From NCBI RefSeq assembly GCF_003073045.1, contig NC_037601.1:8047807-8111806 (forward strand): 64,000 nt of DNA, read 5' to 3'. Source of the stretch: Pomacea canaliculata (taxonomy: Eukaryota > Mollusca > Gastropoda > Architaenioglossa > Ampullariidae). Shown here piece by piece: positions 1 through 64,000 of this stretch. The translations under genes and the position numbers were made by a program. The notes below the pieces were generated by a model. It was not told where the DNA came from and ran no database searches. It worked only from the letters and a program-made list of their open reading frames with translations. Every line of letters begins with the position of its first letter. Position 1 is the stretch's first letter.

Positions 1-33
1 ACTAATATAAGCTCTTATTATTTTTTCTTTCAG

Positions 34-3000
34 AGGTCATAGACTTGAAAGCTGAGAACCGTGACCTTCGAGTCCAAATATCTGTGATGTTAGATGAGCA
101 GAAAGATTTACAGGAGCAGGTAAAATAAGCTGGCAATGTAATGTACTTTATCATTAAGTGTTGTGAAGCATGTCTCACTGACAGGAGAGGACATTGCTGC
201 CAGTTCTATGCTTTTTCTGCAACTGACCTCTTATTCCCTGCCACCTTTGTGCTTCCTCTACAATTGACCTCTTGTTCCCTCCCACCTAACCCTCTTATTC
301 TCCGAACTCTGCCACCGCCCAACCCCAACTAAATTCTCTAGAAACAACCCCCATCTCACTGACTCACTAAATTTCTCTCCATCCACCTTGACTACCAATG
401 AAAATGGCTCTCCTGGCCACTCTTTATCACTGCCACAGGGTCCCCCACTACGTGTACCCTGCTTCACCCAGCATGTGCCTGTGTGTGTACTCTCGCCTTT
501 GTGCCTGTGTGTGCGTGTTTTTTTCTCTATGATTGTGTTCATGCATGTGTCAGGTCCTATTCCATACTGAGTACAAATTCTACATCTTAATGATGGAAAG
601 TATTTGATAGAAATCATAATTAATGGGATAAAAATGAGGCACTAGAAAAAAAAAAAGTTGAGCAATATATGCCACTTAGGAAAATTTTATTTAATCTGTT
701 GGTCATTCTATTCCTTTCTTCTGATAGGTTGCTCGCTTGCAAGAAAAACTACATGAAGAATACCTGAAGTACCGAGATGAGTGTGATGCCCGCAAGCTGC
801 TGATTTCTGACATCAATGAGCTGCGATATCAGCAGGAAGACTACCTGGCTTCCAAACAGCCCACTTCTGATAATGGGGAGGAGAAAGCAGAAGACCCTGT
901 CTTGCTAAAGGTAGCTCTCAGGTTAGTAGCTGCACTGAGTCAATCAAATGATATAATTTATTTTTTGTTAGGAAAGGGGGCACAAAGGTTTTGAGGTAAT
1001 GCTGAAAAAGATGCAAAGAAACCCTAAATATATTATTTAGACTTCTTCTAAGATTATCCCAGCGTAACCTAAAGGAGCATGTTTTGCCCTTTGATGCAAC
1101 AGTTGTAGGATGAACAGTAATAACTGCTGCTGGTAATGATGGTGGAGATAAATGGAGACTTTTAACATTTTTTTAACAATTCTGTTTTCAGGAAGGCTAG
1201 AGAAAATGAGAAAACAGCATCTGTCCGCCTGAATCAGATAATTGCTGACTATGGGAATGTTATTCCACTGCGGGATTTTGAGGCATTGGAGAAAAACTAC
1301 AAGGTATTAATGGAAAATGTTAGACAACATTGTGATGGGCAGTGTACAGTATATGCAATTCCAAATTATATGAAACCTTTTTTAAGCAGGACGATGCATT
1401 TTCAAGTTTTTTTTAATTAAAACAATTTAGTATGTTCAGTATTCTAGCTTTCAAAGTCATCTGGGTTGCTTGGGAAAAAAATGCTTATTAAAAAATCAGT
1501 CATGGCAGTGATATTTCCACACTTACTTCTTTTTATAGGTCATAGCAGAAAAGTTTGAAACCGTCTCTTCTGAATTCAAGAAAATACAAGCAGAATATGA
1601 GTAAGGATGAAATGAACATTCATATAGAAATTTTACATTCTTTTCTATTATGTATCAGTTGTTAGTATTATTATTATTCATGTTGTTATATGCATTTCAT
1701 CTCTTTATGTACATGTGTGTGTGTTACGGAGAGAGAATTTATTTAGTCTTCCATTAGCAGTGGTATTACAATTGAAGAAATATGTAGGAATTGAAATCAA
1801 GATAAGAAATTTCAATACCAGAGTGTTAGAAGGCATTTGTTTTGCAGTCGTGTTTATTATGTATTTTTCATGCTTGTTTTTAGAGCCCTGCTTGATGTGC
1901 AAAAACAGTTGACAAGCCAGCGTGATCAGTTTTACCTGGAACTGGAGACGATGAAGCGTAGTGCAACACCCAGGTGTGTTAGAGGCCAACAGTCACAATG
2001 TTTTAAAAGCACATCTGTTGTATTCCTGTAATCATTACCTTCTAAGGAATCAAAATTTATTTAAACTTGTTTTATAAGTGCCACATGGAATTAACTGAAG
2101 ACTGGAGAACCACTGCAAATCACAATCTTTTCAAATCTTATTTCAGAAATGTGAAGGAAACTTTCAAAAGAGTGAAACAAGTAGCATTTTTCATTTGAAG
2201 ATGCTGTATAATATTCACGGCAATACTATTTTATAGGCATCAATAGCTGATTTCCTTATAAGGCTTCAAAATGTGAATATGTTTTTCTTTAGAGGAATTT
2301 TAAATTGTATTTCTTACATCTGAAATGACAGTTCTTAAGTTAAGCATTTTGTATCTAGATATTCAAAATGATGCATAACTTTTTACATACTTAACATTTA
2401 AAAATGTGCAGATTAATGTGTTTTTAAAGTAATAGTGTCTTCATTTTTTAGACCTGACTGGGACAAATGTGCGGACTTCATCCAAGGAGGAATGGTGCGA
2501 TGGAAGGAAATATCCGAGGGCAAGAGTAGCAATGAGCTGGTAAACCTGTTGCTGCAGGAAGTGGGGACAGGGGAGACTGTGGGTGGTGGTGGAGCTGAAT
2601 TCTTTGATGGGCAGGTAATTAATCTATACAAAACCATGTGGGAACATGTAAAAATGCACAGTTATAGGCCTTTGCTCATACCCATAAACAGTACTATTAC
2701 TGCCTACTACAGATAAACAAACATCCAAGGGCTTTGATATAATAGTATAATATTAATGACTTAGTGCTCTGATAGGCATCTGCTGTAAGCTGCTAAGATA
2801 CCAGTTAGTACATCATTTAATGTCATAACTTATTAGCTGTAAACTGTCAAGCAAAAAGGTATTGTATAATTAGGGAGAAAATTTTAGATGCAGTTTAAAC
2901 TGGGAAAAAAGTGTTACATAAACAAATTGTATGTTGTAAATACTTTAGCAGACTGATTGAATAGCAGACAAACAGAAAGATTGACAAATGGATGGGTGAA

Positions 3001-6000
3001 CAGTCAGACAGACAGGAAGGCAGATGGTATTTTCCCCCCCCCATACTGGGAATGGTTCCTAAGTCTAGACTAAAAGAGCAGTCTCATCAAAATATCAAAG
3101 GAAAAGGAATATCTAAAAGGTATATGTGATTTGAAGGACTGGCATGGAACAGACTATGTATAACTCCTTGGCAAGGGCTTTTCATTTTCTTAAAATTAGC
3201 AGGCTGGCTTGATGCAGTTAGAGAGCTGGTATGCTTTCAATGAAGAGCTATGTTGATGGCAGGTCAGCTCCTGGCAGAGCCTCACAAGTCAGACAGGTCT
3301 AAGAATACGGCCAGCAAAATGCCAGGAGGTATAAGGTGAACCCTTATATCAAGATTGGAAAGACTTGAACGATACAGACATATTGTACCGTTGTCTCATG
3401 TTCACCATAACATGGAAGAATAAATCTAAGAATAGGTGTTAGTTCAGTTGATAATCAGCAAGAAGTTAACACAGATGATAGCACTTAACATAAAAATCCT
3501 GTTCCATTTAAAATAGATTACAATGAATCACCACCAACAGATGACTTCACCTGGCAGCATTGTGAACACGTGATGGACTGGAAATAATATACAAAACAGA
3601 CTCAGTTAAACAAGGAATGTTTTCCAGAGAATGAACAAAATATGGAAATCAAATTATATCAGATCTGCATTTCAACATTTGATTCAGAATGTTGGGGATT
3701 GAAAGAAAGTGATATGACAAAACTATCACCATTTCATACTGAGAAGAGTCCTGTGAATATTATGGACCTAAAAGATAGCCGATGAAGAATTTGCATGCTC
3801 CAATCAAAGAGTCTATCATAGCTATGACTGTAATGGTTGAAAGGTGGATGTAGGTCAGTCATGCATGTGCTTAGCTGAGAGGAAAGGCCCACAGTAAAAA
3901 CAACACTGTTCTGGACACCTGGAGCCAAAAACGAAGAGAAGTAGAGAAACAATTTTCATGCTTGACATCTGAGCCAGAGATGAACAAATTGATCACAATG
4001 CAGGGCAGCTGAAATAAGACAGCCAAACACAGACAAAAATGGGAGACCTTTGTTTCAGCCCTATATGCCAAGATGTAACAGGAATGAAGGAATCAATCAA
4101 CAAACTATTTAACCAAGCATGAGATGAAGCTGCTTGGTTTTTTTGTACATACTTTCACTTATAATGAGAGCATGAATAATGCAGGCCCTTTAGTTTAAGT
4201 AATTTTCCACTTTCCAAACTTGCAGGGTACAGGGCCCTCCATTCCTAAGTATCTGCAGTATGAGGGTCCTGTTCGCAACCGGCGACTTGGAAAGCGCGAT
4301 GCAGCTCTTATCATACGGGACATCTGGCGAGAGAAATCTGCAGCTGATGCGGAGGTCAGTGATGAAAACAAAATGATGATTTGCTTTTTTAAATCTATTC
4401 CTTAGAGAACACCGAAAAAGAATAAAATATCAAAGTTATCACTTTGGAAAAGGTTTAGAAATACTTTAGTGCTTTTATCATTAGATTCATAGTCTGAAAG
4501 GTCAAGACATTATGATTTGATAGTCTTAAAAGAGATACAAGATAAAAATCACACAGTAGGTCAAGTCCTTTCAAAGTAATGGTATCTCAACAACCTGAGA
4601 AGTGCTCAGCTGTACAGCTCTGTTCTCTTGTATAAATTCTACTCATTATACCTTCTCCAGAGACAGACGGCACGCGAGAGAACTTGGGAGAGTTCCTGCA
4701 TAGGTACTTGAAGAATCGCTTTTCCTTGGATCAGCTTGTGGTGGAGTGGGGCTACAATCTGTATGATGCTTGCCAGCGTTATGCTCATGATGAAAACATT
4801 GGTCTGTTTTGGCGTATCCTCAATGAGGAGGTCAGATACAAAAGTTTCTTATCAATGTTTTGCTTCCTGCTTGTTTATAGGAACATTGCAGGGTTGAGGA
4901 GGTTAAAGATGTCAACCTGGTACAAACTTTAAGAAAACAGAATTGAGTAGGTGTATATAAAATGTCAGTTAAAGATCGAGAAACTGGGGGAGCTTTAGAT
5001 GCCAGATGGCAAAAGACCTTATTTCAATCACCAGTTACTTTGGACTTTAGACAATGACTCATGAATAATAGAGTAGTACATTTAAAAGAAAAAATAAAAC
5101 TGCACAAATATATTGGATTACTATGTAAACAAAATAATTTAATAAATATAATTGTCGTAAACATTATTTTACTTCAGGGATCAAAATTCAGTTGTATACT
5201 TAGTAAGTACCTCGACATAATCCATGAAAAACAAATCTTTATCCCACCCCTCTTCAGTTAGCACCTGTTACATCACTAAACTCGATCTGCTTATAAAAAT
5301 ATAAAAATTTAACATTCCCAGAATATCTAGGCAAGACTTCTGCTGTTTTGTATTCGAATAAAATGCAATAACTTCATGATCACTTCCCCACAACAGGCAG
5401 ATGAAGAGATTTACCATCAGCAGCTCTATTTCATCCACACGTTGCTCACTAAGCTCACCAAGGCAGACATGCAGCATGGCAACATAGGCAACCTCAGCTA
5501 TGGGTTGTTCCTGAGCACGCTGCAGAATGCACTTCCAGGGATCGATGAAGAAGCCTTGGCCATTATCATGAAAGCAGTGGATACAGATGGGGACGATAAA
5601 GAGACACAAGAGGTGGACTACAAGAGCTTCTTTACTGAGGTACAACCTGTCTGTGTCTTAGGCACAGTGAAATATAGAACTGTTTTCTTGTTTTTGTGAA
5701 TCATAGTCTCCGTAGTAACAGGCCCCAGAGAGAGTTTTACATCTTAGTGTTCTCTTTGTATACTAGAGCTGCTTCCTTTGACCAGCAGCATTAAGACAAA
5801 GTATGACATTTTTATTTTAACAAATGGAGAGTATATATTGTACCATATCAGTTGTGTCTTTTGATTTGTCTTGATGAAAAAAAAAAATATTTTGATGTAT
5901 GCATGTTTGTGTGTGTGGATAGGATGATGAAGGTAAAACTGGCCCATTCCTGACAGAAGTAAAGAAATGGATGGAGGCACAAAAAGCAGCATACATCAAA

Positions 6001-6681
6001 GAAATTAAAGAAGCGTTACAAGATACCAGGTGAGAGTTATGTGTTTACCTTGCTCTTTTATCACTTGTTGGGTAGGTGGCAGGAACTGTCTAAAAAGATT
6101 TGTGTGTGTATCTATAATTTAAAGATATATTTTAATTTTTAAAAAGTGTGTGTAAGAGATGATAGCAAGGTGGATTTGTGCAGAAACCTAATGCTTATTT
6201 TTTGGAAATTTTAATTAACCTTGACAGTTCTTGTTTTTATTTATGACTTCCAATGTTTGCCATTCTTAGTCTCTTCATGTGTTTCTAGAGGTTCTGTTGT
6301 GGTTGGCCATTTTGAGCCTGTTATGCTTCTAGAGGTTTTGTCTTCCCTGCTCCATCTGTCTGCCTAGATTGTCTCTTCCTCCAACTTCAATCCCTGTCAT
6401 GGTTTCCAATCATACCATTAATGTGAATTTGTGATTAACTTTAGATTCAAGATTTATTGATAATCGCAATTTTGTACTACAGCTCAGTCACAATTGAAGA
6501 CTTCAAGCGTTCCTTGAGCCTTGTTGACCCGGAGATTGATTCACAGAGAATGGATGCCTTTGTCCGATGGGGATTCAAGGTTACTGGTGATAAGGTTGAG
6601 GATGCTGAGCCTGTGGAACTGTCAAAGTTACTGGAAAGATTGCACCATGGAAATATTACACAGACTGGCAAGATGCAATGA
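34..6681 (+). CDS. TSNAXIP1: TSNAXIP1-like protein, 3' part (5' exons lie outside the window)
   Basis: Eleven exons join in frame: 36(or 34)-119, 728-921, 1192-1303, 1539-1600, 1884-1973, 2452-2614, 4226-4354, 4663-4830, 5397-5639, 5923-6029 and 6483-6681 (TGA). They give about 516 residues. The first exons encode a coiled coil rich in E/K/Q (for example LQEKLHEEYLKYRDECDARK), as in the TSNAXIP1 N-terminal domain. The later part is globular and includes GEFLHRYLKNRF. A degenerate EF-hand-like loop DTDGDDKETQEVDY is followed by a conserved C-terminal helix region. The family (human about 650 aa) binds translin-associated factor X and is testis/cilium associated. Here the N-terminal start is missing. 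The acceptor at 4661-4662 is read as ccagag|ACA because the cag|AGA alternative breaks the frame. The family name rests on recalled similarity; the exon structure is seen directly. Confidence 0.78.
3625..4085 (+). mobile_element. Degraded LINE ORF2 3' end in a TSNAXIP1 intron
   Basis: Inside the 1.6 kb intron 2615-4225, translation gives, in order, MNKIWKSNYI, ECWGLKESDMTKLSPFHTEK, KTTLFWTPGAKNEE and AKHRQKWETFVSALYA. These match in order and spacing the C-terminal tail of the non-LTR reverse transcriptases common in molluscan genomes (typical tail ...RIWRSN..., ECW.LKESD..KLSTFHT, LHWTPEGKR, AQDRQKWR.FVAAL). Several stops and frame changes separate the blocks, so it is an old, dead, 5'-truncated copy in the same orientation as the host gene. 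RTE-like versus another clade cannot be settled by eye. Confidence 0.7.
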
Positions 6682-7089
6682 GATTTCCTATGCAGCTATA
6701 ACTCACTTTCCAGACTAAAAACACCTTTTGAAAACCTGATGTTTATGGGAAAAAGCATCATGATCAGGATTTCTATGACATCCAAATAAGATGGACAAAA
6801 AAGGGCAAGTACAAAAAGTGATAGGCACAGTGGAACATTTGAAGGCAAAATATATTCATCTGACCCTTTGTTCAGCAGTGTTCCACAATCATGAGAGCCA
6901 TAGCAAGATGAATTTCTTCAGACTTTTCATTTATTCAGTCAGAACTGTTCAGGCAAGGCCAGTAGCTGTGCAGATTAGTTATTGGTGCATTACAGAGCAG
7001 TACCACAAGAGTGTTGAAAGCAGTATTATGAAACCTGTCAGCAGCTCCGGCTATGTATTTTCTTCATGGAATATGTTGATTTTGTGAGC

Positions 7090-7095
7090 ATTAAA
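7090..7095 (+). terminator. Possible ATTAAA poly(A) signal of the TSNAXIP1-like gene
   Basis: The first common poly(A) hexamer variant after the stop at 6681 is ATTAAA at 7090-7095, giving a 3' UTR of about 0.4 kb. No stronger AATAAA lies closer. Assignment is by position only. Confidence 0.3.
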
Positions 7096-7629
7096 TTTAC
7101 GATTTCCCCTGGAAATTTTAGAAGAATGGAGTCAAAGATAAGGACTGATAATGATGATGACAACATGAACAAAACTGAATAATTACTTATACCACAGTCA
7201 CTGAGCCCAGTCACAGAACCAGCGGAAAATTGAAGTTGCTGATGATAAACATGCAAGTTGTCCTCTTTTTTAAAGGTCATCAGCTACTTCAGTGTGTTCT
7301 CTTCTTGTTCTGTCACATTACGGTATTAGAGGTTGCCACATTATAATTTATATGGTTAAAGTGATTGTGGTCATTTTGTAAGCATTTTACAAAGAATGTT
7401 TATAGATATTGATACTAAAAGTGTATTTAATTGTGTTATAATTTTCTGTGAAAGACAAACATAAACGTCGTGTATAATTTTGTTATTTTCTGGTCAGCTT
7501 ACAGAGGAAAAATGTCACCAATACACTATGCTATTTTTCAATTTAATTGCTGCTGCTATATTGGCAGATTAGTAATTTTAGCACTGCATGTGTACCGCTT
7601 CTAAGATATATTCCTCGTCAACATCATGA

Positions 7630-7880
7630 CATGCTTGTTGTATACTTTCATCGGGCAACAGGGCTCTGTACAGAGTAACTATAACTGGTTAAATTGTACG
7701 AATTATGAGGATATGTAAAGAGCATCTTCTTCAAGCACTTGTTCTCGAATGCTTGAATTCATCTCAAGCCGAGTGTGTGTCCCACGTTTCATACAATAGG
7801 ATGGGAACTAGGAGGGCATTGACCCCACTATACCAGAACCTGTGAAGTTTCGTTGTTGTCTCCACCATGTTCAGCCTGTA
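7630..7880 (-). mobile_element. LINE reverse-transcriptase fragment, reverse strand
   Basis: Read on the minus strand, the segment gives LLVPILLYETWDTHS followed, after a frame change, by IQAFENKCLKKML. This is the diagnostic pair of blocks just after the RT domain of a molluscan non-LTR element family (typical LLYGCETWTLLA and IQAFENKCLRKML). Upstream on the same strand, KLHRFW resembles the preceding KL.RIW block. The copy is short and has frame breaks and stops, so it is an old relic. It belongs to the same broad family as the fragment at 57.6-58.2 kb but to a different subfamily from the one at 3.6-4.1 kb. Confidence 0.62.
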
Positions 7881-7984
7881 TAGCTCGTGAATTCACCTTG
7901 CGGTACTGGTGAGACGTGTGGGTTTCCCACGTACCACTTTTATAGTTGGTTGGCCCCAGTTGGTCCTGCGATGACATCGCTGTC

Positions 7985-8112
7985 ACTGAAGAGGTCTACT
8001 CCTTAGCACTTATATATATATTCCTCCCACGGTTACCTACAAGTAAAGGTCCTAACCTGGACGGTGCACTTATTGCAGAGGGACCTACCACTGAACCATT
8101 GGGGTTCGGTTA
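7985..8112 (-). repeat. tRNA-derived SINE-like element, reverse strand
   Basis: On the minus strand a Pol III A-box-like TGGTTCAGTGGTAG (complement of 8085-8098) is followed after about 26 bases by a B-box-like GGTTAGGACC (complement of 8049-8058). A non-tRNA body then runs toward 7985. The order and spacing suit a degenerate tRNA-related SINE head. The left boundary and any target-site duplication are unclear. It abuts the LINE relic on the same strand. Confidence 0.45.
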
Positions 8113-9402
8113 CAGGAAATAAACCTACTTTATACTTAATCTTACCCTCCTATGAGCATGGATTCGAACAACTGTCCCCACTGAATACTGGCGTTTTTGG
8201 TATTCTACTCAATCGCACACACACACACACAAACACATGGGAAAAAAGAGCTCAAATTTCGCTGATCAGCCAACGACCATGAGACTGCATCAAAATTTCT
8301 TTATTTTGTGGTTGAATGGTCGCATGATGATGGTGATTGATAATTGTTGATGATGATTGGAATCAGTTATAGGCAGTGGAAGAATTAATTGGCTATATTG
8401 GCAGTATAGTCGGTAATCTATGCAAGTCAACCTTGCATTGGTCATTCGACCGGCGCCCGGTGAAAGGTTTTTTAACCTCCTCTGCCATTAACTGTTGAAT
8501 ATCGCACACTCGTGTATGTCTGTGAGCGAAGGCAAGCGGTGTACACATGTACACAACGGTCATGCAGACAACAATCTCTCAAGCATCATTAATGTTCCCC
8601 AGCACGCGCGGAGCTTCTGGCGATCGAGGTGTTGTACCAGTGGTCGCCTCACCTGCCGTCTGCTGGTGAATAAAGTGGCGCTCACCTACAAAGGCAGAGT
8701 TTATGACCCTTAACGTTTCCCAGAGAAGCTGTGGATAACCAGACTTAATTAGAGTGAAATGATAGGCCTATCAGTTCTTGCTCAAAGATGAAAAGGACGG
8801 AAAGCTTTGATCAAATCAAAACAGACTTTATGCCCAGGAGACCCAGGGCAGAAATTTGTCTTTGCAGTTAGAAGTAAAAGTGAGGAGTAAAATAGATTGC
8901 ACCAGTCCATCAAAGCAGTGTATGAAGGGCCTAAAAGCACTGCTGAACAAAAAGAAACATTTGTTCATCACGGCAGAAGCCCACGACAGAAGATTAGTAC
9001 ATAGAGAGGACCATGATGCTAAGTCCGCTTTCAGTAGTTTGGACCAACGATCGACGAGATTGAACAGAGGTCGAGTTAGCTCCGCCATAAACCCGATGTG
9101 TCAGAAACATCTTGAGCTCGCTAGAGGACAGACGTCGAGTTATGAATGACAAAGAGATACGCCGAGAAAGAAGTGGAGGCGTACGGCGAACGGAAAGAAC
9201 ATAATATAAGAATATAAGAACCCAGAAAAGGAAACATATTAGTGGGACTGAAAAAGAGAGTGATTCACTCAATTTCTTTCCTTCTTCGTTCTTTATTTTT
9301 TTTTTCTTTGCAAACATTCTGTGACCATCCTGTCCACGCCTGCATCACCTATTGTCTATAGTGAGACCAGAAGGTTGACTGCAAAAGCATGCGTGTGTGC
9401 TT

Positions 9403-9450
9403 CAGCCACCTCAGCCCTCAGCCACCTCAGCCCTCAGCCACCTCAGCCTG
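9403..9450. repeat. 16-bp tandem repeat, three copies
   Basis: Three near-identical head-to-tail copies of CAGCCACCTCAGCCCT are present. This is a short minisatellite in intergenic DNA with no associated gene. Confidence 0.9.
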
Positions 9451-11744
9451 TGGTCTCGTAGTCATGAACCAAACTAACATGGCGTGAGTGACGAGAGAGG
9501 GAAAGATTAAAGATGTTTCGTGGATTTCAGGAAGCGATGACATCCTCCAATGACCCGGAGGAATAAAGTTTAAAATAAACAGTATTATCTGAAACTAGGT
9601 TTACTAGTCATGAAGAATTGCTTTCAGAATCGACAAGGGCCATATCATCAGATCGTACACAAAGTTAAAATGAGTCCCTATACTTTGTTTGTCAACAAGT
9701 TGGGAGACGGAATCCTTCGCTGACGATAGCTTAAATCAGTCTGACGATCAGCTTAACATAGTTCAGACTAACTTTACTTCCTAGTCAGATGCTCTTTAAA
9801 GTTTCTGTTGTCGAGGTCCATCCTATGATTTACAACTGTTATTTCCTGAAACATGCGTGACAAAAAATAAACATGTCCTGCAGCATACAGCATCTGAAAA
9901 ACTGAGCATCCTGATGTGCTTTAATTGTTACCTGCCGGGGATGGGTGTGAGAGATGGGGGAGACGCCGGCTACACCAACAGGTGCACGGTTGTCGTCATG
10001 CAATGTCCGGGTACCTCCCGCCGATGTTTATGAGAAATTTAATATCCAAAAACAACCAGGCAGCTCGTCCTTTGCTGATCTGCACTGCTCAGTGAAAAGC
10101 ATTTCCTATACAATATTTAACTATTGGTTTAGTTGATGTAGACGCTGCACCCTGGTGTAATAGCAAGTTCCTACTGAGAAGAGTAGGATGGTCCTTGGTT
10201 GGAGCGCAGGACATTTTTTCAAAAGAACCATTCTGGTGCAATGTTTTTCCCCAAATGTTGGGAGTGAATTTCAAATTATATTCCACAAAATAGGAATGAG
10301 TCGCTCCTTTTTGTTCTGAAGATACAAGGCTTTAAACATCGACATTCTCAACCGTGTGAACGAACAGTTGCACTGCATGACCTCACGGAGGAACATGAGA
10401 CGGCTAACAACAAAACTCGATCCATAAACATGACACGGTGGACAGGAGCCATGTCGGAAAGGTTTTTTCTAGTGAACAGTGGGCGGTGATTTGCTTATGT
10501 ATACGTGACTTTGAATAAATTCTTCAACCTCTGCCTCAGCTGACAACGAAATTCCACTCGAGTGTGTCTTTGAGTTAGAGTGCACGCACATAGATATGTC
10601 GAGAAACGATGGCTAGAGGTTTGTTGAAACCAAAGATGACCATTCTATTAATATTTTTCATATCTCTGTGTGTGTGAGAGAGAGAAAGAGAGAGATTTTG
10701 CGAATATATCGAAGTAATTTTCCACATCCTTCATATGATGTATACACAACACCTTGAGTGTAGCTGGCTAAGCATCCTGTAGACATTATCTTTCTCGTGT
10801 TTGTGAGTTTTCACCAAGAGTAAATCGTGAATAGGACTGAACGTGACAATCTTCTGCATGCTGACTACAATTTCTTTGCACCTTTCACAGACAGACATTT
10901 CAGTCGGGGAAGAAACTGTTTATGGGAGTGTGACGGTCAACGACTTGGGCAACCAATAAATAAAAATAAAAATTCATCTCGCTTACGTGAGCACGGGTTT
11001 TAAAAAAAAAAGGCTGCCATAGATGATCAACTGTGTGTGACGAAGTCGGCGAGTTGTAAACAGGATGTGAGAGGCTAAGATCACACATGGTTAACTAGAA
11101 ATGAAGAAAGGAGAGTATAAAAATGTGTGCATGGTTTCTTTTCACGTGCTAATTTGTTTTTAAATGCACCCAAAGAGGTGTAACAGAAAGATCTCGGATT
11201 TCTCATCCGTTTTCTTGACTGAACTGACCAGTAGCTAGGTTTGTAAAGAGAACTGGGTGCCCTAACCCTGTCCTATCACCCGGGTGCATCAGTACCCGTG
11301 CCACCCCTTTCCTCTGTTAGTTCACGCAGTCCTACGCTTGCCGAGGAAGATTCAGCCGTCAACTTTTAAAGACCCACTGTGCAGGTAAACAAATCTTTCA
11401 AACTAGTAGGTTTACTTCATGACAAGACAATAACTGCTTAAATCGGAACAAATAGTAATGTTTGATTGACGAGATTCAAACCTTCCAACACTGACATGCT
11501 AGAAGCTCAAATTTACTACTTCGTGTTGGGATAGAGGTACACTCCTACATACATCCAGTGGGCAAGATGAAAGTGTGTGCTAATGAGGTGTCACAGTAGT
11601 GTTTTCACCGAAGTTTTCTGCACTGAAAGGCGATCAGAAGGGAGGAGTAGTTCACTGACAACTTGGGGACAGTACTTTGAAAGAACGAAACCCGGTTATT
11701 TGGGTTTAAATAAATATTGCAGTCGGGTATGTCTTTAAGCAAAC

Positions 11745-12000
11745 CTGGAGGTGTGGTGTGTAAAGCTGAATGTCGGAGTTCCGCTCTGACGTACGTGTCG
11801 GGACGCCATCTGATGTACATGCGCTGCTGACGTGCGCGGAGACACCAGCGACGAATGGGCGACACGGTCCTGGGTCAGTGACTGGACACCCGGGTACAGT
11901 CGAAGGTGGATTGCAGGAGAGACAAACTGTACTAGTCGGATTCTGTCACGATCTTCGCTGTTTTGTATACAGACATTGAGGACAGGGTCACTTCCATACG
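11745..12000 (+). other. Candidate non-coding first exon of the SLC7A9-like gene
   Basis: The first coding exon at 14820 begins at its ATG directly behind a good acceptor (tctctgcag|ATG). The 5' UTR, or an upstream exon, must therefore be spliced on from further left. The best candidate is this relatively GC-rich block, which ends in a strong donor (ATACG|GTGAGT, donor at 12001). The upstream limit is a guess, and no core promoter motif was identified. The intron would be about 2.8 kb. Confidence 0.35.
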
Positions 12001-12370
12001 GTGAGTTATTTCCAGTTTTTTCTTTCTTTCTTTTTTTCCAACGCTCCTACGTTAACGAACACGAGGCTGATCTTATGATCCCACAGGCATTATACTACAA
12101 TGATTTTATTCATTGTGATGTCAAAGCCTGAAGCTGTCGAGGCTACATTACTAACAAAAACACATGGACATATAAACAAGAATCAATTACATGTAAACTC
12201 GGATTCCCACCTGTACCCTTTCTCCCCTCACCCCACAAACCACTCACACACGTTCTAGCTCGATAACCATCTGAAATTTCTTTTACTCTTACTTTTCTCT
12301 TTGACGTCTATCAATGAAGGAAAGAAAGCTTCAAACATTGCTAAAAGAAGTGACTAATTAAGCATCATTA

Positions 12371-12534
12371 ACCCTATATATCATGGTGTTATATATGGTC
12401 ATAGTTAAATTTACTGTATACATAAAACCATGAACATAAAAAGCCCGTTATTACGTATACAGTTAATATGTATGTTAATAGGAAATAGAAGAACGGAGAA
12501 ATATATATATGAATAATACCATGATATATAGGGT
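12371..12534. mobile_element. MITE-like element with terminal inverted repeats
   Basis: ACCCTATATATCATGGTGTT at the left end is nearly the exact reverse complement of the right end (the last 17 bases are ACCATGATATATAGGGT). A second inner inverted pair, ACTGTATAC and GTATACAGT, lies inside. The length is about 164 bp, it is AT-rich and it has no coding capacity. TA or TAA/TAT flanks are possible target duplications but not convincing. This fits a non-autonomous DNA transposon, although a simple hairpin-forming palindrome remains possible. Confidence 0.5.
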
Positions 12535-14148
12535 ATGTACGTTAATTACAATTTATGTCAAATTATGCTGTTTTGCTTTCTTTGTATGACTTTGCTGGAC
12601 CTTGCTAAGAAAATGTTATCTAGTTTGATTTAGCTAACAGCCCATGAAAAAAAAACCTACAACTGTATTTGCATATTAACTAAAGTGCCATAAAGAATTT
12701 ACAAGAGGCACAATTGCAGGTCAGGCTATAACCTACCCCAAAATTATAGCCAGTAGGAAAGGGGTTGCCATGACAGAGCTAATAACTTTTTTTGAACGGG
12801 CCGACCTGGCCTAGAGAACGATAGAGTAGTCTGAAGTATTGTTGAAGAACATCAAGTACACTAGAAGTAACAGATACTCATAAATGTATAAGGACACAAA
12901 CCTCTTCTGACAGCTTATAGGATTTGTAATGACAAGCATTGGTGTACAGAGCTTCTTCCAACCTTGCATATGTCAATATGTGTCTTTTTTAAATTCCGTT
13001 CTTAACTGGGCCAAGAGTCAAAGCGTCGAACCTCCAAAGTCCAATTGTATTGGAAAATGTATTGGGAATGGATGAGCAAAGATATTTGGACTTAGCTCGG
13101 CATGTTGTCCAAAGTTCCAGTGTTCCAAACGGTCGCCCTAAACCAATAGTTTTCTGTGACCTTCGCACAGAGATTTGCCAAATTTGGTTAGACATTCGAC
13201 GAAATTTGTTCCCCTGAATAGGGTCTCGAAGATTAAAAAAAAAAAAAAATAGTACGCAGTCGTTACACTCGATGTCCGTTATTGCAAAAGGACTAGCAGA
13301 CCCACAAAAAAATTTCTAATCATTGGGTAAAGGTCATCGCAAGATAATATTTTCCAAAATTTGATAACACCCTCTACTTCAACTCTCGAGATACACACCG
13401 ACAAACATCATCATGAGCAGAAAAAAGTCAACGAGACAGCTGGGATCTTATGAGCAGCCATGACCCCACGAGTTTGACCTTTCTATGCACCGTGATGGTT
13501 GCCGGTGTCCATATCTCGAGAACGGAAGAAGGGTATTCACAAAGATTTGAGGGAGATATTATTTTGCACTGAACTTTCTCCCTTCATTAGAAAAAAAAAT
13601 TGCATCCCACTATAATCTTTTAAGCTTTTCGATAAATTAGTCATTGCCTGTGGAAAGGGATTTCGTTACAATGTACCGTGGAATTTCGAAGAAAGCTGAA
13701 CAATCATCGAAATAACCAAGAAGATTGTGGCGGGAACACAATTAGTGGATTGGGTGTGTGAATGGCGGGCGGAATATGACACGCTCCTCTCCCCACCAGC
13801 CAAACCTTTTGTGCAAATGTGGAGTAAACACCCAGTCACTGCCAGTCCATATTCAAAAGATGATGACCTCATTTGAACAGAAAAAAATGTGTCACCACAG
13901 TATTCTGTCCTTGTTGCTATTGTGATGACTTGTATCCATGGCAGTTGAGGTAAAAGGTAGCGAAAGTGGATCAAAAAGAGAGAGAGAGACTGAAGAGAGA
14001 TTGCAAAGTGGTACTGGGTGAGAGGAAGGGGTAAAACATTTCAAGGAAACCATGTTTAGTTATTTTTTTGCGGCTGTGTGTTTCCTGTTGGAGTAATGCG
14101 ACCTCAAGACGCCAAGACTCAGTTTAACATGGAATCCGGATGATAACC

Positions 14149-14149
14149 C

Positions 14150-14208
<59 letters not shown>
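14149..14208. repeat. (CAA)n microsatellite, about 20 units
   Basis: An uninterrupted CAA trinucleotide run lies about 0.6 kb upstream of the first SLC7A9-like coding exon, in the presumed first intron. The polyglutamine reading through it has no splice or domain support. Confidence 0.97.
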
Positions 14209-14819
14209 AAACCCCAAAACAATCTCAATGTCATTTGTATAGAACCTGTCCACGAAATCGACTTTTTTCTGAACAATTACGATTTACGGGTGGGTACGAA
14301 TCGAGTAACGCATATTCAGGAAATATGATCTCTTCACTTCACTGAAAACATCTTGTTGTCCTCCTTACATAGGTTTGCATTAATATTTTTTTTCGTTTTC
14401 CTCCATGACTAAGTTTCTTTCATACTGGGGCAGCACAGCTTTCTTTTTAGACCAAACTTACATTTGTGCTTATTGATAACTTGGGTCCACTGTTTCTGGT
14501 TTGTAAATCGCAGGTATTTAATAACAAATGTGACCTGTTTCTGCCATGTTAGCTTTGGATAAAAGTGTGTCATCCTCGCTCTCCTATCTCTGCTTTAAAG
14601 AACTGAGCTGCACTACACGGCCAATCGTGCCTTTGAACTTTTTTTCCACCTCAAAATTTTAAGCAAACTTGGCTAACCGGTCGCCTTCTTCCCACGATTT
14701 CTCTGCTTGACTGTGCAGAAGAAGAAGAAAAAAAAATCCAGCTGTGACCGACTACTTTACAATGCTGAGCGCGCTTCAAGAATATTTTCTGAGCTTTCAC
14801 GAGTCTTCTTTCTCTGCAG

Positions 14820-15973
14820 ATGACTGAACAAATGGAGGAGGGCGTTCGAAAACGTTGCGAGCGTGAAGAAAGCACGGCCAGTCCTGATGCAGATTCCGAC
14901 GATCCAAAAGCCAAGTCAGGCGTGACACTGTCGAGGTCGCTGGGTCTCATCAGCGGCACGTCTATCATCGTGGGGACGATCATCGGTAAGTGAACAGAAG
15001 ACGGAAACGCCGAGGACGTGCTTCGCTAAACTCCGCTGCTCTTCTTGGTTGATGCAGACTGAAAATCTTGCAAGTTTGGAAGAAAATTCCCAAAGCTTTT
15101 ATTTTTTTTAACCTAATTGTGACCTTGTTTTAAGAATGTAAAGGATATAAGGTCGTCTTACAGCCTTTCCGTGTATTCATGTGTGCATGGATGCCTGTCC
15201 GTGCTGGTAGTTACGTGTGCATGTGATTAGTTTGTGCGTTCGTGTGTGTGTATGTAAATAAAATTGGATGAGGTAAGCGATTTAATTAGTGATTACCATC
15301 GTTGCAACATTTGAAGACAATGTGTGCAGGTTCTGGGATCTTCGTGTCGCCCAAAGGAGTCCTGGCCAGCACTGGTTCCGTTGGTCTCAGCCTCGTCGTA
15401 TGGGCCCTCGCCGGCGTTATCGCTCTCATGGGTTAGCTCCCCGCTTTCTCGATGACTGTCCTCTGGGACATGATTGACTTGCCAGACACATCACTCGAAC
15501 CTCATTTTGATAACATAATTGTTGCTCACTTTGTAAGATCATCGTAACTGATATTGATCACATTTGAGGAAAAACTGTTAAAAATGTGTTTGAAAATGAG
15601 AAACCTGGAAATACAATAATCATAAACATATATTGAAAATGAGTGTTGTGTGTGAATTAGGAGCACTTTGTTATTCGGAGCTCGGCACCCTGATGTCCAA
15701 GTCAGGCGGAGAGTACCAGTACTTCCGGGAGGCGTTTGGCAACGCAGCGGCCTACCTGTACGCCTGGACGTCCGTGGCCGTGCTACGTCCTTCAAGTCTC
15801 GCCGTCATCTCCCTCACCTTCGCGGAGTACACCAACACCCTCTTCAACTTGTGCGGCTCACCCGTAGCACCCGTCAAACTGACGGCAGCGGCGGCATTGC
15901 GTGAGTGAGTGAGTGAGTGAGTGAGTGAGTGAGTGAGTGAGTGAGTGAGTGAGTGAGTGAGTGAGTGAGTGAG

Positions 15974-16013
<40 letters not shown>

Positions 16014-17919
16014 TGAGTGAGTGAGTGAGTGAGTGAGTGAGTGAGTGAGTCAGTCTGTACTGTTAACTTTTAAAAAAATTGCAAGCAGCCCCTTTATTAC
16101 CTGCATTGAGTTCAAGCGGTCACACCAAGTGTTTATAGACTGTCTACACTGTTGTAAAGAGTGCATCATTCTTTCTCTCTTAAATTTATGCACCATATAT
16201 CATATACCATATTGCTACATAAGGACATCTCGCTCCTCTAGAAGTAAAGGGCTATAGCCTCTCCTTTTGAGTGTATGAGTCTGCACGCGTGTTAATTTGT
16301 ATTGGTGTACGTTGTAAATACGTTGTAACTACGTTGTAACTATTTCCACCTGTGTATGTGCGCGCATATGTGTGTGCATGCGTGCGTGTGACACTATGTA
16401 CGTTGGTGCACGTGTTCACCCCTGTTGCTACGTGTATCTGTGTCCAGTGACCGTGGCTGTGGTCAACTGCGCCAGTGTCACCCTCGCTGCCCGGGTGCAG
16501 GTGCTGTTCACGGCGGCCAAGCTTGCAGCGCTCTGCGTCATCATTATCGGGGCTTCGTCAAGCTCGGGCAAGGTCAGAGGTCGAGGGATCAGGCTTAAAA
16601 CATTCCATACCGCCTCGAGTAGACCTCTCAGCCCATTCCTCTTAATTTTATGTGCGCAGTGACTTGTATATGGTTCTAACCCCATCGTATGTTCCCTGGG
16701 AGTGTATTGTTGATTCTAGGCGATGACACGAATTGTTTTTTCGGTCTGTGCACTTTCTCTTCCTCCCCACCCGACATCTCACCCCTCATCTTTGAGACCT
16801 ACAACCAGAAAAATTCCTTCCAAAATTGTAACATGTGTAGCGCTTACTGCAGAAATGAAAATTGTCTTTTTGTCGAGCATTGTTAAGCGGGTGGCGATGA
16901 GAGTGAGTACCCTGAAGAGACCAGGGTGTGTTCGGGATGGATTTCTTCCGTGAACTCTTCTAGCTGTAGTTTTATTACAAATTTTAGGATCTACAAATTA
17001 ATGTTCACCAAGCTTGTTAAATTCAGCAGTAGATGATATCAGTGTGCAAAATAGTGAAGCATTGGTTACAAGAAAGTGGTGCTGGATTAGCATCTGTCTC
17101 ACACTCTCAAACTTTCTTACTCTCTCATTCTTCAGTCTCTGTCTCGCTCGCTCACTTATTTTCTAAAATAATGACGATGTGAAAATGTGTTCCGCCAGTG
17201 ACATCTTATAAAAGTAGCAGTTATTACAATAAAGATATTCTAGCACGAAATATACAAACTAAACATAGTTTAAAGGAGTTCAGCAAAATTTTGTTAGAAT
17301 CCCTTCCACATTCACATATTCCACAGAATGTGTCTGGTTAAGAAGGCCTTTTGATCCGTCACTTACTGTACATAGGTAGTTTTGTGTCTTGAGGCAGAAG
17401 TACGTAGGTGCGCAATCTTTGCGACTCAAGTCTTCAAAATGTATTCCGGGTGTCAACATTTGTCCTCCCAATTCAAATATTTGACATAGACCTTCAAACA
17501 GTTAATACTTTTATCTATATCATCATTATGTTTGCGTTACATATAGGAACTGTTTCAAACCCTTTTATAATTTCTGTAAGAGTCTGCAGAAATTATCGTG
17601 GAAATATTTGCAAGTGTGTGAACAACAAAAGCCCTGATGTCCAAATACTGGGTGTCATCTGTGAACAGGATACACGACTGTACTAGCGACGGGTTTCGAG
17701 AATACCATAGACAACCCGGCCACTGTTTCCCTTGCCTTCTACAGCGCCCTCTGGGCCTACGACGGGTGGTAAGCGAGACTACTTACATCCTTTTATGAGA
17801 AAAGTAAAGAATTTATTTCCGATATTTTAGTTCTGAGCCGATGTTAGGCCATGTTGAGCTCAGGGCGAACGACAGATGCTGCGCGCTCTCCCTTTGACCC
17901 TACCCTCCATAGGAAAATC

Positions 17920-17961
<42 letters not shown>

Positions 17962-20900
17962 ACACAAACAAACCCCTATTATAACACCTTCAACAATTAA
18001 TGTGTATGTTCTGGTTATCAGTTTCCTTGCCTGTAGGATGGCACACCTGCACCCTTGCAGATGCTGGCGACACTGAGAAACTGGAGTGAAGTCAGTGTAC
18101 AAGTAGTGCAAAGCTTTCTCGCAGTCGAGATGCCTTTAGGATATTTTTCCCTGACATTAATCGTCCTAAAAAAAACAAAACAACCCACCCTCAGATCACG
18201 AGGAACATGTCCGTATGATGTCCAGAACGTTCTCGACAATCACCAATGACATACTCGACGGTTACCAATGAAATATTCGACAGTCACCAATGACATACGC
18301 GCGCTCGGCACGGCATGTGCTGATGCACACACACATATATATATATACAATAAATAATTCATCCACACACACGCACAACATTCCGCTCCGCTCACATCTC
18401 AATCAAGCCAAAGCTATTCAACTTTAGATTAACCCTGTCTTGTTTCTCAACTAATTGTATGAATAAACAAACCCAAACGTGCGCGCGCACACACGCACTT
18501 GATTATTTAGGGCATGCATGAAACAAATTAGTGAATTTGCAACGGAAATTTGCTGAAATACTACTTGTTTACTGACATTTCAGCACACGGGGGAAGGTAA
18601 AGAAGGGAGAGGAGATGGGCACAGCCCCCCACAAAAGCTGGTCCCTAGAAAAGTGAGGTTTCTAACACCTCAGTCCCCAACGACCTAGAAAATATTAGGG
18701 GGATGAACTTTGCCTTTACTTTATATGGAATTAAACACGGTATATCCCATAATGTAGGTAAAAGCGCATTGTTCATGCATTTGTTCAAAATACAATTGCT
18801 ATCCTCTCTGCGAGAGGAATATAAGACTGTTCTCAAAGACAAGTGGAAACTATTTTGCAAATTGTTTTCTCCGCCTTGCAGGAACAACTTGAACTATGTT
18901 GTCGAGGAGCTTGATGACCCTGGAAAGTGAGTTGAGTTTTGTATCACAGTTTTATTCAAGTCTAGCAGTTCTGTGTTCTTTGTACGTTTTACATATTCAT
19001 ACACGAAATCCAAGTCTGTTACCACTGTCTGACCCTCACACAAATACAAAGTAAAACGTATGTACACACTACCGAGCGAGACTTTCATCTGGGAGTATGG
19101 TTTGCCCTTGTAAGACTTATTTATTTAAGAATTTTAACCCTGACGTGAAAGTATTAGAACAAACCAAAATATTTAGCAGTTTTCAACATTCAGAAATCAA
19201 AGCCTTTTTTTTTTAGGAAATATTGGGTACATTTGTGTATATATTTATATACACACACTTTGGAGAAATTGTCCCAGGACGATGATTTATAATGTACTTG
19301 CTAAAATCAATGATACCTGTGCGGTAAATAGAGTCCTTCGCCATGTTTTCAGGAATCTGCCTCGCGCCAACATCCTGGCCTCCATCTTGGTTACGGCTGT
19401 TTACGTCCTCACCAACGTGTCCTACCTCACCGTCCTCAGCACTACGGAGCTGCTAGGCCTGCAAGCTGTAGCTGTGGTGAGTGGCATCACCGATTGTCTC
19501 CCTTCCACGTGATAGCCGTTGCACAGAAAGAGGGTCAAACTGGTGACGTCACGGTTGTACACAGAAACACCTAATTAACCTATAATCCCACCTCTTCCAT
19601 TGGCTTAGGTCTTTATCAAGTGGACGTGTCCAGATACAGTTAAGGTTTTTGTTAATGGCTTTTTTCTGTGAAAAGGGATGTTTTTAGGCTTGTATCGCAA
19701 GGACGGAAGGAGAGTATTCACACAAAGGGGGAAAATTGCCAATGAGCTGTACCCGAGCATTTACAAATTTGCACCCCCGTAGGTTTGTGAAAACTCAACC
19801 CAAGGACAGAATAAGAACAGTGGGGCAAAGATGAAATGTAGGAGAAATTTGTCCCATATTAGTTTCCATAGTTTTTTTTTCTTCCGTCTTAAGTATATTG
19901 CGTGAGGTTTCATTGAAGTAATTTGCTCAAGAAATACTTTTTTGTTAGCTACCGTTCTGAAAATCAAGATTTTGAGACAGGTCATTAGACTTTGATAACA
20001 GCCGTGATTTCAACAGTCTATTATACATGGAGAGACTACCAGTTCTGTAGGGCACCCAGGTCTTTCCATTTAACCTTTCCATCTTGGCTTGTGGTGCGAG
20101 CTGTCGCCTAATGAGGTCATGACCCAGTTCCTTGTGCAGCTAGCTTGACATCGTGTGCAGACAAGTCACTGAAAGTGTCCAAGTGCACCTTGACCTCTGA
20201 CGAGCCATCAGTTGTTCACAGCTTGCCACTTTAACATCATAGAGGATCTTTGGACAGTGTCAGTGATGAGATCACTGTGAGAAAATACAGGCTGGAACAA
20301 CGAGAAAGAGATACTAGAAGTTTACGATGTCGGTGGGCGGAACAGTTGTCAGTGTTCTCTCTCTCTCACACCTACATACACACAAACGAGACACGTCCAG
20401 TCATGTCTACAGCTGTTTGCACAGAGAACAAGCAAGACCTTTATGTACTTACCCCTCCCCTCTCACACATACACAGACTGCTTGCAACCTGAGTCTACTG
20501 TCAACACTCGTGAGATATTTGCCCGCAGCCCTGGTGCTGCTCTTGCATACCAAGCTCTTCTTTATGGACAGGGGCAACTGTTACAAGAGGTCTAGTGAAC
20601 AGGGCGTTCACACTGTGCTTAAGAGTTCCAAGGTACAGCTGAAGCATCACGGGAAGAGCTTTCGAGTGCGGAGCTCGGGGAGGGGAGAGAGGGTGTAAAA
20701 TAAAAACTCACCCGGGTTTGCTCCCTGGTTTATGGGGGAGAGATAATAAAGAGAAGGTGTAAAATCTTATCGGAGTGGAGATGACAATGTGCATTTTCCC
20801 TCTAATGACTGGAAAAGATTATTGCAGGATACTATTTCTCCAAATGTTGGTGGATATCTCGCTTTTGTTCTCAAGATACTCGCTTCTTAACACCCCTTTC

Positions 20901-22067
20901 ACAGAGAGGACACAGTGTTGTACACGAATATTCTTATACACTCCTACAAAACCAAAGCTACAATCAAACTGAATATCTTCATTGCTCCACATAGGTTCAG
21001 CTCAACATACAGACACAGGTACAAGTGAACTGGTGTCCATTTAATGTCCAAGCCTTTCTGTTCAGACTCCAATGACTATGGTGAAATTGAACTGGTAGTC
21101 TAGTGAAAAGTAGCTAAAACACAATTTTACTTACATATTTGCTTATATATATTTAGTATATTAAATTTCCCAAATACTGTCACACGAAGACAGTGACTCT
21201 GAGAAGCAAAGTTCATACTGTTCAAATGACCAATCACAGACATGGGCAGACCGTGTGCTGGCCGGAGCAACTATCATCATCCCGTTATCGGTGATGGCAT
21301 CTACGTTTGGGGCGGCCAATGGTACGGCCTTCAGCGGGGGCAGGTAGGTGTGTCCAAGTCAACAGACATCAACAGATTCATTAAGCTACAATAATCTTGT
21401 TGTTACCCCTGAAGTAATAGATGGCCAATACTGGTTTTCGTTTTGGTAGTTTTCGTAAATGATAATAATTGTAAATATTATAATAATGAAAAGAAGAAGT
21501 AAGGGAAATGTCAAACTCGTGGAAGTAATATTTTTGTGAAAGCAATGAATTATGTCAAAAATTATCTGAAACTTTCTTTACCTTTGTTCTGAAGAGTCCT
21601 GTTTGCAGCCGCACGCCACGGAAACCTGCCGGAAGTGATGTCTTTTGTTCACTACAAGAGACGAACACCAGTGCCCTCACTTTTATTCACGGTTTGTTGA
21701 TTTCCAGCTCATTAGCCTTATATAAGCCTTCAAAGCAGGACAGTTGCTATTAATGGGATCTGCTTGCGTTCAAGATTAAAAGCAGATATCATGTAAACCT
21801 TTTGATCAACAGATTTATCATGTTCTTCAAAACAAGAATAACTAAGATGTCTGTGTCATCCTCCCTCTTTTCATGGTAACTTTTAACTTATTCTTAACAT
21901 AACTTCTCCCCTATTTTTATTTTTCTACTCATTCTAGGTACGATCGAGATTCATCAAAAGATTTATAGTTACCTTTTTCCAGCTCAGCCTGACCAAATGT
22001 GGTATTGAAGATATGTCTGATGTCTTGCCATTTTAACAACACAACAACAACAACAACAACTACAACA

Positions 22068-22148
<81 letters not shown>

Positions 22149-23744
22149 GTAATGATAATATAGTAATAATGTTGAATTTTTATAACGCTTTATTCCCACC
22201 ATTAAAGGCGGGCTCAAAGCGCATACTAATAAGAAAAGAGAGAAAGAAAAGGAAAACACACACACATAATAATAACGAAACAAACGTAGTATGAACGGTG
22301 TTTGTTAAAATATTTTAGAGAATGTGTTTATTTCAGTGTTGTTTACATGTGTTGATGCCATGAAGTTACTTGCTCTTTTGTCCCAGATCTTCCTAGCTCT
22401 GTTGATGATCATTCCAGGCGACATTGGCAGCCTCGTCGACTTTTTCAGCTTCACCGCCTGGTTGTTCTACGGTCTCACCTTCACGACTCTCATCATTTTT
22501 CGTTTCCGCACGCCCTGGCGCCATGCACACCGAGCTTACAAGGTAACCTGCGGCACGACACCTGTCCGGTGTGTTTGTATGAGAGGGTGGTACAGACCTA
22601 CATGACTGCGCACATTTGTTTCTAATAAACGGGTTGAGATGAACGCAATATACTGCTTCCCAAAATCATAAGTCCACTCCACTCACGAACTACAAAAAAA
22701 AAAAAATAAATAAATAAATAAAAAAAATAAAATAAATAAAATAATAATAATAATAATTATTTACTACAACCCTAAACATCTTTTTTCATAAAGCTCGTTG
22801 ATAAGACTCATAAACATGACGACCCATATTTTCCAGTAGTTATATCATTGAGAACATAAAAGTATGCAGGTAGATTCACGGTGTGAGGTTTGTGACCTTG
22901 TTTTGTGCTTGGTGATCTTTGTAGGCCTGTGTCTTCAGAGTGGGTGGAGGGGGATGTTTACTCAGATTTTGGTAATTAACCCTTGCTGAACTTGACCCGT
23001 TATTTTTGTTTTTAATCACGGACTGCTGGACTGCTCCTTACAGTTCAGAGCTTCTTGCTCATCGGCAGAGTAACCGCTCATGTATACACGTTCAATAAAC
23101 AGAATTTGAGATACAAGCCCCTCTTGTCGTCATCACAATGAATGCTTAGCGGCGGAGAAGAAACAAAAGGTGGTGGTGACGCTGGTGATAGTTGTTATTA
23201 TTATTACTACTCTTATTGCAGGCCCCCATCGTCATACCGGTGATCATGGTCCTGGTGTCAGTCTACCTAATCGTGGCGCCAATTGTGGATGAGCCAAGAA
23301 TAGAGTTCCTGTATGCGGCTCTTTTCGTGGTGGGCGGCCTGCTCTTCTACTTCCCTCTGGTCTACTTCAAGCTCAAAATAAAGGTCAATGGTAAGTACAG
23401 AAAAGATGCAGAAAAATAGCAAAGAAAGAAATGTAAGAGAACTAGCCAGTAACAGAGGTAAAAGATCCAAAAAGGACGAAAGGAAATAAAATGGAAATGT
23501 GCCATCGCGAATGTTTGTGTCAACCAGCTTGACTGACATGAAAATATGTTAATTAGATGTGATCTTCCCAGCGTGACACCAAAATGTCATCGAATTATGA
23601 CTGTATTCACGTACAATATTTTTACATGTCCCGCTATTTTCTAATGATTTGCACTAAAGAATGATGCTTTGTGTATGTTCTGTTTCAGATCATATCACTG
23701 TCCTCCTTCAGCTTCTCATGGAACTCGTACCGAGCGCTGAGTGA
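14820..23744 (+). CDS. SLC7A9: b0,+AT-type (SLC7A9-like) amino acid transporter light chain
   Basis: Exons: 14820-14985, 15330-15431, 15661-15900, 16448-16572 (or to 16579), 17669 (or 17701)-17768, 18882-18926, 19353-19476, 21240-21343, 21595-21691, 22387-22542, 23222-23390 and 23689-23744. The product is 483-496 residues with about 12 membrane segments (family usual about 487). GTIIGSGIF in TM1 is the unwound substrate-binding segment of APC-superfamily carriers. [20 protein letters not shown] is the TM6 hallmark. A cysteine in the loop before TM4 (FNLCGS) is at the place used for the disulfide to an SLC3 heavy chain. The C-terminus [10 protein letters not shown] matches the LQMLMEVVPPE end of human b0,+AT rather than LATs. 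Such carriers exchange cystine and cationic for neutral amino acids at the plasma membrane. The boundary after SSSGK is ambiguous. Confidence 0.88.
15901..16050. repeat. (GTGA)18(GTGC)10(GTGA)9 microsatellite beginning at a splice donor
   Basis: The tetranucleotide array starts at the first intron base after exon 3 of the SLC7A9-like gene (exon ends ...GCATTGC at 15900). The first GTGAGT is the donor demanded by the reading frame, because the leftover C joins TG at 16448 to give CTG. Every further GTGA pair repeats a full GTGAGT donor consensus in 4-base steps. A central block changes to GTGC. Confidence 0.95.
17923..17964. repeat. (CAA)n microsatellite in an SLC7A9-like intron
   Basis: A run of about 12 CAA/ACA units lies in the intron 17769-18881. 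The intron is otherwise unremarkable and holds only short CA and TA runs near 18325-18350. Confidence 0.93.
22038..22148. repeat. (CAA)n(CTA)n compound microsatellite
   Basis: About 9 CAA-type units pass into about 26 CTA units. On the minus strand the TAG-type run sits at the 3' end of the dispersed repeat tail described at 22160-22235. The array therefore probably grew from the element's simple tail. Confidence 0.93.
22160..22235 (-). repeat. Dispersed repeat 3' tail, copy 1
   Basis: The minus-strand reading TTTAATGGTGGGAATAAAGC, then GTTATAAAAAT and a simple-sequence tail, matches the copies at 35483-35545 and 47255-47295. The shared core is GGTGG-AATAAAG-Y-GY-TATAWAAAT ending in trinucleotides. 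This looks like the 3' end of a retroposon family. It lies in an SLC7A9-like intron, antisense to the gene. Confidence 0.6.
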
Positions 23745-24445
23745 TCCCAAGGGAAGAAACTCATTGATCCAGTTGTGCAAATTTTACTGAATGCTCATAT
23801 TGCTCCAGATGACTTAATTAAAACTTTGCAATTTTCAAACACAAAACTCTGGTGACAGTTTTCGAACAAAGATTCTTTAAACACGGTTCATGGCGAGAGA
23901 GGGAGGACGTTGAACTGCTATGGAATGATTGCAGCTGAAGACTCCGTTCCTTGTGGAACAAAGTAGCAAGACCCAAACCCAGATCCTCAAATACGAAGGT
24001 ACAGCTTCAGGGATCCACAAGATATTAATTCAGTCCTCGCTACACCGGAAGTCAGAAACAGCCGAGGGAAACAGAGATGAAAGTTCTGAATTAAGATTTA
24101 TACAGAATGAAAGATCTCAAAATGAGATGGTGATGTGGTCAGAGACCGGTTTTCTGGCAATCAGTGCCAGTCTCAAACAATCAGAAAACGATTAAATTAT
24201 AATTAAAATATTAGAGATTTTCATGCTGTAATTCATGTAAGAGCTGTGCAAATATCTCATATGTGTTTCATTAAGATGAATTCTCGACAGTATTAGAAAT
24301 GTTATGCTTGTACGGGAGCTAGCGAGCGTATGTGTGTGCGTGTGTGTGAACTTTGTCAAAGTTCTGATTAAAATATAATATTGACCTTTGCATATGTGTT
24401 TTAAAGTATTAATTGCTGTTATTGAAGATCGATATTGTTATTTTA

Positions 24446-24451
24446 AATAAA
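24446..24451 (+). terminator. Candidate poly(A) signal of the SLC7A9-like gene
   Basis: AATAAA lies about 0.7 kb after the stop at 23742-23744 and just before the convergent GPCR gene. No AATAAA is seen closer to the stop. Assignment is by position. Confidence 0.35.
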
Positions 24452-24614
24452 TAATAACAACAATCATAAATTAAATTTATACATAACGCAATTTCATAAA
24501 AATTTTACACTTTTATAATGAATAATAATAAACGTAGAGAGACGAGAAGTCACATAATAACCTGTCAGGTGTGTGTGTGTACAATCGTCTTCATACACGG
24601 GGCAAACCGTACAG

Positions 24615-25532
24615 TCATCGATGTTGACATTGACAGCGCAGTAAACGCACACAGACTTTCCGAAACGCTTTGATCTTCCAGGAATAGATGACAACATTAC
24701 AGACGGAGGTGCTGGACCCCAACATGAACAGGAAGGCTCTTGTCTGGAGTGTCGAATTCTCACATCCCCAAAGCACAACTACCACAACATACGGCAGCCA
24801 GCACACGATAAATATGGTGTTGATGACGAAGAACACACCGACCGACTTGAAGTTCACGTGTGACAACGGACGTGTCGTCTGTTCAGCGACTCGTCGTTGC
24901 TGTTGGCGGGAGACAAGAACGATCTTTATGTAGCAAAGGGAGGACACCACTGAAGCGGACAAAAACACGCCTGGCATTGCTATGTGGTAGTGATCTCTTC
25001 CTAAGTCCTCCTCATCGACACAATTGCCAGAGAAATCCTGCTCGAAGTATCCGGTCAGGGCTCCCATCGTTAATGACAAGACCCAGGAGAGGACGATGCC
25101 GCATTTGAAGACCCTTCCGGTCGCGGGTTTGATGTAGAGGAAGGGATACACTATGTACACAAGCCTCTCCAGGGCCAGGAGCAACAAACCGAGGAGCGAC
25201 TCCGTGGCTGCAAAATAGTTGTAGGAGAGAGCGACGATGATGAAGACTCTGTCGGGGATGAGGCACAGAAGCGATGTCAACGATCTGGCGCCGGCCAAGG
25301 CGCAGCCCACACCCACCAAGAAGTCAGCAACCGCAATGTTGGCGACGTGAAGGTACGTGAGAGTGCGAAACTGTGGTGTGACGAGGACAGCAAGAATCGT
25401 CAGCACATTGCCGAAAGTTAAAAATGGAAGCAAAACTGCGATGCTGGCTGAAAAGACGATGTAGTCAACAGTCATATCATCTTGTTCACATTGCTGCTCA
25501 GTGGTTGAGCTGAGTGTTGTCATACTTTCCAT
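24615..25532 (-). CDS. Intronless rhodopsin-like (class A) GPCR, orphan, copy 1
   Basis: A single 305-residue open frame carries seven hydrophobic segments (roughly 24-51, 60-80, 97-128, 143-162, 185-208, 231-254 and 266-284). Class A marks are GN at 41-42 (TM1), ANIAVAD at 64-70 (TM2), CWLP at 244-247 (TM6) and NVVIY at 279-283. The last replaces NPxxY, losing the proline. The DRY motif is ERL at 122-124. The usual cysteine at the head of TM3 is not at the expected spacing. Loops and tail are short. The tail has cysteines (RLLRCQC) that could be palmitoylated. It is clearly homologous to the gene at 28613-29608; both share R-LTYLH, RLVYIVYPF-YIKP and RQQQRRVA/RDQQRRVA. The ligand is unknown; I do not recognise a named vertebrate orthologue. 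Confidence 0.9.
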   Translation of the reverse strand: MESMTTLSSTTEQQCEQDDMTVDYIVFSASIAVLLPFLTFGNVLTILAVLVTPQFRTLTYLHVANIAVADFLVGVGCALAGARSLTSLLCLIPDRVFIIVALSYNYFAATESLLGLLLLALERLVYIVYPFLYIKPATGRVFKCGIVLSWVLSLTMGALTGYFEQDFSGNCVDEEDLGRDHYHIAMPGVFLSASVVSSLCYIKIVLVSRQQQRRVAEQTTRPLSHVNFKSVGVFFVINTIFIVCWLPYVVVVVLWGCENSTLQTRAFLFMLGSSTSVCNVVIYSWKIKAFRKVCVRLLRCQCQHR

Positions 25533-28500
25533 TTTACACTTTCGAAGGTTGTCTAATTAAAATATTTTGGAATTTTTGTCAGTGTCACATGTCGCGGTCA
25601 CTGAGTTAAGTCCATCTTGGATGGATGGCGACGTGAGCTTTCCCACTTGGTTTAACGTAGTTTTTCTGGTGTTCATCACCCAGTGGTGTACCCGTGATAC
25701 TCTCTCCACACACAGGTTGAGACCTCACAGCTCTCAGCCACACATGCAGCAGATTGCTCCTGGTTCCTTTGCAGTCATCAGTGGAAGAACCACGAATGAC
25801 TTTTTCCAGCTCATGAAGACAGATGCCTGTCACCTTCCGCGGCTGTTCTGCAAGGTAGAGACCATCTAACAAGTTCTTGTTCTCACCTGATTCTCTTTTT
25901 ATCTCCTTTTAACGAAGACCTCACATTTTCCCAATTAGTTGCCCATCGTCCATTAAAGCTAACATCGATATGAATCTGATCAGGTTCTTAAGTTTGTTTC
26001 TTTTTTTGGGGTGGGGTGGGGTAGGGGTGGGAGGAGTCACATTGCACTATCTCTGACAACAACTGAAGCGCGTGGGAGCATTTTTGCGTTTCGAAGATTC
26101 AGATTCGATTTGATGTGTGATTTATTCAGGGCTCTAAAACGTTTCATATCCTCTGACATCACGCGCGTGCACGCACATGAAGTTTTTTTTGGGCATTCGT
26201 CACTAAAAAAGCCGATTAGTGGAATAATGACATCTGTTTGATCTGCTGTTCATCGAGGACAAACAGACCGTTGCTTAGAATACCTCTTGTCTAAACATTT
26301 TATAATCTCTGCCGCAGTCAGCGATTTTGATGACTGATAAGGCAGTTAGAACTGTCTAAACACCTCCCTGGGCTTGGTGATGGGAGGAAATCTTTACTTG
26401 CAGAAAGCTAGCAAATGATATCGTGTAAGGCTCATTAGCAATTGTTTCGCTTTTGATACACTGATTTGTAGAAATAATACAGTTAAGACTATTATGTCAA
26501 GAAGGACGAGGGCTAGTAACTGCTAATCACTCCACTTTCTATAGTGACTCCATGACTAATGTCATCGCGACATTGAGTAATCCGAGGGTTGCGAAATCAC
26601 CTGGAGGTGGAAGCACACAGACTTACAGATCATAGAAGTTTGTATGAGAGCACTTTATCTCCAAAGAGACCGACCAAACCAAATAACCCGTGGGAGACAT
26701 TTTCGCAGAAAAAGTTGTTTTTCCTGACTTTGTACAAAGAACGTGTCCAGCAGCGATACGTGTAGGTTTATTGAGTTCAACTAGACAATGGTGGTTAAAA
26801 AGATGGAAGCAGCTAGGGTTTGTGCAAGTCAGATTCAAGGTTCTCTGAAATACCTGAGAACAGAAGAGTAACAACTTGAGGTGACTGCTCTCTGTCTTTT
26901 GCCTCGCCTGATGGTCTTGTTTTGTCACTTGACATCGTTTTGATGTGGATGTGTGTTACATCTCTGTGGCTTGGGACATCCGTGTAACCGACGGGGATCC
27001 GCAGGCTTCTTTTTGACCATAGGGGGATGTGTGTGTGAAGTCTGCATTTTCTGTGGTTTCTTTCTGTCTGGTTTATGTGTGAGGACTACACATTCTACAG
27101 AATATAAACACGTTTCTGTCTTTTGGCTTGGAGTTATAAATCCGCTAAATGCAAAAGTAAATTTGTAATAATTATTGTTTCCTGATGATATCATTGCTTT
27201 TATGGAGTAGGGATCTATTTAAATCTGACATCTTGAACTGTGAAAAACACCACCAGACTCTGTGCATCCGTTCTACTTCCACTTCACACGACTGTCATAT
27301 CACAATTCTCCCTTTTAATGTTTTTTGTGATGTACGTCGAGCTCGCGACCCTGTAAGGAAGTATGATTACAGATGAGTGAAAGATCAATTAGCATCACCA
27401 CAAATTACTATTTTTCATCCCCATCATTTAAAAACATTTGATGCAGTATGTAATCATTATATTGTATTCAAGCATCGTTTAGGTCAGCATCATTCAGAAC
27501 ACTTAGTTAAATTTTCAATCAAAACAGTTTAATGTAAAGCGCGGAGAGCCAGCCTCGTCCTGGAATCACGTGCAATAGAAGCACACTGTATTGTTACTAA
27601 CAAACCGTTTAATATCTTTAATTTATTACACAGCCTTGCAATCAATGCATTGTCTTATCTGAATACAAATTATTGTCAAAGCTGCATGGCAGGAACAAAA
27701 GACTTGGTGGACAAGGTTGACCCATGTGGTACCACGTGACTCCGCTGGACGGAGCGTGAGGCGAGGTTACTAGCGGGGTAGAGCAATGACAGATACTGTT
27801 ATCTAGATTGTGCAATTGTGTGCCGATCACTTTGCCTGATAGCTGGACGATCTTGTTTAGCCGCCCACGAGCAGGGCGCTTATTTTACAGATGTGGTGTT
27901 GCCATAGAGCTCTAGTCAAAGCAGAGCAAAATACTGTCAACAGTTTGAATTTCACAAGGATCTGAATGGTTTTATTTGCCCAGATCATCAAATTATGCGA
28001 ATGAATGAAACCCAGAGTTTTAAAAGTAATTTTACACTAGGGTTAGCTTTGAATAAGATTCCAAAGTTCTTTTGATGTGTAATATGTAATATGTACAGCC
28101 TTTTTTTTAATAGTTTCTCTATTCTTTTTACTCTCATGAGGTATTAACAAACTGATACATTCTGCATTCAAGGGTTCACAAAATACAAATATTGATGACA
28201 AGATTGTTAAAATCATTAAATATGGTCTAAAATAATCCTCGTTTCTCTCCATGTGTTAGAAACGAATAGTTTATTCAAAATCTCTAAGTCAGGATTTGCT
28301 TTAATAAAGATTCAATCCATATATCTGTGATAACACATTCATTTCAAAACATCATATCTATTGACGTGATAAATACAATGGACTCCAAACACAAAGCATT
28401 CTAATAAGCTATCCTAAATTTAGATAAAATCATGTAAAGAATTCCCTAGACTCTTTATGGCGCCGAGATGGGAAGTCTCTGAGCTTGAGAGACCGATTCA

Positions 28501-28612
28501 GGTCTTATTTTCTTTCGCTTCGAGTTCTGCTTGAGGTCAGAGTTCTCTCAGGTTGACCCCAAAGCCTGCACAGCGATAGACAAGGAATCAAACGATAACA
28601 GTGATGTCAGTC
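25533..28612. other. Intergenic DNA between the two GPCR genes
   Basis: About 3.1 kb that should hold the promoter of the left GPCR and the 3' UTR of the right one. A minus-strand AATAAA (TTTATT near 28269) lies about 0.35 kb beyond the stop of the right gene. A G-rich run lies near 26008-26034. I see no further gene and no recognisable transposon. Confidence 0.6.
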
Positions 28613-29608
28613 TTACGAGAAATTGCCAGGACAGTTAGTTTCTTGTTTCTGACCACAGCACAACAATCGTCTGTAAATTTTTCGCATCTCTTTGCTCTTC
28701 CAGGAGTACAAAAGAACGTTCAGAACGGAGCTGAAGTTTCCAATACAGAACAGAAGTTCACGGCGCTGCAAAGACCTGTATTCACAGGTGGAAATTATAG
28801 TGTCCAGTGTAAACGGAATCCAACACAAGACGAAGACGGTGTTGATGAGAAAGAAAACTGTGATAGACTTGGCCTTCGATGGAAGAATCACCTTGTGGCC
28901 GGCCACTGTCCAGGACTGAGCCACCCGCCTCTGCTGGTCGCGGGAGACGGCGATAATCTTCAAGTAGCATGCGGTGGAGATGACAGAGACGGGGAGGAAG
29001 ATGCCGGGGAATGCAGAGTGGTAATAATCCAGGTCGACGCTTCCAATGATGCACTTTCCAGTGGAAGAGCCCCACAACAGCAAAGGCATTGTTCCTGAAA
29101 AAATGGACAATCCCCAGGCTGCGGCCATGGCAAACTTCAGCAGCTTGGCTGTTCGTGGCTTGATGTAGACGAAAGGATAAACGATGTAGACAAGCCTGTC
29201 TATGGCTAACAGCAGCAGACACAGTAGAGAAGCCATGGCCGCCGAGTAGCTGCATGTAGTGTTTGCGATGTAATACGCAGATGCGGCCCCGTCCATGCTG
29301 CACATCGGCCATGCTCCTGAAAGGAGGGCGCCGAGGCCTACACCAAAATCTGCCACCGCGACATTGCAGATGTGCAGGTAAGTCAAGCTTCGAAAGTGCG
29401 GCGTCGTGATCACAGCCAACACTATGAGGCCGTTGCTGAAGGTTAAGACTGGAAACAGAAATCCCACATTGAAGATTACCTGAAAATAGTACAAAAATGT
29501 ATCAGTGGAGACGACCGGGTTTGAGGGTTCTGTCGAGTTTTGCATCTCGGAATGAAAGTTTCGCGATGCGTCTACTGAAGTAAAAGTTTTCTTATGTTCA
29601 GAGTGCAC
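28613..29608 (-). CDS. Intronless rhodopsin-like (class A) GPCR, orphan, copy 2
   Basis: A single open frame of 331 residues from Met1, or 310 from Met22, which lies just before N24-S-T, a likely glycosylated extracellular start. Seven membrane segments are present. CNVAVAD (TM2), DRL at 137-139 in place of DRY, CWIP at 262-265 (TM6) and NVLLY at 297-301 replacing NPxxY mark it as class A. A second N-glycosylation sequon N116-T-T is in the first outer loop. The third inner loop is about 10 residues longer than in copy 1. The two genes are in the same orientation about 3.1 kb apart, so they look like an old tandem duplication. The ligand is unknown. Confidence 0.9.
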   Translation of the reverse strand: MHSEHKKTFTSVDASRNFHSEMQNSTEPSNPVVSTDTFLYYFQVIFNVGFLFPVLTFSNGLIVLAVITTPHFRSLTYLHICNVAVADFGVGLGALLSGAWPMCSMDGAASAYYIANTTCSYSAAMASLLCLLLLAIDRLVYIVYPFVYIKPRTAKLLKFAMAAAWGLSIFSGTMPLLLWGSSTGKCIIGSVDLDYYHSAFPGIFLPVSVISTACYLKIIAVSRDQQRRVAQSWTVAGHKVILPSKAKSITVFFLINTVFVLCWIPFTLDTIISTCEYRSLQRRELLFCIGNFSSVLNVLLYSWKSKEMRKIYRRLLCCGQKQETNCPGNFS

Positions 29609-30756
29609 AGGTTAGGGCTTCATAAACTCTTCCCTGTCTCCCTGTGTCTGATTTCCAGGTACCGCAACTTTTTGCAGGTGTTTTAAACCTGGATCCACCA
29701 ATAATCGGAGGATGATAAAAAGCCGTCTGTGACGCTGACCCCAGGTCTGTTCGTGTCTTTAGTTACTGAAATTCCGCAGGCGCCGCGCGGATGATCAAGT
29801 GAGGTATTACAGAGAATGCATGACAGGAAGTCATGAAGCAATATATTATTACAAATTTTAAAAAAAATGATTCATTTCGTGTTACAAATTAAAATGTTAA
29901 GAGATAAGCCCAGCTGTGACCTTACCAACGTCTGTTTTCCTCACTAATTGAGGATGCTGGTCATTGATTCTTTCGCACATGATCTAGTGCTGGAACACTG
30001 GTAATGCTGAAGGTGCTGTTGCTGTTGTTGATAATATGAATCATTGATAAGTGAGGACAATAAGGCTAACGACGAGGATGATGACGCGCACGTGCTCAAC
30101 TACTAGATGGATCCGAGTTGAATCTGGCAAGCTAGACCAACATCATGGAAAGATAATATCTTGCACTTAATTTTACTCAGTCTTTAGAACACACATACGC
30201 GCACCTTCAAAGTATGGAAAAAAAACTAGAACCCACACTCAGACAAGTGTGACAGAAATGAAATGTGTGTGTGTGTGCGCGCGAGCCTGCTTGAGAGAGA
30301 AAATTAAAACGGAATTTCTTTATTTCTGGTCATTTACATAGCCAGAGGGCATATGTCCTCTTATTGTTGCCTAGCAATTGATCAGCCAATGTTTATTGTT
30401 GTATCTGACATCTAAGAAAATTTGATCTACATTTAAAAAAATTAACTTTTAGAACTGAAGGAAAAATATCTTCCGTTTGTCCAACCCACACATCTCCGTG
30501 AACACTTGAAGTAACATTACTTTTATACTTTTTATGTACTTCAGCAACAGAAGAACTCAACAAAGGGGAAACACTCTTCTCTCAGTCCTAGTTAGTAAAA
30601 TTGTCATCGATCAATATTTACAGTCTTTTATAAATAAAATATTTCTCTATATATTTCCTTTACGTATTGTGTTCTTGCTACATCGATCAATTTCAGTCCT
30701 TCTCGCTTTACTTTTACTTTACTTTCATTCAGTGCGAGCCGTCACATATTTTCAAC
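29609..30756. other. Divergent promoter region between GPCR copy 2 and BBS4
   Basis: The two start codons point away from each other across about 1.15 kb, so both promoters should lie here. It contains a GT/GC run near 30266-30285 and the X-box-like site plus CCAAT box at 30366-30390. No other gene is visible. Confidence 0.6.
30366..30390 (+). promoter_or_regulatory. RFX X-box-like site with adjacent CCAAT box
   Basis: GTTGCCTAGCAATT at 30366-30379 matches the RFX X-box (GTTGCC, short spacer, GCAAC) except for the final AC. CCAAT follows at 30386-30390. RFX factors drive ciliary genes including BBS genes, and the site is about 380 bp upstream of the BBS4 ATG. Function is inferred from motif and position. 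Confidence 0.5.
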
Positions 30757-37294
<6,538 letters not shown>

Positions 37295-39107
37295 AAGAGA
37301 AATGGACTTTGACACCCTCATATAGAAGACTGTACACTATTTGGGTAGTATGAAGTGGGGTTTTTTTTGGGGGGTGGGGGAATTGTTGAAATTTTCTTGT
37401 TATTTACTCTATGGCTGTCAAGTCATTTTAAATAATTTACTGACATAGCACAGTCACATGTAGAGAGCATGTAGAAACACAAGTTGCACAGATTGCAGGG
37501 TACAGGGTTTATTTTGTATTCTGAGGTTATTTTCTGAGGTTGTGAAGTTTGATCATATTTCAGTTGTGACTTAATGAAAAGTTCATTGGTAAAGTGTTAA
37601 ATATCAGAGAACTATAAGCAATCTGGTCATATTATGGTCCCACCTTCGTGATCTTTGTCTTATTTATAACAATGCTGAGGAATTATTTTTCAGTGATTAT
37701 TAAATTTAGAAATTTGAATTTGAGGCTCATTTGTCCTGAAATATCAGTATTTCATGTGCATGTCAACATCAATGAGTGTTTCATGTCATCGGTCTCTCCA
37801 GTCTGTGAAGGCACAGAGGCAGCAATAGACAAGAATAAAGTGGTCAGGAAGTCACATGATCCTTTGTCTCAGGTGTTGCTGAAACAACTACGCATGTTGT
37901 AATGCCTGCTGCCATTGCTACACCATCAGTATTATAAGGAGTTACCATGTGCATGTTCCAGGCTGTGTCCAACTCCAAAGAAGTCTCTTCACCCTGCAGA
38001 TGTCATTTTGTGCCTGTTACAGCCAGATCTGTCAAGAGGGATGTGCTGCTCTCCCCTTGACAAACACATCAATTCAATTGGAGTAGGTAACTTACTGCAT
38101 GTTGATTACAGATGTGAGGTCATTCAGGTCAGCCTCAGCTTACTTCTTTCCAAATTTCTGATGAGGTGATTTTAAAGTGTTGCAGTGTGCATGTTCTTAC
38201 AATGATGTAAGAACAGTTTTTAACTTTACATACTTCTCAGAGTGTGAGATCTCTTCTAGTCGAAGCACTTTCCCTCCCAACCAACCAGCAAGGCAGGACC
38301 TAGTTATCTGTCGTGGGGACCTGACTTTCAGTGTTTAATCTGGCTTATTTTTGTTCATACTGTCATTTCATGCTTCTCTGCAGAATTGAAAAGCTCCGTC
38401 CATCGATTTTGTGAATGAAGCTATGGCAGGGTGTGCTTGTTACCTGTTTGTGCTTTATATGCAGTCAATTTATGCACTGTGCTCTACGTACTATCATCAT
38501 AAAATATTGTTTCAAGGTTGTGCTGCCTGAAAGTTTTGACATTTTGAAAAAAATTAATTTTACTTTGTATGAAACTTGACGAGCGGAAAGCTCATTCCTT
38601 CACGACACTAACGAAACAGTACTCAAACATAAGTAGATCCGAGAACACACACATCTGAGAAAACCAGGAATAAAAAGATGGTGTTTATATTCATGTATGT
38701 GGTTATTTCCATATTATTGACCTAAACAAAACTTTCAGACGAATAAACTTGTTTAAGGATCACAATGGTGCATTATGTTAAAAAAACCGAAATGGAGTAT
38801 TTTGTGACATTACATGTCACACATTAAACATGGCATTGTGTGACCTCAGTTGGAGGTATGTTGGTGAGAAGTGAGATGTTCACTATATCTGACATCAAAA
38901 ATATATATAAATAAATTGAAAAGAGTGTGTTCTCTTTCTTTCTCTCTCATGCACACTCTTTAACTCTTCCTGTGTTTTGAGCCTTTTTTTGGTCCCCCTT
39001 ACAGGATCACGTCTTTTTGGACTTTAACATGAAATTAGTAAGAATGTTAAAAAGAACTTTATCATATGCATGCTGGCTTGTAGAAGTTTTGTCATCACAC
39101 AATGTGT

Positions 39108-39350
39108 ACAACCAGTCTATCACTTCAAGTCTTCAGTCTTCATGGCATCACAGCAGACATAGCATGCCACTTCTAGTCTTTATAGGATCACAGCAGACAT
39201 AACATACTTCATCTAGCCTGTCATCTTCATGGCATCACAGCAGACATAGCATGCCACTTCTAGTCTTTATAGGATCACAGCAGACATAACATACTTCATC
39301 TTGCCTGTCATCTTCATGGCATCACAGCAGACACAGTATGGCACTTCTAG
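39108..39350. repeat. 87-bp minisatellite made of two related half-units
   Basis: CATGGCATCACAGCAGACAT recurs at 39141, 39228 and 39315, an exact 87-base period over about 2.7 copies. Each unit contains a second, diverged GGATCACAGCAGACATAACA. The 87-mer therefore itself arose as a dimer of an element of about 43 bp. It is non-coding and lies between convergent genes. Confidence 0.93.
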
Positions 39351-39777
39351 TCTGACTTCAGGACGGTTTCTCTGGGTACCGATGTTTCCAATTCCCTTAC
39401 CCATAATTACTCTCCTCTCCGCCAATAAACTATATCTCAAACTTATTCTGTAATATTTCCTTACATTTTGTGTGCCTCACTCCTCATTCAAATGCCTGAC
39501 TACTAATGTTCACATATATTTGTAGCGATACACTGTGAAACCATAGCACAAGTCGCACATATGCCATTACAGACTTGATGTTTATACATCACTCATGCTT
39601 ATGTCATGACGAGACTCTCCGTTGTTGTCCAAAGCATCAACATTGTAGTGTCCATCGACCAATCCGATCGTCGGTAGCAACGGTCACCTCCTTGCACTCA
39701 CCTCCACGTTTTATCTCCCACTCCCTCCCCCGCATCCTTGCTGTGTGACTCTTTGGCGTGATGGTCTCCTAGAAACT

Positions 39778-39783
39778 TTTATT
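39778..39783 (-). terminator. Poly(A) signal of the single-pass membrane protein gene
   Basis: The minus strand carries AATAAA 50 bases past the stop at 39834-39836. This is a good distance for a short 3' UTR and supports the stop chosen for that gene. Confidence 0.55.
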
Positions 39784-39833
39784 AAATATTGCCTTCCACA
39801 CTGAATCGATTTTCATGTATTTTTTTAGAAACA

Positions 39834-42800
39834 TCATCTCGACTTCGCACTTTTCCCTCTATCTGAGAGTCGCTGGTTTGTTTTTTCACTGCTCTGTGAT
39901 GGTCGGGCTATGTCATCACTATCGTTGTTCGACATTTTCTTGGCGGTGACAGGTCTGTGCACTTGTAGCCCTGTGGTGTTTCTGTACACTGCTGCTAGTG
40001 TTTTAAATGAGGTGGTCTTGGGAACGCCTTGTTGCGACTTCGGTCGAGGTTTGTCGCGCGCGTGGGCGGTGGCACTGCGGTTGAACTCTGTCTGGTTCAC
40101 AGTCGCGTTCTTGGCCGAGTGCGCGCGACGGAAGCGGTCGTCGGTACGTGACGTCACACCAGTTGGGAGGACCATCGGGAGGCCCTGTCTAGAAATGGGA
40201 GTCACTGGACGACTAGCAGGTCTGCTTGTACCCGTGTCTCTTTTCTTCACGGATTTGTTTGCGTCAGCACCGGTTTTGGTTTCCTCGATCTTGGCAGCAG
40301 TCACCTGGATTATGTCGGATGTCGCGGAGGGTTGATCTCGGGATGTTTGTAACTCTTTCACGTTTTTCTCGGCTTCATCCGTTATCGGAATTTGGTGATT
40401 CTCTGTGGTCAGTGGAACCGCAGTACGGTCACAACTTTGATCTATGAAAGTTTCCTCTGAAATGAGAATATTCTCTACGGGCGGGATTTGAGCTTCGGCT
40501 TTCTCTGCGGGAAGATTTTTGCCCTCAGAAGCTACTGAAGTCGTGTCACCTTCTGTTTGTACAGGAACGCCATCAGCCTTCTCAGGTTCAACTTGAGGTC
40601 GATGCATTTCCGGCACAGGTTCGCTCTCAGAGCTGTTTGGCGTCGAGCCTTCGCGAGAATCGACGGATTGAAGCCCATCGTCCGGAGCTTCCGTCACGAC
40701 AATGCTGACTTTCGGAGTCCGAGTCCTGCTGCCTGCCTGCTCTGGCGCCTCGGGGCCAAGACCGAGGACAGTTCGTCTCAGTCTTCTTACACCTGGGGAT
40801 CGCTTGACCGAGTCAGCCTCGGACACGACGAGCAGGCTAGCGGCAGCGTGTTCCAGACTGGCCTTCAGCTTGCTGTCGTCCATGGCGCCGTCCAGGTTGA
40901 CCATCAGCTCATGGCGCTTGGCCGTCTCCTTCTTCTGCTCCTCGCTTCGACGCTGGTCTGCAATCTTGCGCGACAGTTTTCCCTTCTCCGACCACACGCG
41001 CAACACCTTGGAAGAAGAAGAAGAAAGAAATCTAGGATGAGACAGACAAGGAGATGCACACAAACTCAAGGATGAAGACAAGACAGTGACAGAAAGAACA
41101 AAGGGAGGAACAGCCAAAGACAAATGGAAAAGCGGACTGGGAAGACAAAGTGGAAAAGACGGAGAATCGAGTTAGACAAGCTTAAGCAGAGACGTTCATA
41201 TAAATAAACGTGTTGAGAGGTCATTATTCTTTAGGGATATAGTGCGATGGACGATCAGTAAAGAAAATAACACTTAAAAAATGACAGACACACAGATAAG
41301 AACAAATAGAATATAACGACATCTCGATAGAACCTTTCTATGGCGCTCCAGGTCGTTGTCTTCGTTCTTTTGGACTTTCTTCTGTAGCTGGGCAACGACT
41401 AGGCGCGCTCTGATTAGGTTGCGCGTGTGCTCGCTGATGTCGCTGGCGTCGTCTCGAGTGGCGATAGTGTGGTCGTAGCAGTAGTCGACGATCTTGGCAA
41501 TGATGAAAGCGATGGCGACGGCGCCGACCATGACGCCTACGGTGATGAGCACCTTCTGGTAGCCGTTATCTGTGTTGGTGCTTGATGAGTCTGTGCGAAA
41601 CGTGAATGGGAGGTAATCAGTGTAATATAAATGGGGGGATAATCAGCCTAAGTATTATCTCGCTTAATTTTCTCTCTTTCTTTCTACAGTTGAATTGACA
41701 GAACCTCGCAACACCTACAAACCTTCCACGCAATCAATAAGAGTCGCTAAGTTCGTACTGAGGACAAACAAGCCTGGAGTATGGAAACCAAACATTTGAC
41801 AAGAGTTCGTCCACGGAAGCATTGTCTGCCACAGTTCACAAGCACTATTGGGACTACATTCACACCGTAGCACCTCCATCTCCCCACATTTTTTAGAATA
41901 AAAATAATATCTTAAATAAGCTTATTGTTTGAACAGACTTGTTGGATTGTTGTTCTTTAAGGGGCCACGTGGTGAATCATCATTCATTGGACCTCGCGCA
42001 ATCATACCTGAAAGGTGAACACACACACACACACGAATAGGGATGTTACCAGATGGAAGAGAAGTTTTATGCTTTCTCCAAGTGATAGTTGGGTCTGAGT
42101 AATACAACGGGCCCACCAAAGCCCAGACGTGTCTGATGGCATTGATCATTGTAGTCTTTACTTTGAGTCTTTCAAGCGCTGAACAAAGCCGCCACAACGT
42201 GTCACAAGCAGGACGAGAAATGCCATGCACGTGACAAAAAGAATGGTTTTACGATCTGGCAGCTATTCATGAGTCAACACTATCCAAAAGCACGATTTAC
42301 CAGACGGGACTGTTAAACGCCGCTCGGGTATCCATGTACCCTGAGATTTGTGGGTGTCAAATCAAATAATGCCTTTTAACTCACGCCTTTGAACGCATTG
42401 CAGTACAGCTCAAACTTTGAAAACTACTAAAATTTGTCTGTTGAATTTGGAATGCAATTCTTTAGTTTATATAAAACCTTATTTCTCAACTTTAGTATAT
42501 AGAAAATTATTTTAGTGCCTCTAAACATTATTTTCTGTTAAAACACATTATTCTAATTCTCAATTTGTTTTAAACAGGGAGAGAACTGGTTAACATTTTT
42601 ATAGTTTCACGTCTCATGAAGAGAAGATATTCTCGTACGGCAAACCAGAATCAATGAGGTGCTAAGTTCATATTGAGGACAAACAAGCCCGGGGTATGGG
42701 AAGAAAATATTAAACGAGTTCGTCCTCGGAAGCATTGTCTACCACAGTTTCCATGCACTATTGGCATTGCATTTATAACCTACCCGCCCACCCCACACAG

Positions 42801-43795
42801 GTGCGACAAATAGGGTGTCTGTATAAATGGACAGAAGGTGAAACGACCAAGTTTATTTTTCCAAGGAAGCACAGCCTGCAAATTTCAGGAAAGAACAAAC
42901 TTTTTCCAGATCGAGGAATGGTTAAGCTGTCATTTTGTGTAATAATAGTAGAATAAAGATTTAATCATAAACTCTGAGTGTATTTACCATCAACTTAAAT
43001 GAATGCGTGTTTACATTCATGTGTGTGTGTGTGCCTGCGTGCATGTCTGTGTGTATCTGTAAGTCTTTGAGACAAACGTTACTTTCAGCTAATTAGAGAA
43101 AACGAAAGTGCACACGCCACCCGCACGAAAGCCTGTTGTCAGGTGCAGGGAATCAGTGAACCAGAACGCACAGGTGCTTGTAGTCACGTGCTTGTAGTCA
43201 TAGGACGCGACAGCCCTTGACAACAAGCACAAAGGTGCGACACACCACAGCCTGACCTTTACCTTTGACAAACTGCACTTTGGCAAGTGTACAATGGCCC
43301 AGTCTTTTCTCAAACTACTACATACCTTCTCTGTTTGTTTTGCGACACTAGCGACATCTTCATTTGCTTTGAGCTACATGAGAGAAACTTTGATATTATC
43401 ACTAAATCGAGACTGCTTCGGGAGAATATTTGCCAGCTGGTCGTTGTTGTGGGTGGGAGAGTGGAGGTGCTTTAGTTGAACATCTTTTTCTAAGTTTCTG
43501 ACATATTCATTTTATATAAGCACCCAAAGGTGTGGGAACTATGAACACAATCTGCATAAGTGTAGCTGTAACAAATAACAATCCCCGCCCCCACCCAAGA
43601 AAGGCAGGATGATTGCTGATAAAAGGAATAGACAACAAGAAAGAGTGATTGGAATGGGAAAGAAAGACAACAAAGTTTGAAAAAAAAGAAAGGAGATAAC
43701 TGAAGATGCATCGACTCACTCTGTGCTGATGCCAAAGTCGAAGCGAGGCTGACGGTGACGTAAGGTAGAGTCACAGAGGTCATTGTTCTGGTCAT
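39834..43795 (-). CDS. Unrecognised single-pass membrane protein, 501 aa
   Basis: Three exons on the minus strand join in phase: 43795-43720, 41590-41334 and 41006-39834 (stop). Exon 1 encodes a signal-peptide-like MTRTMTSVTLPYVTVSLAST ending LASAQ. A very short outer segment follows (NSSSTNTDNGYQK, with one N-glycosylation sequon). The membrane helix is about residues 39-57 (VLITVGVMVGAVAIAFIIA). The remaining 440 residues are cytoplasmic. First comes a basic, charged, coiled-coil-prone stretch (ARLVVAQLQKKVQK ... KIADQRRSEEQKKETAKRHE). A long Ser/Thr/Glu/Pro-rich, probably disordered tail follows, ending in a Lys/Arg/Ser segment with RPASRPVTPISR. I know no family with this layout. A signal anchor without cleavage, or extra exons in the 2.1 kb first intron, cannot be excluded. 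Confidence 0.72.
41731..41872. repeat. Dispersed repeat X, copy 1 (intron of the single-pass gene)
   Basis: About 140 bases sharing blocks such as GAGGACAAACAAGCC, GAGTTCGTCC and GGAAGCATTGTCT with 42650-42785, at roughly 80% identity by eye. Family unknown; no coding capacity. Confidence 0.75.
42650..42785. repeat. Dispersed repeat X, copy 2
   Basis: Direct-orientation partner of 41731-41872, about 0.92 kb away in the same intron. The divergence suggests independent insertions of one family, or an old duplication. Confidence 0.75.
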
Positions 43796-45794
43796 GTGCT
43801 GTCACTCCAAAATTACTCCCTTGGATACCGACTGTCACATCTGAGACCTTCGACATGATTGTTGCTGTTGTTCAATCATCTTTATCCTCAGTGAGCTGCT
43901 GTTGTTGTTTCTAGGACAGTAATTGTTTTTCTCAATACAATCCCCAGTGAAAGAATCTTGATATGACCATGTTTGTTCCAGCAGTCGAAGATCGCTGTCT
44001 ATCGAAGACGGTTCAAAACTTCCAAACGTCTTGCAAATGACGTTGACAGACTGAAAGGTCTTCCTCCATAGAAATGTCGTCTGCTTCATGGTGGTTGTGA
44101 CTTCAGACTTCTTCAAAGTCCGACAACACTCGAAATAAAGGACAATGTCCCTTACCTCGCATTGGTCCTTCTAACATCTGACCGGATAATTATAAGTAAT
44201 GGTAATCTTCTTGTGTCAAGGTATTACCAGATCAAAGCCTCTCGTCGTCCACCAAACGATTCAAGTTTGGCAAGGAGGTTAAAAATCCCTCTAGTAGCAA
44301 AACAGTGAAGATTATTATTTAACTTGCTTTTGGGGAATGCTTACAGATTCAAGACAGTAACACTGTTCTTTGTGTTAACCGCGAATACAGGCCTTGGAAA
44401 TGCGGACGCATACTGAAGACACCCTGTCAAAGAATCATTGACTCGTTTCGCACTCTGCCCAACCAACTGTCACCTTGTATTGAAAGAACTTTCTCCCTTT
44501 TTTCTGTCGGTATGACTGCGGTCTTTATTCTCTGCTGTCACTTACAAATCGTCCTCTTTGTTAGAAAGTTTCAAGACCCGTACTGTGAGAACATCAGGTG
44601 TAGCCAGATTGCCAGTACCCAGATGACTGCCCCTGTGGCGACAGAACCCACTAACGGCGCTTGCTCGCTAGCCAGAAGGTGTGAACACCGCGAAGACAGG
44701 GGCTAAGACGAGTGATCATACATGTAACTTGATGGTTAACGAGGAGACAATTGCATTGCTGAAAGTTTTGAGCAGTTTTGTGAGACAAGTCCAGAACTAG
44801 TCTCTAATGGGTAGATGGAAGGTGAAAAGAACAAATAAGACTTTGCTTGACCATTTCCAGTGACTGCTCTACTTCAGACGAGATCTGAAACCAGGAAAGC
44901 CAATCCCCATTGTGTTAGTGACACCGGACCGCTCCCCCTCTTCCCCTCCCCCACCTCAGAAAGTAAAAGAATGTTTTCACCGACGACTGTCCAATAGATA
45001 CAGTTGGTCTGGAGCCCGCGTGCATGGACAAACCTTAGTGCTAAGCAGCATGCACATTGGGGTAGGACTTAGGACAACAGCAGTAGCAGGTCACACGGTG
45101 CTTACTGCATTTCCTCCACGCGTCGTAACCGTAGTGATGAAACAGAGATACTTACTAACCCCCGGGTTTGCGTTACCTCCGCTCAGTACCTACAATCCTA
45201 GCGAGGTGTAGATTAGGGCTCCTAACTTAGCAACCGACCTCCCACATCTGCTGCACCCGGTATAGGACCACACGACTCGTACAGCTGCAGTTAACCTGGG
45301 GAAATGTAACCTCTGCCTCATAACTATTGGCCACACTGGTAAACAATAACACTGAAGAAGAGAGAAGAAGAAACAGACATAAAATGACTTTAACAATACA
45401 TTTTCCCAGAGTAAGGATAAACGTAGAAAATATTTCATTTTTCCCACCACTCTCTCTGTTTCTTTTTCTCTCTTTTTTTTTCTCTCTCTCTCTTTCTCAA
45501 TAGGAATGCACAAGCACGTGAACATGTCTAAAAACTGAATTTGACAGTGAGCATCTGCTATAAGGCCGGAACATCTTCAGTGCAGTGAGATGGGCTCGAA
45601 GGGAAGCGGCGCGAGTCTTGAGTTCAAGATCCACGCGAGAAGGCGGGGAACAAAGTTCAGAGGACGTGCACTTTGCCCCAAGCTGAGGCGCTTCCTGTTG
45701 TTTCGTGCGCCTGGCACACAACTCGTTTAAAAATGTTCAAGTACACTTTCATCGAGCAGAGCTTCTTATCACTTCACCTCACCACCACTTCCTA

Positions 45795-45870
45795 TATCAT
45801 CATCGTCGTCATCGTCATCCTCGTCGTCACCATCATCATCGTCATGATCATGATCATTGTCAAAGTCATA
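45795..45870. repeat. Imperfect CAT/CGT trinucleotide repeat
   Basis: Interrupted runs of CATCAT, CGTCAT and GATCAT. Both open frames read through it as repetitive hydrophobic or histidine-rich peptides, with no sign of selection. Confidence 0.85.
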
Positions 45871-47054
45871 ACAAAGCTGACTGTACAGGAATTTAAGGCA
45901 TACTGGCCTTAGCCTCCGTGTCTAGGATATCATCACACTCGAAGCTACCAGCAACTGAAATGCACCGCCAAACAAAGATCATATCCACCATGGTGAATTG
46001 TTTTGTAGGCTTTTATGATGAATCCATATTGCATAGACATCGCCAATTGTGTTTTGCATAGTCGTACTCATGCTGGTATACGAAAAAATCGAGAGAAAAG
46101 GTCCTCAAAACTATACCAACTTTACAGGAAATTGAGAGAACAGATTTTAATAAAATCCCATTTCATAAAGACAAAAATTCACAAACCTCTAGTGCCACTA
46201 CAAACATTTTGTTTTATTGAATGTGGTCACCGGCTGAAAAGTTCACAGAAACATTTTAATAAAAAAAAGCACATGCATTCATTCGATCGTGTATGCTGGA
46301 ATGCTTTCATTGAGTTTCAGAGTTTGGTTTGTCTCTGTCACGCTCTACTGAACGCCATGAAAATCACTGAAGCGCTGACTGTGAAGACATATTTGGCATT
46401 TCAGGTATATTTTCTGTATGATTTCCCTGCGGAGTAGGCAAAGCTCTTTTAGGTCTGATTGACTTGCAAATTAATTCCATCAAAACTGACTTCTTCAGGT
46501 ACTCACCAAGACAAACAACATTTTAAAACACTCTAAAGCTTATCTTTTTTGAAAAATAGTTACGGATTAAATTATTTTGCATGCGGATGTTTGTGTGTTT
46601 GGTGCCCGGTGAGTATCCATCATCATTCATCATCATTCATCATCATTAGGAGTTTTAGTAATTACATGCTATTTATATTGTGCATTTATTAATATTTATT
46701 AAAGGATGCTAAAAATAGCATGAAATACTTTCAGCAACATGCAGCAGCGTCATAAATAATGACGTCATACTAGAATCTCGTCACGTATTATATTTGACGT
46801 CATAGGTACGTAGGAATATCGTGATGGCGGCTGCTCGTTCTGTCTTCTCGTGTCGGAGCAAAATGTTCATCTTAAAAGTAACTTGACGCCTAAAGTTTCG
46901 GTGGCTGGAGATCGCCGGAGATCGGATTCCGCAAACCACATTGATGTCGATTAATGTCTTTCCTTTTTGTGGCTGTATGAAGTAAGGTAGCATGCTTTCC
47001 CAACGCCTTTTCTTTTCATCTTTTCATCTTTTCCTGTAAAAGAACACCTCAGAC

Positions 47055-47105
47055 AATAAACAAACATTCAGCTCCTGAAGCATTGTCTACTACAGCTCAC
47101 GTGCA
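47055..47105. repeat. Dispersed repeat X, partial copy 3
   Basis: GAAGCATTGTCTACTACAGC and the preceding A-rich bases match the middle of repeat X at 41.7 and 42.7 kb. Only about 50 bases align. Confidence 0.45.
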
Positions 47106-47254
47106 CCACACACACACATACATACAGCCATCTTTGTCAGTTCTTTCTTTTAAATTTGAAAAACAAAGTAAAGAGTTGGTCTTTCTTCTGTTAAAAACAA
47201 CTTGGAGACTATTTTAATTTCTTCTTTCATTCTTCCGTTTTTCTTTGTTGGTGG

Positions 47255-47295
47255 AATAAAGTGCTATATAAATTAATTTTTATTATTATTAATAT
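47255..47295 (+). repeat. Dispersed repeat 3' tail, copy 3
   Basis: TTGGTGGAATAAAGTGCTAT then ATAAATTAATTTTTATTATT, in plus orientation. It shares the core of the copies at 22.2 and 35.5 kb and ends in a TTA run. Confidence 0.6.
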
Positions 47296-47822
47296 CTATA
47301 ACTTTTAATGATTCTGTTGAAACCAGTCAGGCCTGACGAGAGTGGGAAGGGAGGAAAGGGGGGAGGGGGTCTGGTATGCCTTGGTCATAGGATTTTTCCT
47401 TCTTTTGTTTTAAGGAAACGTTGACGGAGCATTCCTCAGTCTGGAACTTTTTTCTATGGTTTATTACAAGTTTGATCCCTTACCGTTATTTTTCCTTATT
47501 TACAAACCACTCACGTGTAAACAACTCTATGTTCAAACAGTGGTGTAGATCCTAGTGTACTTGTTCGAATGTTTGCATTCTATATTGTTACTGAATGAAA
47601 TGTAGATATTGACAATCAAATTGTAAACATATTATTGTATAGTGGGAAAATAAGTTACTATTACAATTACAAGGGGCCGAGAGAGGTCGTCTGTCCCGGG
47701 GCCCGAGCTGGGTCTCGGCGGCCCAGCATCCACGTTCATGTGTGTGGGTGTGCGCGTGCGTGTTCCAGTTTCTTCCTGTCCTTCGTCCCACCATCTCCAT
47801 CTATATCGCCGTTGATAACAAC

Positions 47823-50800
47823 ATGATTGTAACTCGAGAACTAATTATCAAGCGCCCACCTTTGGACCGTCACGTGTCAAAGGTCAAGATCAGCGAGGGG
47901 CACATGACGTTTGCACAGCTGACGGAAGCCGTGGTGTCGCGAGGCTGTGGTTCGGAGCGCAGCTTGTTGCTGCTGCTGCTGGAGGGTCGGGGACAGGCGG
48001 TCAGCGAGATGGTCATCTGGTCAGTGCTCGACCTGCTTCTCTATCTGGCCGGCCTGCTGGTCCGGCTGGTGGAGCCAGTACTTTTTTTGTTGGTATGTTT
48101 CCATCTTATTTGAACGAATACAGAACTGTGAATCTCCGTCCCGTTACTGGGTCTTTCCGTCGTGGTTTGTGCAGACTAACCCACCACGTGTTTTTGTTTG
48201 GTTGTTTATTATACGAGTTGTAAAGTTAGCTGTAGCTTAAGCTTGCTTACTAATTTATTTTATAGTTTTTTATTTGATCATACGGAGAGAGGACATGAGA
48301 GATTTTTTTAAAGAATAAACTAAACTAAAAGGGGAAAGGGTGGACGAATGAATGGCTGTTTCGTGAGTCTGTAAAAGCTGCAGATATAATTTATATTTTC
48401 CCAAAGAACGGCTCATTTAAGTCAGAACTGTTTAAACAGGTAATATTAAATTGAGTTGGGATGCTGTACTTTCTATGATAGCCAGTGCTAGAAAACATGG
48501 AAGTGTTCGAAAAGTGTGTGTATCTATTTGTGTACATTTTCATTTGTTTGAGTGTGTTTGTTCGCGCGATTGGTATTTTGCGTGTATACATGTGCATAAA
48601 CAAGCGTTTCCGGTGCATGTAGAGCATGCAGAGCACGTAAAAGGGAGGAAACTGCGACACAAGGTGTAGACAGTAGTTATTGTTCTTGATGACCTGACCT
48701 TTCACACAAGTTCTAACTTGCAGTTACTGTTTATAGTGACACTGATTTACTATGCATACTGCGGTTTATTTTTATTGGTATTAATCACATCGGTTTGCCA
48801 TCTGTTACCTCCATCCCCCGCCACCCTACAGGTGAGCTGCTATGACGATTACGTGTACTCGCCGCTGCAAGCGTGGCTGTCGCCCTTGGTCCAGCGCGTG
48901 CCTCGAGAGGTCAAGCTCGGGGACAGAATGGTCACTGTTTTCACGGCCAACATCGTATCCTGGGCGAGGACAGGACTGGTGATACCAATAGCCTGCGCAC
49001 TCAAGCAAGTAATGCACGCACGCGCACACAAACACACACACACACTTACTCTTGCTTTCCTTCTGTTCTGTTAGTCCTTTTTTTCCAGTCTTTCTGTCTG
49101 CTTGTTGGTCAGTCAGCGAGCACGTGTTTCTGTCCTTCCCACTCTACCGACATGACACTTCGTTCCATCACTGATGATCATTTACGTGATAACAACATTC
49201 ATGACAAAGATAACTAAGATCACACGGTGTCCTACCTGTTGACCTATAACCCTTCACTACACTTTCTCAAACAGGTGTTAGTCTCTGTGGTGTCTATCCA
49301 ATTAAATGTTGCTAATTAAACTTTTTTTTTTTTTTGCTGTCCTTTCTATGCTTAGTTTGGAAGTGCTAGGTTTCCCAGTATTAATTTCAAACAATTCTAT
49401 TTATCTGAAGAAAAGAGAAAGGTAAACATCGCAACGCCTTTTGAAACTTGTTCTTCAGATCGATTTTGTTTTGTATTACGAGGCCCTCGATGAAACGTTT
49501 GACTAGACTCCCGTTTCATTAGAGCTTTCAAATGTTTACAGACCCTGCAACAAAAAGCTTGATTGTTTGGCTGAGACTGAAATGAAAGAAAACTGTAAAT
49601 ATTTTCACATGGTAGGGTACATGACGGTTTATTAAATCAAAGAAGTTTTGACATTTCTCACACACGGCGCGTGTACAACACAATACCGTGTAAATGTATT
49701 TGTCTCAAGTGGTATTTAAAGGCAGTTAAACAAATTATCCCGTATTATTATTTTGTAATGTCAAGGTTATTATTTTAATCAGGTATCAGCTCCACTGGAC
49801 GGGCTGTCTACTTATCGTCCTGCACGACTTTCTGGATCACGTGGACGGCATCGTTGCCAAGGTTCACCGGCGTGTTCATGGCAACGTTGACGATCCTCTG
49901 CTGGGTGGATTCATGGATGCCTTTTGTGACAAGGTGGGTGTAGTATTTAGGTTACATAGGTTTAGTATTGAAGTTACAGTCGCCTGATATTTTTAACGTT
50001 TATGTTTACTCTATATCTGTTTACTAAACTACCACAGGGGGTACGTTTTGTAAGTGCTGTTTGGGTTTTTGCTGCATAGAGATGTTTTGGGCTTCTTTCG
50101 ACATCGTTTTCTTTTCTTCTTTTCGTTTCTTTTGATACAAGCCCTCAGCTAATCATCTGTAAGGATCGACAAACATACTAAACAGTTTTCATTGGACGTT
50201 GTGGGAATCGTTTCCACTTTGAAGCTATGTTCTCGATCTATGTTCTCCCTAGTTAAGAACGAAGTCGGTATTTGCGTTGTCGCCGATCGTCCTGAATCTA
50301 GTGCAGCCCCCAATTAAGATGGAAAGGTCAATGGCGCAACATCTTAGCGGTATGTAGAGTACAAGTCATTGATTTGACTGATCTGTCGGAAGATTACAAA
50401 ATTCTACTCCGGGTCTTGTTTTTATTGAATTATTAGAGTAAAATAGACGATAGTGGCCATTCTGAGAACAAAATGACCTTCCAACTTGCACATGACATCA
50501 CATGAAAGAGATATGGACGATACAGATAACGAAATGACCGACTACCCGCTTCCTAAGTCCACAGTAGTCATGTGCCCAGTTTAATGGGTCGAACGGGAGT
50601 ATTAAGGAAGATAATGCTAAAAGATAATACGATAATAACATCTTCATGGAGATTAATGGAACGTTCAAATGAGTGCATGCCAATGTCTATCTTCTTCACG
50701 TCCTCACCCGTCGGAGGCATGATAGGTCACGTGATATTTCCAACCTTGCTGAAAGTGATAAGTGTCTTGCTTCTGCAAACTTAACAGGTAACAAATTATC

Positions 50801-53800
50801 GACTTTCAAAAAGTCGATCTGTGCAGAGAAAGAAAATTAAATAGGTTTAGAAACTTGACGAAAAGTGTAACAGCGCCCACTCAGCACCTCTGTGGGGAGA
50901 GACTCGTTTTTAGACACAGAAAGGCAGTGGGAAGTGTGCAAAATATAAAATCCCAGTGTCAATGATAATAAATCTCTATCCAGGTTCGAGGATGCCATGA
51001 TTCTCGTGCGCCCTGAATTCGTTTCAGCAAAAAATGTCGGTTGTTCTTTGTGTACACACCATTTTTGTAACAACCTTTCCTGACTGTGTGAAATGGCAGA
51101 TGGTGGTGTGCAGATAGTAGAGATCGCGTAAAAAGTAAAGATCCTGGATAAGAGATTAGAAAAATTCCTTTAAGTGTTAATTTGTGCAAGAAAGATGAGC
51201 TCATGAGGAATAAATGTAAATCGAAAAGCAACGAAATGGGAGTGACGCTTTAATGTTTGTCTTTAATTAAAGGGATACTCAAGTCTTGTGATAAGGCTGT
51301 GGTGACGGTCAAAACGTTTCAAACATATATTTAGTTACAATTGCAGAGCACGAGAGCAATACAGGAAAAAGAATTCGTACACAAATCTGTCTTGTGGGTT
51401 AGAGTTTGTTCTGTGGAAGGCGATGTTTGTAGGTATACTGTATATGTAAATCGAGAGCGGAGAAATATTATCTCCAGAGTTTATAAAATCGCAGTTCGTA
51501 TCGAGATCAACCTACTCATTTGAAAAACCAAATTACAACAAATATACTTTTAATTACATCTACTGCCCTTCTTTGTCTGCAGATCGTGAATGTGCTGACC
51601 TTGTGGAGTGTGCTGATGGTGACGGACTTCAGTCACATGACCTGGCCTCATTTGTTTCTCTACGTCACACCATGTGCCGTCATCATAGGATATGAGTTTA
51701 CCCTGGGAGTAGTTCGCGTTCAGGATTATTTCTACTCTTACTACATGCGGTATAACCACCTTTTGTTTTGTCTTTTTTGTTTGTTTTGGTTTGTTTCTCT
51801 CAACTGAATTTATTCATTGTCTAATTCAGGTGATCTATCGGTACGATTCTTCGTGTCTCTTATTCTTTTTTGAGCTTTTAATTTTTATTCTTCCTACTAA
51901 ACCTACATTTTTAAGGAGAAGTTAAGGCATGCAAATAAAAATTGTAGGACGATAATAAATATAATATGACAACACAGCACTCGGTCATGTAACAGGAGAA
52001 GTTCATTACAAAACTTTTGTAATGTTAAGTTCAATATTATACGCCACATTCCTATTTTGACAGTAGCTGCCAAGGTGTTCAGTGGATCTGAAGTTTGAGT
52101 TTCAATTTGAGATTCAGATTGGATCCAACGCTTAAATACATCAAATTTCGTAATGATATAACAGAGACCTAATAATGGTTACAGAGCTTGGTGATGTTTG
52201 TCTGTCAGTAATGGTGACAAGGCTGGTTACGTCTGTCGTTAATGATGACAGGACCTGGTAATGTCTGTCTGTCAGGGAGTTTAAACAGAATGACGATGGT
52301 GCCAGCTCTGAGTCCACGGCAGCAGTCATGGAGGGCAAGCTGAAGGAGAAGCTCGAGTCCATGGGCCTCGCATTTCTCTGCCTTGCCCAGGGGACGCCAG
52401 TAATCATGAGAAGTGTTTGTGAGTCAAATCTTGCTCATTCCATCTAAGCTAACAATACGTGATATCAATTGGCAATATCAATTGTACGATTGTACTCAGA
52501 CTCCATTACACAATCTTCTTATACTCTTTCTTCTCGCACATCCGACTGACCACCACCAAGCTCTGAATGTGTTCGACTTACAATACGAACTCCAACTTTG
52601 TGATTTATTTTGAAGGCGTGGGTGCGCGTTTCCTGTGCATGCAAGTCAAATAAAGTGTTCGTTGGTTGATTGATTGTGTTGAAGCTGGGGTAGCAGGAAT
52701 CGCATGCCTTATCCTCTCAGTGCGACTCGCGCATGCCAGTCTGGCCCGGAAATTGTCGGCGCGAAAACAACGGAAACCAATCAGACAATCAAGTGGCTCC
52801 ACCGTCGGCAGCTGTTTGCACCACTTAAGGGTAGGTTTAATTTTTGAAGTCAGTTTAAAAACACAGAAAAAGTACAAGAGAAAGAAGCAAAGAAGAGAAC
52901 AAGGAAATAAGAAATAAAGACACTGATAAACAGTTATCCCACACCAACCACAAATACATTTTAGCAATATTAAAATATGGTCAGTGGTGATTTTGTGTCA
53001 CGTCTTATTTAACTGTCTCTAGACACGACGCACGACAGGTGTGCAAGTGGACCTCCCGCCCGTCGACAAGGAGTTCATTGGCTTCAAGAAACAGTAGGTG
53101 TTGGTACGATCGCGCTCTGAATGTTGCTGATCATTAAAGCATTGTTTCAAAACATCACGCTTCGCCCTTGTCACGGATGGAAGGAGGTGTGTATTCAGCC
53201 TGAAAGCGTTTTGGGGAGAACGGAGTTTTTATAGCAAATGTCCGTGCTCCGTGAGAGAGGAGTATCGACTGAGTGGAAGTGGGTAGATAAGTGTGTCAGG
53301 TAGGAACATGAAAATTGTCATTGATCTCCTCCACCCTAGTTTACCCCAGTCAGGGGTTTCACGGCCTCGTAACAGCTGAGAGAAACGGGATTTCGCAGTG
53401 CCGGGGTAGCTTGCACGGTTGATATCACGTTAACGCTTTGCTGGGTATGAAGGACTTGACTATTCTTCCCGTGGTCTGTTAGGGCGGATGCCGAAAAAAA
53501 AGGGATTTGGAGGACATTTAGTCACTGGGTACCTCGTTCATTCGCTCGCTTGCTCACCCGACTGCTTGCTTTTTCTGAATTAATTAAAAACACACAAGTT
53601 TAGCACTAATTCCCAACTTTATCAGCTTCATTTCCTGTCATGAGACTGTCAAGATTAAAGATTAATTTTACCTTTTCTTTTTCATTTCTTGACATTTTCT
53701 TGTTTTTCTTCTTTTTTTTTTGTTCGCTCTTTATTTCTTTATTTCTTTCTTTTCTTCGTTCTTCTATCGGTTTGTTTGCTGCTGTATAGAAATTATGTAA

Positions 53801-55615
53801 AATAATGACCTGTCCACCCCAACAAGCAATATTGCCGATAAAAGTTACTGTAAAGTACTTGTACAACAAACAGACCATAGCCTCATAAGAACTGAGATGG
53901 ATGCAACGTCCTGAAATATATCTTGAATGTTTGGTGAGATTGAATGGAATCGGTTTCTGTTACACCACAAAGAGTACAGACATTATATTGGGTATTCTGT
54001 GTGCAGTCTTCAATACAAAAATGTCCAGTCTTATCTTTTGAGTCTGCCTTTTACGGAGAGAGTTTTTAACAGTTTTCAGTAAAATCACTGTAGGAGGAAT
54101 GATAGACACAGTCGTTTTCGAGAAAAACTCTTGAAGCGACACAATAGGGTTTCGAAACAATGGACATTGAATCAATCGGCTGTTTGCTGTTTCAATGCAA
54201 TAACTAGCTCCTTTCTGTGTGGTCATCATCCTATTTCTGAATCTGCAATAAATAAATAAATAAAATGAAATAAAGGCGAGGAAAAATAAAAAAATAAAGA
54301 AGAATTTTCTTTTCTGCCCAGATCGTCACCAGACAAGTACATCAAAGATGACCTAGCTCCCTTCACACGCAGCATGTCCGTGCCGACTGGGGTGGAAGGC
54401 TTGGTGGACAAAGTCTACACTGTCGGGTGCTTCGACCTCTTCCACAAAGGTCACATCCGCCTCTTACAGCGCATGCGCTCTATTGGTAAACAGGTCAGTC
54501 GCACAGTTCTGCTATCTACCAACGAGCAGGTTATTGCATAATACATTGATTCCTTTCTTCTGCATCTCGTCAGCTGACGATCGAAAACCTCTGTGATGCT
54601 CTTGTCGTGTTCTGTAAATAATTCATGGCTTAGAACAAGTTAGGGGCAGATAAGTGACGAACAGTGTTGGACAGGTTGCTAGGTCGCTCTCAACTCTCCC
54701 TTCCCGTTCTGCCTGCTTGCATTTGTTGTCACAGCATGCCGCACTTGTTTGCAAGGTTTGTCTTTTGCAGGTGATTGTAGGTGTGCATGACAGCCGCAGC
54801 ATTTACATGCTGAAAAAGCGAGTTCCAGTCGACAGCACAGAGAAGCGAATGTTGAATGTCAAGCAGTATGCTGATGTGGTGAGTAGATGTCTCTTGAGAT
54901 AACAAAACCGGCAATACTGGCATTGCAGGAAGTTACCCGGATGTTATTGTGAGACAGATATAGGCTCTTGTACAGTTACTAGGACTAACAATTTTTTTCC
55001 CAAAGAAACAGAGCATGGAAAAGTAACATCGGTCCTTGTATAGCATCCTTATTGGTATCATCTCAAATGTACTGCAAGAATAAGGTGTGCACACAGAACT
55101 ATCTAACAAAGGAGAGCTGTTAAAAGTTTCTCTCTAGGGTCAAGGTGATGAACTAGATGTGCATTCCTATCTCGGGTTTGCTGCACCTCTGCTCAATAAC
55201 TTCTTCAACACGCCCTCGTTGTAACTTTGTACAAGGACAAAGATAAAGATTATCAGCTGACCTCTTAGTCTGTTCCTTTTCCCAATCCCTCAATGATCCT
55301 TTGCTATCCCTGCGGTAACGATATTTATTTTTAATATCAACGGCCCTGGGGGTTTGTCGCCAGGTGTTTTGCATCGCCGGCACCGACCCGTCCACCTTCC
55401 TGGCCTGCGCTTTTGCCGGGCGCCAGGAAACCAGTCTTTACGTCAGAGGGGACGACATGCCTGACTTCCCGGCCCGCGAGCTGTGCGAACAACTGATGCC
55501 CGTAACCTTTCTGCCCTACACCCCCGGGGTCAGCTCCACCAAACTGCGCAAGGAGATCTACAACAGCAGCCAGAGTGACCCCCGCCTCGACCTGGACGCC
55601 AACTTGTTCTACTGA
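47823..55615 (+). CDS. Fused CDP-alcohol phosphotransferase / HxGH cytidylyltransferase
   Basis: Ten exons close in phase: 47823-48092, 48832-49004, 49783-49933, 51583-51749, 52276-52418, 52685-52830, 53023-53093, 54322-54493, 54771-54878 and 55364-55615, giving 550 residues. The N-terminal half is polytopic and carries D166-x2-D169-G170-x2-A173 ... G189-x3-D193-x3-D197, the metal/substrate signature of CDP-alcohol phosphotransferases. HDFLDHVDG and DPLLGGFMDAFCDK recall ceramide phosphoethanolamine synthase. The usual AR is AK174, and the spacer to G189 is 14 rather than 8. The C-terminal domain (about 403-535) is a nucleotidyltransferase of TagD/Pcyt2 type: VGCFDLFHKGH (HxGH 415-418), VRGDDMPDFP (494-503) and TPGVSSTK (520-527). 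Inferred role: making an activated phospho- or phosphono-headgroup and transferring it to a lipid. The substrate is unknown. The ATG follows a likely 3' splice site at about 47765. Confidence 0.88.
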
Positions 55616-57579
55616 CAGATGGCCGCTTCACTGACCGCGACTCGTGCACGTCCGACCCTCAGGCTTGTCATCGGGGATGGAGAGGTATCTTGAATGAGAT
55701 CAAAGCAGTTCTCGAAAATGTGCTCTCAGCAAGGGTGTGCTGAACGTCACCAAGGAGAGAACGATTACCACAAAGAATTTGAAACCTAGCCGTTGACATC
55801 CACGGGACTCGATCGGCAGTCAACGGGACTCAGTAAAGAAGGACGTGTAGATGAAGACTTTGTAGTCCGTTATAGTCAAAAGTTTATCTGAAAATATGAA
55901 CGGAAAGGTACAGACGTTGTGATATATTATTGAAAATATTTTAATGAGTGTTGATACTCCTTAAGGACAGAACAAGCTGCGGCTGTGATGTGGGTGTGAC
56001 TGGTGGGTGTGTGTGTGAGTGGTGCCATGTATATATATATATGTTTAGAGTGGCTGTAAGTATACGAGTGGGTGTGAACTACATGACTTTCTTTAAGGAC
56101 AGTTTTTGAACAAATTTTTCACAGCCTGTGAAACACGTTTCCTCTGTGTTATATAGTTTATTACTTGGCAGCTATTGCACATGTCGGATGCAAATTACGA
56201 AGAATAATATATTTTTCTATGAAAGTAATCGCCTTAATTTATATGAAACATGTTCCTGGCGTGAATGTTATCTTACTAATGCACGCCTTTCCCTGCTATA
56301 TTTCATTGACATTAAAGAGAAGAAAATATATTTTGCTTTATTCTTTTTTTCTTTACTTCTGTTCTCTGTGTCCCTTCATCCACGAAGAAACGCTCATGTA
56401 CCTGCAGACACTGTTGCCACTCATGTTCCTGCAAACTTAACAAAAACGTGTTTCTGGATATGTCTACCCGTATAATCTAAACGACTAGTTCTCCCTCACT
56501 GACCAGCTGACTAAAACAAAAAAACAACAACAAAAAACAAAAAAACAAACAAACAAAAAACTATATCACGCTCATCTATCTGTAGATTCTAGTTGCTGGT
56601 CACGTGTCTGCTAACTTTAAATTTACTTTCCTCTTCCTGACCTTACACTCTACATCTGGAAATAAACTATCACCAAACAAGCGTGTTTATCAGATGCAAA
56701 CGTGACAGTTCTGAAACTTAAAATATCAAAGTTTCAAATTTTGATTGTACTTACTCCACTTAGCAAGTATGGGTTATAAACTTTTCCTTCTGTATTCTAA
56801 GATGGTCAAAAAAGTGAACTTGGATGGAAGCAAATAATGTTTTTTTTAAAATATATATTTAGAGCGAGAGCGCAGAAATGTTGGATAATTTCTGTTAAAT
56901 TTTGAGATTTGAAAATATTTTTATTCAAATTTCACAGAAATACTGCTTTCTTCTACATTTCTAATTTCTCCACTTCCCTCATTCATTTACTTTTTTGTCT
57001 TTGCTAATGTTTGTTAAAACCATTCTTTGTTCGGTGTGGTTCAACACAGTCGAGACAACTCGCAAAATATCACTAGCCTCATCAGATTTGCTTTCATAAA
57101 TCATCGCAAACACTGACTGATGGTCCAGCACCAGGCACATCACGTACTGTCCTCATCCACACCGACCTGAAATTTGCACAAAATATAGTTTTACCTGAGC
57201 GCAGTCGATTTATCTGATACAGCTTCTCAGATTCCACCTCCCCTTAAAATCTGTTATTTGTCAATTACTACATTCTAGAAAAAGAACAGAAAGTTTTAGT
57301 TATCCGCTAGTAATGATGTAAATTTTAAAAATATCTATAAATATAAATTAATTTATGATTGTAGTAAACCTAACTCTAGCTTACGGAGCCAATTGCCTGT
57401 ACCCATGTCCTTAATGACACTCAGTGCCAGAACCAAACCATCAGCCGAGTCACGACTTATGATTTACTTAAATTAGACACACTTTGCAAAATGTTTTGTT
57501 ATCTTCGTTTGAAATTTTGCCAAACAAAGCTACGTACTCCAGAATAATTGTCCGCTAAACAAACTCCGAAGGCCATCTT
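55616..57579. other. 3' UTR of the fusion gene and downstream DNA
   Basis: AATAAA at 56661-56666, about 1 kb past the stop, is a candidate poly(A) signal. A TA run lies at 56028-56042 and an A/C-rich run at 56515-56562. Short open frames on the plus strand (about 56128-56475) show no domain. No other gene is visible. Confidence 0.55.
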
Positions 57580-58200
57580 GGCAGTTCAAACGACAGGAGG
57601 GAACCAAGGACACGTCTTTGTCAGAGCATTTCACACACTTCGGTACAAGGCCTTGTTCAAGTCATCAAAGCGGTGTACAAGGGCTCAATTAGCAGGGTGT
57701 TACTAGATTATGAAAGGTTTCCCTCACACAGTTCGTCAAGGGACTATACCGTTCAATATTTTTTTGAAGAACATCGTGCCAGAAACCTTTCATGACCATC
57801 GGCGCTCCATTTTCATCAGTGTAACTCAATTTCCTGTGTAACCTTCGATTTGCACACGTCATTGATTTGACAGCAGGCACCAGCAGCCAACTGCAAGAAT
57901 TTGCCAACAGACTGACACAGAGTGCAAATGAATGTGGAATTGAAATCAGCGCTGACAAGAACAAAGTGATAGTTAACATCAACAACACCGGCAAAGAATA
58001 GATTGAAATAAATGGAGTACAGCTCCAGGAAGGGAACAGCTGTTGGGAGTTACCCTCATCAAACCAGCACAGGACCATATCGGCGACAACAGCAATGGTC
58101 AGGCTGGACAGGATCTAGCGAAACAACACCATCAGGTTTGTTATGCTGGACACAATGTACAAAAAAAATGTCCATTAAAATTTATTGGAGTTATTTTGGA
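57580..58200 (+). mobile_element. Degraded LINE reverse-transcriptase domain
   Basis: Ordered blocks in shifting frames: GLVQVIKAVYKGSISRVLL, HTVRQG, FNIFLKNIVPETFHDHR, CNLRFAHVIDLTAGTSSQLQ, EFANRLTQSANECGIEISAD, EINGVQLQE, then MVRLDRI and RNNTIRFV. They reproduce the palm/thumb order of molluscan non-LTR reverse transcriptases. The catalytic FADD is FAHV, and there are at least three frame changes and several stops. The copy is therefore long dead and truncated at both ends. No host exon overlaps it. Confidence 0.8.
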
Positions 58201-58378
58201 ACACTGGTCGATGGTGTTTGCGTTTGGGATGAAAGATGAGATATACTGTCGGCCCGGGCATGGCACTTCTTGGAGGCCGCATGCACTCACAGGGAGCCAG
58301 GGAGCCAGGGAGCAGGATGCAGCAGATCTGTAAAGACATCAGTCAGTGGCATGAGCAGGACCAAACACAACGCATGCG

Positions 58379-58466
58379 TGTATGTGTGTATGTGTGTATG
58401 TGTGTATGTGTGTATGTGTGTATGTGTGTATGTGTGTATGTGTGTATGTGTGTATGTGTGTATGTG
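58379..58466. repeat. (TGTGTATG)11 octanucleotide repeat
   Basis: Eleven nearly perfect 8-base units follow the LINE relic. They encode Cys/Val/Tyr peptide repeats in open frames that have no other support. Confidence 0.95.
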
Positions 58467-61004
58467 GATGTAAGCCTGTTTTACTTGTATGTTTCGTTGT
58501 TTGATATTTGTATTTGTTATAAGCGGCGATTACTAGAGTCATGTGCATGTACAGTTTGGAGCAGGGAGCTCGTGAGTCTTGTCTGTAGCAAACATTTACT
58601 TCTTTCGTGAAGATACAGTATGGAAGGGGGAGGAAGTTACCAGTGAGTTTCCTCCCCTTTAAAACACGCACGTGTAAACGATGGTGGCACGTACAAGGTG
58701 CGAGTGCTCGTGCTGTGAAGTACATGACAAACACACACAGTCTGTTGGAGTGACAGACCTTGCGAAGGTGCGCCTAGTGCTGCTCTGGCATCAATCTACC
58801 TGTGTGCACAGAGGAAGCATATGTAAACAGATGAAGTGCAGCCAAACTCATATCATGAAGCGCCATTGAAAGTGTTGTGCAAGTTTCTTTTCAAACTTTC
58901 AAACTTTGCCGGACTTTGCGAACATTTCGAGCTTTACAAGATGGGGATTCTTCAGAGGTTGTGATACAAAGGTGTGTCTTTCATTTTATGTAAATCACAA
59001 AAAAGTGTCTATGCTGACCTGAAATAATTGTTGCCGACCGAAGTTTTGTTTAGTTGTTCTATTCGATGGACGCAATAAAAAAACGTAGCTTACATAAACT
59101 GTGAATTGCTCAACAGAAGCATATTAAAACAAACTGATGGGGGTCCTTTACCTTGCTAAAAAATAACATAATATTCAAAGATCCAGTTATTAAAGAAAAG
59201 ATTGAGACGAACTGTAAATATTAGGTTTAATAACAGCCTCGCACGCACCCTCATGATTATGATTCTTGCAGTTATGGTTGGCATAATTTCTCCTATCTCC
59301 TAAAAAAAACCCACCGAATCGCTTATTCTACCATCCTAGTAAAAAAGAATTTCGTTACGAACTGGCTTTAAAGCAATGGATGGGATTTAAAAAAAAAACC
59401 ATGCGTGCATGTGTACTTAAAAGAGGATCCATGTTACTTGGCACAAGGTCCGTGCAACCACCAGCAGCAGACGAGGCTTATCTTGCGGTCCCACGGATCA
59501 CAAGTGTTGAGCGTGCAAGCCTCGTGAGATCTCGGGAAGAATACAAACAAGGCGGCAAACAAACCCCATCCTACCCTTACCTCCTCCTGTCCTTTGGTTC
59601 ACAAGTGAAGTGTGTAAAACACGCTACAGACTGCACCCAGGGTGGACACGTGGACACAGTCACGACCCTGGTTACCTTCATTCTTTGTTGTCCGGAAAAG
59701 TAGTTCACAAGCGGGTTGGGACAGGGAATGTTGGAACATCCAGGGTAGACGTCTTCGTAATTATCAAGCCTGCTGATATTACTTTATATTATTTTACCCC
59801 CAGGGCCTCTTTGCCAGTTTTTCTAACTACCATCCCTTGGGCAAAGCAACATTCGCGGAGTCTGGACACCGTGTTGTAACATAGAAGACAAGACTCCTCT
59901 CTTTGATTTTCCCAAATTACCCAAGATGCAACCACTCACCCTTGCTTCATAACTTTGAACCCTGGTCATTCACTGGTCTGGGTCTGTATGTGTGTACAGA
60001 CCTGCTATGTACTCGGTCATTCAGTAGTAGGTATCTGGCTATTCGATGGTACTTATCATCAGCCAGTAGGGATACGTGTAATAATGTGAGATGTTTGCTG
60101 CTTGTATCATTCTGTCATTAAACATATCCTAACAAGATATACCTCAATCATCGAATCTTCATATTGTGGTAAGAGTCACAGGATTAGTTTAGTCACCATA
60201 TTGACAGCTAAAATGATTTAAAGCTCAATTTTATTTTATTGTCCCCTACTCAAGGACATAGGATGCTGATTGGTAGCAATAGGTTTTACTAGACACACAC
60301 TGTTTCCTGAGTACATAAAATCAGGACCAAAGTGGAGCTGAAAATATTGACTCAACACATCATTAGTAGCCAGCCAAACCGTCCTCCGTCTTCACCATCG
60401 CTTGGTCAAACACTAGTGTTGATGTCGGCAATCAGAAGACTATGGTGATTCTGTGTTCGACCTGCTCAGTGAAGCTTGCTAAGAAAGTTCAGCAGTTATA
60501 TAATCCCCTGGTAGACGCTTGTCAACACTGAAATAAAGGTGTTCTCCCACAGAACATCACTCTCATTACTCAAGCTTACAAACCCCTGGCGGCAATCAAT
60601 GGATTTCCAAACAAGGGCGGTTACCGCATTCATGCGGTTGTGAAAAGAACTGGGTGGATTGGTGTACTATCTCAATTTCAGACCTGAAACCTCTGAATGA
60701 GAGATAATTTTTCTATTTTTAACATCGTCAGCACAAAATGGATTTCTTTAGGTAAATGATAGGACATATATTCCTTTCAGCTTGATGCTGATTGCCTAAG
60801 ATGAAGATTGTCAAATATCTTCCATTTAATTTATTGTGGGTATTAGAAGATTGAAAAAAACTTGATTGAAAATGTTTTTGTCAAAGGCATCAATAAAAAT
60901 AATGGTTATTTTGTATTTCTAGTGAAAGAGAAGATCAGTGGAATGGATCTAGAGAATATGAAACAGACTCATGAGCACGCACACACGCAGTCAGGCACTT
61001 TGTA

Positions 61005-61200
61005 AGACGCTCGGTGGCGCAAGGGCAGCGCTTGTCACCAATACAGTGAGAGTTGGTTGTTCTGGGTTCATATCTCGTCTCGGCACAATGTTTTTTTTTC
61101 TGCATTTGGCATATGTTTACACGTCTGGCTGCCCTACTGTGATACAACCTTCTCTGCTGGCTTGGCGTAAAACACCAATCCCCTGTCCCACTCTCTCTCT
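61005..61200 (+). repeat. tRNA-derived SINE
   Basis: An A-box (TGGCGCAAGGG, 61014-61024) and, about 40 bases on, a B-box with one main mismatch (GGTTCATATCT, about 61066) form a tRNA-like head. It is followed by a T run, a body containing CTGCTGGCTTGGCGTAAAAC and a CT-rich end. The head-body-tail order is typical of molluscan SINEs. Direct flanking repeats were not found. Confidence 0.65.
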
Positions 61201-61839
61201 CTCCACATCGTAAAAGAGTTGAAATCTGTTCTCTGCGAATGTTTACGAGCTCTATGGGCTTTCGCTTAGCCCCGTTGCTATGAATCTTAACTGCCCTCTT
61301 GTCCAGCCTATTGCTATACGTTTTTAAGGCATTTCAAATTCCTAAGGATATTTCTTGAAGGGGAGTATTGTATGACTGGATTGTTACACAGAGCCGTTAA
61401 TATAATTGTTAACACTTGTTATGCTTCTTAGGTATTTATGATCTAAGAGTTATCTCTTCATATACTTATAAACCATTCACCCCTTGAAATGGGCTGAAAG
61501 CTTACTCAGTAAGGTTTGTTCGTTTGGTCGTTCTCTCTCTCCCTCCCTCCCACACACACTGTCACTTCTAGGTTTTTCCTTTCTTAGCCCCCTTCCTTAC
61601 CTCCCCCTATCTCGTACTCTAGGGTCCCCTGTTTATCTCCACCAAACCATCAGTGAAGTATTGTCTAGCCTCATCAAGCTGTCGATTTGCCCCACGGTCT
61701 GGGGCAGGACGCACAAGTGCTGCGCGTGCTACACGAATATTTGAATGTTTTCCCAACGGCAATAGTTCAGTTATTACCTTAAATATATTTAATATTTGCA
61801 ATTCGATCAGTGCTAACATATGTCGCAATGTGCAATACA

Positions 61840-61915
61840 ATGGCGGCTCAACTGTTAGGCAATATTAAACGAAGGGTCGATGGTTCGAGGCTTCACCTCA
61901 CGCTCTTCCCCTCAC
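61840..61915 (+). repeat. tRNA-like SINE head fragment
   Basis: TGGCGGCTCAACTGTTAG (A-box-like) and GGTTCGAGGCT (61882-61892, close to the B-box GGTTCGANTCC) lie in tRNA order. The spacing is a little short for an intact tRNA, and no cloverleaf was found. A degraded SINE head is the best reading. Confidence 0.42.
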
Positions 61916-62971
61916 CAAAGCAGAAATAGGTATATGATTTTAAGGACAGGTTTAGTTCTACTTTCTATATTCACTTGACAACATATGAATGCAGATAAAA
62001 GTATCACCACACATGTTAGTGTTAGTGTCGCCTATACCGAGGCCTTCCGAACTTTACTTTGCTGCCCCAACGATCAGAGTCGGTTGAGAACATCTTTACC
62101 ATTTTTTTTTTATACCAAAACATGTTGAGACATTTTTTAAAGTAAGTCAAGCTGGGGTCTTTCTTTTGTATTTTGTTATTTAAAAAAATTTTTTTTTGAT
62201 AGTTTCAATCTGATGACAGTAGGAACTAACACGAGCTAAAGAGAGCAAGTCTAATGACATTTGTGATGGAAATAATCAGAAAGGATCTGACAGCAACTGA
62301 TAAAGTTTCTCTGAATGTAAAGGAAGATAAATCTCAGTTTTCGTGAAAGGCCAACATAAAACCCAGCGAAGGGGAAAGATTTCCTGGGTTTTACCGTTTG
62401 GAAGATCGTTGAAATCAATTAATTAAGAAGACCCTGCACGTCCTGTGGAGCTTCCCTTTGTGGCTTGGCCAGTACTTGACAAATGGTTGAAATGTTTCAC
62501 GCACGCAAGCAAACTTCTAGGAATATTTCAACCAAACATGTCGATGGTCATCATTGAGGAAGTCGATTTAGTCCAGAAAAAAAGTCGAGACAGAGAAATC
62601 TATAAGGAACAGGGTTTTTATTGATTGAAGTGGAAAATAATTGAACTATTTTGCACGGTTAATTACCCCGACAACTGTCCAGAGCTCACGATGTTAACTT
62701 AGAAAATCTTGCTTGGCGTCTTCACGAAAATTGCATCTTTATAGGGCTTCATTCTGTATGTTTATTTGCTGTCTCTTTTTGCTTTGTTTGTTTGCTTGCT
62801 TGTCGTTGTAATTGAGGTGTTTGATCTAGAAGAAGAAACCAATTTAGCAACAATTTTTTAGCTCTGTGATTGTGCACTTACCGGAAGAGACCAACCGAGT
62901 AGTATTTTTGTAGTGGAGGCAAGAGTATGGAATGACAACCTGAAAACGAATGACATACAGCAATAGAATTG

Positions 62972-62985
62972 GTTGCTATGGCAGC
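62972..62985 (+). promoter_or_regulatory. X-box-like RFX site in intergenic DNA
   Basis: GTTGCTATGGCAGC differs from the palindromic X-box GTTGCYATGGCAAC at one base. No start codon with gene support follows inside the window. It could be chance or belong to a gene to the right. Confidence 0.3.
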
Positions 62986-64000
62986 ACACGTTAAAAACTC
63001 TGTGGTAGAGGTTGTCGTGATGTCAGAACATTAACCTGTTTTCAATCCTCTCATTCTGTCTACCCAGACATGTCATGACATTCAAGTTTTAAAAGAAATC
63101 GGACAGAGATTTTTCGTTTTCAAGGTGTAGCTCTCTCATTCGTCCTGTGCTTGAGTCTGACAAGGTTTTTTTTTTTTTCAATTATACCGTTCTCTTTTGC
63201 TTTAATGGTACCTGCAGCTAAGCCAGCAGCCACACGAGAGTTCTCAAGGGGAGCGAACCCACACCGCGCTTACCGGCCTTGCTGTCATTGTGCCGCATGC
63301 ACTTGGCGGACCTCTGGATGGAGAGTGGTGTCTGTCGTTACCTCTCCATGTCAATACCGCCATGATAAAGTGTTCACGCATACAGACGTTTCTAATTAAG
63401 CAGCTCGATATTGTAACTGTACTTGTGTTAATATTCGTGATCGTGACTACACTGTCCAGGCTGCTTCGTGGAGCACCAAGCACCGGACAAGACCCCCTGA
63501 AAAAAAATTAGTCGACTGAAAAAGAAGGAAGAAAAAAGAGAAATAACCAGATGTAATTGAAACAAGTAAAATAATGAGAGTATTTCGCCATTACCATACG
63601 TAGTAATGCGATTCGATTATTATTGTGTTTACTAAAACAAGTCCATCCATTAGTGTGAATACCGCTTACACCACAGTCTCCCACAGTCTGAGACCCGGTC
63701 ATCCACTGACACTCATTGTCTGTCCGTACACTAAATGTTAGGATACTTATCTTTCATTTTTTTCTATCTCGTGCGCTCGTGTTGTGGCCTCGCGACGGGA
63801 ATACTTCAGTAAAAATATTACTGATATTCATTTGCTGATTGCTTGTCCAGGTCCGATCATTTTGAAAAAAGCCCCGAGCACACTATGATCTGATTATTAT
63901 TCGATATATTTGAATATGCTTTCCCAATCCCACACCTCTCCACATGAATCAATAGAATGTTCTGCTTGGCATCGTCAGGACAGGTGTACCAGGACGATTC

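Follow-up and report, generated by a model that had tools for sequence, protein, structure and literature searches.

The question raised by this locus of Pomacea canaliculata is whether a CDP-alcohol phosphotransferase (CAPT) and a cytidylyltransferase (CyT) are encoded there by a single gene and, if so, what such a protein would make. Within the window, the whole stretch of 64,000 nucleotides that was analysed, a gene model built from the genomic sequence comprises ten exons at 47823-55615 (table below), which splice into one 550-aa open frame followed by a stop codon. The snail's database protein LOC112553248 isoform X2 (P0001, 523 aa) is identical to a stretch inside this model and starts at its Met28. 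The continuous frame, containing the database protein letter for letter, upholds the proposal of a first-pass annotation that one gene at 47823-55615 fuses both enzymes. The residues D166 and D197 that it had named are exact (DHVDGIVAK...GGFMDAFCD, 166-197), and the HxGH cytidylyltransferase with GVSST lies, as it had claimed, after the CAPT (GCFDLFHKGH from residue 409, GVSST near the C-terminus); the presence of both signatures, CAPT then HxGH CyT, supports its suggestion that two putative enzymes of consecutive steps share one protein.

Exons of LOC112553248, in positions of the window
Feature	Position	Strand	Content
exon 1	47823..48092	+	N-terminus, first hydrophobic helix; database model start Met28 at 47904
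exon 2	48832..49004	+	CAPT start; 3' end is a GC-AG intron donor (GCAAGT), consistent with P0001
exon 3	49783..49933	+	CAPT signature D166xxDGxxAK...GxxxDxxxD197
exon 4	51583..51749	+	CAPT membrane helix, GVVRVQDYF conserved
exon 5	52276..52418	+	CAPT loop and helix, MEGKLKEKLES conserved
exon 6	52685..52830	+	final CAPT membrane helix, followed by basic flank
exon 7	53023..53093	+	linker, low model confidence
exon 8	54322..54493	+	linker end and CyT HxGH motif GCFDLFHKGH
exon 9	54771..54878	+	middle of CyT, VIVGVHDSRSIYMLKKR
exon 10	55364..55615	+	end of CyT with RGDD and PYTPGVSST, then stop codon

A merged prediction of two adjacent genes would be compatible with the 1.2-kb intron between exons 7 and 8 and with the 16 of 87 homologs that carry a single motif of the two, yet splice sites and reading frame are consistent across the exon 7/8 junction, and our motif patterns found both motifs in 70 of the 87 homologs. 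Both Pfam domains are also listed together, on contigs of 1.4-4.0 kb, in 20 rows of the homolog search, and in 16 of these rows no contig exceeds 1.34 times the length of the coding sequence, so that these contigs resemble spliced transcripts. A merging artefact is thus highly improbable.

The first-pass annotation had pointed to relatives for the same domain pair, and the fusion proved common among them, the 70 two-motif homologs covering several phyla and all placing CAPT before CyT. They include snails, bivalves, a chiton, Lingula, a nemertean, rotifers and amphioxus, and a sponge probably carries the fusion as well; judged from these sequences, the gene is old and common to many invertebrates. 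Cephalopods and cnidarians were not found among the named organisms of the 87 homologs. The CAPT signature is altered in P0059 and falls outside our search pattern in P0061, both with intact HxGH, and P0072 misses the first His of HxGH; CAPT and CyT may therefore not always work jointly. The statement that no animal enzyme of this layout had been described stood in part: sequence databases already list the fusion, either without a name or, in amphioxus, under the label 'PCYT2', a misleading name which the present assignment corrects, while none of the papers among the literature matches listed announces its function. As sources of the CAPT, viruses and prokaryotes were both rejected, none of 20 pattern-fitting stretches on viral contigs and only 3 of 92 in prokaryotic genomes being confirmed. 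The three are all from Magasanikbacteria (33-37% identity), and inspection by eye of neighbouring ORFs, 90 aa or longer, revealed no PEP mutase.

The snail CAPT keeps all four Asp and both Gly of the class I (PF01066) signature DxxDGxxAR...GxxxDxxxD, with Lys replacing Arg here and in 69 of 75 motif-bearing homologs. Its PF01066 score passes marginally (22.8 bits, cut-off 22) and that of the CyT for PF01467 clearly (46.1 bits, cut-off 21), both computed on a preliminary gene model preceding the setting of the exon 2/3 boundaries 49004/49783; in six relatives the PF01066 scores are 26.5-41.8 bits and, where PF01467 is present, its scores are 46.7-77.6 bits. The predicted CAPT fold has six helices and, among the 50 rows listed in the structure comparison, matches PgsA, PIP-synthase and AF2299 structures; CEPT/CHPT structures were not found among these 50 aligned rows, which is no proof of absence. 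CEPT-type enzymes have another three to four membrane helices at the C-terminus, unlike the snail CAPT: in the predicted model of P0001 the chain runs from the final membrane helix (274-303) through a low-confidence linker into the CyT, and the relative placing of the two domains is not fixed by the model. An extra hydrophobic helix lies at the N-terminus. The CAPT stays below the cut-offs for archaetidylinositol phosphate synthase (NF040950, 29.6 bits, cut-off 180), PIP synthase (NF045883, 19.3 bits, cut-off 170) and PgsA synthase (TIGR00560, 19.6 bits, cut-off 109.1). The description 'CPES-like' is not supported by these comparisons: the CAPT resembles six-helix PgsA, PIP-synthase and AF2299 proteins, matches the archaetidylinositol phosphate synthase model, though below its cut-off, and has no arthropods among the named organisms of the 92 rows of a CAPT profile search in length-limited candidate proteins.

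The C-terminal domain bears the HxGH of its nucleotidyltransferase class and, in the predicted model, also has the fold. At the Arg of the RTEGIST motif, kept in TagD and in the snail's PCYT1- and PCYT2-like genes, it has Tyr, which places the snail protein outside the PCYT1/PCYT2/TagD subgroup; the same Tyr occurs in 73 of 81 CyT-bearing homologs, the remaining eight lying outside the check. Scores are likewise below cut-off for TagD (TIGR01518, 38.3 bits against 165.4) and HldE domain II (TIGR02199, 49.5 bits against 181.5). The best whole-chain PDB sequence match is PCYT2 (3elb, 2.7e-13), with a score that sums two PCYT2 domains.

PCYT2 followed by EPT1/CEPT1 of the Kennedy pathway performs in series the same two reaction types as the fusion would, but as separate genes and with RTEGIST kept. 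Separate PCYT1-, PCYT2-, CEPT1- and EPT1-like genes exist in the snail genome, so its Kennedy pathway is not what the fusion represents. A genome search located at least three other PF01066 places (C3, C10 and C8), a lower bound because the search missed the fusion's own CAPT; a motif scan of the C8 stretch gave no match. A close parallel in layout is offered by the archaeal bifunctional inositol enzymes, which also join a CyT and a six-helix CAPT for consecutive steps in a single chain, but are archaeal, process no lipid and, in the part of PMC4634129 consulted, have the CyT at the N-terminus, whereas it is C-terminal in the snail protein and in 70 of 70 two-motif homologs. AF2299 of Archaeoglobus (PDB 4o6m, 4o6n, 4q7c), also archaeal, carries the domain N-terminally and uses CDP-glycerol as donor; bacterial PgsA and PIP synthases use CDP-diacylglycerol and have no CyT domain of their own. 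The NTP-transferase class of the archaeal inositol enzymes differs from that of the snail CyT. To our knowledge, bifunctional cytidylyltransferase-phosphotransferases are otherwise known only from archaea, and here an old, conserved animal family joins a CAPT to another CyT class in the opposite order.

We infer that the protein is probably a bifunctional membrane enzyme which activates a headgroup with CTP and then transfers it to an alcohol. The HxGH domain would convert CTP and a small phosphate or phosphonate compound to a CMP-activated donor, from which the six-helix CAPT would move the headgroup to an acceptor hydroxyl at the membrane, releasing CMP. Because a CAPT fold has its C-terminus on the membrane side to which its catalytic loop points, both active sites would lie on one side, suiting hand-over of the intermediate; we infer this sidedness and channelling, together with the activities and with the headgroup and acceptor considered below.

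The leading candidate product, held tentatively, is ceramide aminoethylphosphonate (CAEP), formed if CTP and 2-aminoethylphosphonate (AEP) gave CMP-AEP and the CAPT moved the phosphonate to ceramide. PEP mutase is the entry step to aminoethylphosphonate, and its co-occurrence with the fusion, which the first-pass annotation had proposed to look for, was found: a gene with the EDKxxxxxNS motif lies in the same genome, the motif being the decisive criterion as the PEP-mutase Pfam search is unspecific (positive in 11 of 14 control genomes). The co-occurrence was rejected as proof of a phosphonate role and tempers the CAEP reading, since PEP mutase is also present in cnidarians, insects, cephalopods and limpets (best 120 of 6315 rows). 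In seven of the nine bacterial PEP-mutase regions examined, genes for a CAPT and for a cytidylyltransferase lie alongside. The bacterial AEP genes nearby use a LicC/PntC-type cytidylyltransferase, other than the HxGH class, which tells against CAEP. CAEP reaches 15.8% of phospholipids in Crepidula, another caenogastropod (excerpt of PMC4278228), and occurs in mussels (excerpt of PMC8708635); however, Octopus has 29 CAEP species (excerpt of PMC12335516) and cnidarians have CAEP (same excerpt as mussels), yet neither cephalopods nor cnidarians are named among the 87 homologs. Bacterial PF01467 domains of Fom1 and PhpF activate phosphonates, according to the portion seen of PMC6697681, and the C-terminal PYTPGVSST is close to PYTPGISST of the Fom1 CyTase (PDB 5x3d), which is joined to PEP mutase where the snail CyT is joined to a CAPT. 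This PYTxG[IV]S motif was rejected as a mark of phosphonate enzymes, because it is present in a Parabacteroides CyT adjoining a LicD gene and recurs as PYTPGVSTT in a CyT of B. finegoldii, whereas a Segatella PEP-mutase fusion lacks it. With PCYT2-, EPT1- and CEPT1-like genes present, a further route to PE is not obviously required, which favours CAEP.

The fusion is thus a candidate for the missing step to the carbon-phosphorus sphingolipids of shellfish, and could possibly be an animal phosphonolipid synthase in one polypeptide, older than the sponge/bilaterian split and lost in several lineages. Should aminoethylphosphonate be the headgroup, the fusion would provide the last enzymes still missing for a sphingolipid abundant in shellfish and open a decades-old biochemical question to direct test. 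Ceramide phosphoethanolamine, or another phosphoethanolamine lipid made via CDP-ethanolamine apart from the Kennedy pathway, appears unlikely, the two-domain PCYT2 match of the CyT and the occurrence of ceramide phosphoethanolamine in mussels and octopus (in the same excerpts of PMC8708635 and PMC12335516) speaking for it.

A water-soluble or glycerol-type phosphodiester, like those of AF2299 or the archaeal di-inositol phosphate enzymes, is also on the unlikely side, though slightly less so. Soluble acceptors are usual for six-helix CAPTs, lipid-acceptor enzymes typically having 3-4 more helices (PMC4634129, as far as consulted), which weighs against CAEP, and PgsA, PIP synthase and AF2299 are the closest structures among the matches listed; the additional N-terminal hydrophobic helix opposes a soluble product. 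We know of no abundant soluble compound of this type across these phyla, which also counts against it.

The soluble product gains further support from P0232, found by the CAPT profile search on one short contig, probably from a protist. Here the same CAPT family is joined in reversed, archaeal order (CyT before CAPT) to a different CyT that resembles glycerol-3-phosphate cytidylyltransferase (TIGR01518, 1.6e-30, 105.8 bits, below the cut-off of 165.4). A shared origin with the animal fusion was rejected (AU p 6.5e-10, for a clade picked after inspection of the tree), which suggests that P0232 is a second, independent joining and that CAPT-CyT coupling probably arose twice.

Splicing of ten exons between 47823 and 55615 in the window, which was placed on contig C12 of its assembly, gave a single 550-aa frame, and the database protein LOC112553248 isoform X2 (Pomacea canaliculata, 523 aa) is contained within it without difference, which supports the first-pass annotation's claim that one gene encodes both a CDP-alcohol phosphotransferase (CAPT) and an HxGH cytidylyltransferase (CyT). 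The second intron (49005-49782, between exon ends 49004 and 49783) is of the GC-AG type with donor GCAAGT; a GT donor four bases further on also keeps the frame, but loses one residue present in relatives. The 27 residues N-terminal to Met28 of our model are missing from the database isoform and may be untranslated. Among the matches listed in literature searches outside subscription papers and preprints, no paper announces an animal CAPT-CyT fusion or a gene for synthesis of ceramide aminoethylphosphonate (CAEP).

Judged from sequence, the fusion is not the Kennedy pathway, for which separate genes exist in the snail's own genome: CEPT1-like on C3, EPT1/SELENOI-like on C10, PCYT1-like on C14 and PCYT2-like on C1, the last two retaining RTEGISTT, all four names being our assignments from known motifs in place of full gene models. 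A further PF01066 match lies on C8, and a gene on C5 resembles CoA synthase. We propose that CyT would activate a headgroup with CTP and CAPT would then transfer it at the membrane; going by the CAPT fold, both active sites would lie on the same membrane side. What the analysis shows directly is the gene structure, the signatures, the predicted folds, conservation, Kennedy-type genes that stand apart from the fusion, a gene for PEP mutase and a second fusion.

Of 7995 candidates scored, 87 passed an E-value threshold of 1e-3 as homologs. By scanning with our own patterns, 70 of them carry both motifs, always with CAPT preceding CyT, while 5 carry the CAPT motif only, 11 the CyT motif only and 1 neither, part of the single-motif homologs being visibly partial or altered. 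Source-given names include gastropods, bivalves, a chiton, Lingula, Tubulanus, rotifers and Branchiostoma, and we take the labels scpid and Nk52 to denote Sycon and Chromosphaera; no cephalopod, limpet, cnidarian, annelid, arthropod or vertebrate occurs among these names, many rows being nameless. Members P0046, P0061 and P0079 bear the database labels 'PCYT2' (amphioxus; the Branchiostoma members are partly so labelled) or 'bifunctional protein hlde' (Plakobranchus). In P0059 (Didymodactylos) and P0061 (Branchiostoma lanceolatum), HxGH and GISST/GVSST are intact and the CAPT signature is off pattern, seen by eye in the former and by pattern only in the latter; both are possibly CyT-only paralogs. 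A CAPT-domain-only profile search limited to short proteins (92 rows) revealed seemingly unfused relatives, some possibly partial sequences, from Balamuthia and from sources labelled Nk52 and Colp12. Within the prokaryotic genomes searched, the nearest CAPT relatives to come up were those of Magasanikbacteria (L001-L003, 33-37% identity).

The reversed order was found in P0232 (415 aa, from a 1646-base contig of inferred protist source), whose N-terminus is a glycerol-3-phosphate cytidylyltransferase-like domain (TIGR01518, 1.6e-30, under the model cut-off) and whose C-terminus belongs to the same CAPT family. In quick trees, with long-branch warnings on bacterial CAPTs, Fom1 and Segatella, the P0232 CAPT groups with P0230 and P0234 (SH-aLRT 100), in which no HxGH was seen, and its CyT falls amid TagD-type bacterial rows (97), separate from the animal clade (99). 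Constraining P0232 to group with 25 forward fusions, apart from 12 other sequences, cost 161 log-likelihood units and was rejected (p-AU 6.5e-10), and the forward fusions alone as one group were not rejected (p 0.321), in an AU test that omitted two bdelloid and three bacterial rows of the CAPT tree and whose group was named after the tree was seen. Judged from this one short contig, fusion of these two steps therefore probably happened on two occasions, and such a repeated joining strongly hints that they act in series.

Co-occurrence with PEP mutase, proposed earlier as a check, was borne out in the snail genome: six tblastn segments on C4 are 61-82% identical to Mytilus PEP mutase and include EDKLFPKTNS, matching the motif by which PMC6697681 recognises true PEP mutases. 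Among nine bacterial PEP-mutase regions (eight picked by us across genera from 60 matches listed of 362 records, plus Segatella), seven contain both a gene annotated as CDP-alcohol phosphatidyltransferase and one of the phosphocholine cytidylyltransferase family; these are not independent, since five are rhizobial. The regions of Azospirillum and Segatella lack the annotated pair within the fetched flanks (4, 6 or 7 kb throughout, with incomplete gene tables). The bacterial cytidylyltransferase is of the LicC/PntC kind, whereas the window CyT is HxGH, and four CAPT genes from three loci scored 1.5e-8 to 0.0016 against the animal profile in a ten-protein set, a sequence match at superfamily level only. 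On the rhizobial plasmids L006, L007, L017, L018 and L019 one combination of genes recurs, for PEP mutase, an aminotransferase, a member of the phosphocholine cytidylyltransferase family and a CDP-alcohol phosphotransferase, and it has the look of a set for making phosphonolipids.

Transfer of 2-aminoethylphosphonate to ceramide, giving CAEP, is the likeliest single reading of the product, though a tentative one. CAEP reaches 15.8% of phospholipids in Crepidula (PMC4278228) and is found in mussels and cnidarians, and in five crabs it was undetected and sphingomyelin was present (PMC8708635). The chief difficulty is Octopus, with 29 CAEP species (PMC12335516) but no cephalopod among the named homologs. 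Six-helix CAPTs also usually take soluble acceptors (PMC4634129), which speaks against ceramide, although we speculate that the additional helix at the N-terminus might make up for it; a soluble or glycerol-type product seems unlikely, and phosphoethanolamine as headgroup rather improbable, other headgroups and products sharing the remaining probability.

Elsewhere in the window, the two receptor frames (313 and 332 aa, stop to stop) matched PF00001 at 4e-22 and 8.6e-22, and the four open stretches had no Pfam family match at E 0.01.

Further features located in the window
Feature	Position	Strand	Remark
Rhodopsin-family receptor	24615-25556	minus	PF00001; single reading frame
Rhodopsin-family receptor	28613-29611	minus	PF00001; single reading frame, neighbour of 24615-25556
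Open stretch, 445 aa	39834-41171	minus	may be coding
Open stretch, 220 aa	36632-37294	plus	may be coding
Open stretch, 122 aa	5331-5699	plus	may be coding
Open stretch, 122 aa	41274-41642	minus	may be coding
(GTGA)n array, ~38 copies	15901-16054		repeat scan
87-base tandem repeat, 2.5 copies, 96% match	39137-39353		repeat scan
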